This document shows positions 1 to 64,000 of a stretch of 64,000 nt of DNA, one piece after another. The DNA is from Pseudomonadota bacterium (lineage in GTDB: Bacteria; Desulfobacterota; Binatia; Binatales; Binataceae), in assembly GCA_021324885.1 (NCBI GenBank), contig JAJPIF010000001.1:1-64000 (forward strand), given 5' to 3'. The notes beneath the pieces were generated by a model that was not told where the DNA came from, did not search any database, and saw only the letters and a list, made by a program, of their open reading frames with translations. Every line of letters starts with the position of its first letter. Position 1 is the stretch's first letter. The position numbers were made by a program, and so were the translations under genes.

Positions 1-106
1 CGAAAAACTAAGCCATTGAAAACCACGGAGGCTTCGCAACTCTCAACTCAATCACGCGGACATCTTTAACTGCTTATGGGGCGGACATCTTTAATTGTCA
101 CTGACA
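1..106. mobile_element. Possible end of an IS21-like element (partial)
   Basis: A 14-base direct repeat (GCGGACATCTTTAA) occurs at 56-69 and 81-94, and the second copy is followed by a TTGTCACTGACA stretch ending near 106. Multiple short repeats of the GCGGACAT type ending in CA resemble the ends of IS21-family elements. No transposase is inside the window, so the element, if real, lies to the left. The family assignment rests on remembered pattern only. Confidence 0.3.
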
Positions 107-136
107 GACGGCTCGGCGCTCGGGAGTGCGATTGGA

Positions 137-187
137 GGAATAAAAAACAAACGCCGGGCTTGCGTGCGACGCCCAAGCCCGGCGTTT
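137..187 (-). terminator. Rho-independent terminator of the first DUF1329 gene
   Basis: A perfect 14-bp stem (149-162 pairs with 174-187, 11-nt loop) lies 25 bp past the stop codon of the minus-strand gene ending at 213. On the minus strand it is followed by a run of six T (rc of 141-148). This is a textbook intrinsic terminator. Confidence 0.9.
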
Positions 188-212
188 GCGAACAAATCAG
201 AGTTTACCCGGT

Positions 213-1601
213 CTATTTAACTATCTGGTCAAGACCGCTGGGTAATGCGTAGAGCTGGATATTATGGAATTGGGCCGGTACTTCCGAATTGATCTCGGGA
301 GGCGAACTCGGCCAGGCCACAGAAGCGTGATCGTTTTGCACGTCGTACAAAAGTCCCAACTCACCGCCCGAAGGCAGCACGAAGCTCTTGTGACCATTGA
401 CCGTCAGCGGAACCTTGTTGGTGGGTCCCCTGAAAATGATCTGCAATTTGTAAAGCTTCCCGACCTGATCCCAGGTGTCTGCAAAATCCGCTGTATAGGC
501 CATGTTCCTGTCGATATACAGCAGGCGATGGGAATAGCAGTACGATCGCGCACGGTCCGCGGTAGGCACCAAATCGAGCAGGTACACGTCGCGCAGCTCA
601 AAGCGGTTACCCTGCGGCTTGACCCATCCGCTGGCCGCTCCGCCGTAGGTATAGCCGTCGATATATTTGCGGTCGTTGGCAGTCGAGAGCCACGAAGAAT
701 GGACCACAAAGAGCAGCTTCTTTTCACCCAGATATCGAGGAATGAACCAATCGGGTATGCCGCTGAAGCCGCCGCGCTGGTCGTCATTGGTCCAGTCCGT
801 GCCCTGCAGCGGGGCGCATCGCGCGGCGCTCGACAGACGCAGGGAGCGCCGCAGCGAAGGTAGAAAAACGTACAGTTCCGGATCGCGCTGCGGATCGTCG
901 GGATAGATCGCCAGGGCAGTCAGGTATTTGGTCTGCTCAGGCAATATCGACTGATCGTAGATCGAGAGATACAAACCGTTGGCGGCGGGATTGGTAATTG
1001 GTTCGCCGGCATCGCTGACGTGGGACAGCTTGTAAAACATCTGCTGGCCCAGGTTGCTGGTGATATTCAAATAACGGTCCACGTACGAAACGGGATAAAA
1101 TGAATGGTACACAGAAGGAATGTAAGTGTAATAGAAATTGTATAAAAGCTGCGCTCCCATATCCGGACCGCCCGGATTGGGAAATGGTATTCCCGCGACG
1201 TAACCCTTGATTTGGTACGCACCTGACGGGAGTTTTATCAATTTTGCCTGATTACCGTATTTCTCCGTGTCCTGGAGGTACTTGAAGGGAAGGGGTGTGG
1301 GTATTGTGGGACCCACTTCGGCGTAGTCGTTGGGACCATTCCCCATATGCCAGAAATACCGCCCGCTCATGAAAGCCTGCATACCGATGGGCATGAATTT
1401 GGCATACTGTTGCCAATTGGCGGTGGTTATTCTGGTCCCGGGCGCCACAGTATCCGGCGCATTCACCGGCTCCAGTTTATTGATCAGGGCGTCGCTGAAG
1501 ACGTTCAGATCCTGTGCTGAAGTGGCGCCGGTCATTAACGCGAGCACCGCAACGGTTGCAAAGAGAGAAGCCCCCAGCCGCCTTCCGCATAGAAAAATCA
1601 T
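213..1601 (-). CDS. DUF1329 family secreted protein (copy 1)
   Basis: 462-residue protein with an N-terminal signal peptide (basic start, hydrophobic core, cleavage near SAQ). It is a full-length paralogue of the protein at 22105-23382: both share NWQQY near the N terminus, KYLQDTEKY, a YVAG.PFP segment and the block FLPSLRRSLRLS followed by AARC. DUF1329 proteins have a LolA/LppX-like fold and are usually encoded with DUF1302 proteins and RND exporters; their function is not established. No DUF1302 partner is here, though an RND pump lies 1.6 kb away. The start at 1601 is chosen because GAGGA stands 7 nt upstream and the signal peptide follows directly. A strong terminator follows. It is divergent from the P450 across about 290 bp. 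Confidence 0.85.
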   Translation of the reverse strand: MIFLCGRRLGASLFATVAVLALMTGATSAQDLNVFSDALINKLEPVNAPDTVAPGTRITTANWQQYAKFMPIGMQAFMSGRYFWHMGNGPNDYAEVGPTIPTPLPFKYLQDTEKYGNQAKLIKLPSGAYQIKGYVAGIPFPNPGGPDMGAQLLYNFYYTYIPSVYHSFYPVSYVDRYLNITSNLGQQMFYKLSHVSDAGEPITNPAANGLYLSIYDQSILPEQTKYLTALAIYPDDPQRDPELYVFLPSLRRSLRLSSAARCAPLQGTDWTNDDQRGGFSGIPDWFIPRYLGEKKLLFVVHSSWLSTANDRKYIDGYTYGGAASGWVKPQGNRFELRDVYLLDLVPTADRARSYCYSHRLLYIDRNMAYTADFADTWDQVGKLYKLQIIFRGPTNKVPLTVNGHKSFVLPSGGELGLLYDVQNDHASVAWPSSPPEINSEVPAQFHNIQLYALPSGLDQIVK

Positions 1602-1895
1602 AAGCGATTCCTCGCAACGGGCTTTGCTTGCTCCGCCTTTTCTCACATATGGTGGGGATTGTCAAACTGCAAACACAGCGCCCAGGACCAGCCTGGTTTA
1701 GGAGAAGTGAGATGCGCTGCGGCCGTTTGGATTGTTCAAGTTCGACAACTACGATGGAATCATGGCCTGATCACTTGCGGCGCGACCTGCCGCCGCAATC
1801 CACAAAAACAAACGCGCCGATGTCATTTGCCGGCGTGCAAATGTTCTCCGCTTCTGCCGTCTTTCCACATCTTTGTTCTCTCAAAGGTTTTTGCG

Positions 1896-3146
1896 ATGGA
1901 ACAGCGCGACTTTGCTTACGACCTGACCGATCCGGCCTTCTTCGCCATCGGTGATCCCTATGCGATCTGGCGCCGGATGCGCGCCGAGGATCCGGTGCAC
2001 CTGACCAGGGGCCGCATTCGGACACCGTTTTGGTCAGTGACCAGACATGAGGATGCGCTGACTGTCTTTCGCAACCCGGCCGTCTTCAGTTCACAGCGCG
2101 TCTCGCCGCTGCTGCCCGTCGATACCTACGCGGAGCAGCACGAACATGAGCGCGAGGACGGCAAAGGTGCGATCCTGGTGATGACCGACCCGCCCTTTCA
2201 TACCGCGCTGCGCAAGTCGTACAACGCGTCGTTCCTGCCGCGAGCTATCGCCAAATGGGAGGAACCCGCGCGCAAGCTGGCACGGGAGATAATCGGCGAA
2301 GTAGCCCCGCGCGGCAGATGCGACCTCGTCTCGGATATCGCCGCTCGCTTTCCCTTGGCGATCATCTGCCGGATGATGGATGTGCCGCGGGACGATTGGT
2401 CTTCGCTGCTGCGCTGGAGCAACATGGCGATCGCCAGCGACGAGCCCGAATACCAGATCGGCAGTGCCGAGGAGACCCGCCGCGAGGGCTTCCTGCGCAT
2501 CAGTACGTACTGCCATCGGCTGGCGCTGGAACGGCGCGGCCAGCCGGTCAAGGATCTGCTCGGCGCGATGGGCAATGCGGAAGTCGATGGACGGAAATGG
2601 AACGATCGCGAAATCGCGTTCAACGGCGTGCTCACAGTCCTTGGCGGCATCGACACGACGCGCAACACCACGGCCGGCGCGATGCTGGAGTTCATCCGCC
2701 ATCCCGGGGAGCTGGAGCGGCTGCGGGCAAATCCCGCCCTGATGCGCACCGCGGTCGAGGAAGCGCTGCGATGGACCAGCCCGATTGCGCACGTCCGGCG
2801 CGAGGCGACCCGTGACTTTGAACTGCGCGGGCGCACGATCCGCAAGGGCGATTGGGTGGTGGTCTGGATCGCGTCGGCCAATCGCGACGAGGAAGTCTTT
2901 CCCGACCCGGACCGCTTCGACGTCGGCCGCACTCCCAACGAACATCTCGCGTTTCTTTACGGCGAGCATTATTGCCTCGGCGCCCATCTGGCGCGCCTGG
3001 AGTTGCGCGTAATCCTGTCCGAATTGATTAGCCAACTACCCGACCTCCAACTCGACGGTGAAGTCCAGTGGACGCAATCAACCCAGGTCCCGGGCATCAA
3101 GCACATGCCGGTCAGATTCACGCCGCACGAGGTAAGACCGGCGTGA
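1896..3146 (+). CDS. Cytochrome P450
   Basis: 416-residue soluble bacterial P450, normal length for class I enzymes. Visible motifs: I-helix oxygen-activation motif GGIDTT (about residues 250-255), K-helix ExxR (E289, R292), and the heme-binding loop FLYGEHYCLG with the axial cysteine at C360. It needs ferredoxin and reductase partners, none of which is encoded nearby. The ATG at 1896 is preferred over upstream starts because family similarity begins there; AAAGG lies just upstream. The general type (HxC loop, length) resembles terpene- and steroid-oxidising bacterial P450s, but the substrate cannot be read from sequence. The 294-bp region upstream, shared with the divergent DUF1329 gene, shows no clear promoter to me. 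Confidence 0.93.
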   Translation: MEQRDFAYDLTDPAFFAIGDPYAIWRRMRAEDPVHLTRGRIRTPFWSVTRHEDALTVFRNPAVFSSQRVSPLLPVDTYAEQHEHEREDGKGAILVMTDPPFHTALRKSYNASFLPRAIAKWEEPARKLAREIIGEVAPRGRCDLVSDIAARFPLAIICRMMDVPRDDWSSLLRWSNMAIASDEPEYQIGSAEETRREGFLRISTYCHRLALERRGQPVKDLLGAMGNAEVDGRKWNDREIAFNGVLTVLGGIDTTRNTTAGAMLEFIRHPGELERLRANPALMRTAVEEALRWTSPIAHVRREATRDFELRGRTIRKGDWVVVWIASANRDEEVFPDPDRFDVGRTPNEHLAFLYGEHYCLGAHLARLELRVILSELISQLPDLQLDGEVQWTQSTQVPGIKHMPVRFTPHEVRPA

Positions 3147-3249
3147 GCAATCTTTTTGCCGGGCCGTCATGCCCACCGGACCGGGGCGGGAACCGACTAT
3201 TGCTCAACGCCGTTACAGCGGGCCAAGGATGGCAGTCCGCATTAGCGGC

Positions 3250-6200
3250 CTATCCGGGCCCAGGCATGTCCGGGCGACGGCGGCGCATCCCGACCATGTA
3301 GATGCCGGCGGCCAGCGGAGTGGACAGCAGCAAGGCGTAAATCAGGCCGCCGATTACCGCGATTGCCAGCGGTTGCTGCACCTTCGCGCCTGCGCCCAGC
3401 CCCAGGGCCAGCGGCAGCAGGCCGGCGGCTGTCGCCAGCGTCGTCATCAGAATTGGCCTGATCCTGATCCGCGCCGCCGCCACCAGCGCGGCTCTCGGAT
3501 GCTCGCCGCGGTCGATGTCGCGCTGGGCATGATCGAGCAAAAGGATGCCGTTTTTCGCGGTAATGCCGGCAACCATGATGATGCCCATGAAGGAGGAGAT
3601 GTTGAGCGTGATGCCGGTGATGCTCAACCCGACTAAGCTGCCGGCCAGACATGACAGCGCGCCGATCAGAACCGCCAATGCTGGCGCGGCCGCGGCAAAT
3701 TCCCATACCAGCACCAGGAACATCGCGACCGTCGCTGCAACCAGCACCAGTTCGAGTTGATAAAATGATTTCTGCTGTTCGGCATACAGGCCGCCGTATT
3801 CCAAGGTGACGCCGGCAGGCAGGATGAGTCCCTTCAGGCGCTCTTTGACTCGGGCCATCGCCGTGCCGAGATCGACGCCCTCAGTGCGGGCAGTGACGTG
3901 AACCACAGGACGCAGCCGCTCGCGATCAAGTTCCGTCTGCTCGCCCATCCATTTCAAGCTGGCCAGGGCCGACAGCGGAATTCGGCCGCCGCTGGGCGTG
4001 TCGATAAGCGTCTGATCGAGCACTTCGAGACTGTTATGATAGACATGGGGATAGCGCACGCGCACCCCGATCAACCGATCTCCCACACGCAGTTGAGTCG
4101 CTACGGTGCCTTCGACCACGGCCCTCAAAGTGGCGCGCACCTCCTGCGCCGAAACCCCGTAGCGTTCCGCCACCGTCTGATTTACCAGGATTTCCTCCTC
4201 CGGACTGCTCAGGACCAGGCCGTTGAACAGGTCAACCAATCCGGGCACGGTGCGCAGCCGGTCGGCAATCTGGCGGGCCGTGGCTTCGATCGTTGCCTGG
4301 TCCGCGCCAAAAACCTTCACCTCGATCGGTTCAGGCGTGCCGGACAGGTCGCCGATCAAATCCTGCAGGACCTGCGAGAATTCGATGCGTACGCCTGGCA
4401 CCGATTCCAGTATGCGCCGCCTTACCGACTCCATAATAGCGTCGATGCCGCGGGAACGATTGCTCTTGAGCAGTACCGACATGTCGCCACGGTTCGATTC
4501 GGTCAGAAAAAATCCAAGTTGGGTTCCGGTGCGGCGCGAGAACGAAGCCACCTCCGGCGTGGTCTTGAGGATGTGTTCGATTTTCGCCAGCAACGCCTGG
4601 GTGTCGGCCAGGGTGCTTTCCGGCGGAGTGGTGTAATCGAGGACGAAAGCGCCTTCGTCGAGGGCGGGCAGATAGTCGGTTCCGATGGTGCGATAGAAGA
4701 CCAGCGCGATCGCCAGCGATCCGATCGCGACGAACAGCGCCAGCGGCGGGAAGCTGAGAAAAGGCCTGAGGCTCGCAATATACCCGCGCTGGGCCAGGAC
4801 GAACAGCCGTCCCGGTTCGCGCGCCCGCCCCCGCCATCGCTCGGCCAGCAGTTCAAGTCCAGGTGTGAAAAACAGGGCCAGCAGCAGCGAGACGGCCAGG
4901 CCGCCGCCCAGGGTAAAGGCCAGCGCGCGGAAGAAAACCCCGGTAACGCCGGAGAGGAAAATCAAAGGTATAAACACGATCACCACGGTGGCGGTGGAAG
5001 CGATTAGCGGGCGCGTCAATTCCCGCAGCGCATTGTCCACCGACGCCTGCGCGCTGCTGCCGCCGGCGTGCGCCCGATGCATCGCTTCGATCATCACAAT
5101 CGCGTCGTCAATAAACAGTCCGATCCCGGCCGCCAGTCCGCCCAGCGTCATCATGTTGAACGTCATCCCCATGAAGCTCATCACGGCGAACGTGATCAGG
5201 ATCGTGCAGGGCACCACGACCGCGGCGATCGCCGCGCTGAGCGGGCTGCCGGTAAAACCGAAGACCACGGCGACCGCCAGCAGGAGGCCCAGGACGATTG
5301 CGTCGCGCACGCTGTTGAAGGAGTCCTGCACAAGTTTCGCCTGATCGTAGGAAAACGAAAACTGGACATCGGGATAGCGGACCTTGAACTCGGAAAGGAT
5401 CGCGTGAGTCTGACGCGAGATGGCAGTGACGCTGCCGTCGGGCTGCTCCGATACGCTTACCAGAACGGCGGGCCCGTTCTCGCAACTGGTGCGGATATAG
5501 TCTTCCTTGATGCGGAGTTGGACGTTGGCGATGTCGCGGACATAAATCGGCACTCCGTTGACATTGGCCACCGGCACCGCCTGTAGTTGTTCGATCCCGT
5601 GCAGATCGGTGGTCACCACTGTCAACAGCATACGATGGGCGTCGAACACGCGCCCGGCCGACTCGATCACGTTGGCTTTGGCCAGGCCGTTGATAACGTC
5701 TTGCGGCGTCAGCTGATGTTGGAGCATCCGCGCCGGGTCCAGCCTGATCTCGTACTCCGGGTATTTTGCGCCTACCACTTCGACGCGATAAACGCCGGCG
5801 ATCCGATGCAGACTGGGCGCAAGATCATACTGGGCGATTTGGGTCAGTTCGGTCAAAGCGCGTACACGAGAGGCAAGGCTGACGTTTAGAACGGGAAAGG
5901 TGCCGCCGGTCAGCAATCGCGAATCAACGCTGGTGTCGGGGGGCAGGCGCGAGCGGACTTCGTTCAGTGCAGCATTGAGCAATTGAAAGCTCGAGACCGG
6001 GTCGCTGTTTTCGCTGAAGGTGACGTCGATTTCCGAGCTCCCGCGGCTGGTTGTGGAACGCACCAGCGTCACCCCCATGGCGCCGTAGGCGGCTTCCTCC
6101 AGCGGTCGCGTGACCGCGACCAGCATCTGCTGGGGAGGAAGATCGCCGCTGTCGGCCAGCACGATCGCGCGATTGAACTGAACCAATGGAAAAACGGCGC

Positions 6201-6285
6201 TGGGGATGAAGCGCGCCATAACCACTCCCAGAATCGAGGCCGCAGCAACGGCAAACAGCGCAAGCGCGGAATTGGTGTGGCTCAA
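3250..6285 (-). CDS. RND efflux transporter permease (AcrB/HAE type)
   Basis: 1011 residues, full length for an inner-membrane RND pump. TM4 carries the acidic pair in GLFIDDAIVMIEA and TM10 carries the lysine in GITAKNGILLLDHAQ, the proton-relay residues of hydrophobe/amphiphile exporters; the CusA metal-exporter signature is absent. Two halves, each with a large periplasmic loop, are evident. It overlaps the adaptor gene by 4 bp (ATGA) and is the last gene of an operon with tolC-like, histidine kinase and response regulator genes. It exports small molecules through the adaptor and TolC partner; substrate unknown, plausibly lipophilic compounds sensed by the kinase. Confidence 0.93.
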   Translation of the reverse strand: MSHTNSALALFAVAAASILGVVMARFIPSAVFPLVQFNRAIVLADSGDLPPQQMLVAVTRPLEEAAYGAMGVTLVRSTTSRGSSEIDVTFSENSDPVSSFQLLNAALNEVRSRLPPDTSVDSRLLTGGTFPVLNVSLASRVRALTELTQIAQYDLAPSLHRIAGVYRVEVVGAKYPEYEIRLDPARMLQHQLTPQDVINGLAKANVIESAGRVFDAHRMLLTVVTTDLHGIEQLQAVPVANVNGVPIYVRDIANVQLRIKEDYIRTSCENGPAVLVSVSEQPDGSVTAISRQTHAILSEFKVRYPDVQFSFSYDQAKLVQDSFNSVRDAIVLGLLLAVAVVFGFTGSPLSAAIAAVVVPCTILITFAVMSFMGMTFNMMTLGGLAAGIGLFIDDAIVMIEAMHRAHAGGSSAQASVDNALRELTRPLIASTATVVIVFIPLIFLSGVTGVFFRALAFTLGGGLAVSLLLALFFTPGLELLAERWRGRAREPGRLFVLAQRGYIASLRPFLSFPPLALFVAIGSLAIALVFYRTIGTDYLPALDEGAFVLDYTTPPESTLADTQALLAKIEHILKTTPEVASFSRRTGTQLGFFLTESNRGDMSVLLKSNRSRGIDAIMESVRRRILESVPGVRIEFSQVLQDLIGDLSGTPEPIEVKVFGADQATIEATARQIADRLRTVPGLVDLFNGLVLSSPEEEILVNQTVAERYGVSAQEVRATLRAVVEGTVATQLRVGDRLIGVRVRYPHVYHNSLEVLDQTLIDTPSGGRIPLSALASLKWMGEQTELDRERLRPVVHVTARTEGVDLGTAMARVKERLKGLILPAGVTLEYGGLYAEQQKSFYQLELVLVAATVAMFLVLVWEFAAAAPALAVLIGALSCLAGSLVGLSITGITLNISSFMGIIMVAGITAKNGILLLDHAQRDIDRGEHPRAALVAAARIRIRPILMTTLATAAGLLPLALGLGAGAKVQQPLAIAVIGGLIYALLLSTPLAAGIYMVGMRRRRPDMPGPG

Positions 6286-7271
6286 GTGTGCGGCACCGTC
6301 ACTTTCACCCTGAGGCCGTCGGAGAGCGCGTAGCCGCCCGAAGTGATTACGAGCTGGCCGGGGTTCAGCCCGGAGGTGACCTGCACTTCGGATTGATTGC
6401 GAATGCCGAGCGTGACCAGCGTACGATGGGCTTTGCCATCGGGTCCGGCGACGAAGACGTAAAAGGTGTCGTTGGCCGCGTTTTCAAACAGCGCCGCGGA
6501 GGGAATCGCAATCGCATCCGGCGCGCTTTTGGTGATGAGACGGATTTCGACCGGAGCGCCTGCCTGTTCGATTCTTCTCGGACCGGTAAACTCCAGGCGG
6601 GCCGAGGAGGTCGCTGCGGCTCCCTGGGTGAAGTTGGGGGCCAATGCTGCTACACGGGCCGGAAAATCAACGTCGGGCTCCAGCGGCGAGGTTACCATCG
6701 CCGTCATTCCCGGCCGGACCTGGGAAACTTCATCGACTGGCACCGCAGCCTGAACGTAGATGCTGTTGGGATCGATCAGGTCGGCGAGCGATTGGAGATC
6801 GCTGACCATCTGGCCGCTGCTGACCAGCCGTTGTGAAACGACGGCATTTTCCGGCGCCTTAATCGCGATTCCCGCCCCTTTGCTGTAGCGCTCAACCGTC
6901 TGCGCGATCGAGGTGGCCTCGGCGGGATCAATCTGGCGGGCAACTTCGAGGCCCTGTTGCGCCGCAATCACTTCCCGGTTCACCACGTAACCAACCAACT
7001 GGCCCGCTCTGACCCGGTCGCCGTCCTGCAGGTTGAAATCGATCACCCGGCCGGAAGAGGGCGCCACCAGAGTTATATGTCTTTGGGCAACGGTCGTTCC
7101 GAGCAGACGCAATTGCTGGCGCATCGGGATCACCCGAACTTTCGCGGCGGTCACCGACATAATCACCGGCGGCGCGTTTTCCTGCGGAGCTGAAGGACCG
7201 CTGCGACATGCGGGTAAATTCAACAGCAACACAACCGGCACCAGCGCGGCCAGCCGTCGGGCGCGGGTCAT
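6282..7271 (-). CDS. RND periplasmic adaptor (membrane fusion) lipoprotein
   Basis: 329 residues with a lipoprotein signal peptide (lipobox LPAC, Cys about residue 22). The biotinyl-lipoyl half motif (SGRVIDFNLQDGDRVRAGQL) is followed by a short helical region, then beta-barrel and membrane-proximal segments ending in LGIRNQSEVQVTSGLNPGQ, typical of AcrA/CusB-like adaptors. Overlaps the tolC-like gene by 4 bp upstream and the pump by 4 bp downstream, so translation is probably coupled. The helical hairpin looks short compared with AcrA. Confidence 0.9.
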   Translation of the reverse strand: MTRARRLAALVPVVLLLNLPACRSGPSAPQENAPPVIMSVTAAKVRVIPMRQQLRLLGTTVAQRHITLVAPSSGRVIDFNLQDGDRVRAGQLVGYVVNREVIAAQQGLEVARQIDPAEATSIAQTVERYSKGAGIAIKAPENAVVSQRLVSSGQMVSDLQSLADLIDPNSIYVQAAVPVDEVSQVRPGMTAMVTSPLEPDVDFPARVAALAPNFTQGAAATSSARLEFTGPRRIEQAGAPVEIRLITKSAPDAIAIPSAALFENAANDTFYVFVAGPDGKAHRTLVTLGIRNQSEVQVTSGLNPGQLVITSGGYALSDGLRVKVTVPHT

Positions 7272-8527
7272 TGCGCAACACCAAACAGCAATCGCGCCTG
7301 TGCAACCGCCTGGCGCGCTGCATATTGCTGGTCCAGTTTGGTCAAATGAAGGTTCTCTGCAGCCTGAAACGCGTCGAGTACTTCAAGCAGCGTGACGTTG
7401 CCGCCGCCCAAAAAACGCGCCCAGTCCAAATTAAACGCGTCGGTCGCCGTGGTCTTGGATTGCTCCAGGATTTTCAACTGCCCAAGCGCGTCCTGATACC
7501 GTGAGTAGGCGTCGGCGAGGTCGCGTTTCAACTGCAAATCGATCTGCCGCTGATTGGCGATCGCGCTGTGCATCGCGGCCTCAGCCTGCTGAATATGCGA
7601 GGTGATCAGACCGCCGTCGAATATCGGCATCGACATCGCGCCGTCATAGGAGGCTCCGAGGTGATTGCCGAAAGTTTCAGGCGGGTACACGCCCAGAAAT
7701 CCACTGGTCAGGGCCAGCTTGAAGGTCGGGTAGCGCTCCGCGCGCGCCGCCGCGACGGCAGCCTTGGCCGCCTCGATCTGGCGTTGGGCAGCGCGAAGGG
7801 TCGGGCTCTTCAGCAAATCGCCGGTGGCCATCGAGGGCAATCCCGTAACCGGCGCGATCTTCAAATCGGTGCGCCCGAAAATTCCCATCAGCGAGCCCAG
7901 CACAATGGAGCTGTGGGCGCGCATCTGGCGCGCTGCCGCCAGACTAAGTTGCTCCTGGTCCCGCGTGGTGCTGACGCGCAGAACGTCGGTGGCCAAGGCG
8001 CGTCCGCTGCGGCGCAGCGCCTGGACGATAGAAACGTAGGCGTTCAGCCTCCGAAGTCTTTTTTCGTGCTCGCTGACCGCCTCGTCGTTGCGCAGCAGGT
8101 CGAAGTAGGCGACCGTCGTGTCGTATACGATCTGCGCCTGCGCCGCCTCGATTCCCAACTGCGCCGCCTGCACCTGATAACGTGCGGCTCGCACCTGCGC
8201 CTGGCGCCGCCCGCCGTCGTACACGGTATATCCGGCCTGCAACTCAGCCAGGGTGAGACCCCCGTTGGTGATCACCTCCTGGTAACCCGGCGCCTGATAA
8301 TATTCGCCGGCCGCGGACAGGTCGGGATAAAGCGCGGAACGGGCTCCGGTCAGTTGCGCATCGCTGAATTCGCCGCTGGCGGAGGCGGTCAGGATAGAAG
8401 GCGCGTAAGCCAGGGCGCGTTTGATCGCCTGGGCAAGCGTGATTGCATCATCGCTCCGCGCGTTGGACGCAAACACCAGGAGCGCGCCCAAGGCCAGGAT
8501 AGCCGCAAACAGGTGGCAACGGCCCAT
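7268..8527 (-). CDS. TolC family outer-membrane efflux protein
   Basis: 419 residues with a signal peptide (cleavage near ARS). Two OEP repeats are visible, beginning with the DAITLAQAIKRALAYAPSI segment, and Gln- and Ala-rich helices with AEAAM and QQYAARQAVAQARLL in the second half. It forms the outer-membrane channel of the pump encoded directly downstream (4-bp overlap with the adaptor gene). It follows the kinase gene after a 47-bp gap that contains a 12-bp perfect palindrome. Confidence 0.9.
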   Translation of the reverse strand: MGRCHLFAAILALGALLVFASNARSDDAITLAQAIKRALAYAPSILTASASGEFSDAQLTGARSALYPDLSAAGEYYQAPGYQEVITNGGLTLAELQAGYTVYDGGRRQAQVRAARYQVQAAQLGIEAAQAQIVYDTTVAYFDLLRNDEAVSEHEKRLRRLNAYVSIVQALRRSGRALATDVLRVSTTRDQEQLSLAAARQMRAHSSIVLGSLMGIFGRTDLKIAPVTGLPSMATGDLLKSPTLRAAQRQIEAAKAAVAAARAERYPTFKLALTSGFLGVYPPETFGNHLGASYDGAMSMPIFDGGLITSHIQQAEAAMHSAIANQRQIDLQLKRDLADAYSRYQDALGQLKILEQSKTTATDAFNLDWARFLGGGNVTLLEVLDAFQAAENLHLTKLDQQYAARQAVAQARLLFGVAQ

Positions 8528-8566
8528 GACCTGAGCGTACCCGACCCAATCGATCCGGCCTAATTA

Positions 8567-8578
8567 ATGAACGTTCAT
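8567..8578. promoter_or_regulatory. Perfect 12-bp palindrome before the tolC-like gene
   Basis: ATGAACGTTCAT is a perfect palindrome in an A/T-rich patch overlapping the kinase stop codon and lying 40 bp upstream of the tolC-like start. It resembles a dimeric repressor operator (TetR-type sites often have this form). It may also be chance. No regulator other than the two-component system is encoded nearby. Confidence 0.35.
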
Positions 8579-9921
8579 GATTGCGCATGGAGGGGCAGCT
8601 TGACCGTCACAGCGGCGCCGCCGCCCGGATTGTTGCAGGCGGAGATTTCGCCGTGGTGCAAGCGCACGATTTCGCGGCACAGGCTTAAACCCAGCCCGCT
8701 GCCGGCGGTCTTGTGCCCGGCGCCGCGGAAGAAGCGCTCGAAAACGAATGGGAGGTCCTCGGGCGGGATTCCGGGACCGTTATCGCACACGCGTAGGATT
8801 GCGCGATTGCCGTTGCGCTCCAGCGTGGCGGCAATCCGCCCGTTTTCCGGAGCAAACTTGATTGCGTTGTCGAGCAAATTGACCAGCAGCCGCCGCAGAT
8901 GATCCCGGTTGCCGTCGACCACCACCCGGACCTCGGTTTTTGCATCCACGGTGAGATGCCTGGCATCGGTCAAAGGTTCAACCGCCTCGATCACCTCATG
9001 CATCAGTTCGCTCATGTCCACCGGGGCGCGTTGCACAAAGGCTTCGTCGCCAAGCCGCGCAATCGCCAGCAATTCATCGGCGCTGGCGCATAATGCCACC
9101 GTCACGCGCAGCGCCGACTGCAGAGCCTGGCGCAATTCCTCCGGACTGCGCCCGCGATTGAGTTCGACTTCAAGACCGGTGCGCAGGACCGTGAGCGGCG
9201 TGCGCAGCTCGTGCGCCGCGTCGGAGAGAAAGCGGCGCTCGGTGCGCGACGCGGTTTCGAGCCGGTCCAGAAGCGCGTTGATCGAAACGCTCAGCCGCGC
9301 GACTTCGTCCACGGCCGCACCGACCGGGATGCGGTGAGTCAACTCTCTGGGATTGATGCGAGCCAGGTCTCGCGCCAGCAAATTGATTGGAGCCAGCGAG
9401 CGCCCGGCCAGCCAGTAGCCCAACGCCACCGAAACCAGCAGCAGCAACGGAGTCAGCACCAGGAGAATCGTGCCCAGCCGGGCGATCGAATCGCGCACCG
9501 GGGTGGCATCGACGCCGTCTTCGAGCAGCGCGGGCCGGCCATCGATCGACAAGGGCATCACGGCGAACCTGTAAGTGCGACCGCCGTCGAACAGTCCCGG
9601 GCGCCGGATGTTGTCGAGGGCCGGGAGATGGGCCTGAGGGCTGCCGAAATCCGCTATCACCGCGCCTGCGACAATCAGGCGGACGCGCTTATGCGGACCG
9701 AGGTCGCGCTCGCGGCTGAGACGGCGCACAATGGAGGCTGCGGCGGCGCCGTTAAACCGGGTAATCGCGCTGGCGCTGGTATCCGCTTCTTCCATCAGGG
9801 CGGCGTCGAGCGCGCCCCATTGTTGACGGCTGAAGATAACGAACACCGAACCGGCCGCGATTAGAAGGATCGCAGCCAGCACTGCGGCCCAGTAAAGCGT
9901 GAGTTTTTGCCTGATGGTCAT
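8575..9921 (-). CDS. Sensor histidine kinase
   Basis: 448 residues. Two membrane segments (about residues 10-32 and 150-172) bracket a periplasmic sensor region of about 120 residues; a HAMP segment follows (RSLAPI start), then the H-box AAHELRTPL with the phospho-accepting His, N-box LLDNAIKFAPENG, G1 DNGPGIP, F-box FVFERFFRG and G2 GSGLGLSL. It is EnvZ/CusS-like in layout. Downstream of the response regulator by 12 bp and upstream of the efflux genes, so it probably senses a periplasmic compound and controls the pump operon. Confidence 0.95.
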   Translation of the reverse strand: MTIRQKLTLYWAAVLAAILLIAAGSVFVIFSRQQWGALDAALMEEADTSASAITRFNGAAAASIVRRLSRERDLGPHKRVRLIVAGAVIADFGSPQAHLPALDNIRRPGLFDGGRTYRFAVMPLSIDGRPALLEDGVDATPVRDSIARLGTILLVLTPLLLLVSVALGYWLAGRSLAPINLLARDLARINPRELTHRIPVGAAVDEVARLSVSINALLDRLETASRTERRFLSDAAHELRTPLTVLRTGLEVELNRGRSPEELRQALQSALRVTVALCASADELLAIARLGDEAFVQRAPVDMSELMHEVIEAVEPLTDARHLTVDAKTEVRVVVDGNRDHLRRLLVNLLDNAIKFAPENGRIAATLERNGNRAILRVCDNGPGIPPEDLPFVFERFFRGAGHKTAGSGLGLSLCREIVRLHHGEISACNNPGGGAAVTVKLPLHAQS

Positions 9922-9933
9922 TGCGGCAGCGGG

Positions 9934-10614
9934 CTAGCCGCGGCGCATCAAATATCCAGCCCCGCGTACTGTCACGATCAGGGATTCGCTCCCCGCATAG
10001 TCAATCTTCTGGCGCAGCCGATTGACGAATACCTCGATCAGGTTGGTAAATTCGTTGAAATCCGCACCCCACGCCACCTCCACGATCATATCCCGGGTCA
10101 CCACCTGTCCCGCATTGCGCATCAGCAGTTCGAGCAGGATTGTTTCCTTGGGCGAGAGCGAAAGTTCACGGCCGGCGCGCCAGACCTTGCGGCGGATCGT
10201 GTCCATTTCGAGGTCCGCCACCTTGAGCACGGGCGAGGGCGAGACAAAATGGCGCCGCGCGAGGGCCTTGATCCGGGCAAGCAGCTCGGCGAAGGCAAAC
10301 GGCTTGACCAGGTAATCGTCAGCGCCGGAATCAAGCCCGGTCACCCGCTCCTCCACGGAGCCGCGCGCCGTCAGAACAATTACCGGGACCGCACTTCCCC
10401 GGCCGCGAAGGTCACGCAGAAAATCCAGGCCGTCCCTGCCGGGCAGCCGCAAATCGAGCACGATCAGGTCATGGCCCTTGCGTGCGAATTCCCCTTCGGC
10501 GGCTTCCGCGCTCGGCGCCCAATCGACGGCGAAGCCCTCTTCCGTCAAGCCGCGCAAAAGGCTGTGCGCCAGAGCGGCCTCATCCTCGACCAGCAGCAGC
10601 GATAAGCAGTGCAC
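9934..10614 (-). CDS. OmpR-family response regulator
   Basis: 226 residues. Receiver domain with the acidic pair in VEDE, phospho-acceptor Asp in LIVLDLRLPGRDGLD, the conserved Thr and Lys (VLTARG, YLVKPF), then a winged-helix DNA-binding domain ending RLRQKIDY and VRGAGYLM. First gene of the five-gene efflux operon. The likely start is GTG at 10614; no strong Shine-Dalgarno is visible, so the start may be a few codons off. It probably autoregulates the operon. Confidence 0.95.
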   Translation of the reverse strand: MHCLSLLLVEDEAALAHSLLRGLTEEGFAVDWAPSAEAAEGEFARKGHDLIVLDLRLPGRDGLDFLRDLRGRGSAVPVIVLTARGSVEERVTGLDSGADDYLVKPFAFAELLARIKALARRHFVSPSPVLKVADLEMDTIRRKVWRAGRELSLSPKETILLELLMRNAGQVVTRDMIVEVAWGADFNEFTNLIEVFVNRLRQKIDYAGSESLIVTVRGAGYLMRRG

Positions 10615-10726
10615 ATGATGATAATGCCACCGCGCAACGGTTTTCGCGACGCCGCCCCCGCGGGTCTCCCGTCAGCGGCGACCTGTAACCCACAATTCCC
10701 GACCGCGAGCCATTGGTCTGCTTTGA

Positions 10727-11179
10727 TCAGCGCAAGGTGTGCTCGCCGCCGATGCCGCCTACGGCGACCGCTGCTATCCGGGTGGTGCGGCCGCTGCGAT
10801 TGTGCCATGCATGCATCCCGCCGATTTGTACCACGCAGTCGCCCTGCTTCAGATGCGCTTCGCTGCCGTCGTGGAAGATCAGGTCGATTTCACCGTCGAG
10901 AACCACGAGGTAGTCGATGGTTGGCGTCTTGTGCATCACGCCGGGGCTGTCAGTGGGAGGAAACTCAACGATACGGAAGCGCGTCTGGCCGGGCTGGAGA
11001 TCCATCCGGACGCGGTCGAATTGCGCCGTGAAGTCGTGTTCATCCTTGAGGTCGGGTGCGGCGCCTTCGGTGGCCCAGATTTCGGTCAGGGTAAAGCCTC
11101 CCTGCGAGAAGATCTTTGGGCACGGTCCGTCGATAATCGCGTGCGGCTTTGATTGTCCCCCAACGACTCTTCTGGTCAT
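10727..11179 (-). CDS. Cupin domain protein
   Basis: 150 residues with a single cupin fold: HKTPTIDYLVVLDGEIDLIF is the first motif region and GDCVVQIGGMHAWHNRSG the second, so likely metal ligands include the His residues of MHAWHN. Such small cupins bind metals and act as sensors, isomerases or dioxygenases; function is not assignable. Preceded by GGAGG at good spacing. It lies 24 bp after the MurD-type gene on the same strand and may be the third gene of that operon, although a role in cell-wall synthesis is not evident. Confidence 0.8.
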   Translation of the reverse strand: MTRRVVGGQSKPHAIIDGPCPKIFSQGGFTLTEIWATEGAAPDLKDEHDFTAQFDRVRMDLQPGQTRFRIVEFPPTDSPGVMHKTPTIDYLVVLDGEIDLIFHDGSEAHLKQGDCVVQIGGMHAWHNRSGRTTRIAAVAVGGIGGEHTLR

Positions 11180-11203
11180 GGTTTCGCCTCCGCTTGGTAT
11201 TTA

Positions 11204-12610
11204 TCAATCCGCCATGCTCAATTCCCGGACATAACGGCGGAACAGGTCGCCCCGCTCGGCAAAGTCCCTGAACAGACCAAAGCTGGGCGAGGCGGGCGAA
11301 TGCAGGCAGATGCGGCCTTTGGGCGTATTTTCGTAGGCCAGCGAGACCGCGGCGCCCATGTCGGCGGTGAAGAAGCTTTTGGGCAGCGCCGCCCGCTCTC
11401 CGTACTCGCGTTTGATCGCCTGCCAGATTCGCGTCCCCGAGGGCGGAAAAAGAATCAGCGTACGCACCTGGCTGCGGCGCAATCGCTGCGCGAGTTTGTC
11501 CATGTCCACACCCCGATCGAAGCCGCCCAGCATGACCGTCGCGACGCCGGATCCAAGCGCGTCCAGTGCGGCGATGGTCGCTTCGGGAATCGTCGCCAGA
11601 GGGTCGTCATAGAACGTGATTCCGTTGAATGTCCCGACGCATTCGAGCCGGTAAGCCAATGGTTTGAAGGCGCGCACGGCCGCGGCGACAGCTTCGCGTT
11701 GGACGCCGAGGACGCGGCCCACCGCGATCGCGGCGAGAGCGTTGTGCAGATTGAAACGGCCGGGCAGGGCAATCTCGTCAGCCGCCATTATCGTCTCGAT
11801 CTCGCCGTCGTCGCGCCGATGCATGATGTGGTTGCGCTCGAGAAATACCCTGAGCGCCGGGGCCGGTTCCAGGGCAAATCCAACCCGCTGCGCTCGGGTT
11901 AAATCCGCGATCTTACGCGGGATCGGATACATCGCATTGTAGATCAAAACGTCGCCGGCGGTCTGAAAGCGAGTGATGTTTTGCTTGGCGCGAACATAGT
12001 TTTCGAAACCGCCATGCAGGTCGAGATGCTCGGGCACGATGTTCAGCAGCACCGCGATGTGCGGGCTGCGATGGATCCCGTCAAGCTGGTAGCTGGACAG
12101 TTCGATCACGGCGTAACTGCGCGGCCCAATCGATCGGAGCAGATTCAGCGCCGGCACCCCGATATTGCCGACCAGATGCGAATCCAGACCGCCGGCGCGC
12201 AGGATCGCGTGGATCAAAGACGCGGTGGTGCTTTTGCCCTTGGTTCCGGTCACGCCGATAGTCATGCCTGCGTAATTGGCCAGAAAAATTTCGATCTGCG
12301 ACGTCACTCTGACTCCCGCGCGGGCGGCAGCGGCGATCGCCGGCGTAATCAGCGGAACCCCGGGCGATCGGATCACGACCTCGTACCTGTCCAGGCTTGC
12401 CAGGTAGCCCTCGCCGAAGTGAGTGATCGCCTTGCCATCGGCGGCGATCGCGCGTTGCGCTTGCGGATCAAGGCGGTCGATTTGAAGCCGATCGGCGAGC
12501 CCGATCTCCTTGTCAGGGAACTCCGCGCGCAGGAACTGGTAAGTCGCGACTCCTTCGCGGCCCAGCCCAAGGATCAGGACCCGGGCTCCGGCCAGTTCAG
12601 AAAGCATCAT
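11204..12610 (-). CDS. murD: MurD-type UDP-N-acetylmuramoyl-L-alanine glutamate ligase (probably MurD2, L-Glu specific)
   Basis: 468-residue Mur ligase. N-terminal Rossmann-like domain (VLILGLGREG), ATP P-loop GVTGTKGKSTT (about 119-129), central motif NIVPEHLDLHG, and C-terminal SPASPSFG with DFAERGDLF. It adds glutamate to UDP-MurNAc-L-alanine in the cytoplasm. It is not within a dcw cluster; instead it overlaps by 14 bp the probable murL gene. In Xanthomonas the MurD2/MurL pair works as L-Glu ligase plus terminal epimerase, so the L-Glu-specific form (EC 6.3.2.53) is the likelier reading here. That specificity is inferred from context; ordinary D-Glu MurD is the alternative. Confidence 0.88.
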   Translation of the reverse strand: MMLSELAGARVLILGLGREGVATYQFLRAEFPDKEIGLADRLQIDRLDPQAQRAIAADGKAITHFGEGYLASLDRYEVVIRSPGVPLITPAIAAAARAGVRVTSQIEIFLANYAGMTIGVTGTKGKSTTASLIHAILRAGGLDSHLVGNIGVPALNLLRSIGPRSYAVIELSSYQLDGIHRSPHIAVLLNIVPEHLDLHGGFENYVRAKQNITRFQTAGDVLIYNAMYPIPRKIADLTRAQRVGFALEPAPALRVFLERNHIMHRRDDGEIETIMAADEIALPGRFNLHNALAAIAVGRVLGVQREAVAAAVRAFKPLAYRLECVGTFNGITFYDDPLATIPEATIAALDALGSGVATVMLGGFDRGVDMDKLAQRLRRSQVRTLILFPPSGTRIWQAIKREYGERAALPKSFFTADMGAAVSLAYENTPKGRICLHSPASPSFGLFRDFAERGDLFRRYVRELSMAD

Positions 12611-13994
12611 ATGGAGATGAAATTGCCGCCTTAAACCGCGCAGCGTATTGCGGCGGCAGATAATGATCGTCGCTCCATGCCGTCAGGATACTCTGCGCCA
12701 ATGCGGACAAATCCCCAAGCGGCGCAAGCACATCGCGCTCGACCCGTTCGAGCAGCGGCGGGACCGCCTGGCGCTGCCGCCGGCGCCCTTTGATAGTCAA
12801 ATAAAGGCCGGCCAGAGTCTCCTGGCGGGTGCCGACGCACTCAAAGGGCTTGGCACCTTCCATCCCGAGCAGCGCGCGCACGGGCGCGATCAAGTCATCC
12901 TGCTCGAACAGGTCGCGTCCGAAAATCGATTTCATCGTATCGAGCGGGAGAAATGGCGAGAGCGAAATAAAAACGGAAAGGCATTTCGGACAGCGCCCGC
13001 ACCACGCACCCTGAGTCCCGGCGCGATTGCAACTGCGAAACGCCTTGAAATATTCGCCGCAGTTCGCGAACAGCCGGCAGACCTGGATTTCGAACAGCGG
13101 CCGCAGGATGCTGAAATAGCCGACCCCGGGGGCCAGATAGGCTTCCGTGTACTCGCGCATCGCGGTTTCGAAGGCGAAGGTCTTGGAGTACTGATGATTA
13201 ATCTCGGCGCCCAGAAAGCTGACGTTGCCCTCGTCGGCGCTGCGCTCGTTGGAGACCACGACGCGATCGTAGTCGAACAGCGCGGTGCAGCTTGTTCCGA
13301 GCATTGCGAGCAGGGCTGAAAAGGGGGTGTGGCCGTTCAAGTATCCGCGGCGGTTGAGTTCAAGCAGCAGCGGATCGAGCGTGCGCCGCACAACCAGCGG
13401 ACGCGAACAACCGGCGATCGCCGCCACCTCCAACGCGGCGGGCAGAGGGTTGAGCAGCAAGCAATTGAACTCTTCGCCCGCCGCGCGCAATTCGTGCAGA
13501 GTCAGCGCCGAGTCCTTGCCGCCGCTTACCATCACCAGACTGCGCCGGGCATTGTGCAGGGCGGGCTTTGCGAGCACCGCCCCCTTTGGGATTCGAGCCG
13601 AAATCTTCAGGAAATCCGGGCTTCTGAAATCGATGCGGTTGATGTAAAAGAATTCGCCCATCCCGCGCAGCCACAGATCCCGCCACCATCGAATTTGTCC
13701 TTCATCCAGCGCGCCTGCTTCGATTACAACTTCGCGCGGGCAAGCCGCTTTCCAGTAGGAAAGCATCTCGATGAGGCCCAGATGGAACGCCAGGCGCTCC
13801 ACCGCAGCCGTATCGAGATCGTCGATGCGCGAGCGCTCGATCGATTCGATCGCGATCTCGGGTGTGAATACGATGTCCGGTTCGAGGAGAAAGCGGAACC
13901 GTATCCAGAGAACATTGCCAGCGCGTTCCCAAGCGCAGCTTTGATAGATGAAACGCGGATGTTTGCGGCGCAGTTTTTCCGCCGTAAGGGTCAT
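12597..13994 (-). CDS. murL: Probable MurL, UDP-MurNAc-L-Ala-L-Glu epimerase
   Basis: 465 residues. A PP-loop-like nucleotide motif SGGKDS (about 157-162), a following NERSADEGNV segment and a Cys cluster CGRCPKC in the last third match the architecture of MurL, the ATP-dependent enzyme that epimerises the terminal L-glutamate of UDP-MurNAc-L-Ala-L-Glu (EC 5.1.1.23). Length fits the Xanthomonas enzyme. The gene overlaps the MurD-type ligase by 14 bp, the expected partner. The start ATG at 13994 lacks a good Shine-Dalgarno site. If the assignment is wrong, it is still an ATP-pyrophosphatase-like (adenine nucleotide alpha hydrolase superfamily) enzyme. Confidence 0.8.
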   Translation of the reverse strand: MTLTAEKLRRKHPRFIYQSCAWERAGNVLWIRFRFLLEPDIVFTPEIAIESIERSRIDDLDTAAVERLAFHLGLIEMLSYWKAACPREVVIEAGALDEGQIRWWRDLWLRGMGEFFYINRIDFRSPDFLKISARIPKGAVLAKPALHNARRSLVMVSGGKDSALTLHELRAAGEEFNCLLLNPLPAALEVAAIAGCSRPLVVRRTLDPLLLELNRRGYLNGHTPFSALLAMLGTSCTALFDYDRVVVSNERSADEGNVSFLGAEINHQYSKTFAFETAMREYTEAYLAPGVGYFSILRPLFEIQVCRLFANCGEYFKAFRSCNRAGTQGAWCGRCPKCLSVFISLSPFLPLDTMKSIFGRDLFEQDDLIAPVRALLGMEGAKPFECVGTRQETLAGLYLTIKGRRRQRQAVPPLLERVERDVLAPLGDLSALAQSILTAWSDDHYLPPQYAARFKAAISSPYDAF

Positions 13995-14024
13995 GTGAAT
14001 TGCGGCTTTTTCGCACCCTCGCCC

Positions 14025-14054
14025 GCACCCTCTCCCTGGTCAGGAGGAGGGTGC
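14025..14054. repeat. Intergenic palindrome, REP-like
   Basis: GCACCCTC (14025-14032) pairs with GAGGGTGC (14047-14054), with inner TCC/GGA pairing and a short loop. A related hairpin (C-rich arm, CTACCAG-type loop, G-rich arm) lies at 22051-22082. Both sit in short gaps next to gene ends, so they may act as transcript-end or attenuator structures or belong to a dispersed repeat family. Confidence 0.5.
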
Positions 14055-14100
14055 CGAATGATCGTGAGGAAAAGATTATGTTCGGTCATCCTTACTAGTA

Positions 14101-15321
14101 CTAGTTGCGCAGGATGACGGCGCTGCCTTGATTTTCGAAGGCCCAGCCCAGACAGGCGGCGATGTGACCGTTCTTGACCTGGCGGCATCCGCTGGCGCGG
14201 TCGTAGGTGTGTTTGCCTTCGGCCCAGTGGGGGCAGAAATCGTCGGCGCGATGGCGCAACTGGCGCACGTTCTCGATCACCATCGCGATCCCGTGCGTAT
14301 AGCCCTCGGAAAGGTGGCCGCCGGAGAGGTTGGACGGCAGCCGGCCGTCGATCTTGAGCGCGCCGTCCTTGACGAAATCGCCCGCCTCGCCATAGCCGCA
14401 AAAGCCATAGGCTTCCAGGTTGATCAGGCTGGTAAAGGTGAAAGCGTCGTAGGCTGAAACGAAATCGATGTCCTTCTGGCTGACGCCGGCCATCCCGAAC
14501 AGCCGCTGGCGCCCGTAATTGCCGGCGACATAATGAATCACCGGCCGCGAGTAGTTCCACATCGGATTGTCGGTCGTCATCCGGGCGATGCCGCCCATGA
14601 TATAAACCGGCGGCTGGCGCAGGTCGAAGGCGCGTTCGCGCGAGGTGATTATCAGCGCGGCGGCGACGTCGGTCTCAAGACAGCAGTCCAGCAGGCGGAA
14701 CGGCTTGGAGACCCATCGCGATCGCTGATGGTCCTCGATCGTGATCGGCTTTTTCATAATCGCCTTGGGATTGAGCGTGGCGTGATAGCGATGGGCCACC
14801 GCGACTTCGGCAAAGGCGCGCGTGGTGTTGCCGGTGTCAGGCAGCCAGCGCATCGCCGACATCCCGAACCGCTGCGCCGGCGTGGTCCATCCCCAGGTCA
14901 TGTTGAACTGACCGTCGCCCGCGGCGACCGCCTGCCTGACCGGACCTCCCGGGCTCTGCCCGCCCATCCGGCGGTTGGAGCGTCCGTTCATGGAGCGGAA
15001 CACCACGATCGTGTGACAGCATCCCGCCTCCAACAAGCCGATGCATTTCATGATCAGAGCCTCGGTGCTGGAACCGCCACCCATGATATCGACCGAGTAG
15101 TTCAGCCGGATTCCCAGCGCGGTCGCGACATGATTTGAACTGGTCGAGTCCATCGCCTGGTAGCTGGTCATGCCGTCGATGTCGCGCGGCTGAAGCCCGG
15201 CGTCATCCATCGCTTTTTTGATCGCCTCGCAAGCCATAGACAACGTGGTCCGGTTGGAGGGACGCATGTGCGGCGTTTCACCGACGCCGACGATGCAATA
15301 TTTGTCAGTGAGCGTTCCCAT
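14101..15321 (-). CDS. Thiolase-fold protein, SCP-x/Ltp2 type, without canonical Cys and His
   Basis: 406 residues with a thiolase-superfamily fold: N-terminal YCIVGVGETPHM, a middle FVSAYDAFTFTSL (typical YDSFT-like region) and C-terminal CLGWAFENQGSAVILRN. The site where thiolases have the nucleophilic Cys reads MGGGSSTEAL and the usual GHP.GATG motif reads GGHLSEGYTHG, so the usual Cys and His are replaced. This pattern recalls Ltp2/DitF-like proteins, which act as aldolases in side-chain breakdown, often with a DUF35 partner; no DUF35 gene is adjacent. Start 15321 has GGGAGGAACTG just upstream. Substrate unknown. Confidence 0.8.
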   Translation of the reverse strand: MGTLTDKYCIVGVGETPHMRPSNRTTLSMACEAIKKAMDDAGLQPRDIDGMTSYQAMDSTSSNHVATALGIRLNYSVDIMGGGSSTEALIMKCIGLLEAGCCHTIVVFRSMNGRSNRRMGGQSPGGPVRQAVAAGDGQFNMTWGWTTPAQRFGMSAMRWLPDTGNTTRAFAEVAVAHRYHATLNPKAIMKKPITIEDHQRSRWVSKPFRLLDCCLETDVAAALIITSRERAFDLRQPPVYIMGGIARMTTDNPMWNYSRPVIHYVAGNYGRQRLFGMAGVSQKDIDFVSAYDAFTFTSLINLEAYGFCGYGEAGDFVKDGALKIDGRLPSNLSGGHLSEGYTHGIAMVIENVRQLRHRADDFCPHWAEGKHTYDRASGCRQVKNGHIAACLGWAFENQGSAVILRN

Positions 15322-15498
15322 CAGTTCCTCCCGCTCCCAATGCGTCTTTGAAAATCGCCGCACGCCGGTTTCGTCCCTCGCGCCAATTCAATTCGGCCGG
15401 ATAAGATCGGCAGCGTCGGCGAATCCCTTTTGGTATAACCTCTTTTATAGACGATAAGAAAGTACAACGAGCAAGAAATTGAGGGCGAGGATCCTGCG

Positions 15499-15855
15499 AT
15501 GGCGGAACTGGTCAAGGAAAAATGCGTAGCCTGCCGGCGCGATTCGCCGCGCGTCACCGAAGCCGAAATAGAGGAACTCGGCGCCCAGCTTTCCGGCTGG
15601 AGCGTGATCGAGCGCGATGCTATCCCGCGGCTGCAGAAGGTCTTCAAATTTCCCGATTTTGCCCGGGCGCTCGCCTTTACCAACCGTGTCGGCGGGATCG
15701 CCGAGGAACAGGGACATCATCCGGCGCTGCTGACCGAGTGGGGCCGCGTCACAGTGACGTGGTGGACGCACAAGATCCGCGGCCTGCATCGCAACGATTT
15801 CATCATGGCGGCCAAGACCGACGAAATCGCGGCGCAAGCGGGCGCCGCCGAGTGA
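15499..15855 (+). CDS. phhB: Pterin-4a-carbinolamine dehydratase
   Basis: 118 residues with the DCoH/PhhB active-site signature EEQGHHP followed by [20 protein letters not shown], including the catalytic His pair and Asp. It dehydrates 4a-hydroxytetrahydrobiopterin produced by aromatic amino acid hydroxylases, or serves molybdopterin or folate metabolism; a molybdenum enzyme occurs at 43.1 kb but no hydroxylase is nearby. An N-terminal extension with CVAC is present. Divergent from the thiolase-like gene. Confidence 0.93.
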
Positions 15856-16039
15856 GCACTGGGAGCATGGTTGGCGGAATGCTTGACGTCTCAGGCACTC
15901 TCGCCTTCCAGCAAAAAAGTGGAAGGGGAAAAAGCAAGCGCCACAGAGATTCGCGTCACGTTGATTCCCCCGGCCTTCGCTATCGCACAGCCGGATCGAA
16001 CTGAAAATTTCAGGAAATCCCCGGTCGATTTACCGAAAG

Positions 16040-16486
16040 TCAGTAGCTGATTAACGTGAAGCGCTGCAGGACGCAGACTTCACCGAATTGATTGGTGTAG
16101 CTCACCTCGTAGGTGTGGAAGACCATCGTACCCATCCGGCCCTCGGATTCGCGCAGGTCGGCGAGTTTGGTCTGCACCGTGATGCGGTCGCCGGGCCGAA
16201 TCGGATGGAAGTACTCCCATTCCGAGCCGCCGTCCAGACCGCGTTTGGGCAGTTCAAAGGGGAGCTTCAAAAAAATGCCGCCGAGCATGCGGCCGAAAGT
16301 GGGCGGCGCGATCATGCCGCCAAAGCGTGTCTTGCGCGCCGCCTGCTCGTCGTTGAACAGCGGGTTGGGATCCTCGATTGCCTGGGCAAACTTCTTAATC
16401 GCACCCCGCTCGATCTCGTAGGTCACCGGAGCGGTGGTAAAGCCCACCGCCTTCATCATTTCATCAGTCAGGATCTTGTTGGCCAT
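16040..16486 (-). CDS. MaoC-like (N-terminal FAS1 dehydratase type) hot-dog protein
   Basis: 148 residues with one hot-dog fold. AIEDPNPLFNDEQAARKTRFGG and IAPPTFGRML form the region that in MaoC-type hydratases holds D/H catalytic residues; EWEYFHPIRPGDRITV is the typical second conserved block. Likely acts on a 2-enoyl-CoA or 3-hydroxyacyl-CoA in acyl-CoA breakdown, perhaps as half of a heterodimer. ATG at 16486 is preferred over the TTG one codon earlier, with GGAAG 8 nt upstream. Related to the N-terminal half of the protein at 33046-34239. Confidence 0.82.
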   Translation of the reverse strand: MANKILTDEMMKAVGFTTAPVTYEIERGAIKKFAQAIEDPNPLFNDEQAARKTRFGGMIAPPTFGRMLGGIFLKLPFELPKRGLDGGSEWEYFHPIRPGDRITVQTKLADLRESEGRMGTMVFHTYEVSYTNQFGEVCVLQRFTLISY

Positions 16487-16584
16487 CAATTCATCTTCCC
16501 GGTCGGGTCCCTGCGCTCTTTAGCGGAGTTAGTCGAAAGTCGGAGGGCATGCAACGGGAGCAGAATCGACGGAGATCATTCGGG

Positions 16585-16932
16585 TTACTGGCGCTTGGAA
16601 GCGGCGCCGTCCGCACATTGCGGACAGTTTTCCATCGTCGGCGTCTGTTGCAGATGTTCGTGGGGGATTTCGCTTCCACATTCGGCGCAGCGTCCGTACT
16701 CACCTGCGGCGATCCGAACCAGCGCGCGGCCGATCGCCTCCAGACGCGCTCTGCCCCGGTCGTCCAGACGCCCCCCCAAGGCGCGCACGATATTTTCCGC
16801 CTGCGCCTGCGCCTCGTATTGGTCAGCGTTGGCCTCCAGCCAGCGCAAGTTGTCGTCCACCTCGGCGACCTTGGCGACCAGTGCGCGGCGTTCAGCCAAC
16901 AATTGCGCGCGAATTTTTTCGATTTCCAACAT
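16585..16932 (-). CDS. DksA/TraR-type zinc-finger protein
   Basis: 115 residues: an N-terminal coiled-coil (MLEIEKIRAQLLAERRALV and on) followed by a four-cysteine zinc finger CAEC...CPQC, the DksA/TraR layout. Proteins of this family bind the RNA polymerase secondary channel. The coiled coil lacks an obvious DxxDxA tip, so a true DksA role is uncertain. GGAGGT is 9 nt before the ATG. Stands alone between a MaoC gene and an LLM oxidoreductase gene. Confidence 0.88.
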   Translation of the reverse strand: MLEIEKIRAQLLAERRALVAKVAEVDDNLRWLEANADQYEAQAQAENIVRALGGRLDDRGRARLEAIGRALVRIAAGEYGRCAECGSEIPHEHLQQTPTMENCPQCADGAASKRQ

Positions 16933-17086
16933 GACCAGTTACCTCCGCGTTATCAGCGCCTTTGAAGAGCATCATCCATGCCGCCGGCGGTGCGTGGAGT
17001 CAGGACCGCCTGGCGCTGCGCCTGGAGTCACTGTGTCCAACCGCGTCAGTCACGATGTCTCCTGCGGGATCAGCGCCGTGTGAAAG

Positions 17087-18163
17087 TCAGTTCGCCGCAT
17101 CCTTGTCCTCATCCCTGAAATGCGGGATGACGTGCTTGCTCATCAGCGCCATGCTGCGCGTCACCTTGTCTGAATCCAGGCCGCCCATGCGCGTCCAGCA
17201 GAGCAATTGAGTGGCACCAAACTGCTGCCTGAGCGCGGCAATCTGTTCGATGCAGGAATCCGGGTTGCCGCAAATCACGGCGCCTTCGTTCTTTAACTGA
17301 TCCCAGTCGACCGAGGCGCAAATGGTGCGCAGATGCTCGTAGATTTCGTAGCCGGGCGCGGGCGGCTGACCCGCGGGCGGCGCGATATACTTGGCCAGGG
17401 TGCGGTAAGTCCAGAGCACCGGGCCGGCAAAATCGCGCCGCGCCGCCTCTTCGGTCTCGCCGCAGTAAACCATGCACAGGACGCCGATATCTCGCGGCTT
17501 GCTCGGATTGGGCGCCAGCTTCAGTCCGTCATGGTAGCGTTTGATCATGTGGGCGGCCGCATCGCCATAAAACCCGAAACTCGGCGCGCAGAGCAGGTTG
17601 AACCCGCGCTTGCCGGCGGCGGCGAAACTGTCGCCGCTGACTGCCGCCACCCACACCGGCGGATGGGGCTGTTGCAGCGGCTTGGGCATCACGCGCTCGA
17701 CCTTAAATCGGAAGTGTTTGCCCGGATAATCCAGCTTCGGTTGGGTCCACGCCTGCAGCACGATATCGAGCGCCTCGTCGAAAATTTCATGCGACTGGCT
17801 TTGTTCGATGTGAAAGCCTCGATACTCGATCGGTTGGAAGCCGCGCCCGACGCCGAAATCGACCCGCCCATCGGATATGAGATCGAGCAGCGCAATCTCT
17901 TCGGCGATGCGCAGCGGATGGTTGAACGGTAGTACCGTCACCCCGGTTCCCAAACGCAGATTGCGGGTCTGCGGGGCGATTGCGGCCAAGGTCAAAGCTG
18001 GCGAGGCGCAAAAGCCGTATTCGGAAAAATGATGTTCGGAGGCCCATACCGAATCGAAGCCCAAATCCTCCGCGCCGCGCATCAGAGCGATTTCTTCCTT
18101 GAGCACCTGACGTTCGCTCTTGCCCGCCGGATTCTCGAATAAATGAAGCATGCCGAATTTCAC
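17087..18163 (-). CDS. LLM-class (luciferase-like) flavin monooxygenase 1
   Basis: 358 residues, bacterial luciferase-like TIM barrel. Conserved blocks: WASEHHFSEYGF, NHPLRIAEEIALLDLISDGR, FGVGRG and the central PKPLQQPHPPVWVAA. Such enzymes use reduced FMN (or F420) and oxygen to hydroxylate, or carry out Baeyer-Villiger oxidation. GTG start at 18163 with GAGGG 7 nt upstream. One of five paralogues in the window, the most divergent from the 30.1, 38.8 and 59.8 kb copies. Substrate unknown. Confidence 0.9.
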   Translation of the reverse strand: MKFGMLHLFENPAGKSERQVLKEEIALMRGAEDLGFDSVWASEHHFSEYGFCASPALTLAAIAPQTRNLRLGTGVTVLPFNHPLRIAEEIALLDLISDGRVDFGVGRGFQPIEYRGFHIEQSQSHEIFDEALDIVLQAWTQPKLDYPGKHFRFKVERVMPKPLQQPHPPVWVAAVSGDSFAAAGKRGFNLLCAPSFGFYGDAAAHMIKRYHDGLKLAPNPSKPRDIGVLCMVYCGETEEAARRDFAGPVLWTYRTLAKYIAPPAGQPPAPGYEIYEHLRTICASVDWDQLKNEGAVICGNPDSCIEQIAALRQQFGATQLLCWTRMGGLDSDKVTRSMALMSKHVIPHFRDEDKDAAN

Positions 18164-18546
18164 CGAGTTGCCCTCGCTCCCCGCCCTTTCCGCCTTCAGG
18201 AAAAGGGGCCCAAAGTTTCACCAGATTCTATCGAGCGTCAATAGCAGATTCGGTGCCAGAACGCGTCAGATCCGCGAAGGAAGACAATCGCGAAATTTAT
18301 CAGAGCCAAGGCGGCACCTTGGCGGCGTCCGTTTCCACCACCACAGGATCATGAACTTGGCGAGCGTGATCCCCAGACACCCCATCAGCGCATCGATCTA
18401 CCTTAAGTGCGGGTTATGGACCGACCATTGACGGCGATATAGTAGTTGAACTAATGGATACCTCGCGGCCGGTCCGGCTGCCTGGCTTGGAAAGCTTTTG
18501 AAACGGCGGTATGCTACGCCGCGTTTTTACAGAAGGGGTCTGAAGA
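18164..18546. other. 383-bp divergent intergenic region
   Basis: Lies between the LLM gene 1 start and sdhC. It contains the sdh promoter described separately near its right end. I see no open frame with family similarity and no other repeat. Confidence 0.6.
18487..18515 (+). promoter_or_regulatory. Sigma-70-type promoter for sdhCAB
   Basis: TTGGAA (18487-18492), a 17-bp spacer and TATGCT (18510-18515) precede the sdhC start by 31 bp, with AAGGGG as ribosome site in between. Spacing and position fit a housekeeping promoter. Confidence 0.6.
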
Positions 18547-19371
18547 ATGGCAAATGGTGCTGTTGCTGAGGCGGTTAATCCCGCTGCCGCGGTCGGCGTG
18601 ACGCGCCGCCGCGACGCCTGGTGGGTCCAGCCGTTGGTCGTATTTCTGGCGCTATCGGGCTTTGTCGTGTATGCGACATGGGCCGCTTTTCAAGGTAAGA
18701 ATTACCGCTACACCGGTGGTGGCGCGAATTACCTATCCCCGTTTTATTCCCCCGAACTGGTCGGCAACCCGCACTATTCGTGGTTCGGCGGCCGGCCTGG
18801 GTGGTGGCCCGGATGGCTGGTTTTTTCTCCGGCGCTGCTGATCCTGCCTTTTCCCGCCTTCTTCCGGCTGACCTGCTATTATTATCGTGGCGCTTATTAC
18901 AAGGCGTTTTGGGCCGATCCACCATCCTGCACGGTCAAGGAGCCGCGCAGCCATTACCGTGGCGAGTCCGCCTTTCCGCTGATTCTGCAGAATGTCCATC
19001 GCTATTTTCTCTATATCGCGATCCTGTTTATCGCCGACCTCGCCTATGACGCGTGGACCAGCTACTGGTTTATCAACCCATCTACGGGTCAGGCCCATGT
19101 CGGGATGGGAATCGGCTCACTGGTTTTGACCATCAACGTGCTGCTGCTGGCCGGCTATACGTTCGGATGCCATTCGATGCGCCATTTGTGCGGCGGCCGC
19201 ATCAATAAGCTGTCCGAATGCCCGATGCGCAGCCGGATCTATGGATGCGTCAGTTCTTTGAACTCCCGTCATATGGCCTGGGCGTGGCCGAGCCTGGTCT
19301 TTGTCGCATTCAGTGACCTTTACGTCAGGCTGTGCTGCATGGGGGTCCTGACGGACTGGAGGATTTTCTAA
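18547..19371 (+). CDS. sdhC: Succinate dehydrogenase membrane anchor, five-helix type
   Basis: 274 residues with five membrane helices (about 25-48, 86-110, 152-170, 186-207, 243-266). It resembles the single-subunit anchor of actinobacterial type-1 succinate dehydrogenase rather than the E. coli SdhC/SdhD pair. A Cys/His group, C208 H209 H213 C215 with RHM at 241-243, lies at the end of helix 4 and start of helix 5; the mycobacterial Sdh1 anchor is known to hold a membrane Rieske-type cluster, and these residues are candidate ligands. Its stop overlaps the sdhA start (TAATG). It passes electrons between the FeS subunit and quinone in the inner membrane. Confidence 0.85.
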   Translation: MANGAVAEAVNPAAAVGVTRRRDAWWVQPLVVFLALSGFVVYATWAAFQGKNYRYTGGGANYLSPFYSPELVGNPHYSWFGGRPGWWPGWLVFSPALLILPFPAFFRLTCYYYRGAYYKAFWADPPSCTVKEPRSHYRGESAFPLILQNVHRYFLYIAILFIADLAYDAWTSYWFINPSTGQAHVGMGIGSLVLTINVLLLAGYTFGCHSMRHLCGGRINKLSECPMRSRIYGCVSSLNSRHMAWAWPSLVFVAFSDLYVRLCCMGVLTDWRIF

Positions 19372-21188
19372 TGGTCCAGTACGACACCCATGAGCACGAT
19401 GTGCTGGTGATCGGAGCCGGCGGCGCAGGCCTGCGCGCCGCGATCGAGGCTTCGGCCCAAGGCGCCAAGGTCGGACTGGTCTGCAAGTCGTTGCTGGGGA
19501 AAGCGCACACGGTGATGGCGGAGGGCGGCGTCGCCGCGGCGCTGGCCAACGTCGATGACCGCGATAACTGGAAGGTCCATTTCGCCGACACCATGCGCGG
19601 CGGACAGTACGTCAACAACTGGCGTATGGCGGAACTGCACGCCAAAGAGGCTCCCGACCGGGTGCGCGAGCTGGAGGCGTGGGGCGCGGTGTTCGACCGC
19701 ACCAAAGACGGCCGCATCCTGCAGCGCAACTTCGGCGGCCATCGCTATCCCCGCCTGGCTCATGTCGGCGACCGCACCGGTCTGGAGATGATCCGAACAC
19801 TGCAGGACTACGGTATCCATAAGGGTATCGATGTGTTCATGGAGTTCACCATCATCGGTTTGATCAAGGACGGCGCTCGCGTTGCGGGCGCCTTTGCCTA
19901 CGATCGCGAGCGCGGCCTGTTCCATCTGTTTACCGCCAGGGCCGTAGTTATCGCGACCGGCGGAATCGGCCGCGCTTACAAGATTACCAGCAACAGTTGG
20001 GAATACACGGGCGACGGGCAAGCGATGGCTTACGACGCCGGCGCCGATCTGATGGACATGGAGTTCGTCCAGTTCCATCCTACCGGCATGGTGTGGCCGC
20101 TGAGCGTTGCCGGGATCCTGGTTACCGAGGGCGTGCGCGGCGAAGGTGGTATCCTTAAAAATAAGGACGGCCACCGTTTCATGTTCGACGATATTCCTGA
20201 GAATTATCGTCAGCAGACCGCCGACAATGAAGAGGAAGGATGGCGCTACTGCCAGGGCGACAAGAACGCGCGCCGCCCGCCCGAACTGCTTACCCGCGAC
20301 CATGTCGCACGCTGCATCGTGCGCGAAATCAAGGAAGGACGCGGCAGCCCGCATGGTGGCGTCTTCCTCGACATCGCCTGGATCAAGAAAAAAATTCCCA
20401 ACGCCGAGGAGCACATCAAGCGCAAGCTCCCCAGCATGTATCATCAGTTTTTGAAGCTGGCCGACATCGACATCACCAAGGTTCCGATGGAGGTTGGTCC
20501 AACCACCCATTACATGATGGGCGGCATCAGGGTTGACGGGGACTCGCAAATGTCCACCGTGCCGGGCCTGTTTGCGGCGGGCGAATCCGCGGCTGGACTG
20601 CATGGCGCGAATCGGCTGGGCGGAAATTCGCTGTCCGACCTGCTGGTGTTCGGCAAGCGCGCCGGCGAGTACGCGGCTAAGTTCGCCAAGGAAAACGGAC
20701 CGGTCGCAGTCGATCAGCGTCAGATTGAGGAGCTGGGACGCCGGGCATTGGCGCCGTTTGAGGAGAATTCAGGCAACCACGAATCGCCTTACCAGATTCA
20801 GAAAGAGCTGCAGACCCGGATGCAGGAGTTGGTCGGAATCGTGCGGCGCGAGGATGAGATGAACCAGGCGCTGGAGCTGATCGGCGAACTCAAGGAGCGC
20901 GCCAAACACGTGCGCGTCGAGGGCAACCGGATGTACAATGCCGGTTGGCACCTTTCGATCGATCTCCACAACCTGCTTACGGTGTCTGAAGCGATCACCC
21001 GCGCGGCCCTGGTGCGTAAAGAAAGCCGCGGTGCGCATTTCCGCGACGACTATCCGAACAAGGACAACACCCTGGGCGGCTTCAATGTCGTGCTGCGCAA
21101 AAGCACCGAGGGAATGAAGGTCTCGATGGAACCGCTGCGTGAGATGCCTGCAGAACTAAAACAGATTATTGAGGAACAACAGAAGTGA
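19371..21188 (+). CDS. sdhA: Succinate dehydrogenase/fumarate reductase flavoprotein subunit
   Basis: 605 residues. FAD-binding GAGGAGLRAA near the N terminus, covalent-FAD His in GKAHTVMAEGG, substrate-site QFHPTGM and HYMMGGIRVD, and the C-terminal FAD motif GLHGANRLGGNSL. Oxidises succinate to fumarate on the cytoplasmic face. The ATG at 19371 overlaps the sdhC stop and has GGAGG upstream, so the longer frame starting in sdhC is not used. Overlaps sdhB by 4 bp (GTGA). Confidence 0.97.
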   Translation: MVQYDTHEHDVLVIGAGGAGLRAAIEASAQGAKVGLVCKSLLGKAHTVMAEGGVAAALANVDDRDNWKVHFADTMRGGQYVNNWRMAELHAKEAPDRVRELEAWGAVFDRTKDGRILQRNFGGHRYPRLAHVGDRTGLEMIRTLQDYGIHKGIDVFMEFTIIGLIKDGARVAGAFAYDRERGLFHLFTARAVVIATGGIGRAYKITSNSWEYTGDGQAMAYDAGADLMDMEFVQFHPTGMVWPLSVAGILVTEGVRGEGGILKNKDGHRFMFDDIPENYRQQTADNEEEGWRYCQGDKNARRPPELLTRDHVARCIVREIKEGRGSPHGGVFLDIAWIKKKIPNAEEHIKRKLPSMYHQFLKLADIDITKVPMEVGPTTHYMMGGIRVDGDSQMSTVPGLFAAGESAAGLHGANRLGGNSLSDLLVFGKRAGEYAAKFAKENGPVAVDQRQIEELGRRALAPFEENSGNHESPYQIQKELQTRMQELVGIVRREDEMNQALELIGELKERAKHVRVEGNRMYNAGWHLSIDLHNLLTVSEAITRAALVRKESRGAHFRDDYPNKDNTLGGFNVVLRKSTEGMKVSMEPLREMPAELKQIIEEQQK

Positions 21189-21940
21189 GCTCGACTGCAA
21201 CATTCAAAATATGGCGCGGTGACGCCAACGGCGGCGAGTTCCGCGATTATCAGGCGCGAGTTGACGAGGGAATGGTCGTGCTCGACGCCGTCCATCAGAT
21301 CCAGGCCGAACAGGCTCCCGATATGGCCGTGCGATGGAACTGCAAAGCTGGCAAGTGCGGCTCATGCAGTTCGGAGATCAACGGTATGCCCAAGCTGATG
21401 TGCATGACGCGCCTCAGCGACCTGCCGCTGGACCAGCCGGTCACGGTCGAGCCGATGCATACCTTCCCGATAATCAAGGACCTGGTCACCGATGTTGCCT
21501 GGAACTACAGGGCCAAAAAGATGATCAAGCCGTTCAGCCCGCGTCCGCCCGACGCGCCTGACGGCACCTGGCGCGTCGCCCAGGCAGACATCGAGCGCAT
21601 CCAGGAATTCCGCAAGTGCATCGAATGCTTCCTGTGCCAGAATGTCTGTCACGTGCTGCGCGAGCATCATCTGGAAGACAAGTTCATCGGGCCGCGGCTG
21701 CTTACTTTCACCGCCGCCCTGGAGATGCATCCGGTGGACATCGAGGACCGCCTGTACGATTTGCGCAAGCTTGACGGGATCGGTTACTGCAACATCACCA
21801 AGTGCTGCACCAAGGTCTGCCCGGAAGAGATCCACATCACCGACAATGCGATCATCCCGCTCAAGGAACGGGTGGTGGACCGCTTCTTTGATCCGGTAAC
21901 TCGCCTGATGAGAGCAATCACCGGTGACGGCAAAAAGTAG
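21185..21940 (+). CDS. sdhB: Succinate dehydrogenase/fumarate reductase iron-sulfur subunit
   Basis: 251 residues. [2Fe-2S] ligands in WNCKAGKCGSCSSEI and the later Cys of PKLMC; [4Fe-4S] motif CIECFLCQNVC; [3Fe-4S] region CNITKCCTKVCP. GTG start overlapping the sdhA stop indicates translational coupling. The order C-A-B with one anchor gene supports the actinobacterial Sdh1-like complex. Confidence 0.97.
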   Translation: MSSTATFKIWRGDANGGEFRDYQARVDEGMVVLDAVHQIQAEQAPDMAVRWNCKAGKCGSCSSEINGMPKLMCMTRLSDLPLDQPVTVEPMHTFPIIKDLVTDVAWNYRAKKMIKPFSPRPPDAPDGTWRVAQADIERIQEFRKCIECFLCQNVCHVLREHHLEDKFIGPRLLTFTAALEMHPVDIEDRLYDLRKLDGIGYCNITKCCTKVCPEEIHITDNAIIPLKERVVDRFFDPVTRLMRAITGDGKK

Positions 21941-22050
21941 GCGCCTCGCTATGGGGAATACGTACGCTTTCGCGACAAGCGATCAATCATGCAGGAGCGG
22001 GCCCCGAGCATGCGGACCGTCCCGCCGCCATGAATAATGAGCGCGCCTAT

Positions 22051-22082
22051 CCCATCCTTTCCCCTACCAGGGGGAGGATGGG
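22051..22082. repeat. Hairpin between sdhB and the convergent DUF1329 gene
   Basis: CCCATCC (22051-22057) pairs with GGATGGG (22076-22082) with a second CCCC/GGGG pairing inside. Located between two convergent genes, so probably a bidirectional transcript-end structure. Related in composition to the hairpin at 14025-14054. Confidence 0.55.
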
Positions 22083-22104
22083 ATGAGGGTGATTGTCGGG
22101 AAAC

Positions 22105-23382
22105 TCACTGCATCACCTGGTCGAGGCCGGCGGGAGTGGCATAGCGCTCGACGTTTTTGTACTTCGCCGCCACATCCTCGGTAAATCTCGCCGGTTCCAT
22201 CGGCACCGAGATGCTGGAATGCACGTTTTGCAAATCCCACAGCTCGGACCATGCGCCGGCGGGTAATGCCAACTGCTCGCCATTGGTACCGGGTACCGTC
22301 AGCGGATAATTGACCTCGGGACCAGTCTTCCACAGTTTGCCGTTCTTGTCGTAAAGGTCCACCCAGCCTGGAGCCATGGTGTCTTTGTCCACGTAAAGAA
22401 CGCGACGGGAGTAACAATAGCCTTTGGCATAAGAAGGGACGGGTCGGATGTCAATCACGTAGGCGTCGCGCAGTTCCCATTTCGCATACTGGGGGCGCGG
22501 CCACATCAAAGGTGGATATGCGATCCGCGTGAACTCCGACTCCGCGGTGCTGTTGATGAAGGGGCGGGCAGAATGCATGACCATCAGGATTTTACGGTCG
22601 CCCAGCGATTTGGCGGTGAATTGAGGGATCTGGATGTTCAACAGATTGATGTCGTCGGGGGTGTAATCACCGCCCACCAGCGGAGAGCAGCGCGCGGCGG
22701 TGGACAGCCTCAGCGAGCGCCGCAGCGACGGCAGAAATACATAGTTCTGCTGCTCTTCGGTCAGATTATCCGGCACAATGACCAAATTGGTAGTATATTT
22801 GGATTGCTCGGGTTGCAGCACCTCGAGATTGGCAACAGTAAACATATCGTCCGCGCCGGGATAAAAAGGCGGCAGACCGACGTCGCTGATGTGTCGAAAT
22901 TTGAAATTGACCTCGCCCACCACGGTGTTTGTGATATTACCATAGCTGTCGATCTCGGCGTTCCCCACCATTCCGGTCATAACCCAGGGCTGGTAGCGGT
23001 ACCATGTATCGAACAGGATCTGCTCTCCACGTTCGGGACCGGAGGGCTTGGGGAATGGCATCCCGGCCACGTAGTCCCTGAGCAGAAATCCGCCTCCGGC
23101 CATCCGCACCATCTTCACCTGCCCGGCGTACTTTTCGGTGTCCTGGAGGTATTTGGCGGGCAGATGAATCGGCACTGCCGCCGTGACTTGCATGACCGCA
23201 TCCGGCGGCATCCTCCATGCGTACTTGCCGGCGAACAATTCCTGCATGCCCAAAGGCATCGACTCTTTGTATTGCTGCCAGTTCTGAGTCGTGATGTTGG
23301 TTCCGGGAGCCGGATCAGCCCAGGCCAGGCTTGAAATCACAGCCAGCGCTATCATGGAGCCCAGCAACTCCTTCGTACGCAT
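22105..23382 (-). CDS. DUF1329 family secreted protein (copy 2)
   Basis: 425 residues with signal peptide (cleavage near AWA). Aligns along its length with the protein at 213-1601 and shares KYLQDTEKY, DYVAGMPFP and FLPSLRRSLRLS. Predicted periplasmic or outer-membrane-associated lipid-carrier-like fold; role unknown. GAGG 6 nt before the ATG. Encoded convergently to sdhB. No DUF1302 partner in the window. Confidence 0.87.
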   Translation of the reverse strand: MRTKELLGSMIALAVISSLAWADPAPGTNITTQNWQQYKESMPLGMQELFAGKYAWRMPPDAVMQVTAAVPIHLPAKYLQDTEKYAGQVKMVRMAGGGFLLRDYVAGMPFPKPSGPERGEQILFDTWYRYQPWVMTGMVGNAEIDSYGNITNTVVGEVNFKFRHISDVGLPPFYPGADDMFTVANLEVLQPEQSKYTTNLVIVPDNLTEEQQNYVFLPSLRRSLRLSTAARCSPLVGGDYTPDDINLLNIQIPQFTAKSLGDRKILMVMHSARPFINSTAESEFTRIAYPPLMWPRPQYAKWELRDAYVIDIRPVPSYAKGYCYSRRVLYVDKDTMAPGWVDLYDKNGKLWKTGPEVNYPLTVPGTNGEQLALPAGAWSELWDLQNVHSSISVPMEPARFTEDVAAKYKNVERYATPAGLDQVMQ

Positions 23383-23668
23383 AAGCCGCCTCGCTATATG
23401 TTTACCTACGTGATCAGCGAAATCAGCGATTCCAAAGATCCGCAGCGATGCCGACTATCCGTTTTTCTATCGCCGTTCGAACCAATTAGCCTATCCAATA
23501 GTATAAATGTGCTCCTAAGGGCAACGATTCAGTCGCTTCTTAAGGCCGCAAATATCTCGATAGGTGACCTGACGATAGGTTGGGGCTTGCGGCTGTGCCG
23601 GGATGGCCTGGAGACAGAATCCGTTTTGTCCTAAGCCGGCGCGCAGGCTGTGCCGCGCGCGGATTCGA

Positions 23669-24250
23669 TCAGACGGGGCCGGGTTTTGGGGTTTGCTGAA
23701 CCGGCTGATGGGCCAGCTCGGGGTTAAAGCGCTGCGCTTTGCGCGCCACGCCGATTGCGGCGGACGGCGGGCATCGCTGCGCCGTATCCAGACTCACTTG
23801 CTGGTTGTGGCCGCTCAGGAGATCCGTCTGCGGGGAATAAGCTTGACCGGCGAGAGGGATGGCGTGACCCGGGCCAATGCGTACTTGAAGACGAAAGTCG
23901 GGGTCGCCGCCCCCGGCAACCCATTGCGCCAGCGTCTCCAGCAAGGGATCGTGGTAGGGGCAGGACATCTGTCTGAGCAACCGCGCAGTGACAAGCCTTT
24001 CCGTGGCCAGGCGGCTTTCTTCCAAGGTGGAAGCCTCGGTCTTGCTCAAGGTCAGCCGTGTTTGTGCGTTTGTGCCTGGGTGAATTGGAGATTTGCTCGG
24101 CTAAGCCGGGTAGAGGATTCCGTGGTAAACAACGTGCTTGCGGTGGTACCAACGGACTGGACTAGACCCGCCGCCTCGGTCGGAACCAATGCCGCCAGCG
24201 CAAGCGGATAAGCACACGATTGCGATCACATAAGCAATTGCTTTTCGCAT
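23669..24250 (-). pseudogene. Lipoprotein gene with an in-frame amber codon
   Basis: Starting at ATG 24250 the frame encodes a lipoprotein signal (lipobox LSAC, Cys at residue 17) and continues to a TAG at 24101-24103 (codon 50). The same frame then stays open for 143 more codons with normal high-GC codon use, ending at 23669 (segments LATERLVTARLL, PDFRLQVRIGPGHA, VARKAQRF). The simplest reading is a 193-residue lipoprotein gene broken by a single nonsense change. The downstream part might also be translated from an internal TTG at 24049. I recognise no family. Confidence 0.5.
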
Positions 24251-24411
24251 ACAGATAGCATCGGCTCAGAGCGGTTGCCCATCATCCGCGGGGGGCGAAA
24301 CCTGCGTCCGGTCGTGGAGCGGCATCGCTTGCGATAATGGTACCGCAGTTTGCCGATTATCTTTTGCCACTTTTACGCTGTTTAGAAGCGTAATTTTCGC
24401 GATCCGGAGGG

Positions 24412-25344
24412 TCAGTTCGCCGCACTCGCGAGATCGATCTGTCTTTGCCCGACTTCGAGCGCGATCGCTTGCTGCCGGCTGACAACCTGTCGCGCCTTCG
24501 CCCAATTAACCGCCTGAGCGAGTTTCGCGGACGCCGCTGCCGCACGCGCCGCAGTTTCGGCGCCGGGCGCTTGATCGTAAATGTCGGGGTCGGATTCCAG
24601 AAAAATCCGGCCGTCCGGAAGAGAAGTCACGCTCAGCGGTTGGTATATGATTTTGACTTCCTCCCCGACAAACACCTGATGGAACAGCGCCTCGATATCG
24701 GCCGCGCCGAGCCTGATGCAGCCGTGGCTGACGAAATGATAAATCGACGACGGGCGATCGGTGCCATGGATCAGGTAGCCCGGCGCGCTGAGGAAGATCG
24801 CGTACTTGCCGAGCGGATTATGGGGACCGGGTCCGATCCGGGTAATTACATGTTCACCGCGGTCCTTCATCACGCGCTGGATCGAGGCCGGCACGATCCA
24901 GGGCGGGTTTTTCACCTTCCCGACTATCTGAAAGTCGCCGACCGGTGTCGGCCACGACGGGCGGCCCAATGCGACCGGATAGGCGCCTATCAGCACGCCG
25001 TCGTCGAACACGAACAGCAGCCGTTGCGGAATGTTGATCAGAATTCCGGTATCCAGTCTCTGCGGAACAACGTGTCGGTCATCGATTTGCACAATCTGGC
25101 CAGGTCTCAGGACCTGACCGGGCTTGAGGTGATTGGACGAGGCCAGCACCGATACCGGCACACCATAGCGGCTGCTCAACCGGTTCAACGTATCTCGGGG
25201 TTGAACCACGTAAGCAAAATCCGCCCCCACCAAATCCCCATACGGGCCAGTCCGCAATCCGGCAAAACTGCGGCTGGACAAGCCGGAAACAATCGTGACC
25301 GCAAGCACAACAGCGGCCCAGCGCGAGAGTCTGGCGGCGTTCAT
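24412..25344 (-). CDS. L,D-transpeptidase with LysM-like domain (YkuD family)
   Basis: 310 residues: signal peptide (cleavage near SFA), a LysM-like repeat (VVQPRDTLNRLSSRYGVPV to GQIVQI), then the YkuD catalytic domain with HGT near residue 215 and the nucleophile motif SHGCIRL. It cross-links peptidoglycan or attaches proteins to it in the periplasm. The ATG at 25344 is preferred over a GTG four codons earlier because of GAGGT upstream; the difference is minor. The C terminus is Ala- and Gln-rich and helical. Confidence 0.92.
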   Translation of the reverse strand: MNAARLSRWAAVVLAVTIVSGLSSRSFAGLRTGPYGDLVGADFAYVVQPRDTLNRLSSRYGVPVSVLASSNHLKPGQVLRPGQIVQIDDRHVVPQRLDTGILINIPQRLLFVFDDGVLIGAYPVALGRPSWPTPVGDFQIVGKVKNPPWIVPASIQRVMKDRGEHVITRIGPGPHNPLGKYAIFLSAPGYLIHGTDRPSSIYHFVSHGCIRLGAADIEALFHQVFVGEEVKIIYQPLSVTSLPDGRIFLESDPDIYDQAPGAETAARAAAASAKLAQAVNWAKARQVVSRQQAIALEVGQRQIDLASAAN

Positions 25345-25449
25345 CAGGCAGGACACCTCGCACTGTTTTCGACGACATACGACGCCTGAATGTTCAAAAA
25401 TTCGACGCCGGCTCTGCTCAACAGTATGCGGAAGGTCTGATGCGGGACG

Positions 25450-25923
25450 TCAGCAATCCAGGCGGCCCATCTGACGCAGCGCTTCGTACACCACGATGGA
25501 AACCGCGTTGGAAAGGTTGAGGCTGCGCACGCCGGCTTCAATAATCGGAATGCGAAAGGCAGGACCGATACCGCTGCTCAGGATCGTCCGCCCCAGCCCC
25601 CTGGTCTCGCTGCCGAACATCAGGAAGTCGCCGGGCGCGAACTGCGCTTTTACGTACGATGTCTCGGCGCGGGCCGAAAACAGCTTGAAGCAGGCACCGG
25701 CGTGAGCGGTCAGGAAGTCGTCGATCACGGTGTAAGTCCGCAAGTCGACCAGCGGCCAGTAATCCAGTCCGGCCCGGCGCAGATAGCGATCTTCAAGCGA
25801 AAATCCGAGCGGGCCAACCAGATGCAGCCGGATTCGGACGGCGGCCGTCAGGCGCGCGATCGATCCGGTGTTCTGCGGTATCTCGGGCCGCACCAGGACC
25901 ACATTGAGCAGCGGTTCGCTCAC
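25450..25923 (-). CDS. trmL: tRNA (cytidine(34)-2'-O)-methyltransferase
   Basis: 157 residues, the exact usual TrmL length. SPOUT-fold motifs: VRPEIPQNTGSIAR near the start, FGSETRGLG in the middle and RSLNLSNAVSIVVYEALRQ in the C-terminal knot. Methylates the wobble base of leucine tRNAs. GTG start overlapping the upstream gene stop by 4 bp; the longer frame upstream lies inside the neighbouring gene and is not used. Confidence 0.93.
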   Translation of the reverse strand: MSEPLLNVVLVRPEIPQNTGSIARLTAAVRIRLHLVGPLGFSLEDRYLRRAGLDYWPLVDLRTYTVIDDFLTAHAGACFKLFSARAETSYVKAQFAPGDFLMFGSETRGLGRTILSSGIGPAFRIPIIEAGVRSLNLSNAVSIVVYEALRQMGRLDC

Positions 25924-26405
25924 TTGGCGGCGATGTCCGCAGGTTGTGCGCGCCCCACCGGGTAACGTTTTCCGGCCACCGTAAAAAAGAAGTTGCCCTC
26001 GTTGTCCATGTCCAGGCACTCGCTCAGATGGTAATAAGCCGGGCGCAGAAACCTTGCCTGGAAGCGTCCATTTTTGACCCGGCAGTAAAGGACATTATCG
26101 GCGCCGACTTCAAGCGAGGAGGCGTCCAGCGGCTCACGGCTATCGTCATTGAGAAGCACGGTGAACCCGTTCCGGGCGTCTCCCTCCACGGATTTGACGA
26201 CGTACGGCGTATCCTCGACCGTAATAGGGGCGCGCTCGTCGCCGATCTGAAGGAAGTAGCTGCCGTCGGGGTTGCGGCTGATGCTGCGGCTGAACAGCAG
26301 CGCGATGCGGGGATTGTCGATCCGCTCCTCGTCGGTATACCAGTTGCCGTCGCGTCGGAAGGAGATCTTTCCCGACTCGACGGCGTAAAAGCCTGCGCGT
26401 GGCAT
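25920..26405 (-). CDS. DUF1285-like protein
   Basis: 161 residues. The pattern GNWYTDEERIDNPRIALLFS, then DGSYFLQ and ITVEDTPYVVKSVE, fits DUF1285 (beta-rich, two-lobed small proteins of unknown function). Sits between dtd (3 bp) and trmL (4-bp overlap) on the same strand, so it is co-transcribed with tRNA-quality genes; function unknown. Confidence 0.68.
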   Translation of the reverse strand: MPRAGFYAVESGKISFRRDGNWYTDEERIDNPRIALLFSRSISRNPDGSYFLQIGDERAPITVEDTPYVVKSVEGDARNGFTVLLNDDSREPLDASSLEVGADNVLYCRVKNGRFQARFLRPAYYHLSECLDMDNEGNFFFTVAGKRYPVGRAQPADIAAK

Positions 26406-26408
26406 GAT

Positions 26409-26855
26409 TTACCTGCGTCGGCTGTCGAGGACGAAGGTCACCGGCCCGTCGTTGACCAGTTCCACCTCCATCATCGCGCCGAACTCTCCTTCTTCTGTTA
26501 GTATGCCCGCCGCGCGGCATTGGGAAAGGAAATACTGGTACAGCTCGCGGGCGCGGGCTGGCGGCGCCGCATGAGTGAAGGAAGGGCGGCGGCCAGCGCT
26601 GGTGTCGGCCATCAGGGTGAACTGCGAAACCACCAGCAACGCGCCGCCGGCGGCTGCAAGGTCAAGGTTCATCTTGCCGGCCTGATCGGCAAAAATCCGC
26701 ATCCGCGCGATCCGCTCGGCCAATTCCCGGGCGTCGGCCTCGGTATCCTCGGCGGCGATCCCAAGCAACACCACCAGACCGCGCTCGATACGGCCCAGAA
26801 GGCGGCCGGCGACGCTGACCTGTGCGTGCCTGACTCTTTGAACAACCGCGCGCAT
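26409..26855 (-). CDS. dtd: D-aminoacyl-tRNA deacylase
   Basis: 148 residues starting MRAVVQRV. SQFTLMADTSAGRRPSF carries the catalytic-pocket residues and NDGPVTFVLD the Gly-cisPro chiral-proofreading motif. Removes D-amino acids from tRNA. The start at 26855 matches the family; the longer frame adds 12 unlikely residues. First gene of dtd-DUF1285-trmL. Confidence 0.96.
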   Translation of the reverse strand: MRAVVQRVRHAQVSVAGRLLGRIERGLVVLLGIAAEDTEADARELAERIARMRIFADQAGKMNLDLAAAGGALLVVSQFTLMADTSAGRRPSFTHAAPPARARELYQYFLSQCRAAGILTEEGEFGAMMEVELVNDGPVTFVLDSRRR

Positions 26856-26948
26856 GCCAACGTCTTTATAGCGATGGAGCGGATGCCGCAAAAGCTCGGA
26901 GGATGGCTGGCGACCGGGCCTGCAGTCTGTCTATATTATTGAGGCACC

Positions 26949-27800
26949 ATGATTCCGATTCTGTTCCGCCTGGGCCCGATAACGATTTACAGCTACGGGC
27001 TGATGATGGCTTTGGGCTTTATCGCGGCCGATCTGATCTGCGCCAGCGAGTTCAAGCGTCATGGCTACAAGGCTGAATGGGCTTCGACGCTGATCCTGTG
27101 GACGGCGGTTTGCGGGATCGTTGGCGCCCGCCTGTACGATGTCCTGAACAATTGGTCCCAATATGCCGCTGATCCGCGGACGATCATTTTCTCCGGTTCG
27201 GGCTTTGTCTGGTATGGCGGCCTGGCGGGCGGTCTCATCGCCAGCTTTTTCGTCGCCCGCTATTACAAAATCCGCTGGTTGGTGCTGGCCGATATGGCGG
27301 CGCCGGCGCTGGCCCTGGGGCATGCAATCGGGCGGCTTGGATGCCAGTTGTCGGGCGACGGCGACTGGGGCACAGTTTCCAATCTGCCGTGGGCGATGGC
27401 ATACCATCGCGCAATCGTGGGCTGGAACGGCCGCACAGTGATGGTCCTGCGCAACAACCATCTCGTAGCCGCTCCTGGATGCACCGACAGCGGATGCGCG
27501 CCTTGGGTGCGGGTGCATCCCGCTCCGGTTTATGAGACCATTCTTTATACCGGGGTTTTTCTGTTCCTTTGGTCAATTCGAAAAAAAGCGCACATCGACG
27601 GCCAGATCTTCTACCTTTACCTTTTTCTGGCGGGCGCCTGCCGTTTTCTGGTCGAATTCGTCCGCGTCAATCCGCGGGTGCTGTGGGGATTTTCCGAAGC
27701 CCAGATCATAGCGTTACTTATGATGACGGTTGGGACTGCCGCATTCGCCTGGTCCAGGGTGACGGCGCCTTCACGCGTGGCCGCCAAGCAGGCGGCTTGA
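26949..27800 (+). CDS. lgt: Prolipoprotein diacylglyceryl transferase
   Basis: 283-residue polytopic membrane enzyme with the family motif region ALGHAIGRLGCQLSGDGDWG (usual HxxGRxGN type), early SYGLMMALGF, and RFLVEFVRVN near the end. Transfers diacylglycerol from phosphatidylglycerol to lipobox cysteines, needed for the lipoproteins in this window. An insert of about 20 residues with a Cys pair (PGCTDSGCAP) is unusual. ATG with GAGG upstream; divergent from dtd; followed 13 bp later by the TlpA-like gene. Confidence 0.95.
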   Translation: MIPILFRLGPITIYSYGLMMALGFIAADLICASEFKRHGYKAEWASTLILWTAVCGIVGARLYDVLNNWSQYAADPRTIIFSGSGFVWYGGLAGGLIASFFVARYYKIRWLVLADMAAPALALGHAIGRLGCQLSGDGDWGTVSNLPWAMAYHRAIVGWNGRTVMVLRNNHLVAAPGCTDSGCAPWVRVHPAPVYETILYTGVFLFLWSIRKKAHIDGQIFYLYLFLAGACRFLVEFVRVNPRVLWGFSEAQIIALLMMTVGTAAFAWSRVTAPSRVAAKQAA

Positions 27801-27813
27801 GATCTGCTGAAAG

Positions 27814-28383
27814 ATGAAGAGCAAGACTCTGTCGGTTCTTGGTATTTCGCTGGTAATGGCGGGAGTGCTATTTTTTGCCTTCCGGGCGTTGTATCCGGCC
27901 CTGATTGCAAATAATCAGGATAATAACAGTGAGGTGCCGGTGGCAGCCGGGGACATGGCTGCCGATTTTAAGCTTCAAAGCCTCTCGGGCAAACAGGTAA
28001 CGCTCTCATCGTTGCGCGGCAAGGTGGTGTTTCTCAACGTCTGGGCGACATGGTGTGGGCCATGCCGGGAAGAAATGCCCTCGATGGAGACGCTGTACGA
28101 GCATTTCAAAAACCGCCCCGACTTCGTCATTCTGGCGGTCAGCCAGGATCGGCGGGGGCGCGCCGCCGTGCAGCCGTTCGTGGAACGAAATCACCTCCAT
28201 TTTGACGTGCTGCTCGACCCTGATAACGTGGTGGGCGACGCCTACAACGTCAGCGGAGTGCCCGAAACTTTTATCATCGATCGCAAGGGCCGCATTGTCG
28301 CCCACCATATGGGCGCGTTTGACTGGTCTCAAACCGACGTGCGGCAGGCATTGAACGAACTGCTCGATAGCAAGGAGGGCTAG
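27814..28383 (+). CDS. TlpA-like thioredoxin-fold protein
   Basis: 189 residues: one N-terminal membrane anchor or signal (about 8-28) then a redoxin domain with the CXXC motif WATWCGPCREEMP and cis-Pro region GVPETFIIDRKGRI. Probably a membrane-anchored periplasmic thiol-disulfide reductase for cytochrome c or cell-envelope proteins. Same strand as lgt and the S41 protease. Confidence 0.9.
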   Translation: MKSKTLSVLGISLVMAGVLFFAFRALYPALIANNQDNNSEVPVAAGDMAADFKLQSLSGKQVTLSSLRGKVVFLNVWATWCGPCREEMPSMETLYEHFKNRPDFVILAVSQDRRGRAAVQPFVERNHLHFDVLLDPDNVVGDAYNVSGVPETFIIDRKGRIVAHHMGAFDWSQTDVRQALNELLDSKEG

Positions 28384-28434
28384 ACCGAAGGCGGCTTCAC
28401 AGCCGCAGCGGTATTCTTTTTAACGGGTCAGGAA

Positions 28435-29823
28435 ATGGCGACTTTGAAGAAACACAGATGGCTTATCAGCATCGCGATCGGTGCAATCTTCTGCATCGTC
28501 GCGGTACAGGAATTGACCGTACGGCGCGCCCAGGCCGTGTCTGACAGTTCCTACGAAGAACTGGAAACCTTCGCCAATGTGCTGGCGATCGTCCAGAAGA
28601 ATTACGTGGAACCGGTCACCACCAAGCAGCTCATTAATGGCGCAATCACCGGGATGCTGGCTTCGCTCGACCCTCATAGCGCCTACCTCACTCCTGAACT
28701 CTACAAAGACCTGCAAATCGAGACGCGCGGCAGCTTCGGCGGACTCGGAATCGAGATTACCATCAAAAACGGCGTGCTCACCGTGGTATCGCCGATCGAA
28801 GACACGCCAGCTTACAAGGCGGGTATCAAACCCAACGACCAGATCATAAAAATCAATTCCAATTACACCAAGGACATGACCCTGACCGACGCAGTCAAGG
28901 CGATGCGCGGGCCCAAGGGGAGCAAAATCACCCTGACCATCCATCGCGAGGGCGTGCCGGAGCTTTTCGCGGTTCCGATGATCCGCGACGTCATCAAGAT
29001 CAAATCGGTCAAAGCCAAGGAGCTGCCCGGCGGCTACGACTATATCCGCGTCTCCACGTTCCAGGAGCATACCGACGATGACGTCGAAGCGGCCTTGCAG
29101 AAGTTCAACAAGGAGAACAACGGCAAGATCAAGGGTCTGGTGCTCGACCTTCGCGACGATCCCGGCGGCCTGCTCAATCAGGCGGTGCATGTCGCCGACG
29201 ATTTTCTCGACGGCGGAATGATCGTCTATACCGAGGGCCGACTGGAGAGTCAGAAGCAGAAGTACCTCTCCCACAAGAAAAGTGATTTTTACGACTACCC
29301 GATGGTGGTGCTGGTCAACGGCGGCAGCGCCAGCGCCAGCGAGATCGTGGCGGGCGCCCTTCAGGATCATCGCCGCGCCGCGATCGTCGGCACCCAGACC
29401 TTCGGCAAAGGCTCGGTGCAGACGATTCTGCCGCTGGATGACAAGTCCGCGCTGCGCCTGACGACGGCGCGCTATTTCACCCCAAACGGACGTTCGATCC
29501 AGGCCGTCGGCATCACGCCCGACGTGGTGGTGGAGCAACCCAAGCTGATCCAGGCGTCAGCGGAGGTTCCCGGCGATCAGGACGATGAAACGATTCGCGA
29601 AAGCGATCTGCCTCATCACTTCACCAATCGCCAGTTCAACCCCAATGGGACGTCACCGGCCGCTCCTCAACCCAAATCCGGCGACAAGAACCAGGAAGCC
29701 GCGGTCCTGCCTCATCCCAAGCCGGCCAAGGACGTCCAGTTGGATAAGGCCATCTATCTGCTCAAGCACTGGAAGACCTTCCAGGAGCAACTGGCCAAGA
29801 GCGAGAACCTGGCTTCCAGGTAA
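28435..29823 (+). CDS. ctpA: S41 family C-terminal processing peptidase
   Basis: 462 residues: N-terminal membrane anchor or signal peptide, PDZ domain (FGGLGIEI to TLTIHREG), then peptidase S41 with the Ser in NGGSASASEIVAGAL and the catalytic Lys in TFGKGSVQ. The C-terminal tail is proline-rich (NGTSPAAPQP). Cleaves periplasmic or lipoprotein C termini. Third gene in a row on this strand after lgt and the TlpA-like gene. Confidence 0.95.
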   Translation: MATLKKHRWLISIAIGAIFCIVAVQELTVRRAQAVSDSSYEELETFANVLAIVQKNYVEPVTTKQLINGAITGMLASLDPHSAYLTPELYKDLQIETRGSFGGLGIEITIKNGVLTVVSPIEDTPAYKAGIKPNDQIIKINSNYTKDMTLTDAVKAMRGPKGSKITLTIHREGVPELFAVPMIRDVIKIKSVKAKELPGGYDYIRVSTFQEHTDDDVEAALQKFNKENNGKIKGLVLDLRDDPGGLLNQAVHVADDFLDGGMIVYTEGRLESQKQKYLSHKKSDFYDYPMVVLVNGGSASASEIVAGALQDHRRAAIVGTQTFGKGSVQTILPLDDKSALRLTTARYFTPNGRSIQAVGITPDVVVEQPKLIQASAEVPGDQDDETIRESDLPHHFTNRQFNPNGTSPAAPQPKSGDKNQEAAVLPHPKPAKDVQLDKAIYLLKHWKTFQEQLAKSENLASR

Positions 29824-30147
29824 GCAAAGCCAGCAGGCAATAAGAAGAGGCATCACGGCTTAGGGCCGCGAGTTTCAGCGGCCGGCGATTTCATTCGGTC
29901 CGCAACCGAGGTCGAAAAAGGCGTCGCGGGCTAATGGATTCGTCACCTTGGTAGCGAGGATGGGGAAGGCTGGAAAGCCTTCCCCATCATTTTGATTTCC
30001 ATGGCCTCCTCCGGTCGATCCGCGGATGTGACCGGCGGCGGCGGTGTGTGCTAAGGAAAGTGGGCTGTTTGCGCCAGTTGAATATGATTGAGCGGCGCCG
30101 CCTGGGCAGAACGCGACGGCTCGCAAATTGACCTCAGGAGTATCGGG
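29824..30147. other. 324-bp intergenic region
   Basis: Holds the strong terminator described separately and, near its right end, AGGAG (30136-30140) for the next gene. Nothing else is evident. Confidence 0.6.
29959..29997 (+). terminator. Rho-independent terminator after the S41 protease gene
   Basis: A perfect 13-bp stem (29959-29971 with 29976-29988) and GGAA loop, followed by ATTTTGATTT. Strong intrinsic terminator for the lgt-tlpA-ctpA group. Confidence 0.88.
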
Positions 30148-31398
30148 TTGAAATTTGGCTATCTGGAATTTCTTCAGCTTCCCAAACCATGGGAACCGGA
30201 CTCGGAACATCGCGCGTGGAAAGAGGGACTGGATCGCGTAGAGAGCGCCGACCGCGCCGGACTCGACCATTTCTGGGAGGTGGAGCATCACTTTCTGGAG
30301 GAGTACGCGAGTTCATCGGCGTCGGAAAGCTTTCTCGCCGCCGCCAGCCAGCGCACCAAACGAATCCGTCTGGGCTCGGGCGTTACGCTGGTCGCGCCCG
30401 CTTACAATCATCCAGCACGCGTGGCCGAACGGGTCGCAGCGCTGGACCTGATGAGCGACGGGCGCGTCGAGTTCGGCACCGGCGAATCCACTGCCTTCGC
30501 GGAACTGGACGCATTCCATATATCGCGCGCTGACAAGCGCGCGATTTGGCGCGAGATGGTGCCGGTGATTGCCCGCATGATGGTCGAGACGCCTTTTCGC
30601 GGTTACCAGGGAAAGTACTTTTCGATGCCGCCGCGCAACGTCGTGCCCAAACCGTTGCAAAAGCCCCATCCCCCGGTCTGGATGGCGGTGTCGCGCCAGG
30701 AAACTATCCTGCTGGCCGCCTCCTATGGCCTGGGCGTGCTCAGCTTCGGATTTCTGTCGCATGTCGAGGCGGGAAATTGGACCCATCAGTACTACGAGGC
30801 GCTCAAGGAATGCCGCCCGCTCACCTACCGGGTCAATCCGAACGTGGCGTTCCTGAGCTTTTTGATGTGCAAGCGCGACGGCGCCAAAGCGATCGAACGC
30901 GGCCGCGCCAATGAGGGCCTTTTTACCTTCTACTCCAAGCATCACTACGTGGACGGACACCACCAGCCGGCGGCGACCAATCTGACCGCGCAGTACCAGG
31001 GTTTGTCGCAGCGGCACAAAGACCTCTTCCACTCCAACTTCACCAGTTGCTTCGGCACGCCTGACGAAATCCGCAAAATCCTGCTCGCCTATGAAGAGGC
31101 GGGCGTCGATCAGATCATGTTCATTCTCCAGTACGGGCATTTGCGCAACGACGAGGTGCTGGAATCGCTCGATCTGTTCAGCAAAACCGTGTTGCCCGAA
31201 TTTAAGGAGCGCGAGGAAATACGCGCGCGCCAAAAGGCGCGCCAGCTTGAACCTCTAATCGAAGCGGCGATGAAACGCCGAATCCAGCCTCGCACCGACT
31301 GGTATCCCGAAGATTATGCCTACGATGCCGACGGTGCGCTCGTGTCGCATTACGGCTTTGGCGGCGAAGCCAGGGAGGCGCAGTCCAAAACCAAATAG
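30148..31398 (+). CDS. LLM-class flavin monooxygenase 2
   Basis: 416 residues, luciferase-like fold: WEVEHHFLEEYASSS, YNHPARVAERVAALDLMSDGR, VEFGTGES and PKPLQKPHPPVWMA. The TTG at 30148 is chosen because AGGAG is 7 nt upstream and paralogues begin MKFG (here LKFG). Closest in the window to the 59.8 kb copy. Followed 17 bp later by an amidohydrolase, an arrangement consistent with a shared pathway. Uses reduced FMN and oxygen; substrate unknown. Confidence 0.92.
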   Translation: MKFGYLEFLQLPKPWEPDSEHRAWKEGLDRVESADRAGLDHFWEVEHHFLEEYASSSASESFLAAASQRTKRIRLGSGVTLVAPAYNHPARVAERVAALDLMSDGRVEFGTGESTAFAELDAFHISRADKRAIWREMVPVIARMMVETPFRGYQGKYFSMPPRNVVPKPLQKPHPPVWMAVSRQETILLAASYGLGVLSFGFLSHVEAGNWTHQYYEALKECRPLTYRVNPNVAFLSFLMCKRDGAKAIERGRANEGLFTFYSKHHYVDGHHQPAATNLTAQYQGLSQRHKDLFHSNFTSCFGTPDEIRKILLAYEEAGVDQIMFILQYGHLRNDEVLESLDLFSKTVLPEFKEREEIRARQKARQLEPLIEAAMKRRIQPRTDWYPEDYAYDADGALVSHYGFGGEAREAQSKTK

Positions 31399-31415
31399 TC
31401 AGAGGAGGGAGGGAA

Positions 31416-32867
31416 ATGGCCGCGGTCAATTCCAAATCGCAGGTGGCTCGCGCGAAGCTGAGCCATCCAATCATAGATTCGGACGGGCATTTCACCGAGT
31501 ACATTCCGATTCTGCGCGAATACCTGGTCAAGCACGGCGGGCACGATCTGGAGCGGGACTTCTTTGCGGAGTTCAGGAAAACTCCACTCAGCACTGAATG
31601 GTACCAGTTGTCATCCGAACAGCGCCGCGATCGATGGGCCAAGCGGCCGCCCTTTTTTGCCACCCCGGCGGAAAACACTTTGGACCTGGCGACCTCCTTT
31701 TTCCCCAAGTTGCTATACAGCCGGCTGGATGAGATCGGGCTGGACTATACGGTCTTGTACCCAGGGATCGGTTTCGTCGCGCAGCTTTTCCCCGATGACA
31801 ACATCCGGCGCGCCGGCACCCGCGCGCTCAATGACTACTATGCCGACGCATTCGGTGAATTCGCCGATCGAATGACGCCGGTCGCCTCGATCCCGATGCA
31901 TACTCCGCAGGAAGCAATCGACGAAATGGAGTACACGGTGCGCGAGCGCGGTTTCAAGGTTGTGCTTTTTCCCAGCTACATCAGACGCCCCATTCCCGCG
32001 CTCGCCCGCAAGTGCCCCGAGGCGAACCTTTACGCCTATCGCCTGGACACCTACGGCATCGATAGCGAATACGACTACGACCCGGTGTGGGCAAAATGCC
32101 TTGAGCTTAAAGTTGTGCCCACGTTCCACAGCCCGGGCGAGGGCCTGGTGAACCGCAATTCGATTTCGAATTACGTTTACAACCACATCGGTCATTTCGC
32201 CGCCGCCAGCGAAGCCGTATGCAAATCGTTGTTTCTGGGCGGCGTCACGCGGCGCTTTCCTCAACTCAAGTTCCTGTTCCTGGAGGGCGGGGTAGGATGG
32301 GGCCGCACGCTGCTGTCGGATCTGAAATCGCACTGGGAGAAGCGCAATCGCGATGCGGTAATGAAATTCGATCCGGCCAGGATCGATCGCGAGCAATTCC
32401 TCGATCTTTATCGACGTTTCGGCGGCACTTTGTACCGCGAGAGTGTGACGCTCAAGGACACCGCTCATTTCGTGGCTCAGCGCCAGGACCCAAAGGATAT
32501 CGATGACTTCGCGCCGTGCGCGATCCAGCGCGCCGAGGACATCCGGGACTTGTTCGTCCCCAGTTTCTATTTCGGATGCGAGGCCGACGATCCTGTCACC
32601 TCGTCGGCATTCGACGCCAAACACAACCCGTTCGGCGTCCGCCTAAACGCCGTGTTCGGTTCTGATATCGGCCATTGGGACGTCCCGGATATGACTGAAG
32701 TGACGCAAGAGGCTTATGAAGCCGTGGAGCACGGGTTGATCACCGGCGATGATTTCCGGGAATTCGTGTTCGCTAAACCGGTAGAACTGTGGACCGCATT
32801 GAATCCCGATTTTTTCAAGGGCACCAGGGTGGAAGGAGCCGTCGCCGAATTTTTGCGCGCCGCGTAG
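31416..32867 (+). CDS. Amidohydrolase family protein (Amidohydro_2)
   Basis: 483-residue TIM barrel of the Amidohydro_2 type. N-terminal IIDSDGHFTEY, then FLEGGVGWGRTL, and C-terminal FGSDIGHWDVPDM followed by DFREFVF, the usual pattern of the SDGH subfamily found in catabolic regions. May hydrolyse or decarboxylate a carboxylic acid or lactone. Good GGAGG ribosome site. Same operon as LLM gene 2. Confidence 0.9.
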   Translation: MAAVNSKSQVARAKLSHPIIDSDGHFTEYIPILREYLVKHGGHDLERDFFAEFRKTPLSTEWYQLSSEQRRDRWAKRPPFFATPAENTLDLATSFFPKLLYSRLDEIGLDYTVLYPGIGFVAQLFPDDNIRRAGTRALNDYYADAFGEFADRMTPVASIPMHTPQEAIDEMEYTVRERGFKVVLFPSYIRRPIPALARKCPEANLYAYRLDTYGIDSEYDYDPVWAKCLELKVVPTFHSPGEGLVNRNSISNYVYNHIGHFAAASEAVCKSLFLGGVTRRFPQLKFLFLEGGVGWGRTLLSDLKSHWEKRNRDAVMKFDPARIDREQFLDLYRRFGGTLYRESVTLKDTAHFVAQRQDPKDIDDFAPCAIQRAEDIRDLFVPSFYFGCEADDPVTSSAFDAKHNPFGVRLNAVFGSDIGHWDVPDMTEVTQEAYEAVEHGLITGDDFREFVFAKPVELWTALNPDFFKGTRVEGAVAEFLRAA

Positions 32868-32929
32868 TCCGCGCCGGTCACACGCGACGCGCCACCTTAC
32901 TTTTGATTCTGAAATAGAGAAATAAGAAG

Positions 32930-32975
32930 GCGCGAAAAAAGACTCGCGCATCGACGACAGGCGGGAACGCCTGTC
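32930..32975. terminator. Paired hairpins between convergent genes
   Basis: GCGCGA...TCGCGC (32930-32935 and 32944-32949) is followed by a perfect 8-bp stem with GGAA loop (32956-32963 with 32968-32975). Placed between the convergent amidohydrolase and double MaoC genes. No T-run on the plus side; perhaps a bidirectional stop structure. Confidence 0.5.
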
Positions 32976-33045
32976 CCGGCAAGAAATAAAATTTATTCCA
33001 AAACCTGGTCAACGATTCGCTTCAGACGATCCGAATAAGGTTGCG

Positions 33046-34239
33046 CTAGTAGGGCAACTCGATCTCCGCGGTACCATCGAGCAGCACTACACCGTCCTGA
33101 TTGGTCATGCGCACTTTCACCGTGACTAGCGGCGCGCCGAAGGCGGATTCGGCCTCTTTGGCGGTGACTTCGCCGTCGGTATAGGTCACGTCACCCTCAA
33201 ATGGCGGCGAGCGGAACTGCGACTTGGAGTGCCTGACCAGGCCGTCATTGCCGGCCCAGAAGGCCAGATAGTCAGTCACCCAGGCACCCATCGTGGCCCC
33301 GTAGCCGTAAGCTCGCGGCATCCCGATTTCGGTGGCTTTACTGGTATCGACGTGGCCGCGGGAAGGGCCCAGATAGAGCCCGTCGCGCTTGCGCGGATCG
33401 ATTTTGGCCGCTTCCTCGTCAAAGCCGAATCCTTCCACCCATCCCGGGTCCTGATTGATCCACGGGTCCTTGATGCCGGGAGGCGCCACCCATTGAAAGC
33501 TGCCCCAGATATTGAACAGGAAGGCGCGATATTCAGTGGACAGCGATGCGATTGTGTGCGGACCGAGCGCGCGGCGCGGCAGCCGATCCCCGATTTTCAC
33601 CTCCTCGAAATGCGGCGAGACGCCGAGCCGGTTCGACATGATCCAATCATGGCGCACCTGCTCGATGTCCAGCAGTTCTTCACGAGTCCAGCGGCGCATC
33701 GGCGGCACCTGCGCCGAATACATCCCGCGCCGCTCCGCCTCGGCGGCCAGGTAGCGGATACTGGTGGAGCGCTCGCGTGCGACCAGCGTGCCGTTCTGGT
33801 TGGTATGGGTGGTGTCGCCACGCGCGAACATGGTGGGGCCGGCGAATTTGGTTTCGACCACTTTGTAGTCGTGGAACCAACGCTGCTGGAACAGCCGGTC
33901 GCCCGGCCGGATCCGATGGCCGTAAAACCACCATTCCTCGCCGCCGAAAATCAGGTGCGAGCCCGGGATGCGGCCGACGCAGGCGGGCTGCACGCCGTGC
34001 CCGTAGTCCATCGCGACCGCGAAGGACTGCGGCGCCACGATGCCGCCGAATTTGGAGTTGCGGGCGAATTCTTCGTCCCAATGAATCGGATTGGGATAAT
34101 CCATCGCCATTACCCATCGGCGGATATCGGTGGCGGAACAAGGCTCGATCAGTTGGCCGCCGCCCACCGGCTTGCCCACTCGATGATCGACATCGCTGAG
34201 ATCGAGCTGCGGTTTGGTTTCCGCAGTACGGCTGGACAT
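33046..34239 (-). CDS. Double hot-dog MaoC-like dehydratase
   Basis: 397 residues with two MaoC-like halves: N-terminal half has DYPNPIHWDEEFAR and FGGIVAPQSF, and HRIRPGDRLFQQRW; C-terminal half has ALGPHTIASLSTEYR and GMPRAYGYGATMGAWV. The two-domain form is typical of type 2 enoyl-CoA hydratases and (3R)-hydroxyacyl-CoA dehydratases. Acts in acyl-CoA breakdown with the acyl-CoA dehydrogenase transcribed divergently. ATG 34239 with GGGGAG 8 nt upstream. Confidence 0.88.
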   Translation of the reverse strand: MSSRTAETKPQLDLSDVDHRVGKPVGGGQLIEPCSATDIRRWVMAMDYPNPIHWDEEFARNSKFGGIVAPQSFAVAMDYGHGVQPACVGRIPGSHLIFGGEEWWFYGHRIRPGDRLFQQRWFHDYKVVETKFAGPTMFARGDTTHTNQNGTLVARERSTSIRYLAAEAERRGMYSAQVPPMRRWTREELLDIEQVRHDWIMSNRLGVSPHFEEVKIGDRLPRRALGPHTIASLSTEYRAFLFNIWGSFQWVAPPGIKDPWINQDPGWVEGFGFDEEAAKIDPRKRDGLYLGPSRGHVDTSKATEIGMPRAYGYGATMGAWVTDYLAFWAGNDGLVRHSKSQFRSPPFEGDVTYTDGEVTAKEAESAFGAPLVTVKVRMTNQDGVVLLDGTAEIELPY

Positions 34240-34424
34240 TTGTAAGCTCCCCGCAATGCTTGTTTGTCGGCTTGCGCCAAGCTTAAGCGCCGTCGTTGTA
34301 ACACAACCAGTGCCGCCGGCAAAAGCAAAACATCTTAAGGGGCGTTGCGCAAAGCGCAACCACCTGTTTTGGGTTTCAGGATCGGTTTGATAGATGGAGA
34401 AGTAACGAATGGCTGGAGGCGTTT

Positions 34425-35588
34425 ATGGATTTTTCCCTCAGCCCGGAGCAGGAGCAATTCAAAAAACAGGTCCACGACTTCATCCAGCAGCATCTGACGC
34501 CACAACTGCGCGACGAGGTCGAACGCGAGCAGTATTCGATCGGCCCGCTGGGGAAAAAATTCGTCCGCCTCATGGGACAGCAGGGATGGCTCGGGATCGG
34601 GTGGCCCCAACAATACGGCGGGCAGGGACGCGGCGCAATCGACCAGTGGCTGTTCCTCGAGGAAATGGACCTGGAAAGTCTGCCCACCGGCGGCCTGACC
34701 CTCAGTTCCGCGGGCCCGACCTTGATGCGCGTGGGCACCGAGGAGCAGAAGCGCGAATATCTGCCCAAAATTCTGACCGGCGAGATCGAGTTCGCGATCG
34801 GCTACACCGAACCTGAGGCCGGCTCGGATTTGGCCTCGCTCAAGACCCGGGCCGAGCGCGACGGCGACAGCTACGTGATCGACGGCCAGAAGATTTACAC
34901 GTCAGCAGCTCATCACTCCACCCATATATGGCTGCTGGCGCGCACGGATCCGGACGCCCCCAAGCATCGGGGAATTTCCCTCTTCATCGTGCCGATCGAC
35001 GCTCCCGGCATAACCATCCGCCCGCTGGCCACGATGGGCAGCGAACGCAGCAACCAGGTGTTTTTCAAACACGTCCGGATTCCTGCAGCCAACCTGGTCG
35101 GCGAGGAGAATCGCGGATGGTACTACGCCGCGATGGCGCTGGACTTCGAGCGGCTGATTCCGCATGCGCGCACGCAACGGCAACTGCAGGACCTGATCGA
35201 TTACGCGAAAAACTCCGTGGTTGAAGGGCGGCCGCTCAGCAAACATCCGCGGGTCCGCCATGTCCTGGCGCGGCTGGCGGTGCAGGTCGAGGTGGTCCGC
35301 CTGTTCTCGCTGCGCAGCGCATGGATGATCGAAAACGGGAAGACCCCAAACGTCGAGGCGTCGATCCTGAAGGTCTTCATCAGCGAACTCAGCGAGCATA
35401 TCGCCGTTGCCGCCCAGGACATTATGGGGCCCTATGCCGCTTTGCGCAGGGCGGATCGGCTGGCGCCGGCTAATGGACGGATCGAGAGACTTTACCGGGG
35501 TTTCCCGATGTCCAAGTTCGCTGGCGGCACCAACCAGGTGATGCGAAACATAATCGCGCAGCGTGGCTTCGGAATGCCGCGCAGCTGA
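34425..35588 (+). CDS. Acyl-CoA dehydrogenase
   Basis: 387 residues. IGYTEPEAGSDLASL is the FAD/substrate signature, GQKIYTSAAHHSTHIWLLART the middle beta domain, and FAGGTNQVMRNIIAQRGFG the C-terminal helix. The position where many family members have the catalytic Glu (EGT) is GGT, as in many actinobacterial FadE enzymes where the base sits elsewhere. Introduces the alpha,beta double bond in acyl-CoA and passes electrons to ETF. GGAGG before the ATG. Begins a plus-strand run with SDR, CaiB and SDR genes. Confidence 0.95.
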   Translation: MDFSLSPEQEQFKKQVHDFIQQHLTPQLRDEVEREQYSIGPLGKKFVRLMGQQGWLGIGWPQQYGGQGRGAIDQWLFLEEMDLESLPTGGLTLSSAGPTLMRVGTEEQKREYLPKILTGEIEFAIGYTEPEAGSDLASLKTRAERDGDSYVIDGQKIYTSAAHHSTHIWLLARTDPDAPKHRGISLFIVPIDAPGITIRPLATMGSERSNQVFFKHVRIPAANLVGEENRGWYYAAMALDFERLIPHARTQRQLQDLIDYAKNSVVEGRPLSKHPRVRHVLARLAVQVEVVRLFSLRSAWMIENGKTPNVEASILKVFISELSEHIAVAAQDIMGPYAALRRADRLAPANGRIERLYRGFPMSKFAGGTNQVMRNIIAQRGFGMPRS

Positions 35589-35635
35589 GCCAGTTGGTTC
35601 GCCCAACTTCCACATCTTCAGGGAGGGTTTTTGCA

Positions 35636-36394
35636 ATGCGGAGACTAAACGGAAAATCCGCAATCGTGACCGGTGCCGGCCAAGGCATCGGACGCGGCAT
35701 CGCGCTGGTGCTGGCGCGCGAGGGCGCCGCTGTCGCGGTGGTTGACGTTAATCCCGACACGACCGCGTCAACCGCTCAGGAAATCCAAGGACGCGGCGGT
35801 CGCGCAATCGCCGTTGCGTGCGACGTCGGCGTGCGCGCGCAAGTCGATGCCGCTGTGGCCGCCGCGGTTAAGGCATTCGCAACGATCGATATCCTGGTCA
35901 ACGACGCCCAGCGGATCATCGGTGAAATCAACGTCGAGGATATGACCGATGAGGTCGTCCAGCAGAGCATGCAGTCGGGCTTCATGGGCACTTTCTACTT
36001 TATGCAGGGCTGCTTTGCGTACATTCGGGACAGGGGCGGCAAAATAGTCAACGTGGGCTCGGCAGCCGGCACTGAAGGGATGGCCCGGTGGGGCGCTTAT
36101 GCCGCGACCAAGGAGGCGATTCGCGCAATCACCCGGGTCGCGGCCAAAGAATGGGGCCGATACCGGATCAACGTCAACGCGATCTGTCCGGCCTCGATGA
36201 CGCCCGCAATCGAACTGTGGATGAAGACCAACCCCGGCGATTTCAACGCCTCGCTTGCGCGCATCCCGTTGGGCCGCTACGGCGATCCCGAGAACGACAT
36301 TGCGCCCGTAGTGCTGGCCCTGGTGAGTCCGGATTTCGACTTCGTCACCGGGCAGACCATCATGGTTGACGGCGGAGCCGCGATGCTGCGTTAG
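35636..36394 (+). CDS. SDR family oxidoreductase 1
   Basis: 252 residues, classical SDR: TGAGQGIG nucleotide motif, DILVNDAQ, catalytic Ser/Tyr/Lys in NVGSAAG and YAATKEA, C-terminal TGQTIMVDGGAA. Ends in MLR. The NNAG motif is NDAQ here. The ATG at 35636 has GGGAGG upstream. 41 bp after the acyl-CoA dehydrogenase stop; probably 3-hydroxyacyl or alcohol oxidation in the same pathway. Confidence 0.93.
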   Translation: MRRLNGKSAIVTGAGQGIGRGIALVLAREGAAVAVVDVNPDTTASTAQEIQGRGGRAIAVACDVGVRAQVDAAVAAAVKAFATIDILVNDAQRIIGEINVEDMTDEVVQQSMQSGFMGTFYFMQGCFAYIRDRGGKIVNVGSAAGTEGMARWGAYAATKEAIRAITRVAAKEWGRYRINVNAICPASMTPAIELWMKTNPGDFNASLARIPLGRYGDPENDIAPVVLALVSPDFDFVTGQTIMVDGGAAMLR

Positions 36395-36492
36395 CTATCC
36401 CTTACGCCACGGTTCGTGGCGCGTATAATAAACCGTCCATCCCGCGGCTGCGCAGGCACAGGCGCAACCGCGCCGGCAAGAGAGGAACGAAG

Positions 36493-37704
36493 ATGGAAGC
36501 AACGGGTCCACTTAAGGGAATCAAGATCGTGGAACTGGCGATGTGGGCGGCGGGGCCGATGGTTACCGGGATTCTGGCCGACTGGGGCGCCGACATCATC
36601 AAGATCGAGTCACCCGAGGGCGATCCCTACCGGGCGCTGAACGTTCATCCAGGAGTGCAGCCGGCAAACATCACCAATCCCAATTTCCGCGTCAGCAATC
36701 GCGGCAAACGCGACATCGTGCTGAACCTCAAGATCGAAGAGGGCCGGGCACTGGCGCGCGAGCTTATCGGCGCCGCCGACGTTTTTATGACCAACATGCG
36801 GCCCGGCGCGGTCGAGCGTCTGGGACTCGACTACGAAACCCTGCACGCGCTCTATCCGCGCCTGATCTATTGTCATGTCACCGGCTACGGCGACCGGGGC
36901 GAATGGCGCGATCGGGCAGGCTACGACGCCGGCGCGTTCTACGCGCGGGCGGCAGTGTGGTCGGCGCTGTTGCCGCCGGGCGATTTCCCCATGATGCGTT
37001 GCGGCGCCTTCGGCGACTATTACACCGCGCTGGCCGCGGCGGGCGGTATCTGCGCCGCGCTGGTCGGGCGCGCGAGCACCGGCAAGGGCCAGCGCGTGCT
37101 GGCCTCGCTGCTGCGCACCGGGGCGTACGCGATCAGCAGCGCGATGAATCTGGCTCTGCTCGGATATCCGCAGCGGCGCGCGGAGGGCCGCTCGCCTTCG
37201 TTCAATCCCTTGATCAACTGTTACCAGGACCGCGACGGCAAATGGTTCTGGCTGCTATGTCTGCAAGGCGACCGGTTCTGGCCCGGCACAACGCGCGCGA
37301 TTGGGCGTCCGGAACTGCTCGACGACCCTCGTTTCAATTCCCTGGAAAACCGCGGCAAGAATTCGGTGGAGCTGATCAGGATTCTGGACGACATCTTTAA
37401 AACCAAAACCCTGGAGGAGTGGGGGCCAATCTTCGATCGCGAGGATGTCTGGTACACGCCCGCCAACGACCTTCCCAGCGCGCTCAAGGACGAGCAGATG
37501 CGCATCGCCGGATGCTTTACCAGGATGCCCACCAGCGAAGGCGAAGTCGAAGTCGTGCCGGGGCCGATCGATTTCAGCGAAATGCCCTGGAACATCCGCG
37601 CCGCGGCCCCTGAACTGGGCCAGCATACCGAGGAAATCCTGCTCGAAACGGGCCGCAGTTGGGAGGATATCGCCAAACTCAAAGAGCGCGGTGTCCTCGG
37701 TTGA
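36493..37704 (+). CDS. CaiB/BaiF family CoA-transferase
   Basis: 403 residues, class III CoA-transferase. IKIVELAMWAAGPMVTG at the start, NRGKRDIVLNLK, NMRPGAVERLGLDYETL and FGDYYTAL with the catalytic Asp in the GD pair (about residue 176). Moves CoA between acids, or activates the substrate of this pathway. AGAGGAA before the ATG. Confidence 0.95.
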   Translation: MEATGPLKGIKIVELAMWAAGPMVTGILADWGADIIKIESPEGDPYRALNVHPGVQPANITNPNFRVSNRGKRDIVLNLKIEEGRALARELIGAADVFMTNMRPGAVERLGLDYETLHALYPRLIYCHVTGYGDRGEWRDRAGYDAGAFYARAAVWSALLPPGDFPMMRCGAFGDYYTALAAAGGICAALVGRASTGKGQRVLASLLRTGAYAISSAMNLALLGYPQRRAEGRSPSFNPLINCYQDRDGKWFWLLCLQGDRFWPGTTRAIGRPELLDDPRFNSLENRGKNSVELIRILDDIFKTKTLEEWGPIFDREDVWYTPANDLPSALKDEQMRIAGCFTRMPTSEGEVEVVPGPIDFSEMPWNIRAAAPELGQHTEEILLETGRSWEDIAKLKERGVLG

Positions 37705-37777
37705 CAGGCTAGGCTTTACAGCTACCGACTCGCCGCTTCTTTTGCCGTTTGTAATCTAATCGGGCGAGGCAGGGACA

Positions 37778-38569
37778 ATGAAACTCAAGGGACAGGTTGC
37801 GCTGGTTACCGGCGCGAGCCGTGGGATCGGCAAGCGGATCGCGATCCAACTGGCCGAAGAAGGAGCCGACATCGTGCTGGCCGCCCGCACTCTGCAGCCA
37901 GGTGGAGCACCCTATCCGGGAAGCATCGAAGAGACGGCCGCCGAGGTGCGCAAGCGCGGCGCGCAGGCCCTGGCGCTTGGGTGCGATCTCACCGTTGCGG
38001 AACAAACCGAACGGATGTGCCGCGCGGCGCTGGAGCGCTTCGGTCGCGTCGATATCCTGGTGAACAACGCACACCATCGCAGCGACCAGCACTACAGCAT
38101 GTTTCTGGAGATCAGGCCTGATACCTGGCAGGCTACATGGGCCGCCAATGTGCTCTCGCCGGTGATCGCCTGCAGGACCCTGCTGCCGCAGATGATTGAG
38201 CGCCGCCGCGGCATGATCATCTGTCTTACATCTTCCGTAGTCTCAACCGAATCGCCCAATCTGCCCGGCAAAGGCGCCGTCAACGTTGTGTACTCCACCA
38301 CCAAGGCTGCGCTTCATCGGTTCGCCCAGGGGTTGGTGAAAGAGGTCAGGGAATACAATATCGCGGTAATCCTGGTTGATCCGGGATTCGCGCTCACCGA
38401 GCGCATCGAGGTCGAAAGCCGGGGCCTGGGCGGGATCGACACCAGCCGGGCGCAATCGCCCGACGTTCCGGCCAAGGTGGTGCGCTACCTGTGCACCTGC
38501 CCCAATCCGATGTTCTTCACGGGAAAGACCATTTACTCCGGTCCGTTCGTCGAAGAACACAATTTGTAG
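37778..38569 (+). CDS. SDR family oxidoreductase 2
   Basis: 263 residues: TGASRGIG, DILVNNA, YSTTKAAL with catalytic Tyr and Lys, and a C-terminal FFTGKTIYSG. Insert around residues 45-60 (TLQPGGAPYPG) as in some peroxisomal-like hydroxysteroid or 2-enoyl-CoA reductases. Last gene of the plus-strand run 34.4-38.6 kb. No function beyond NAD(P)-dependent oxidation or reduction can be assigned. Confidence 0.93.
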   Translation: MKLKGQVALVTGASRGIGKRIAIQLAEEGADIVLAARTLQPGGAPYPGSIEETAAEVRKRGAQALALGCDLTVAEQTERMCRAALERFGRVDILVNNAHHRSDQHYSMFLEIRPDTWQATWAANVLSPVIACRTLLPQMIERRRGMIICLTSSVVSTESPNLPGKGAVNVVYSTTKAALHRFAQGLVKEVREYNIAVILVDPGFALTERIEVESRGLGGIDTSRAQSPDVPAKVVRYLCTCPNPMFFTGKTIYSGPFVEEHNL

Positions 38570-38771
38570 AGAAAGGCTCCTGTCGCCATCGAAATGATCT
38601 ACGGGCAGATCTACGCGACCTCGACCAACGATCGCGGGAAAAACAAAGCTGGGCGGCGCAACGCCGCACGGCACTCGTGATCGGTCTGCCGGGCAGCGCG
38701 GCGTCACCGCCTGGATTTCGGTAAGAGGGGATTTAGGATTTAAAAAATGTCCTCGCCGCGGGAACAACCAG

Positions 38772-39875
38772 TTACCGCTGCTGCGAAACGCTCTTCGCTT
38801 TGGCCTTGAAGTGCGGCAGCACGTAGCGGCCCATCAGCTCCATCGAACGCATTATATTGGCGTGAGGGATTGCTCCAGCCTGCTTAAGGCAGATTACCTG
38901 GTCCACTCCGGCGCTCTCGAGGCGTTCCAGCTTGCGGTTGACTTCGTCGGGCGTACCGACCACGACCAGCGGATGCTCCTTGAGCTGCGCATCCGGCGTG
39001 TCCCTGGGATCCATGTCCAGATCCATCGCGTGGCGCATATATTCGTAGGAGTAGAGTTGGCCCTTGGCGGCGAACGGTTTGAACAGTTCGGCCGCGTAAT
39101 GCATGAACCAGCGGGCGCCGTCCAGGCCAACGCGCTCGTCGGCCTTTTTCTCCACCACGTGGCAGATAACCATCGTCGCAAAGATCTCGTTGACGAATTT
39201 GGGAATCTGATTGGAACGCCGGGCGCAGGCTTTGCGGAATTTGGCCAGCGCTTTTTGCAGCACTTCGAAATTGAAATTGAAGCTGAGCACGCCCAATCCC
39301 CGGTCACCCGCCAGTTCATAGCTGTCGGGCGCCACGCACGCCATCCACATCCGCGGATGAGGCTTCTGGATCGGCTTGGGGACCACGCGTCGCGGCGGAA
39401 TCTTCATCAGCTTGCCGTCGTATTCGAGGATTTCTTCGGTCCACGCCTTGACGATTATTTCGGTGGCCTCGCGAACTTCCTCGCGGGTGCGCTCGTAATC
39501 GACGCTGAAGCCGTCGAGTTCCTGCACCGTAGTCGAGCGGCCCAGCCCGAACTCGACCCGGCCGTTGCTCATGATGTCGAGCACGGCCGCCTGCTCCGCC
39601 ACCTTGATCGGATGATTGAACTGAAACGGCAGCAGCCGGACGCCGTGCGCAATGCGAATATTCTGGGTGCGCTGGCTGACGGCGCCGAAGAACACCTCAG
39701 GGGCGGAGCTGTGCGAATATTCCTCCAGAAAATGATGCTCGACTTCCCACACGAAATCGAAGCCCAGCCGATCGCCGAGTTCGATCTGCTCCAGCGCCTG
39801 CCAGTAGATATTGTATTCGCTGCGCTCGTTCCACGGCCGCGGCATTTCCATTTCAAAATGCAGACCGAATTCCAT
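38772..39875 (-). CDS. LLM-class flavin monooxygenase 3
   Basis: 367 residues with FDFVWEVEHHFLEEY, NHPIKVAEQAAVLDIMSNGR, VEFGLGRST and PKPIQKPHPRMWMAC. ATG at 39875 with a GGGGGAA site. Preceded on the same strand by the SnoaL-like gene (100-bp gap). One of five luciferase-like paralogues, sharing the EHHFLEEY motif with copies 2 and 5. Confidence 0.92.
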   Translation of the reverse strand: MEFGLHFEMEMPRPWNERSEYNIYWQALEQIELGDRLGFDFVWEVEHHFLEEYSHSSAPEVFFGAVSQRTQNIRIAHGVRLLPFQFNHPIKVAEQAAVLDIMSNGRVEFGLGRSTTVQELDGFSVDYERTREEVREATEIIVKAWTEEILEYDGKLMKIPPRRVVPKPIQKPHPRMWMACVAPDSYELAGDRGLGVLSFNFNFEVLQKALAKFRKACARRSNQIPKFVNEIFATMVICHVVEKKADERVGLDGARWFMHYAAELFKPFAAKGQLYSYEYMRHAMDLDMDPRDTPDAQLKEHPLVVVGTPDEVNRKLERLESAGVDQVICLKQAGAIPHANIMRSMELMGRYVLPHFKAKAKSVSQQR

Positions 39876-39975
39876 AAATTCCCCCGTCCCGAAAGGTAGG
39901 GCGAGCGGCCCCGCCCATTTTGCCGATGCAGACTCCGGGGCGGCGGGCGCGGCGGCCCGCGCCTGCCAGAACCTC

Positions 39976-40425
39976 TCATGAATGTGTCGTGGTTACGCGC
40001 AGCCTTGTCAAGTAAAGCGAAGCGATCTTCCACTTCCCATCCACTTTCCGATAGGTCTCCCGATAATGCCCAAAAGCGTGGAGCACCCGATTGGCGGAAG
40101 TGACGATGTCCTCCATAGCCCAAATTCCGGTTGCCGTGTTCTCCGACGTGAGCTCCAGTATCGGAGTGTGTCCCTGATGGACGGTTTGCGCCGGATGCAA
40201 AATCCCATAGGCCACGTGTTCCCGGATCTGATCGATCCCGACGTACTTCTGGCTGGCTTGGCCATCGCGTCCGCCGATCGAAGGCGCATTGTCCCACTGC
40301 AAGGTCGCATCGCGAGTGAACAGATTCAACCACGACTCCCAGTCCTTGGTGTCAAGGTAATAGAAGTAGCTTGCCTTCAGGTTTCTCAATTCCTCAAGGT
40401 CAACCAGCCGCTGTAATGGGTCCAT
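39976..40425 (-). CDS. SnoaL/NTF2-like protein
   Basis: 149 residues with the NTF2 fold pattern: EELRNLKASYFYYLDTKDWE, LFTRDATLQW, and C-terminal GHYRETYRKVDGKWKIASL. Such proteins include polyketide cyclases, limonene-epoxide hydrolase-like enzymes and dehydratases; in catabolic regions they are often hydrolases or isomerases of unknown substrate. GAGGAGG before the ATG. Transcribed with LLM gene 3. Confidence 0.85.
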   Translation of the reverse strand: MDPLQRLVDLEELRNLKASYFYYLDTKDWESWLNLFTRDATLQWDNAPSIGGRDGQASQKYVGIDQIREHVAYGILHPAQTVHQGHTPILELTSENTATGIWAMEDIVTSANRVLHAFGHYRETYRKVDGKWKIASLYLTRLRVTTTHS

Positions 40426-40645
40426 CGTTCCTCCTCGTCATAAGCGTCCGCTGCGAGTGCTTTACTTTATCTCAGGCTTCGTGCGCAGCGGCAAACGCGC
40501 AACCGCGCTGCCCAGCGAACCAGGAATCGCAACTTTTTGACGGACGCAGCCATTCTTTAAATACCAGCTTCGTGGGCGATCGAATCGATCCGTGCTTCAG
40601 CAAGCCCTGACCGTTATACTGCGTGATCGCAAGGATCGCTCAAAA

Positions 40646-41728
40646 ATGCCTCGGGTTACACCAGCAGACGGTCCGGTTGCCGTCACCGGCGCCTCGGGTT
40701 ACGTGGGATCTCACGTGGTACTTGCTCTGGTGAAGCGGGGATACACAGTGCGCGCCTGCGTTACCGACTCAAGCAACCCGCGCAAGACCAGTTGTCTCAT
40801 TGGCCTGAACCAGGGGGGTTATCCTGGACGCGTTGAACTCAGGACCGCAAATCTGTTTCGGGAAGGCGACTACGACGAAACCTTCACTGAATGTGCCGCC
40901 GTACTTCATGTGGGTGCCCCATTGGGATACCGCGGGACCAATGGACCCCGGCAGGTGTACGACGGTGCAGTAAACGGAACTGGAAACGTTATCAACTCCG
41001 TAAAGAAATCCGGCAATGTAAAGCGCGTTGTTTACACCAGTTCCTTTGCGGCTATCAACCATCCCGAAGCGCCCGGATACGTCTTCACTGAGCAGGACTG
41101 GGCCTCCGACAACCGGCTTGGAGATCCGGCCTGGACTCCCGACAATATCGACCGCAAGCCCGGCATCGCGTATGCGATGGGCAAGGTTGCGAGCGAGCGG
41201 ATGGCATTCCGGATGGCGGCCGAGGATGGCCGGTTCGACGTCATATCGGTGTGTCCGAGCGTGGTTCTGGGCCCGCTGCTCTCTGCGGCTAATGGGCTGG
41301 CGGGTTCGTGGCAATACATCGTCGGCAAAATGCTGGCGGGGCAACCGTGCACGCGTGGCTGGCAATACCTTTGGAACATCGTGGACGTGCGCGACGTGGC
41401 ACAAGCGCATGCTCTGATCGTCGAGAGTGACAACTGCGAAAACGGCAGCCGCTATCAATTGACTGCCTCGGATCGCGCCGGCGAGCTCAACGTGGAGGAA
41501 CTGCAAACGCATTTGGCGCGTCTGTTCCCGCAGATCAATGTCGGGGGTCCGCCCAAAGAATATGCTGAGATCGTCACCCGGTTCGGCGGTCCATTTGACG
41601 GGCCTCGTGCTTACTGCGATCGCGCGCGCACAGAGCTCGGGCTCAAAACGCATCCAGTGGACGACACGCTGTTCGAAACCGGGCGCACGATGATCGAATT
41701 CGGACTGGTCAAGCCCGCACTGAAATAA
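40646..41728 (+). CDS. Extended SDR (dihydroflavonol reductase/3-beta-HSD-like)
   Basis: 360 residues. Rossmann motif TGASGYVGSH, the YTSS and YAMGK region with catalytic Ser, Tyr and Lys, and SVVLGPLLSA. Related to DFR-like and 3-beta-hydroxysteroid dehydrogenase-like reductases. The ATG at 40646 precedes the Rossmann motif; a GTG 18 codons upstream is possible. Stands alone on its strand. Confidence 0.88.
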   Translation: MPRVTPADGPVAVTGASGYVGSHVVLALVKRGYTVRACVTDSSNPRKTSCLIGLNQGGYPGRVELRTANLFREGDYDETFTECAAVLHVGAPLGYRGTNGPRQVYDGAVNGTGNVINSVKKSGNVKRVVYTSSFAAINHPEAPGYVFTEQDWASDNRLGDPAWTPDNIDRKPGIAYAMGKVASERMAFRMAAEDGRFDVISVCPSVVLGPLLSAANGLAGSWQYIVGKMLAGQPCTRGWQYLWNIVDVRDVAQAHALIVESDNCENGSRYQLTASDRAGELNVEELQTHLARLFPQINVGGPPKEYAEIVTRFGGPFDGPRAYCDRARTELGLKTHPVDDTLFETGRTMIEFGLVKPALK

Positions 41729-41811
41729 CCGGGTGTTTTGGGACGCGGGCTCTCGCACAAGGTCAACAATTGCGCAAATCTGGCGTCACGGGATTGGCCG
41801 GCTCTGACCGT

Positions 41812-41916
41812 GCCGTCCGCTACCTCGCGACAGGTATCGGTGCGAGCAAAGATCGCCGCGCCGCCTTCAGCTTTGACCTCAGCGGCGGTTCGCTCGCCGC
41901 CGTCGCGGTCGATGCC
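41812..41916 (-). pseudogene. Fragment of an SDR gene (N-terminal part)
   Basis: On the minus strand, just after the amidohydrolase stop and in another frame, about 27 codons read IDRDGGERTAAEVKAEGGAA then IFARTD, the beta2-to-alpha3 part of a classical SDR. Neither the Rossmann start nor the catalytic part follows. It is a remnant. Confidence 0.5.
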
Positions 41917-41924
41917 CGCCGCGG

Positions 41925-42788
41925 TCAGCTCTGCAACCTGAGCTTGAAGGTCTCGATCGCGTTGTCGCGCAGATAACGGCGCTTGACTTCTTCCTTGAGT
42001 GGAACCTCCCAGGCTTCCCGGGCGCAGCGATCCATGGGCAGCAGCGGATAATCACTGGCCCACATGAGTTTTTTGGCGCCGCGCGAATTGGCGAACTGCC
42101 ACAATTCCTGGGGAACCCGTTTCGGCACCCATCCTGAGGTGAGCAGGTAAAAGTTCGGATATTTCTGCAGCAGGGCGATGCACTCCACATGCCACGGATG
42201 GCCGACGTGCGCGCCCACCACCGTCAGCTCCGGAAACGCCAGCAACACCTCGTCCAGATGCATCGGATGCTGCACCCAACCGGCCCCCTGGAAGGCTGGA
42301 AGCCCGACATTCATCCTGACCGGGACGCCCAATTCCACGCACTTCGCATAGATCGGAAAATAGCAGGCGTGATTGGGCGGCAGACCGACCCGCGCCGGCA
42401 GGATGAAGCATACGCTGAAGTTGTAATCGCGAATCGCGCGTTCGAGCTGGCGCACCGACTTCATCATACCGGTGGGATCGATCGCGACGGCGCCGAAGAA
42501 GCGCCCCGGGTATTTGGACATCATCCCGGCCACTTCCTTGCACACATTGTCGAACGCCGCTTCGTCGGTTTTCTGGCCGACGCGATAAGGATAAAACGGT
42601 CCCGGCGGAGTGTTGACGGTGATGATCGACGCCTGGATCGAGCACCGATCCATCTCAGCCACCATCTGCTCGAGCGTCGCTCCCTGGAATCTTTTCTCGC
42701 CGAACACTTTGGTGACGAACGGATCGGCCGGTATTTTCATCGACGGCGGATAGGCCACCGTATCAATCAGTTTGTACTCTCCTGCCAT
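41925..42788 (-). CDS. Amidohydrolase-fold protein with altered metal site
   Basis: 287 residues of the Amidohydro_2 fold: GAHVGHPWHVEC and MWASDYPLLPMD are typical beta-6 and beta-8 regions with H and D ligands. The beta-1 HxH motif is replaced by IDTVAYPP and the beta-5 His is Asn (VRMNVGLP), so a full metal centre is unlikely. Function uncertain: decarboxylase-like without metal, or another hydrolase. ATG 42788 with GAGGAGGA upstream; the longer frame to 43133 is non-coding. Flanked on both sides by SDR remnants. Confidence 0.83.
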   Translation of the reverse strand: MAGEYKLIDTVAYPPSMKIPADPFVTKVFGEKRFQGATLEQMVAEMDRCSIQASIITVNTPPGPFYPYRVGQKTDEAAFDNVCKEVAGMMSKYPGRFFGAVAIDPTGMMKSVRQLERAIRDYNFSVCFILPARVGLPPNHACYFPIYAKCVELGVPVRMNVGLPAFQGAGWVQHPMHLDEVLLAFPELTVVGAHVGHPWHVECIALLQKYPNFYLLTSGWVPKRVPQELWQFANSRGAKKLMWASDYPLLPMDRCAREAWEVPLKEEVKRRYLRDNAIETFKLRLQS

Positions 42789-42895
42789 GAAGAGATCCTC
42801 CTCGCCTTTATCGAGATTCGGTACATCGGCGGCAGTCAAATGTCCACGTCTTACCCAGGTTTTGCGCCAGCGGCCGCGTTGGAAATAGCGCCTCC

Positions 42896-42985
42896 TCAGC
42901 GCAGGCCGCCGCAAGCGTTGATGCCCTCGCCGGTCAGCCACGCGGCGTCGTCGGAGGCGAGAAAGACGATGACCGGCGCGAATTC
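42896..42985 (-). pseudogene. Fragment of an SDR gene (C-terminal end)
   Basis: Thirty codons ending at a TGA (42896-42898) read APVIVFLASDDAAWLTGE and on to GGLR, the standard C-terminal end of a classical SDR (usual form VFLASDDA.WLTG). Upstream the frame is lost. It lies between the Moco oxidoreductase and the amidohydrolase on the same strand. Confidence 0.6.
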
Positions 42986-43093
42986 CAGGCGGGCGCAACA
43001 AGGACGGCGATGGTGAAATAGTCCGTGGGAGCGCGCCTCCAATCAGGCGGTCGCGGTGCAACTTCGTAAGAGGAGGGAAAACCGCTCGATCTG

Positions 43094-43789
43094 CTAGACT
43101 CCGGCGAACCAGTCGTAGCCTTGATTTTCCCAATAGCCGCCGGTGTTGTCCGGCAAAAAATTGACCTCGGTCAAATACTTTACCATCTTGTAACCGAGCT
43201 TAACCGCGGAATACAGGCGCAGCGGCGCGCCATGGTCGGGCCCCAGCGGATGGCCGTTCATTCCGTACGCGAGCAACGTCTGCGGATGCAGGGCGCTGCC
43301 CAGATCCCACGAGGACCAGTAGTTCGAGTCGAAGGATCGAAACTCCACGTATTTGACGCCTCGATCGAGCCCGGCGAGCGCGGCGATATCGCTTACGCGA
43401 ACTCCGTACCATGACGCGACCGCCGACCATCCTTCGACACAATGATGCTGCACGCGCATTTCGGTGCGCGGCAACTTCTGCAATTGCTCCAGCGAAAGCG
43501 ACATGGGCCGAGCAACCATCCCGCCGACCTTAAGCGACCAGTGGACCGGCGCCACCGGCATCGAGTCAGAAATGAAGTAGGTCGGAATCGCATCCTCGGG
43601 AGTCGCCGCGGATGCCGGTAATTCCGGCGCCAGGCGCCCGGGCGAGAAGAGCGCGGCTTCGAATTTTTCATTCCAGTCCTGCATTCCGCGCAGAAAACCG
43701 GCCACGGGATGGAAGCGGTCACATCCGGCCGCCAGCGAGGCCGCCGCCACGCTGATGAGGAATTTTCGCCTTGTCAGCAGGTTACTCAT
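43094..43789 (-). CDS. Tat-exported molybdopterin-dependent oxidoreductase (YedY/sulfite oxidase fold)
   Basis: 231 residues. N-terminal RRKFL twin-arginine signal followed by LAAGC, so probably a Tat lipoprotein. The Mo-ligand Cys lies in QHHCVEGWSAVASWYGV, with FDSNYWSSWDLGSALHPQT and YGMNGHPLGPDHGAPLRL after it, the sulfite-oxidase/MsrP-type moco fold. It overlaps by 8 bp the cytochrome b gene upstream, which would pass electrons to or from it. Likely reduces or oxidises a periplasmic substrate; MsrP-type methionine sulfoxide repair is a possible analogy but the membrane partner differs. Confidence 0.9.
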   Translation of the reverse strand: MSNLLTRRKFLISVAAASLAAGCDRFHPVAGFLRGMQDWNEKFEAALFSPGRLAPELPASAATPEDAIPTYFISDSMPVAPVHWSLKVGGMVARPMSLSLEQLQKLPRTEMRVQHHCVEGWSAVASWYGVRVSDIAALAGLDRGVKYVEFRSFDSNYWSSWDLGSALHPQTLLAYGMNGHPLGPDHGAPLRLYSAVKLGYKMVKYLTEVNFLPDNTGGYWENQGYDWFAGV

Positions 43790-44549
43790 GTCTCCCTCCC
43801 GTGATCATGTACACGAATTCCCGGGGATGGAGGGCGACCAAAACCAGATGCGATGCGACGAACAGAGCCAGCAGGCAGAGCACGGCCAGATGGACCAGGC
43901 GAGCGCCGTCGTAGCCGCCGAACAACAGCGTGAGCCAATGCAATTGCACGGGTTTGTATAGGGCGAGCCCCGACAGAACCATGATCAGGCCAAATATAAT
44001 TGCGCAAGTGTACGCAAGCCGTTGCAGGCCGTTGTAGAAATCAGGAGGAGGCGGCGTGCGCCGAATTCGCAGGTAATAGGCGAATTGCGCAATCGCATGG
44101 CGGGTGTCACGGCCGGGCTGGAACAAGCGCCGGCGCCATTCGCCGCTGGCGGCGAAATAAATCAGATAGATCAGACCATTGAGAACAAAGAACCACGCGA
44201 TTGCGAAATGCCAATGACGCGCTCCCGCCAGCCATCCGCCAATTCTCAGCCATTGCGGCGGCGGCGTCCCCTGAAACGGATACCACGTGTATTGCCTTCC
44301 CTGTGGTCCGAGCGACGGATAAGCGGCGAAGATTTGCAGGCCGCTGCCGGCCATCAGAATCAGCAAAGGTACGTTCAGCCAGTGGGCGATACGAATGAGT
44401 AGTGGTTGACGGCTACGCCCTTTGCCTGAAGCCACTGGCACCGGCTCCGTACCGCCGTTTGGCCCCGCTTCTGGTTCGATATTATTTGCCTGGGTGCGCT
44501 CGACGTCCGAAACGCCGTTAGGCCGATCGCTGGGGGCTCTCGCAGGCAT
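43782..44549 (-). CDS. Cytochrome b561-like membrane subunit
   Basis: 255 residues with four membrane helices after a long soluble N terminus (about 48 residues). Heme-ligand candidates: H56 in RIAHWLN, the His pair in GARHWHF, and H in GARLVHLAV with ASHLVL. Ferric reductase-like or formate-dehydrogenase gamma-like b-type cytochrome. It overlaps the moco gene by 8 bp, so it is the membrane electron carrier of that enzyme. GGGAG before the ATG. Confidence 0.88.
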   Translation of the reverse strand: MPARAPSDRPNGVSDVERTQANNIEPEAGPNGGTEPVPVASGKGRSRQPLLIRIAHWLNVPLLILMAGSGLQIFAAYPSLGPQGRQYTWYPFQGTPPPQWLRIGGWLAGARHWHFAIAWFFVLNGLIYLIYFAASGEWRRRLFQPGRDTRHAIAQFAYYLRIRRTPPPPDFYNGLQRLAYTCAIIFGLIMVLSGLALYKPVQLHWLTLLFGGYDGARLVHLAVLCLLALFVASHLVLVALHPREFVYMITGGRHE

Positions 44550-44628
44550 CTTGCAGTCACTCCCGGCTCAACGCTGAATCTATCGGTCGTTGCACGCGCG
44601 AATTATCTACCTGTTTCACCGCGGTCTC

Positions 44629-44706
44629 TCACGCGTGATCGTAAACCAGGCGTCCGGATTTGTCGAAGGTTACCAGCGTCGGTATATAACCTCGGTAATC
44701 CCGGGT
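44629..44706 (-). pseudogene. Possible remnant of a thioredoxin-fold gene
   Basis: Frame reading TRDYRGYIPTLVTFDKSG and RLVYDHA to a stop at 44629; the IPTLV.FDKSGR pattern is typical of the cis-Pro region of thioredoxin-like proteins. An in-frame TGA lies directly before it. Short and low in certainty. Confidence 0.3.
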
Positions 44707-44834
44707 TCACCAGCCGCAGCCGGCCGCAGGAAAGGGTGGCGCAAGAAAACCCTGATTCGGTTCGCTCCGGTCGATAGGCTCACTTTGCATCGGGAGAACA
44801 AGTAGCCTATTAAACAGCCGCAAAGGAGAACCAG

Positions 44835-46067
44835 ATGAAGTTCATGTATTTTTTCATGCCGACGCTGCCGGCGACGCTGGAGGAACGCAGGACGCTGCGC
44901 CCCATCGCGAGCCACCCTGAACGCTGGCAGCAGATGATTGATGAGGTTGTGGAATTATCGCAGTTGGCCGAAGACGTCGGGTTCGAAGCGGTCAGCTTTC
45001 CTGAGCATCACCTGCACAGCGAAGGAATCGAGATCGGCAGTTTGCCGGTGCTCACTCAGCACGTGATCCATCACACCAAACGCATCAAGGTCGGCCCCAT
45101 CGGCTACGTGCTGCCCGGATGGAACCCGCTGCGCCTCGCGCTGGAAATCGCCTGGCTCGACCAGCTGACCAAAGGACGCACGTTTGTCGGCTTCGCGCGC
45201 GGCTACCAGTCCCGCTGGCTGAACCAGATGGCGCAAAAAATCCATGTCGGCGCTACCAGCAGCGACAAAAGCGAGACCGACCGCATCAACCGCGAAGCTT
45301 TCGAGGAAGTTTTTCGATTCCTTAAACTCGCCTGGGGCGACGAGCCGTTCCGTTTCAAAGGCAAGTACTACGAATACCCCTATCCGCAGGAAGGTACGCC
45401 ATGGCCGGCGCACGAGTGGACGCGTCAGTACGGCTTCCCTGGCGAAGTGGACGAGGCCGGGCGGATCCAGAAGATCAACGTGGTGCCGAAACCCTACCAG
45501 CGGCCTCATCCTCTCCTGTTCCAGGCCTTCTCGGTCAGCGAGGAGACCATACGATGGTGCGCGCGCGAGCAGATCATCCCCACGATCCTGCTGCCGCAGC
45601 CGCCCGTGGTGAGGAAATTTGCCGAGGCCTACCGCGAGGAATCACGTAACATCGGCCGTAATCTCAACCTGGGCGAGAGTATCGGCGTATTCCATAACGT
45701 CTATGTGGCGGATAGCGAGCAGCGAGCATTCGACCTCGCCGAGGCCGGCGTCGGCGGAGTGGTGTTCCCAAGATTCTGGCACTACTTCGGCTTTTCCGAA
45801 GCATGGCGTCTGCCTGAGGACGAGGCGCGCTACCCGTCAGGCAAGGTGATGCTGCCGGTGTCAGAAGTGACGATCGAACGCCAGCACCGCTGCGGATTCA
45901 CCTATCTCGGGACCGTTGACAGCGTTCGGCGCCAGATCGACGCGATGGTCGAAAATATCCATCCCGAATGGTTCATAGTGCAGGGCGACCAAGGGCTCCT
46001 GCCCAAGGAGGAACTCCGGCGTCAAATCACCACCATCGGCAAACAACTGCTGCCGCGTTATGCCTGA
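44835..46067 (+). CDS. LLM-class flavin monooxygenase 4
   Basis: 410 residues, luciferase-like. VSFPEHHLHSEG, NPLRLALEIAWLDQLTKGR, FVGFARGYQ and PKPYQRPHPLLFQA. Longer insertion at 150-170 than the other copies. GGAG before the ATG. The epoxide hydrolase-like gene follows 41 bp later on the same strand, so both may act on one substrate. Confidence 0.92.
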   Translation: MKFMYFFMPTLPATLEERRTLRPIASHPERWQQMIDEVVELSQLAEDVGFEAVSFPEHHLHSEGIEIGSLPVLTQHVIHHTKRIKVGPIGYVLPGWNPLRLALEIAWLDQLTKGRTFVGFARGYQSRWLNQMAQKIHVGATSSDKSETDRINREAFEEVFRFLKLAWGDEPFRFKGKYYEYPYPQEGTPWPAHEWTRQYGFPGEVDEAGRIQKINVVPKPYQRPHPLLFQAFSVSEETIRWCAREQIIPTILLPQPPVVRKFAEAYREESRNIGRNLNLGESIGVFHNVYVADSEQRAFDLAEAGVGGVVFPRFWHYFGFSEAWRLPEDEARYPSGKVMLPVSEVTIERQHRCGFTYLGTVDSVRRQIDAMVENIHPEWFIVQGDQGLLPKEELRRQITTIGKQLLPRYA

Positions 46068-46108
46068 GGGGTTGCGTCGAGCCCCCGGTCCGCACAAAGG
46101 AGCACAAC

Positions 46109-47272
46109 ATGCGCACGGAGCCATTCCGAGTCGCGATATCGGATCAGGTGCTGCAGGACTTGCGCGATCGTCTGACGCGCGCACACTGGCCGGCGGATTT
46201 TGGCAACGGCAATTGGGCCTACGGGACCAACCGCGAATACCTCCAGGAACTCGTCGACTACTGGATTCATCAATACGACTGGCGCAAGCACGAGCGGGAG
46301 ATCAATAGCTTCTCGCATTACAAAGTTACGATTGATGACGTTCCCATCCATTATATTCATGAGCGCGGCAAAGGACCCAATCCGATCCCGTTGATTCTGA
46401 GTCACGGATGGCCGTGGACATTCTGGGACCTGCACAAGGTGATTCGTCCGCTTGCCGACCCCGCCTCGTTCGGCGGCGATGCGAACGATGCCTTCGACGT
46501 GGTGGTGCCGTCGCTGCCGGGGTTTTGCTTCTCGACGCCGCTGACCAAAACGGGGATCAACTGCTGGCGCACCGCCGATCTCTGGCTGGTCCTGATGCAG
46601 GAGGTGCTCGGGTACAGGAAGTTTGCTGCGGAAGGCGGAGACTGGGGAGCGTTTATCACCGAGCAACTCGGCCACAAGTATCCGCAGCATCTGATCGGGA
46701 TATATCTCAGCCTTGCGGTGCCGATGGATTTTTTTGGCCGCCGCGCAATCAAAGCCGATGAATATGGCCCCGATGAGCAGGCGGCGCTGGCGCGCTCGAA
46801 GGAAGTGACGCCGTTCATCACCAGCCATGTTACGGTGCAGACGACCGATCCGCAGACGCTGGCCTATGCGATGCACGATTCACCGGTTGGGCTGTGCGCC
46901 TGGATCCTGGAGCGGCGGCGCAACTGGAGCGACTGCGGGGGCGACGTCGAACGGCGATTCCCAAATGATGAATTGCTGACAAATATAATGTTGTACTGGG
47001 TGACGGACTGCTTTGTCACCTCGGTGCGCTATTACTATGAGGCGGCGCACCATCCCTGGACGCCGGAGCATTCCCGCATGCCGGTGGTCGAGGCTCCAAC
47101 CGCGTTGGGCATTTTCCCGCGCGAGTTGTTTATTCCGCCGCGCAAATGGGCAGAGCGTTACTTCAATCTCAAACGCTGGACGCCGATGACCGCGGGTGGG
47201 CATTTCGCGCCCAGCGAGGAGCCGCAGCAGTTGGTCAACGACATCCGCGCGTTTTACCGTTCGTTCAGGTAG
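46109..47272 (+). CDS. Epoxide hydrolase-like alpha/beta hydrolase
   Basis: 387 residues with the N-terminal EHN region (FRVAISDQVLQDLRDRL) and the alpha/beta hydrolase core: oxyanion motif SHGWPWT, nucleophile Asp in EGGDWGAF, and catalytic His in GGHFAPSEEP. Resembles microsomal epoxide hydrolase-type enzymes, which open an epoxide produced by a monooxygenase; the LLM gene directly upstream is a candidate source. AAAGGAG 7 nt before the ATG. Confidence 0.9.
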   Translation: MRTEPFRVAISDQVLQDLRDRLTRAHWPADFGNGNWAYGTNREYLQELVDYWIHQYDWRKHEREINSFSHYKVTIDDVPIHYIHERGKGPNPIPLILSHGWPWTFWDLHKVIRPLADPASFGGDANDAFDVVVPSLPGFCFSTPLTKTGINCWRTADLWLVLMQEVLGYRKFAAEGGDWGAFITEQLGHKYPQHLIGIYLSLAVPMDFFGRRAIKADEYGPDEQAALARSKEVTPFITSHVTVQTTDPQTLAYAMHDSPVGLCAWILERRRNWSDCGGDVERRFPNDELLTNIMLYWVTDCFVTSVRYYYEAAHHPWTPEHSRMPVVEAPTALGIFPRELFIPPRKWAERYFNLKRWTPMTAGGHFAPSEEPQQLVNDIRAFYRSFR

Positions 47273-47470
47273 CGGCCGGTCAGCTAAAATGAGGCGGCGC
47301 GGCTGGCCTACGCCGGCCATCAGCGCTGAACCAGGGTATCCGCTGGGAATGAAAAACTTTTTCCGAATACATCGATGAGGCGCAGCGAGGCCATCTGTGT
47401 TTCGCAATCATTAGCTTGCGAAGAGATTCTCGCTTTGAGATTAAATGACGGCCCTTGCCGCCTCAAGCTG

Positions 47471-49759
47471 TCAAAGTCTGCCGGGAATTCTTGCCAGCCA
47501 CAGGTTCAATTGCGGCAACAACACCGCAATCCGCCGCAACGAGTTGCTTTCGGCCAGGATCGCCCGGCGCTGTTCCACAGCCCAATTGGCGATGCGGCCG
47601 TACTCATGCTCCTCGATCCGCGATACGAACTCGGTGAAAGGCTCGTCAATCGGCCTTGACAACAGGCCTCGCGCCAGCGCGCGCGCCGTTGGCGCGCTCA
47701 ATGATTGATTTCTGGGACCACCGAAAAAATCCAGCCACGCCTTAAGCTGATGGCGGATCTCGTCGAGCACCGCCGCACGCGCCGACTCCGTGATTGCGTC
47801 CAGTTGGGGCGTGGGTACTTCCAGGCGCGAGGCGGAAATGGATGCGAGCCGGTTGGCGATGCGGCGTAGGGTGCCGGCCGCCTCGATGATGGCGTTGTGA
47901 TCGACGGCGCTGGCGCGGCCCTCCAGCTGAGCGTCGTCGGCGACTTCCAGCATCTGGGCGAGAACTTGCATCGTATCTGAATTGATATTGCCAATCGCGT
48001 CCTCGCTGATAGCGCCGGATCCGCCAGGAGCAAGCGCCAGCGTATCGGCGATCACTCGGCGCAGGCGAGGGAGCAGCGAATCACCCGCATACTCCGGCCA
48101 CAGGATCAGCGCGATTACGGCCACGACGAACGTCCCCAAAAGGATCCCCCAAATGCGCCAGAGCGGACCGTAGATATCAACGGAGGGCGTCAGGCCAGCG
48201 AACACGAGCGCGAAGGTCGTGCCGATTTGCTTGCCCGCATAGGCGACCCGGCCGCTGCTTAGCGAACCATAGGCCGAAATGTAGAAGACCACGAAAGTCG
48301 CGATCATATAGGCGGGCAGCGTCGCGAAATTCGGCGATACAATAATAATGGCGAGAAGCGAAATCGCTCCCCCGAGCACCGAGCCGACGATGCGCAGAAC
48401 CATCTTGCGGAATGCCGCACCATACGTCGGAAGCGCGGTTATCAAAACCGTGGTCAGAATCGTGGATAGATCGGCCCGCTGCGCAAACACGCCGATCACG
48501 TATCCGATTACGGCGCAAAGGCCTACCTTCAGAGAATAGCGCGTCAGGGCGGGATTGGCCGCCGCCGTCTTTTGCGGCTGAGTTGATGCCACACGCGCTG
48601 CGGCCCTTGTCCGCGGCGGCTCGTCGAGCAGGCGTTCGATATGGCTGGTAAGCGCGGACAGCGAATCGGTGAAGGCAGCAAAATGCTCGAGTTCCGCGGA
48701 AGTGGCCCGCGCGATGTAAACCGGTCTGACCTCGCTGGTGCGCTCGTTCAGGGCGTCCATCGCCATACGCGCCCGCGTTCGCGACGGGGGAGGAGGATTG
48801 TCCGCACCGACAGGAATGTTCACTTGAATTTCGCGGGCGATCTCATCCAATACACGCGCAATTGCATCGACTGCGGCTTGAATCTCGACTCCTAGTAGAG
48901 CCTGCATCTCACTGCCAACGCTCTCGCGCGCCGCAATCATCAAGCGGTCCACTTCAAGCGAGATGCGAGCGATGCGTGTGATCGCGGCAAGCAGTATGGC
49001 ATGCCGATGCGGATCGATTCCCTCAGCGACTGCCTGATCGAGCAGTGCAATATGCGTGGGAAGGTCGGAAGTGGGCGGCGGCACCGCGGGCCGTGCCGCT
49101 CCACGGCGGCGCAGGTAGAAGTTCGCGGCCCCCGTCAGGCGCAAGCGGGTGCGTGAGATGCTGGCCGCGAGCGCCTCCAGCAGAAGCGCTTCGCCATACT
49201 CGGGCCAGAAAACATTGTCGAAGAGAACCATCAGGCCAACCGCGATAACACTCCCGCCAAACGCACCAGCCGCGGCCCATCCGATTGATCCGGGCGAAAA
49301 TAACACCCCGAAGTAAAGATCGAACGACACCACCTGGACCAGCAGCAGCGCGGCGCCGAGCTTCAATCTATTCCCAATGTAGGTGGTCGACGAAAATAGA
49401 AAGAAGACGAAACAAAGCATCAGCCAGGGCGTTTCGGCCAGGGCGCGCGCCATCACCACCGATGCGGCAAGGGCGACTGCTTCCAGAACCAGCAATAAAC
49501 TGGCCTTGCGAACGGTTAGCATCGGTCCCGCGCCGACCAGGAGCCAGACCAGATATGTTCCAAGATCGTTGTTGACGTGGCAAATCGAAACCAGGCCAGC
49601 GCCGACGGTTCCGATTGTCGCGATGCGAAGGGCGAGGCGCAATTTGCGCGGGCTTGGGGCGAGCTCGCGCGCCAGCAGAGCGCCGAGCCAATCCACCCAT
49701 CTATAGAGCCCCGGCGCGCGCAGCTCCGGCCTGACAACGCTGATCGTCCCGCCGCTCAA
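47471..49759 (-). CDS. FUSC family (aromatic acid exporter-like) inner-membrane protein
   Basis: 762 residues, two blocks of about five to six membrane helices (roughly 40-190 and 400-560) each followed by a soluble helical region, the FUSC/YccC/AaeB layout. TTG start overlapping the HlyD-family stop. With the adaptor, YtcA and TolC-type genes it forms a tripartite exporter of hydrophobic acids such as aromatic or cyclic carboxylates (family-based inference). Confidence 0.9.
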   Translation of the reverse strand: MSGGTISVVRPELRAPGLYRWVDWLGALLARELAPSPRKLRLALRIATIGTVGAGLVSICHVNNDLGTYLVWLLVGAGPMLTVRKASLLLVLEAVALAASVVMARALAETPWLMLCFVFFLFSSTTYIGNRLKLGAALLLVQVVSFDLYFGVLFSPGSIGWAAAGAFGGSVIAVGLMVLFDNVFWPEYGEALLLEALAASISRTRLRLTGAANFYLRRRGAARPAVPPPTSDLPTHIALLDQAVAEGIDPHRHAILLAAITRIARISLEVDRLMIAARESVGSEMQALLGVEIQAAVDAIARVLDEIAREIQVNIPVGADNPPPPSRTRARMAMDALNERTSEVRPVYIARATSAELEHFAAFTDSLSALTSHIERLLDEPPRTRAAARVASTQPQKTAAANPALTRYSLKVGLCAVIGYVIGVFAQRADLSTILTTVLITALPTYGAAFRKMVLRIVGSVLGGAISLLAIIIVSPNFATLPAYMIATFVVFYISAYGSLSSGRVAYAGKQIGTTFALVFAGLTPSVDIYGPLWRIWGILLGTFVVAVIALILWPEYAGDSLLPRLRRVIADTLALAPGGSGAISEDAIGNINSDTMQVLAQMLEVADDAQLEGRASAVDHNAIIEAAGTLRRIANRLASISASRLEVPTPQLDAITESARAAVLDEIRHQLKAWLDFFGGPRNQSLSAPTARALARGLLSRPIDEPFTEFVSRIEEHEYGRIANWAVEQRRAILAESNSLRRIAVLLPQLNLWLARIPGRL

Positions 49760-50880
49760 TGATCGCCCTGAATCGTGACCACGGCGGTCGCGCCCATGCG
49801 GAAAGGAAATGCAGGATCATTCCTGTCTTCGAGGATCACGCGTACCGGAAACCGTTGCGAAAGCCGCACCCAGTTAAGCGTCGGCTCGACTTGCGGCAGT
49901 CCCTGGATGGTCGCGCCGTTGTTCTGATACAGCGCCCAGCCGACACCCTGCACAACTCCGCGAAATCTCTTGTTCGGGTAGCTCAACAAGAACACCTGCG
50001 CGGCCATCCCCGGCCGAATGTGGCCAAGGAAGTTCTCGCGGAAATTAGCCATCACGTACCAGGTCCGATTGTCGACCAGGCTCAACACCTCGCGCCCCTC
50101 GTTGGCATACTGGCCGACGGTGATGTTGAGATTGGTCACATAGGCGTCGAACGGCGCGCGCACGTAGCAGTACTGGAGGTTGAGTTTCGCGTCGTACAGC
50201 GCGGCTTGGGCGGCTTTGAGGCGCGCGTTGATGTTCCCGTAGCGGCCGAGGTCGTTGCGGGCCTTGGAAACTTCACTTTGCGCCCCCGCAACCGCGGCCT
50301 GGTCCGCCTCGACCCGGCTGCGCGCGTTGAAGACATCATTGGCGGTGACGAAATGACGCTTGAGCAGCGGCTCGATGCGTTGGAGATACTGCTGGTCGTA
50401 TGCGAGCTGCGCCTTCAGTTGCGCGGTCCGCGCGCCGGCAGAGCGGATAACGTCTTCCAGCGCACGAATCTGGAGATTGGTGAGCGCCAGTTCAGCCTCA
50501 GCCCGATCCACCGCCGAGCGGTAAGGGCGGGGATCGACGACGAACAGCAACTGTCCGGGCTTGACGTGCTGATTGTCCACAATCGGCATTTGCACGATCG
50601 GACCGCTGACGTGCGCCGCAATACCCACAACGTTGGCCCGCACGTACGCGTCGTCAGTACGCGGGTAAATGTAGTAGAGCCGGATTACATGGATGGCGAC
50701 TGCGACCGCTGCGGCCACGATGAATATTCCAATGGCGCGTCCGATCAGATGGAGAACCGGCGAATCGGAGACCTTGGCTTCCAGGTTCGCTGACGTGCGA
50801 TCGAGCTCGGCAATTGCATCGCGCCGTGCAAGGGCCGGATGCTCCGTCGGGGTTTGGCTCGGCTGCTGGGGGTCCAACAC
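49756..50880 (-). CDS. HlyD/EmrA-type membrane fusion protein
   Basis: 374 residues: one N-terminal membrane helix (about 45-68), biotinyl-lipoyl region (VSGPIVQMPIVDNQHVKPGQ), a long coiled-coil hairpin, and a beta-barrel end (VLEDRNDPAFPFRMGATAVV). AaeA/EmrA-like adaptor. GTG start. It follows the YtcA gene by 10 bp and overlaps the FUSC gene. Confidence 0.9.
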   Translation of the reverse strand: MLDPQQPSQTPTEHPALARRDAIAELDRTSANLEAKVSDSPVLHLIGRAIGIFIVAAAVAVAIHVIRLYYIYPRTDDAYVRANVVGIAAHVSGPIVQMPIVDNQHVKPGQLLFVVDPRPYRSAVDRAEAELALTNLQIRALEDVIRSAGARTAQLKAQLAYDQQYLQRIEPLLKRHFVTANDVFNARSRVEADQAAVAGAQSEVSKARNDLGRYGNINARLKAAQAALYDAKLNLQYCYVRAPFDAYVTNLNITVGQYANEGREVLSLVDNRTWYVMANFRENFLGHIRPGMAAQVFLLSYPNKRFRGVVQGVGWALYQNNGATIQGLPQVEPTLNWVRLSQRFPVRVILEDRNDPAFPFRMGATAVVTIQGDH

Positions 50881-50889
50881 CGGGGCCTC

Positions 50890-51159
50890 TCAGATTCGAT
50901 TAAAAAAGACCAGGTAAACGGTGCAGGCGAGCAACACCGCGAGACAGGGGTAGATCACAATCAGCGGTCCCAGATGGGGTTCGAGTCGGCTCCATACGAA
51001 CACCGGGCGCAAGATGGCGGCCATCACGATGCCCACGATCGCGCAAAACAGCCACGCCGGGAAATTGGCGCCTGCCACATTGACCACCGGATCGCATCCC
51101 GCAAGCGCAACCGGCACCGTCGCCCACCATCGACGTATACTCACGGCCGCACTCACCAT
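50890..51159 (-). CDS. ytcA: YtcA-like small lipoprotein
   Basis: 89 residues: lipobox ALAGC, then NVAGANFPAWLFCAIVGI, two membrane helices and HLGPLIVIYPCLAVLLAC, as in the YtcA family encoded with MFS/FUSC efflux operons. ATG overlapping the TolC-type stop (TAATG). Function unknown, presumed to help the efflux complex. Confidence 0.85.
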   Translation of the reverse strand: MVSAAVSIRRWWATVPVALAGCDPVVNVAGANFPAWLFCAIVGIVMAAILRPVFVWSRLEPHLGPLIVIYPCLAVLLACTVYLVFFNRI

Positions 51160-52634
51160 TACCTCGATCGCATGGCTCCGGCGGCGTAGATCACCGCAGC
51201 ATAGGAAGTCAGCAGTTGCGCCTTGCTCGCGATTAACGTGTAGCGGGCATTGGCGAGGTCGCGCTCCGCGGTCAGGAGTTCGACGATGGTGCTGAGTCCC
51301 TGCTGGTAGGTCTGGAAATTGGCGTCGTATGATTCCTGGGTGGCCTCAAGCAGGCTGTGCGCGTATTCGTATTTGCTGCGCGAGGACTGAAGCTCGAAGT
51401 AAGCCCGCCACATTTCGGCGACAACCTCGATTTGCGCTGTCCTCAGATCGGCGCGCGCGGCATCGCGGCTGTCCTGCGCGGAGCGCAGGTCGTTGAGCCG
51501 TTTGAACCCCGTGAACAGATCCCATTTCAGGGTCAACAAAGCGGAATATTGCGGTTGGCCGAGCTTCACGGTCGGCGGACCGCGGAAGGTGAAATCCCAA
51601 ACATCCTCGCCATAGCCGGTGGTTAGTCCGATGACCGGGAAAAACTGCGATCGCGCATAGCTGATATCGGCCTCGCTGGCGTGGAGGCTGGCGACTCGCG
51701 CAGCCAGGTCGGGCCGCTGGCGCCGGGCCTGCCCGATCAATTCCTCGATCGATCGATTCAACTCCCGGGGCATGGCTTGACCCTCCAGCCCTACGATCCT
51801 GACCGGAGGGTCCGCGGAAACTCCAAGCGCGATCGCCATTTGCGCTTCGGCATCGTGAACCATCAACTTAGCATTGGCCAATTCGAACCGCGACTGCGCG
51901 ACAGTCTCCTTCGCGAGCAGCAGTTCGGGCTGGGTCGCAAGTCCCAAGTTTACACGCTGCTTGACCGCGTCGAAATCGGTCTGGGCAAGCCTCAGGTTCT
52001 GCTGGGCTGCAATCACCCCGGCCTTGGCGGCATCGAGCGAATAGAATGCCGTCTCGACGTTGAACACCACCTCCTGGAGCGAACGATTGAAGACCAGATT
52101 GGCCGCCAACAGCCGCTGCCGTGCGCTCTCCGACGCGGACTCACGCCGGCCGAAGTCAAGCAAGGTCCAGGTCATTGATAGGAGCGGGTCCGCCTGCCAT
52201 TGCTTGATCACGCCATAGCCGCCTGGCAGTTGGAAAAGCGTACGTTCATACCCATTGTCGGAACTGAATCCGACTTGCGGATAATAGGGGGTCTGGGCCG
52301 CGCCGTATTGCGCCGCCGCCAGACGCGCGCTGCTCCATGCCCGTTGCGTGGCAGGGTTGTTGGCCAGAGCGATATCGACCAGAGCCGGCAGGTCGTACTC
52401 CCTTGCCCTCTCGATCGCGACGGGCGCAAACTCCTGCGCTCCGGCTTCAGGGTTGGCGCCCACGGTTGACGGCGCGGGGTTCCACTGTCGGTCCTCGTTG
52501 CGCGGCGCCCATCGATTGGGAGACAACTCCGGACGATCGGACAACTGCTCACAACCATGAAGCGCAAGCATCACCAGCGCCAGAAGGACCACCAATCCCG
52601 GTATCCTCATGAAACCAAATCGAGTTTCAAGCAT
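51159..52634 (-). CDS. TolC/NodT-family outer-membrane lipoprotein
   Basis: 491 residues, lipobox LALHGC after a hydrophobic signal, two OEP repeats (YDLPALVDIALANNPATQRA and LGLATQPELLLAKETVAQ) with long helices. ATG 52634 is chosen over a later ATG because GGGGAG lies 8 nt upstream. First gene of the efflux operon (TolC, YtcA, HlyD, FUSC). The lipid anchor is NodT/OprM-like and is absent from the tolC-like protein at 7.3-8.5 kb. Confidence 0.9.
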   Translation of the reverse strand: MLETRFGFMRIPGLVVLLALVMLALHGCEQLSDRPELSPNRWAPRNEDRQWNPAPSTVGANPEAGAQEFAPVAIERAREYDLPALVDIALANNPATQRAWSSARLAAAQYGAAQTPYYPQVGFSSDNGYERTLFQLPGGYGVIKQWQADPLLSMTWTLLDFGRRESASESARQRLLAANLVFNRSLQEVVFNVETAFYSLDAAKAGVIAAQQNLRLAQTDFDAVKQRVNLGLATQPELLLAKETVAQSRFELANAKLMVHDAEAQMAIALGVSADPPVRIVGLEGQAMPRELNRSIEELIGQARRQRPDLAARVASLHASEADISYARSQFFPVIGLTTGYGEDVWDFTFRGPPTVKLGQPQYSALLTLKWDLFTGFKRLNDLRSAQDSRDAARADLRTAQIEVVAEMWRAYFELQSSRSKYEYAHSLLEATQESYDANFQTYQQGLSTIVELLTAERDLANARYTLIASKAQLLTSYAAVIYAAGAMRSR

Positions 52635-53301
52635 AAAATCTGCTCCCCAACCATGCTTCTCGAAATCCCGCGCCACCCACCCCACGCGACGGGTGTTTGC
52701 TGCAACCCGATTGCGGAACAAATGGTGGCCGGAGACTGACGCAGCCTGCTTCGATTATGAAAAACCCGCGACGGAGTTCAGTATGCTGGCGAGGTGAGGC
52801 GGGGTCGAGTTTTGTCCGGCACAACAGTCCACGATTGCGGACGTTGTTCTTGCCAGGGCACCGGTCAGCAACCGAGAACTATGCTGCGTCTGCGCCGGGC
52901 GCGACCCAAATTGGAGTGCGATTGTCTCAAGACGCGGGGTTGGCGCAATAACCATCCATTGGCGGCTGTGATCGCGTCGCCCGCGGGCTGCGTTTACCGA
53001 TCATGGCTCCAGCATCGGGGCGAGCGGTCGTCGGCGCTCAAGTCGGGATTGCAAAGCAGGTTGGTTTGAGCGCGAACCAACGGCGCTAACAGTAGCAAAC
53101 CAAGCACAGCCGGACCTGACCGGCGAAACGATTTTGCAGATCGATTTCGTCGCGCGATCGAACTGGATGTCTTCAATCACGAAAACACCGCCGCGCACCG
53201 AGGCCCCGATCGCAAAAGCGAAATGCCGGGAGACGGGACCGGCGCGTTTTGCTTTTTTCTCGCTGTTCTTACTTCGCTTTGCTCGTTTCTCTGAGCCCTC
53301 T
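52635..53301. other. 667-bp intergenic region with a decayed secreted-protein piece
   Basis: Left part is the upstream region of the TolC-type operon; I see no convincing promoter pair. Right part (about 52994-53176, minus strand) contains a signal peptide-like stretch (LLLLAPLVRAQ) followed by TNLLCNPDLSADDRSPRCWS, the start pattern of secreted proteins with an NL..NPDFS..W region, then a stop. Likely a remnant. Confidence 0.4.
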
Positions 53302-54057
53302 CTAGCGCCGGTTAACCGAATCGATGATCGCCAGCCCTTCCAGCGTCAGCCCGGGCGTGAGGTTGTCGAGCATCAGGCGTTTGAGATGCTGAGTAAGCGC
53401 GGTGCGGGCGTAGCGGACCGCCAGCGGCGGCTTGCTGCTGATCTGGCGGGCCAGCTCCCACGCTCGCGCCATCAGTTGGTCACGCGGCAATACTTCGCTG
53501 ACGATTCCAAGCGCGAGCGCATCCTGGGCGGAGATTCTCTGGCCGGTCAGCAGGAAATAGCGCCCGCGGTTGTAGCCCAGGATTAACGGCCAGACGACGT
53601 GCACGCCGTCGCCGGGAACGGCGCCGCCCGGGTAGTGGGCCAGGTCGGCAAAAGCTGCATCGTCGCTGGCCAGCACGACGTCGCTGAGCACGGCCAGTTC
53701 GGCGTGGATATAGGCGGGACCGTTGACCGCGGCGATTATCGGCACCTCGATATCGAGCAGGTCCATCAGCAGGTGTTTGCCCTCGAATAAAATCCGGTCC
53801 CAGCTTTCGGCGGTAGTGCGGCCGAAAGCGGCGGTGTCCATCTCGGCGCAAAACGCCCCGCCCGTGCCGGTGAGGATCACGGTTTTGTTCTCCGGGTCGC
53901 GCGCGATGTCGGTGAACAATTCGCCATATTCCGTATGCGGCCCGGGGGCCCAGACCATTTCCTTGCCGCCGGTATGGAAGGTGACCTGCAGGATGCCCTC
54001 GCGCCGCTCCAGGCGGGCGTGCTGGTAGCGGTTTTGATATTGCTCTAATCGGCTCAT
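53302..54057 (-). CDS. Crotonase-fold retro-Claisenase, 6-oxocamphor hydrolase-like
   Basis: 251 residues of the crotonase superfamily. Sequence blocks match 6-oxocamphor hydrolase (CamK) from Rhodococcus: [23 protein letters not shown], the H141..D150 pair in [17 protein letters not shown] (equivalent to the His145/Asp154 of that enzyme, nine residues apart) and [11 protein letters not shown]. The second Glu of enoyl-CoA hydratases is missing. It therefore probably cleaves a cyclic beta-diketone rather than hydrating enoyl-CoA. ATG 54057 with GGAGG 8 nt upstream. Stands alone between the efflux operon and the tRNA cluster. Confidence 0.8.
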
Positions 54058-54365
54058 TGTGCTTGCCTCCGATCGCTCATCGCTTGCAGCCAGACTGAAT
54101 CGCGATTTAGCGCAAAGGTCAAACAATTTTTAAGCCGCCATACCGCGCGAGGGAGGCAAAAGTCCGGGCGGCAGTTGCGCCGCCAGGTCCGTTCATTGCT
54201 CACCGGCCCGAGGTTCAAAACCGCCAGGCGGCTGTTCGAAAAAATCGACCCTGCCGCCGCGCGGCCAAGTCGCTGCCGCCGTTGACAAATGCGGACAATC
54301 CGGTCAGTTGGTGCCGCGATGTCCGCGTTTCTCTCAGAAAAAATCTTTGTTTCTCTGGGATTTTT
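54058..54365. other. 308-bp region between the hydrolase and tRNA cluster
   Basis: No gene seen. An A/T-rich inverted repeat (AAAAAATC at 54338-54345 with GATTTTTT at 54359-54366) lies at the 3' end of the tRNA cluster and may contribute to termination; it is weak. Confidence 0.5.
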
Positions 54366-54441
<76 letters not shown>

Positions 54442-54485
54442 ACTGAAGGATGCCATTGCCAACGAAGCCGGCCCGCTTGTATGGG

Positions 54486-54562
54486 TGGGGTGAGTGAAGG
54501 GACTTGAACCCTCGACCACCGGAGCCACAATCCGGTGCTCTGCCAACTGAGCTACACTCACC
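54486..54562 (-). tRNA. tRNA-His (GTG)
   Basis: Acceptor GTGAGTG/CACTCAC with the extra G at position -1 and C73, anticodon loop TTGTGGC giving GTG; CCA encoded. The -1 G is the histidine identity element. Confidence 0.97.
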
Positions 54563-54604
54563 GCCGTATCGCTGCCGCATCCCGGCTCGCGCCGCTTCCA
54601 ACAA

Positions 54605-54681
54605 TGGCGCGCCAGAAGGGACTCGAACCCCTGACCCGCGGCTTAGAAGGCCGCTGCTCTGTCCACCTGAGCTACTGGCGC
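54605..54681 (-). tRNA. tRNA-Arg (TCT)
   Basis: Acceptor GCGCCAG/CTGGCGC, anticodon loop CTTCTAA giving TCT, T-loop GTTCGAG, CCA encoded. Confidence 0.96.
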
Positions 54682-54689
54682 AATCTAAA

Positions 54690-54763
54690 TCGGGGCGAGC
54701 CGATTTGAACGGCCGACCCCCTGCTCCCAAGGCAGGTGCGCTACCAGGCTGCGCCACGCCCCG
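54690..54763 (-). tRNA. tRNA-Pro (TGG)
   Basis: Acceptor CGGGGCG/CGCCCCG, anticodon loop CTTGGGA giving TGG. Unlike the other three genes, CCA is not encoded (the three bases after the discriminator read TTT on the tRNA strand). First gene of the cluster. Confidence 0.95.
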
Positions 54764-54772
54764 AGTCTTTAG

Positions 54773-54801
54773 GGATTAACACACCCTCATAATCGTAACA
54801 A
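54773..54801 (-). promoter_or_regulatory. Candidate promoter of the tRNA cluster
   Basis: On the minus strand TTGTTA (54796-54801), 17-bp spacer and TAATCC (54773-54778) end 9 bp before the tRNA-Pro 5' end. The -10 is imperfect, but its position is right for a tRNA operon. Confidence 0.45.
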
Positions 54802-54854
54802 CATGAGAGTTGATTGCGGGCCTGCCACGCCAACCACCGGGTCCATTTTGCCCC

Positions 54855-55103
54855 TCAAGCCTCCTCGGCAGCGCTGAGGCGGATGGTGCCGCCGCCTTCC
54901 CTGGCATCCCCCAATCGTCCGAAGACGGCCTGAGCGACGCGACAGAGCTGCTGAGCCGGGTGCGTGTTTTCAAACAAGACGCGCGCGTCGCTGTAAACCT
55001 TTAGCGCCTTGCCCGCGATCAGGTCGCCGAAGTGCGCCGCAAAAATCTCGTCCTTAAGATCGCCTTTGAGAACCTCGGCGCGTTGCTTGCACCCGATTAG
55101 AAC
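54855..55103 (-). pseudogene. Truncated N-terminal part of a DUF499 ATPase
   Basis: An 82-codon open stretch ending at TGA (54855-54857) reads AEVLKGDLKDEIFAAHFGDL, then KVYSDARVLFENTHPAQQL, VFGRLGD and IRLSA. This is the start of DUF499-type AAA proteins, which continue directly into the Walker A motif (GGGKTH); here the frame stops just before it. No clear start codon remains. DUF499 ATPases occur in defence and mobile regions beside methyltransferase-like partners, so this looks like the scar of a lost island next to tRNA genes. Confidence 0.6.
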
Positions 55104-55146
55104 CCCACTGCACCCTTGATTTGCTGGTGCTGCTACCGGCTGCTGC

Positions 55147-56295
55147 TTAGAGGAATTCGGCGAAAACCGAGTCGGCCAACTCCAGACCGCGATCGGTCAG
55201 CCGGATGCGGCCGTGCTCGCGCAGCAGCAGCCCGCCTTCGACCAGGCGCTTTAGCTGCGCGCCGAAGCGCTCCTCGAAGGACACGCCGAAGCGCTCGCCG
55301 AAGCGGCGCAATTCAAGGCCGTCGATCAGGCGCAGATTGAGGAACGCGAACTCCGAGGTGCTAACCATTTCATCCAGCGCTTCGCTTCCGGCCTCGGCGA
55401 TGCCACGCTCCGCCGCTTGCGCGATATAGGCTGCCGGCAGCCGCAGATTCCACCATCGGCGGCCGCTTTTGCCGTCGGCGGCGTAGCTGTGCGCGCCGGC
55501 GCCGATTCCCAGGTAGCATTGGCCGCGCCAGTAGGTCAGGTTGTGCCGCGCTTCGCAGCCGGGACGCGCGTAATTGGAAATCTCGTACATCGCATAGCCG
55601 CGGCGCGGCAGTTCGCTGCGAACCATCGCGTACATCGCGGCCTGTTTTTCGTCGGGAAGTTGACGCATCCGGCCAGCCTTCAGCGCGGCGCCAAACGCCG
55701 TGCCTTCCTCGAAGGTCAGGTTGTAGGCCGAGATGTGATCGGGGCCAAGCGCGACGGCCGCTGCGATATCGTTGGCGACATCGTCGAGGGTCTGGCCCGG
55801 AACGGCGAAGATCAGGTCGAGATTGAGCTGATTGAATCCGGCCGCGCGGGCCTGCTCGACCGCGGTCACGGTCTGCCCGGCGCTGTGAATCCGGCCAAGG
55901 AATTGGAGCGTAACGGGATTGAACGACTGCGCGCCGAAGCTGATGCGATTAACACCGCACCTGCGCATCTCGCGCAGCTTCGCCAAGTCCACGGTACCTG
56001 GATTGGCCTCGGCGGTGATTTCCGCGCCCGCTTCGAGGCCGAACAGCCGCCCGGCTTCCTCGAGCACGCGTCCGAGCGAGGTTGGAGCGAATAAAGAAGG
56101 AGTGCCGCCGCCAAAAAAGACCGTGCGAATCGGATTGCCTGTCCATGGCGGCTGCTCCGCGCGCGCGCGCAGTTCGGCCACCAAGGCATCCACGTATTGT
56201 GCTTCCGGCCATCCCTTAACCGCGTAGGAATTGAAGTCGCAGTAGGGGCATTTCGACTCGCAATATGGAATATGAATGTAGAGCGAGAAGCTCAC
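55147..56295 (-). CDS. hemW: HemW-like radical SAM protein
   Basis: 382 residues. Radical SAM triad CESKCPYC (CxxxCxxC) directly after YIHIPY, GGGTPSLF for SAM binding, and RLYTG-like C-terminal HemN domain (EFAFLNLRLIDGLELRRF). HemW is a heme chaperone; the family is often mis-named coproporphyrinogen III oxidase. Divergent from murJ. Confidence 0.94.
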   Translation of the reverse strand: MSFSLYIHIPYCESKCPYCDFNSYAVKGWPEAQYVDALVAELRARAEQPPWTGNPIRTVFFGGGTPSLFAPTSLGRVLEEAGRLFGLEAGAEITAEANPGTVDLAKLREMRRCGVNRISFGAQSFNPVTLQFLGRIHSAGQTVTAVEQARAAGFNQLNLDLIFAVPGQTLDDVANDIAAAVALGPDHISAYNLTFEEGTAFGAALKAGRMRQLPDEKQAAMYAMVRSELPRRGYAMYEISNYARPGCEARHNLTYWRGQCYLGIGAGAHSYAADGKSGRRWWNLRLPAAYIAQAAERGIAEAGSEALDEMVSTSEFAFLNLRLIDGLELRRFGERFGVSFEERFGAQLKRLVEGGLLLREHGRIRLTDRGLELADSVFAEFL

Positions 56296-56362
56296 GGATG
56301 TAATTTATGCCCGAACAGCGGCCAGCGCCATCCATGCACTACACCGCGGTGTTAGTGCCAGT

Positions 56363-56368
56363 TATACT
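56363..56368 (+). promoter_or_regulatory. Candidate -10 element for murJ
   Basis: TATACT lies 27 bp before the TTG start of murJ, with GAGGG as ribosome site in between. I do not see a good -35 element, so this is a candidate only. Confidence 0.35.
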
Positions 56369-56394
56369 CGATTTACCGCTGAGGGTGATTTGCT

Positions 56395-58065
56395 TTGAGA
56401 TACAGCATCGAGGTGGAACGGGAAGTGGCGGGGGGAGCGGTTGACGCCGCCGATGCGGCGGTGGGGCGCACGGATGCGGCTGTGGCGCGCTCGGGTTTCA
56501 AGATGGCGAGCCTGGTCGCCTCCGGGATGCTGCTCAGCCGTATCGCGGGGCTGGTGCGCGAAAGCGTTTTCGCCCACTACTTCGGCAACTCCAACGCTGC
56601 CGACGCCTTCAAGGCCGCCTTCCGTATCCCCAACATCCTCCAGAACCTGTTTGGAGAGGGCGTTCTGTCGGCGTCGTTTATCCCGGTTTACAGCCGGATT
56701 CTGGGCGGCGGCGACGAAGAACAGGCCAACCGCCTGGCCTGGACTCTGTGCGCGATTCTGAGTCTGATCGTTTCCGTTCTGGTGCTGATCGGCGTGGTGG
56801 CGGCGCCCTACTTGATCGACGCAATCGCGCCCGGCTTCAAGGGTCCTAAGCGCGAGCTTACCACGCTGCTGGTGCGGATCCTGTTTCCCGGCGCCGGACT
56901 GCTGGTGATGTCCGCATGGTGCCTGGGCGTTCTCAACAGCCATCATCGATTCTTCGCCTCCTATACGGCGCCGGTGGCATGGAACCTTGCGATCATCGGA
57001 TTCCTGCTCTTTTACGGGCCCCGCCGCAGTCTGGACCGCCTGGCGATTGTGACCGCCGTGGGCTCGGTGGTCGGCTCCAGCCTTCAGGTTGCCGTGCAGT
57101 TGCCGCAGGCAATCCGCCTGGCGGGCCTGCTGCGGGTGAATTTTCGGCGCACTGCCGAGGCGCTGCGCGCGGTGCTCAACAACTTCGTTCCGATCGTTAC
57201 CGGACGCGGCGTCGTCCAGATCAGCGCCTACATCGACAACCTGCTTGCCAGCCTTCTGCCTGCCGGCGCGGTGGCCGCCCTTAACTATGCGCAGATCCTC
57301 TTCCTGCTGCCCGTCAGTCTTTTTGGCATGTCGGTGGCAGCTTCGGAATTGCCCGGGATGTCGCGGGCGACGGGCAGCCATGAGGAAATTTCGCGTCTGT
57401 TGCGCGGCCGGCTCAATGTGGGTCTGCGTCAGATCGCATTTTTCGTAATCCCCTCGGCCGCGGCCTTCCTGTTCCTGGGCGACGTAATTGCCGGGGCGAT
57501 CTTCCAGTCAGGACACTTCACCCGCGCCGACGCGATCTATGTGTGGGGAATTCTGGCCGGTTCCGCCGTCGGTCTGCTGGCGGTCACGATGGGCCGTCTG
57601 TATGCGTCGGCGTTTTACGCCTTGTGGGACACGCGCACGCCGCTGAAGTTTGCGGTCATCCGCGTCGCTCTAACCATTGCTCTGGGCTACTGTTGCGCGC
57701 TGATCCTGCCGCAGGTCCTGGGGATTGACCGGCGTTGGGGTGTGGCGGGTCTGACGGCGTCGGCGGGTCTTGCCGGATGGGTCGAGTTCTCACTGCTGCG
57801 CCATGCGCTTAACCGGCGGATCGGCAGGAGCGGGCTGCCGCGCACGCTGCTGATCCAACTGTGGGCGATGGCACTGGCGGCAGCGGCGGCCGGCTTCGCG
57901 ATAAAGATTCATTTGCACGGTCACGGTCCCAAGCTGATCGCGCTTGCGGTAATCCCAGCCTTCGGCGCGGTATACTTCGGGCTCGCGTGGATATCCGGAA
58001 TCCAGGAATTGAATCTGCTGCTGGCGCGAATCCTGCCGCGCTCCGCAACGGGCGAGCGCGGATGA
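56395..58065 (+). CDS. murJ: Lipid II flippase MurJ
   Basis: 556 residues of the MurJ/MviN family with about 14 membrane helices. ADAFKAAFRIPNILQNLFGEG is the typical family segment, and the sequence LAGLVRESVFAHYFG precedes it. TTG start at 56395 with GAGGG upstream gives a 36-residue polar N-terminal extension; the ATG at codon 37 (MASLVASG) is the alternative. Flips lipid II across the inner membrane for peptidoglycan synthesis. Confidence 0.93.
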   Translation: MRYSIEVEREVAGGAVDAADAAVGRTDAAVARSGFKMASLVASGMLLSRIAGLVRESVFAHYFGNSNAADAFKAAFRIPNILQNLFGEGVLSASFIPVYSRILGGGDEEQANRLAWTLCAILSLIVSVLVLIGVVAAPYLIDAIAPGFKGPKRELTTLLVRILFPGAGLLVMSAWCLGVLNSHHRFFASYTAPVAWNLAIIGFLLFYGPRRSLDRLAIVTAVGSVVGSSLQVAVQLPQAIRLAGLLRVNFRRTAEALRAVLNNFVPIVTGRGVVQISAYIDNLLASLLPAGAVAALNYAQILFLLPVSLFGMSVAASELPGMSRATGSHEEISRLLRGRLNVGLRQIAFFVIPSAAAFLFLGDVIAGAIFQSGHFTRADAIYVWGILAGSAVGLLAVTMGRLYASAFYALWDTRTPLKFAVIRVALTIALGYCCALILPQVLGIDRRWGVAGLTASAGLAGWVEFSLLRHALNRRIGRSGLPRTLLIQLWAMALAAAAAGFAIKIHLHGHGPKLIALAVIPAFGAVYFGLAWISGIQELNLLLARILPRSATGERG

Positions 58066-58182
58066 GCCCCGGGCTGCAGCCCTTGGTCGCCGAACAGTGC
58101 GCCTATAAGCTATAGTCCAGGCAGAATCCGGCGGTGGGGCATCTGATTGACTCCGCTTGGTTGGGAGGAGAAAGCATCGCAA

Positions 58183-59613
58183 ATGGCGCTCAGAACTGCA
58201 GAAGAATACAAGCAATCGCTACGTGACGGACGCAGCGTGTATTTTCGCGGCCAAAGGGTTCCCGATGTCACCACGCATCCGGTAATTGGACTGGCTACCG
58301 AGCACGCCGCTCTGGATTACCGGATGGCGGAAGATCCGCGCTTTCGCGAACTCGCTGTCATCAATGCCGACGGAAAGGCATACAGCCGTTATTACCATTT
58401 GCCCCGCAACTCCTCCGATCTCCTCAAGCGCAGCGAATTGATTGCGGCCTCCACCCGTGAAGCCGCCACCCTGGTGGTCCTGATCAAGGAAATCGGCACC
58501 GACGCGCTCTACGCGCTGCATCTGCTGGGCGCGGAAATGGCCGCCAAAGGCAAGCCCGAATATCGCGATCGCATCGCCCGGTATCACGCCTACTGCCAAG
58601 ACAACGACCTGGCACTGGCCGTGGCACAGACCGACGTGAAGGGCGACCGCTCGCTGGGACCCGCCGCCCAGGAGCATCCCGATTACTACGTCCGGATGGT
58701 CGAGGAACGCCCCGACGGAATCGTAGTTCGCGGCGCCAAGGTGCATACGTCGGTGATAACCAACACCAACGAAGTGATTGTGCTCCCCACGCGCGCGATG
58801 CGACCCGAGGACCGCGCCTACGCGGTGGCATTCGCGATTCCGGTCAATACGCCGGGACTCAAACTGATCGCCAGCCCGCACGGCAGCGCGAAAAAGGACC
58901 CCATCGAGCATCCGATCAGCGCGCGCCACAAAATGATGGAAACGCTGACGGTCTTCGACGATGTGTTCGTGCCGAAGGAGCGGATCTTTTTGCAGGGCGA
59001 GACCGAGTTCGCGGTCTTCGTGGCCCTGAGCTTTGTCCGCTTCCATCGCTTTACCGCGGTCTCCTACAAGCTGCCGCTGATGGAACTGCTGGCCGGCGCG
59101 GGCCATGCGATCGCCGAAGCCAACGGGATTTCCGCCGCCGGACACGTGCGCGACAAGCTGACCCATCTGGCGGCCTATCACACCACGGTCCGCGGATTAA
59201 TCGAACAGGCGGCGGCTGCCTGCACCATCGAGCACGGCATCGCCGTGCCCAACACCCTGCTGGTCAATGTCGCGAAATACCATTTCGCCCACAACTACCA
59301 TCAGGCGGTCCAAATCGTTCAGGACCTGGCAGGCGGACTGCTGGTCACCGCGCCCTCGGCCGAGGACCTTACCAGCGAGGCCACGCGCGAGTACGTGCTG
59401 AAATACCTGGGCGGTAAAAAAGGCTTCGGTGCAGAGCAGCGGCTGCGTCTGATCAACCTGATCTCGGATCTGACTTCGTCGGATTACGGCGGCTACCAGG
59501 AAGTCCTTGCGGTGCACGCCGAAGGCGGCTTCGAAGCCGAAAAGCTGCAAGCCTATCGTGAGTACGATTTCAAATCGGTGACATCGTACGCGAAGAAGCT
59601 GGCCGGCATATAG
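58183..59613 (+). CDS. 4-hydroxybutyryl-CoA dehydratase/HpaB-like flavoprotein lacking cluster cysteines
   Basis: 476 residues aligning along the whole length with 4-hydroxybutyryl-CoA dehydratase (AbfD) and HpaB-type flavin monooxygenases: YHAYCQDNDLALAVAQTDVK, GDRSLGPAAQ and PDGIVVRGAKVH. AbfD holds [4Fe-4S] with a CxxxC pair, a His and a further Cys seven residues on; here the CxxxC site is VLIKE-like, the His is kept (VRFHRFTA) and the last Cys is Tyr. It is therefore probably a flavin-dependent enzyme without the cluster, with hydroxylase or dehydrogenase activity. GGAGGAG is about 13 nt before the ATG. Confidence 0.85.
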   Translation: MALRTAEEYKQSLRDGRSVYFRGQRVPDVTTHPVIGLATEHAALDYRMAEDPRFRELAVINADGKAYSRYYHLPRNSSDLLKRSELIAASTREAATLVVLIKEIGTDALYALHLLGAEMAAKGKPEYRDRIARYHAYCQDNDLALAVAQTDVKGDRSLGPAAQEHPDYYVRMVEERPDGIVVRGAKVHTSVITNTNEVIVLPTRAMRPEDRAYAVAFAIPVNTPGLKLIASPHGSAKKDPIEHPISARHKMMETLTVFDDVFVPKERIFLQGETEFAVFVALSFVRFHRFTAVSYKLPLMELLAGAGHAIAEANGISAAGHVRDKLTHLAAYHTTVRGLIEQAAAACTIEHGIAVPNTLLVNVAKYHFAHNYHQAVQIVQDLAGGLLVTAPSAEDLTSEATREYVLKYLGGKKGFGAEQRLRLINLISDLTSSDYGGYQEVLAVHAEGGFEAEKLQAYREYDFKSVTSYAKKLAGI

Positions 59614-59614
59614 C

Positions 59615-59816
59615 AAAGGGAGAGGGAAGAGAGGTGAGTATTGAGAGTGGGATGAGAAAAGAAAAACGAGAAAAGAGAAATAGAGGCGGAACCTAACTCC
59701 GTTTCCCAAAGGGAACGGGGCAAAGCAACGCATCATCCGCGACCTCTTTGGGAACTCGTTTCTCTTTTCTCGAATTTTCTTCTCTCACTCCTGACTCATC
59801 TTCCCTCGCTTCTTTG
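59615..59816. repeat. Long imperfect inverted repeat with inner hairpin
   Basis: Between convergent genes. Purine-rich left arm (59615-59680) and its imperfect reverse complement (59759-59816) share a perfect 14-bp match (59667-59680 with 59759-59772) and GAGGGAAGA (59622-59630 with 59799-59807). A hairpin CCGTTTCCC-AAA-GGGAACGG lies in the loop (59699-59718). It could form a large cruciform or transcript hairpin, or be a small mobile element. Confidence 0.7.
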
Positions 59817-59818
59817 TC

Positions 59819-61048
59819 TTACTTTTTATCCGTTACGCCGGGAATGATGCCGCCGTAGCCGCCGACGGCCTTGATTACCGTGGGGCCGATCGATTTCGGA
59901 AGGTGCGGCTGGCGCTTGCGCTTCATCGCGCGCTCGATTATCGGCTCGATCCGTTTGGCCTTTTCGCGCATCCTGCGCTCCTCGCGCTCGCGGAATTCAG
60001 GCATCACCTCGGTGCCGAGCAATTCGATCGATTCGCAGGTCGCCTCGTGCGGCATCCCACCGCATTGCGTCAGCAGCATGATCTGATCGATCCCGGTGTC
60101 TTCCCAGATACGGAAGGCGTCACGCGCGTCCTTGGGCGTGCCGAAACACGCTCCGCTGGTGCCTTCGATTCCGACGCCTGCTCCAGGTGTGCTCTTGTAC
60201 TTCTCCCATACGCTGGTCTTGCCCGGCTCGTGCTCGCCGTAAAGATAGTGATGGCCGAAGGCGTAGGTCATGAAGAAGCAGTGTTCAGGACCAAGCTGCT
60301 GAACACGCTGTTTGTCGCGTCCGCACAGGAACAGCATTGTGAAGGCAATATTGGGATTGATCGCGGCGCCAATGGGCTCGCATTCCTCCGCCAGCACGCG
60401 GTAGTATTCGTCCGACCATCTCCGCGCCTCCTCGGGCGACACGAAGCCGAAGGTCAACGCGCCAAGCCCGAGCCGCGCCGCCAATTTGATCGTTTCAAGG
60501 CGGGAGCATGCGACCCACAGGGGCGGATGGGGCTTCTGGCGCGGCTTGGGGATGATGTTTCGTACCGGGAAATTGATGTACTTCCCTTCATGGCCGCGAA
60601 AGGGCTCTTCCACCATCATCCGGGTCACGACCTCGAGCGACTCCAGCCACATCGCCTGCTTTTCCTCACGCGGAACGTGGAAAGCAAACAGCTCGGCGTC
60701 CGCTGACGTTTCGCCGGTGCCGAACTCGACCCGACCGTTGCTGATCAGGTCGAGCGTGGCGATGCGTTCGGCTACGCGCGCCGGATGGTTGTAGGGAGTG
60801 GGCAACGCGACGATCCCATGCCCCAGGCGGATCTGCCTGGTGCGCTGGCTGCATCCGGCCAGAAATATCTCCGGCGCGGAGGAATGCGCATATTCCTCCA
60901 GGAAATGGTGCTCGACCAGCCACACGTAATCAATGCCCACCTTGTCGGCCAATTCGACCTGATCCAGCGCCTCCTGGAAGCGGTTGTATTCCGAGTCAGG
61001 TCCCCACGGGCGGGGCAATTGATGCTCATAAAACAGGCCAAACTTCAT
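59819..61048 (-). CDS. LLM-class flavin monooxygenase 5
   Basis: 409 residues: DYVWLVEHHFLEEYAHSSA, YNHPARVAERIATLDLISNGR, VEFGTGET and PKPRQKPHPPLWVAC. Nearest to copy 2 (30.1 kb). The C-terminal tail continues past the barrel with a Gly-rich end (VGGYGGIIPG). ATG with GGAGG 5 nt upstream. Confidence 0.92.
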   Translation of the reverse strand: MKFGLFYEHQLPRPWGPDSEYNRFQEALDQVELADKVGIDYVWLVEHHFLEEYAHSSAPEIFLAGCSQRTRQIRLGHGIVALPTPYNHPARVAERIATLDLISNGRVEFGTGETSADAELFAFHVPREEKQAMWLESLEVVTRMMVEEPFRGHEGKYINFPVRNIIPKPRQKPHPPLWVACSRLETIKLAARLGLGALTFGFVSPEEARRWSDEYYRVLAEECEPIGAAINPNIAFTMLFLCGRDKQRVQQLGPEHCFFMTYAFGHHYLYGEHEPGKTSVWEKYKSTPGAGVGIEGTSGACFGTPKDARDAFRIWEDTGIDQIMLLTQCGGMPHEATCESIELLGTEVMPEFREREERRMREKAKRIEPIIERAMKRKRQPHLPKSIGPTVIKAVGGYGGIIPGVTDKK

Positions 61049-61161
61049 TTATCCCTCCGCGCACCGGCCCTTGCAATTGACCCTCCGGCGCCGTGGCTAA
61101 AGTTGAACTAACGTTACGGATATTCGATCGCTGGGTACCGGGCAAGCCACAGCTATGGGCA

Positions 61162-61914
61162 CTAACGGCGCAGAGCCTGGTCTTCGGCTATCAACGAATG
61201 GAGATCGCTGCGCTTGAACAGCCCCTCGACGCTGCGGGTAAAGGCCACTGACAGCACTTCGCCCGGCTCGTCATAGATGCTGGCCTCGTCCTCGGCCAAC
61301 ATGCCGGGATTATCCGGAGGATCGCTGTAAATTTCGGTGCTTACGCCTTGCCAAAACGGCACGTGAAACGGCGGCTTGTAGATGGTCGCGTCCAGCGCGA
61401 AATCTGCCATGGTCTGCCAGCTGGCGTTCCTGTCGCTGTCGATCACGCGTTGTTTGCGCACCCAACATTTGACGACCCTGCTTTGCAGCACATAATCCGC
61501 ATTGACGTCCTGCGCCGCATATTGGGTCTGGGCTGACGCGGTGGAAATCATGCCGGCCTCCTGCGCCGCCTGCACCAGCGCCTTCTGCACGGTGCCCGCG
61601 AGATCGGTAGTGTAAAGCCGCTGTATCCTTTCGCCGCGCGAGTCCAGCGTCACGCCAATCTGCTGACCCATGGCGCCGTCCGGAGCCGGACCGTCGCTGT
61701 GATTTTCGCAGGCGTCGGCGACCGCCAACACCAGGATATGCCTGGGGGGATAAGTATGCTCAAAGCCCTTTACCAGGCCGGCGTAAAACACCAGATTCTG
61801 GTTTGACTCGGATTCAACGTTGGAAGTGTTGTTGACCGTGGAACAGCCGGCGATGATTCCGGAGGTCACCAGAGCCAGCAACCAACCTGCGACAGTGCCA
61901 CTGCGCCCCGCCAC
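61162..61914 (-). CDS. Conserved lipoprotein, unknown function
   Basis: 250 residues with lipobox IIAGC. Alpha/beta sequence with DADYVLQSRVVKCWVRKQ (beta strands typical of LptE/CsgG-like or ABC-auxiliary lipoproteins) and a late DEPGEVLSVAFTRSVEG. GTG start with AGGGA upstream. Directly follows the FHA protein gene (9 bp), so it is part of the envelope operon. Function not assigned. Confidence 0.75.
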   Translation of the reverse strand: MAGRSGTVAGWLLALVTSGIIAGCSTVNNTSNVESESNQNLVFYAGLVKGFEHTYPPRHILVLAVADACENHSDGPAPDGAMGQQIGVTLDSRGERIQRLYTTDLAGTVQKALVQAAQEAGMISTASAQTQYAAQDVNADYVLQSRVVKCWVRKQRVIDSDRNASWQTMADFALDATIYKPPFHVPFWQGVSTEIYSDPPDNPGMLAEDEASIYDEPGEVLSVAFTRSVEGLFKRSDLHSLIAEDQALRR

Positions 61915-61923
61915 CTGCGTTCC

Positions 61924-62796
61924 CTAGCTGCCCGGCGCCTGGGTGCGCTCGCGGAACAAAAACAATGTCGCGCCGACCTCCACACGATCCCCGTTTTTGA
62001 GCGGCGCCCGCCCGTTGACCGGAACCCGGTTCACGCTCACCACACCGCCTGCCGTGGGACTGACGAAGAAATTCTTGCCCTCGCGGCGTATAATCGCGTG
62101 CTGGGGCAGGACCGACTGATCACCGAACAGGCCGACGTCGCTCTCCTCAGCCCGCCCAATAACCGTAACCGGCTTGACCAAAGCATATTCGCGGCCCTCA
62201 CGGGCATTGCGGCTGCCGCTGCGCACTACCATTAAAGAGCCGCGCTTGAGCAGTTCGGTGACCAGGCCGATAAAGAATCCGATTAGAGCGCCCAGCACAA
62301 TGATTGCGATCGCGCGGCCGAAGGCCTGGGGAAAAGTAAGAGTCAGGACCTGATAGCAGACTCCGCCCAAAGCGCCGCCCAGAATCCCGCCCAAAGCGCC
62401 GTTGCGCTGGCGGGCGGTCGAACGTGATGCGGTACCGACGCCAAGGCCGACGGCGATTCCCAGCACCGCCCATCCCACCGCGCGGCCGTACAGACCTCCC
62501 AGTATGTCGAAAGTGACTTCGGCCACGATTAGTCCCGCCGCGCCACCGATTGCGCCGATGATGCCGCCGCTGCGGACGCCGCGCAGCGCTTGACGCCATT
62601 GGCCAACGCTCAAGGCCTCGATCGCCGCGAGAAACGCGCCGATAAAAAGGCCAATCAGCGCGCCCAGCACCACGTCGCGCAAATAGACCGAGCGGATTCC
62701 GAGAAACGGCTCGGCAGCCGCCCATGCGGCCAGACCGCCCAAGGCGCCGGCCGCAGCGTAAAACAACAACTTTTCGCGGGATACGTTAATCGCCAT
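61924..62796 (-). CDS. Membrane protein with C-terminal FHA domain
   Basis: 290 residues. N-terminal half has about five or six Gly-rich membrane helices with repeated GGALGG and GLGVG motifs; residues about 205-290 form an FHA domain (VIGRAEESDVGLFGDQSV, QHAII, VNRVPVNGRAPLKNGD). FHA domains bind phosphothreonine, so this may link a kinase signal to an envelope complex. The ATG at 62796 is chosen over a GTG nine codons earlier; neither has a strong ribosome site. Middle gene of the operon. Confidence 0.85.
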   Translation of the reverse strand: MAINVSREKLLFYAAAGALGGLAAWAAAEPFLGIRSVYLRDVVLGALIGLFIGAFLAAIEALSVGQWRQALRGVRSGGIIGAIGGAAGLIVAEVTFDILGGLYGRAVGWAVLGIAVGLGVGTASRSTARQRNGALGGILGGALGGVCYQVLTLTFPQAFGRAIAIIVLGALIGFFIGLVTELLKRGSLMVVRSGSRNAREGREYALVKPVTVIGRAEESDVGLFGDQSVLPQHAIIRREGKNFFVSPTAGGVVSVNRVPVNGRAPLKNGDRVEVGATLFLFRERTQAPGS

Positions 62797-62908
62797 CTTT
62801 ACTTGGCAACCGGGCAAGCTCACTCGCGGTGGAAGCCGGTGTCTGTTCTAAATGTGACAGAATGCCCAAGGTCACAGAATGACCAACCGCGCCGTGAACG
62901 GCAAGCCT

Positions 62909-64000
62909 TCAGTTCACTCGCGCGCTCCAATTGCCCCGGTCGCCAGGAGGTTCTGACTGGAAACTGCCGCTCATGTCATCGCTGCGCCGCTGACCCTCGA
63001 AATAGAGCACCCTGCCGCCATATGGAACCTGGAACTCGATGTGATTGCCGCGGATGAAGCCGTCGATCGGTGTCAGGCCGTAACCGGACGCGTGAATTAC
63101 CAATTCTCCATGTAAAAAGCCATTGGGCTGCGGGCGCAACCGCAATTCGATCGGAATATTGTCGCTGCCGGCCAGGCCGTCGATACTTCCCTTGGCCACC
63201 GTGGGTGAGTCAAGGCTGGTGGGTGCGCCGCCGTAACCGCTGGAACTGGGCGCTGCCGGTAAACCGATCCCGGGGCTGAGACTGGCCGTCGTCGAGACGA
63301 CACGAAACCGTTTTTGCGCAAGGTATTGGCCGTTGAGATAAAAGTTGACGGTGTAAACGCCGGGCAAAAATGCATTCCCAGAAGAATTGCCGATCCGCCC
63401 GCTGAAACTGACTGTGCGGGCATTTTGCGGGACCATCCGCACGTCGTCGACGCTGCCCAACGTGTGACCGTCGGGCGCGATATAGGCGGCGTCCACCCGG
63501 TACTGATTCGTGTCCACCCCGTACAACCGGTTCTTAAAATCGACGTTCCAGCCAACGAACAAAACTTTGGATGCGTCGAAATCCCGGGTCGGACCTGACA
63601 GTGCGGTACCGCTCTTGGTGGTATTGCGAAATTGGATAGAAAGCAGTTCCAGTGGATGTTGACGGAGCAGGGCTATTCTGGCCAGGCGCTCCGCCTCGGC
63701 TTTGCGCGCCTCTTCCTCCGCGGTCTCGCGGGCTTTCTCCGCTGCTGCCGCCGCCTTGGCTTTCAATTCCGCATTGACGTCCTGGTCGATCGAAAACTGC
63801 TGCTCGGCAAGGAGATGGTCGTCGGAATAAAGCCCGACCTTATAATTGCCCAGCGGATGGTCGGTCAGAGACGGCATCAGCGCCACGCCGCTGAAATCAA
63901 CCTGCCTTTCCCCTGGTCCGACAAATCGGGAGGCGTCGCTGGAGGCGATTTGGAGCCCGTTCGGGTCGAAGAACTTCGCCTCGACCTTGTCACTGCGTCC
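62909..64000 (-). CDS. Secreted or envelope protein with beta-sandwich repeats (partial)
   Basis: The frame is open from 62909 to the right edge of the window (363 codons seen, 5' end outside). It holds two similar modules, each with a DPNG or PDGHT turn, a PG.R.V.FSG strand and an LYSDDHLLAEQQF or FYLNGQYLAQKRF strand. An Ala/Glu-rich helix (AKAAAAAEKARETAEEEARK) links them, and the C-terminal part (YGGRVLYFEGQRRSDDMSGS) forms a third module. First gene of the operon with the FHA and lipoprotein genes. Confidence 0.8.
   Translation of the reverse strand, partial: GRSDKVEAKFFDPNGLQIASSDASRFVGPGERQVDFSGVALMPSLTDHPLGNYKVGLYSDDHLLAEQQFSIDQDVNAELKAKAAAAAEKARETAEEEARKAEAERLARIALLRQHPLELLSIQFRNTTKSGTALSGPTRDFDASKVLFVGWNVDFKNRLYGVDTNQYRVDAAYIAPDGHTLGSVDDVRMVPQNARTVSFSGRIGNSSGNAFLPGVYTVNFYLNGQYLAQKRFRVVSTTASLSPGIGLPAAPSSSGYGGAPTSLDSPTVAKGSIDGLAGSDNIPIELRLRPQPNGFLHGELVIHASGYGLTPIDGFIRGNHIEFQVPYGGRVLYFEGQRRSDDMSGSFQSEPPGDRGNWSARVN

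Follow-up and report, generated by a model that had tools for sequence, protein, structure and literature searches.

The locus considered here raises the question of how its host supplies D-glutamate to peptidoglycan. Glutamate racemase is a near-universal enzyme of cell-wall synthesis and a drug target, and in the 64,000-nucleotide stretch of DNA analysed as a whole (the window) two minus-strand genes, murL and murD2, point to another source. An earlier note had described the pair as a MurD-type ligase overlapping a PP-loop protein by 14 bp, and both open reading frames are exactly as it said; with the second ATG of murD2 as start, the overlap shrinks to 11 bp. The motifs that it read in the PP-loop protein, SGGKDS and CGRCPKC (residues 332–338), are likewise present. 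We judge it very probable (about 93%) that murL and murD2 encode an alternative D-glutamate route of peptidoglycan synthesis, in which L-Glu would be attached first by MurD2 and then inverted by MurL to D-Glu. By contrast, in the canonical MurI and MurD route, found in E. coli and in 37 of 41 genomes of the host's family, the racemase makes D-Glu before ligation. The alternative route itself is rare and has been known from Xanthomonas since 2017 (X. oryzae XOO_1320/XOO_1319, Feng et al. 2017; reviewed in PMC8788868 and PMC5808125); against the open-access literature that was covered, the lineage, the scars at the native loci, the broader distribution and the assignment of MurL to QueC-like enzymes appear to be new.

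Profile searches identified the PP-loop protein as MurL, as had been proposed. The single NCBIfam family that it matches is NF041275 (MurL), over model positions 8–445 of 447 (E 2.2e-81); its score of 273.6 bits falls below the family cut-off of 700 bits, which is tuned to Xanthomonadales. The ligase scores 316.8 bits against TIGR01087 murD (cut-off 212), a model that is named for the D-Glu ligase and by itself does not tell MurD from MurD2. In annotated Xanthomonas sacchari, murL and murD stand in the same order with a 20-bp overlap; the window MurL is 38% identical to the X. sacchari MurL over 326 aa, and the window MurD2 33% identical to its MurD over 476 columns. The order, orientation and small overlap of the two genes recur in genus-mates. 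Thus the pair resembles the Xanthomonas system in gene content, order and short overlap, yet its proteins are only 33–38% identical to their counterparts and its host belongs to Candidatus Binatota, outside the groups named in PMC8788868 and PMC5808125. The closest named MurL loci are those of two Centralia soil metagenome-assembled genomes (MAGs) of the same genus (L053/G026 and L054/G025) and of 'Candidatus Binataceae' JOPF020 (L055/G040). Going by these names and the kinship table, the host probably falls within Binataceae or a family close to it.

Table 1. Features of the murL–murD2 locus, in window coordinates
Feature	Position	Strand	Description and basis
murL	12597..13994	minus	465 aa; NF041275 match, likeness to X. 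sacchari MurL, confident AlphaFold2 model
PP-loop SGGKDS, MurL residues 157–162	13509..13526	minus	Predicted ATP pyrophosphate binding; translation, hhalign to QueC SGGxDS
Four-Cys motif C322-x9-C332-x2-C335-x2-C338	12981..13031	minus	Predicted QueC-type Zn site; hhalign to QueC Cys motif
murD2	11204..12610	minus	468 aa, MurD-type ligase; TIGR01087, MurD2 residues, sole MurD in genome
MurD2 determinant E194	12029..12031	minus	X. oryzae E197; Asp in canonical MurD; alignment, codon checked
MurD2 L338	11597..11599	minus	Position of E. coli MurD K319; Lys in canonical MurD; alignment, codon checked
MurD2 determinant R366	11513..11515	minus	X. oryzae R358; Lys in canonical MurD; alignment, codon checked
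MurD2 P442-S443-F444	11279..11287	minus	P442 and F444 are X. oryzae P433 and F435; alignment, codons checked
Small cupin-like ORF	10727..11179	minus	24-bp gap downstream of murD2; 'cupin' by eye

The good score against the canonical MurD model would also suit a different explanation, in which an ordinary MurD specific for D-Glu sits beside a PP-loop protein of unrelated function (tRNA thiolation or deazaguanine chemistry, for instance) and D-Glu comes from an unrecognised enzyme. The residues that set ligase specificity bear directly on this. X. oryzae MurD2 has Glu197, Arg358, Pro433 and Phe435 where E. coli MurD has Asp182, Lys348, Ala414 and Leu416; the double substitution E197D/R358K turns X. 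oryzae MurD2 into a D-Glu ligase, and K319T makes E. coli MurD accept L-Glu (PMC8788868). Judged by alignment, the window ligase carries the residues predictive of MurD2-type L-Glu specificity at every published position tried, as does X. oryzae MurD2, and the proposal that it is a MurD2 is borne out to that extent. At the positions of E194, R366 and L338, aligned MurD2s of other phyla have Glu (Asp in one, that of G049), Arg and Leu or Ile, whereas all 12 aligned canonical Binataceae MurDs have Asp, Lys and Lys; the lysine equivalent to K319, kept in canonical MurD, is thus absent from the window MurD2. Moreover, the window ligase shares 49–51% identity with MurD2s from Acidobacteria and from another family of Binatia, but only 31–32% with the canonical MurD of its relative G040, so it was not derived locally from the resident MurD.

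We next consider what else the genome could use. The host, a soil bacterium, is represented by a 4.53-Mb MAG that is 96% complete. Searches with PF01177 and TIGR00067 detected no glutamate racemase in it. No recognised D-amino-acid transaminase was found in the host genome either, its sole class IV aminotransferase being IlvE (432 bits); lack of both enzymes is shared with the X. oryzae pathway. A search for a second MurD in the same genome found none, so that the murD2 product is its single MurD. All three absences were checked alongside positive controls. Across the 41 genomes of the family, MurL occurs in 4, none of which has murI, and murI occurs in each of the remaining 37 (Fisher p 1e-5, uncorrected for kinship; three of the four MurL-positive genomes are one genus, and the counts are not independent). 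In the 148 genomes of the class, MurL occurs in 7, murI in 105 and both in none (Fisher p 1.2e-4, again uncorrected for kinship). None of 33 further MurL-positive genomes, mostly from other groups, has a racemase over cut-off, and four have weak partial matches. The D-amino-acid transaminase model TIGR01121 likewise has no hit over cut-off among the 148 class genomes; its matches across the class were considered as a D-Glu source and rejected, as they prove to be class IV aminotransferases, of the IlvE type or otherwise, that stay below cut-off. Separately, about 36 of the 148 Binatia genomes have neither murI nor MurL (for example G080, G081, G083, G084 and G087), several of them being 94–98% complete. 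Candidates for their D-Glu source are divergent aminotransferases of class IV, which in family f9 score about 170 bits against TIGR01121.

A MAG that is 96% complete could still hide genes, and both murI and canonical murD occur in relatives within the family. The pair might then be auxiliary to a main route that is present but was missed in the assembly. Inspection of the native loci speaks against this. In relatives, murI lies in the order engB, GT2, orfX, a radical SAM gene resembling spore photoproduct lyase (SPL), murI, secA and argJ. In G000, G025, G026 and G040 the block is intact except for murI, with spacings between the SPL-like gene and secA of about 52, 57, 60 and 126 bp, respectively (for the three genus members a range of 52–61 bp is also given). 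Similarly, relatives have the dcw order mraY, murD, ftsW, but in G000, G025 and G026 murD is gone and mraY and ftsW are 18–19 bp apart. That murI and the dcw murD are missing is therefore borne out by intact flanking loci as well as by failed searches, and three separate assemblies of the genus agree. Both the suggestion that the lineage may lack glutamate racemase and the search for a second murD that had been called for thus end at loci that are present but closed up, and an overlooked main route is highly improbable. Two further genomes also lack murD between these neighbours: in G049 mraY adjoins ftsW, and in G052 about 218 bp separate them. As a side observation, the SPL-like gene shows a constant linkage with murI and secA across the family (L111 8256–9359; homologues in L124–L127).

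In G040 canonical murD persists alongside the pair, which could be taken in favour of an auxiliary role. This genome has lost murI, keeps canonical murD in its dcw cluster and carries murL–murD2 elsewhere, and for this reason it looks like an intermediate, a half-finished swap. Contamination was considered as the source of the G040 MurL; against it stands the closed-up murI locus of G040 itself, owing to which G040 needs another route to D-Glu. In a tree of concatenated SecA, SPL-like and GT2 sequences the genus lies apart from G039/G040, and in the MurL tree the G040 MurL is sister to those of the genus. The simplest reading, which we infer from a small species tree, is separate acquisition or exchange of the pair within the family. 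The pair is the sole identified D-Glu source in this Binatota genus, where murI and the dcw murD have given way to it. An entire genus has thus dispensed with glutamate racemase, and, unlike in Xanthomonas, the replacement of both genes can be followed step by step at the native loci, including the half-finished state in G040.

GTDB genomes were scanned with a MurL profile made from six sequences. The scan relied on short conserved peptides and was not exhaustive; it returned 36 MurL loci from Binatota, Acidobacteriota, Bacteroidota, Planctomycetota, Campylobacterota and several Patescibacteria groups. All 33 MurLs that were aligned match NF041275. MurD2 is encoded nearby on the same contig at 23 of the 36 loci and is fused to MurL at 2 of the 36, as single ORFs in a Bacteroidales genome from roe deer rumen (L084 3962–6628, 888 aa) and in a Microgenomates genome (L072 3968–6277, 769 aa). 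Reviews place MurL in Gammaproteobacteria, Alphaproteobacteria and some actinobacteria, with orthologues of low similarity in a fungus, cyanobacteria and an amoeba (PMC8788868, PMC5808125). The MurL–MurD2 pathway is wider than the groups named there, extending to Acidobacteriota, Bacteroidota, Patescibacteria, Planctomycetota and others. Pseudonocardia plasmids encode MurL homologues of 27–29% identity, annotated as hypothetical (L129 3764–5164; L130 3800–5194), which have a convergent WD40-repeat gene instead of MurD2 alongside; in them the MurL fold possibly serves another purpose.

MurL and MurD2 are linked with one another, and with the supply of D-Glu, by fusion, by adjacency and by mutual exclusion with murI. 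These links weigh against an ordinary MurD beside an unrelated PP-loop protein, as do the MurD2-type residues, the loss of canonical murD from its dcw slot and the full-length match to the MurL model, with no QueC or QatC family over cut-off. Two further points lean the other way: the fold of MurL is common to QueC, QatC and TtuA enzymes with different reactions, and the 36 Binatia genomes devoid of murI and MurL imply that the class must have some other source of D-Glu. On balance we regard an ordinary MurD as very unlikely and retain the MurD2/MurL route.

MurL has been described as having no known domains, and as using one ATP with release of AMP; adenylation of the α-carboxylate has been proposed for it (PMC8788868, PMC5808125). 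No MurL structure turned up when the PDB was searched by sequence, and an AlphaFold2 model was built from 33 sequences (mean pLDDT 93.4, pTM 0.92). Its best structural matches are QatC (Z 18.3 over 322 residues), QueC (13.7 and 13.4) and Cap9 (13.2), with all others at 8.8 or below. The hallmarks of QueC are SGGxDS and C(x)8CxxCxxC (PMC13329287), and a profile comparison of MurL with QueC by hhalign (E 2.6e-5, probability 75%) aligned the PP-loop and the four Cys residues. In the alignment of 33 MurLs, G159 and D161 of the loop are invariant, and C322, C332, C335 and C338 are conserved in all 33; the first Cys spacing is x9 in the window MurL versus x8 in QueC, and longer in some aligned MurLs. 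A fifth Cys, C386 in a KPFEC motif (window 12837–12839), is also invariant in the 33 MurLs, in X. sacchari and in the Pseudonocardia homologues; a role as acid/base residue is possible.

MurL thus appears to be a member of the QueC-like PP-loop enzymes, an assignment with a modest sequence link to QueC that leans mainly on the predicted model. It shares with QueC, QatC and Cap9 the predicted fold, the SGGxDS loop and a C(x)8–9CxxCxxC motif, and with QatC the N- and C-terminal extensions around the core (PMC13329287, PMC13279940). MurL differs from all three in that it would catalyse epimerisation instead of nitrile or conjugate formation, and from canonical QueC in that the VPxRN and YPDC motifs are not among its invariants and no family-level HMM match is seen. 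QueC proper (PF06508, preQ0 synthase) was rejected as its identity (best 16.2 bits versus a cut-off of 22), as was QatC of the qatABCD defence system (no PADLOC match, MurD2 as partner and no qat genes alongside). MurL could instead be a true epimerase of other descent, with the fold match reflecting a generic Rossmann/PP-loop arrangement. Identity to QueC and QatC chains is just 12–19%, the hhalign probability does not exceed 75%, and a profile search of the PDB gave TtuA (E 5e-6), through the PP-loop only, rather than QueC. Such an origin seems unlikely, however, when QatC, QueC and Cap9 stand at Z 13–18 versus at most 8.8 for other PP-loop enzymes, with the QatC match spanning 322 residues, when both hallmark motifs are kept in the same order at near-identical spacing, and when the weak family matches that exist are to QueC (Pfam QueC for 11 MurL members, PADLOC QueC for 5). 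We found no publication in the open-access literature covered that joins MurL and QueC by name, and the QueC-family papers PMC13329287 and PMC13279940 make no mention of an epimerase or of peptidoglycan.

Descent from QueC-like enzymes would rationalise the ATP-to-AMP chemistry of MurL by analogy: QueC also performs ATP-dependent chemistry on a carboxylate (PMC13329287, PMC13279940), which fits the reaction proposed for MurL. In the mechanism that we envisage, ATP would be bound by the SGGKDS loop and used to adenylate the α-carboxylate of the L-Glu residue, and adenylation would acidify its α proton. Deprotonation, re-protonation on the opposite face and hydrolysis of the adenylate would then yield D-Glu and AMP. 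The Cys motif, with its predicted Zn, is expected to be structural, and the invariant residues H222, H267, K271, E250, E302 and C386 are candidates for catalysis. Placing MurL in the QueC fold provides an enzyme described as domain-less with a mechanism that can be tested, and would link cell-wall epimerisation to deazaguanine and anti-phage enzymes. Overall, we consider it reasonably likely that MurL is a carboxylate-adenylating enzyme of the QueC superfamily turned epimerase and that the murL–murD2 cassette has moved between phyla, more than once displacing murI and the dcw murD, with G040 caught mid-swap.

The neighbourhood of the pair is kept within the genus and is not shared by G040. Scans for promoters and terminators found nothing. 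The small cupin-like ORF has no match in NCBIfam; G025 and G026 share its synteny, G040 does not, and it probably lies outside the D-Glu pathway. Farther downstream of the pair, on the minus strand (window 3250–10614), are genes for an RND efflux permease, HlyD-like and TolC-like proteins (labels given by eye) and a CopR/CopS-like two-component system.
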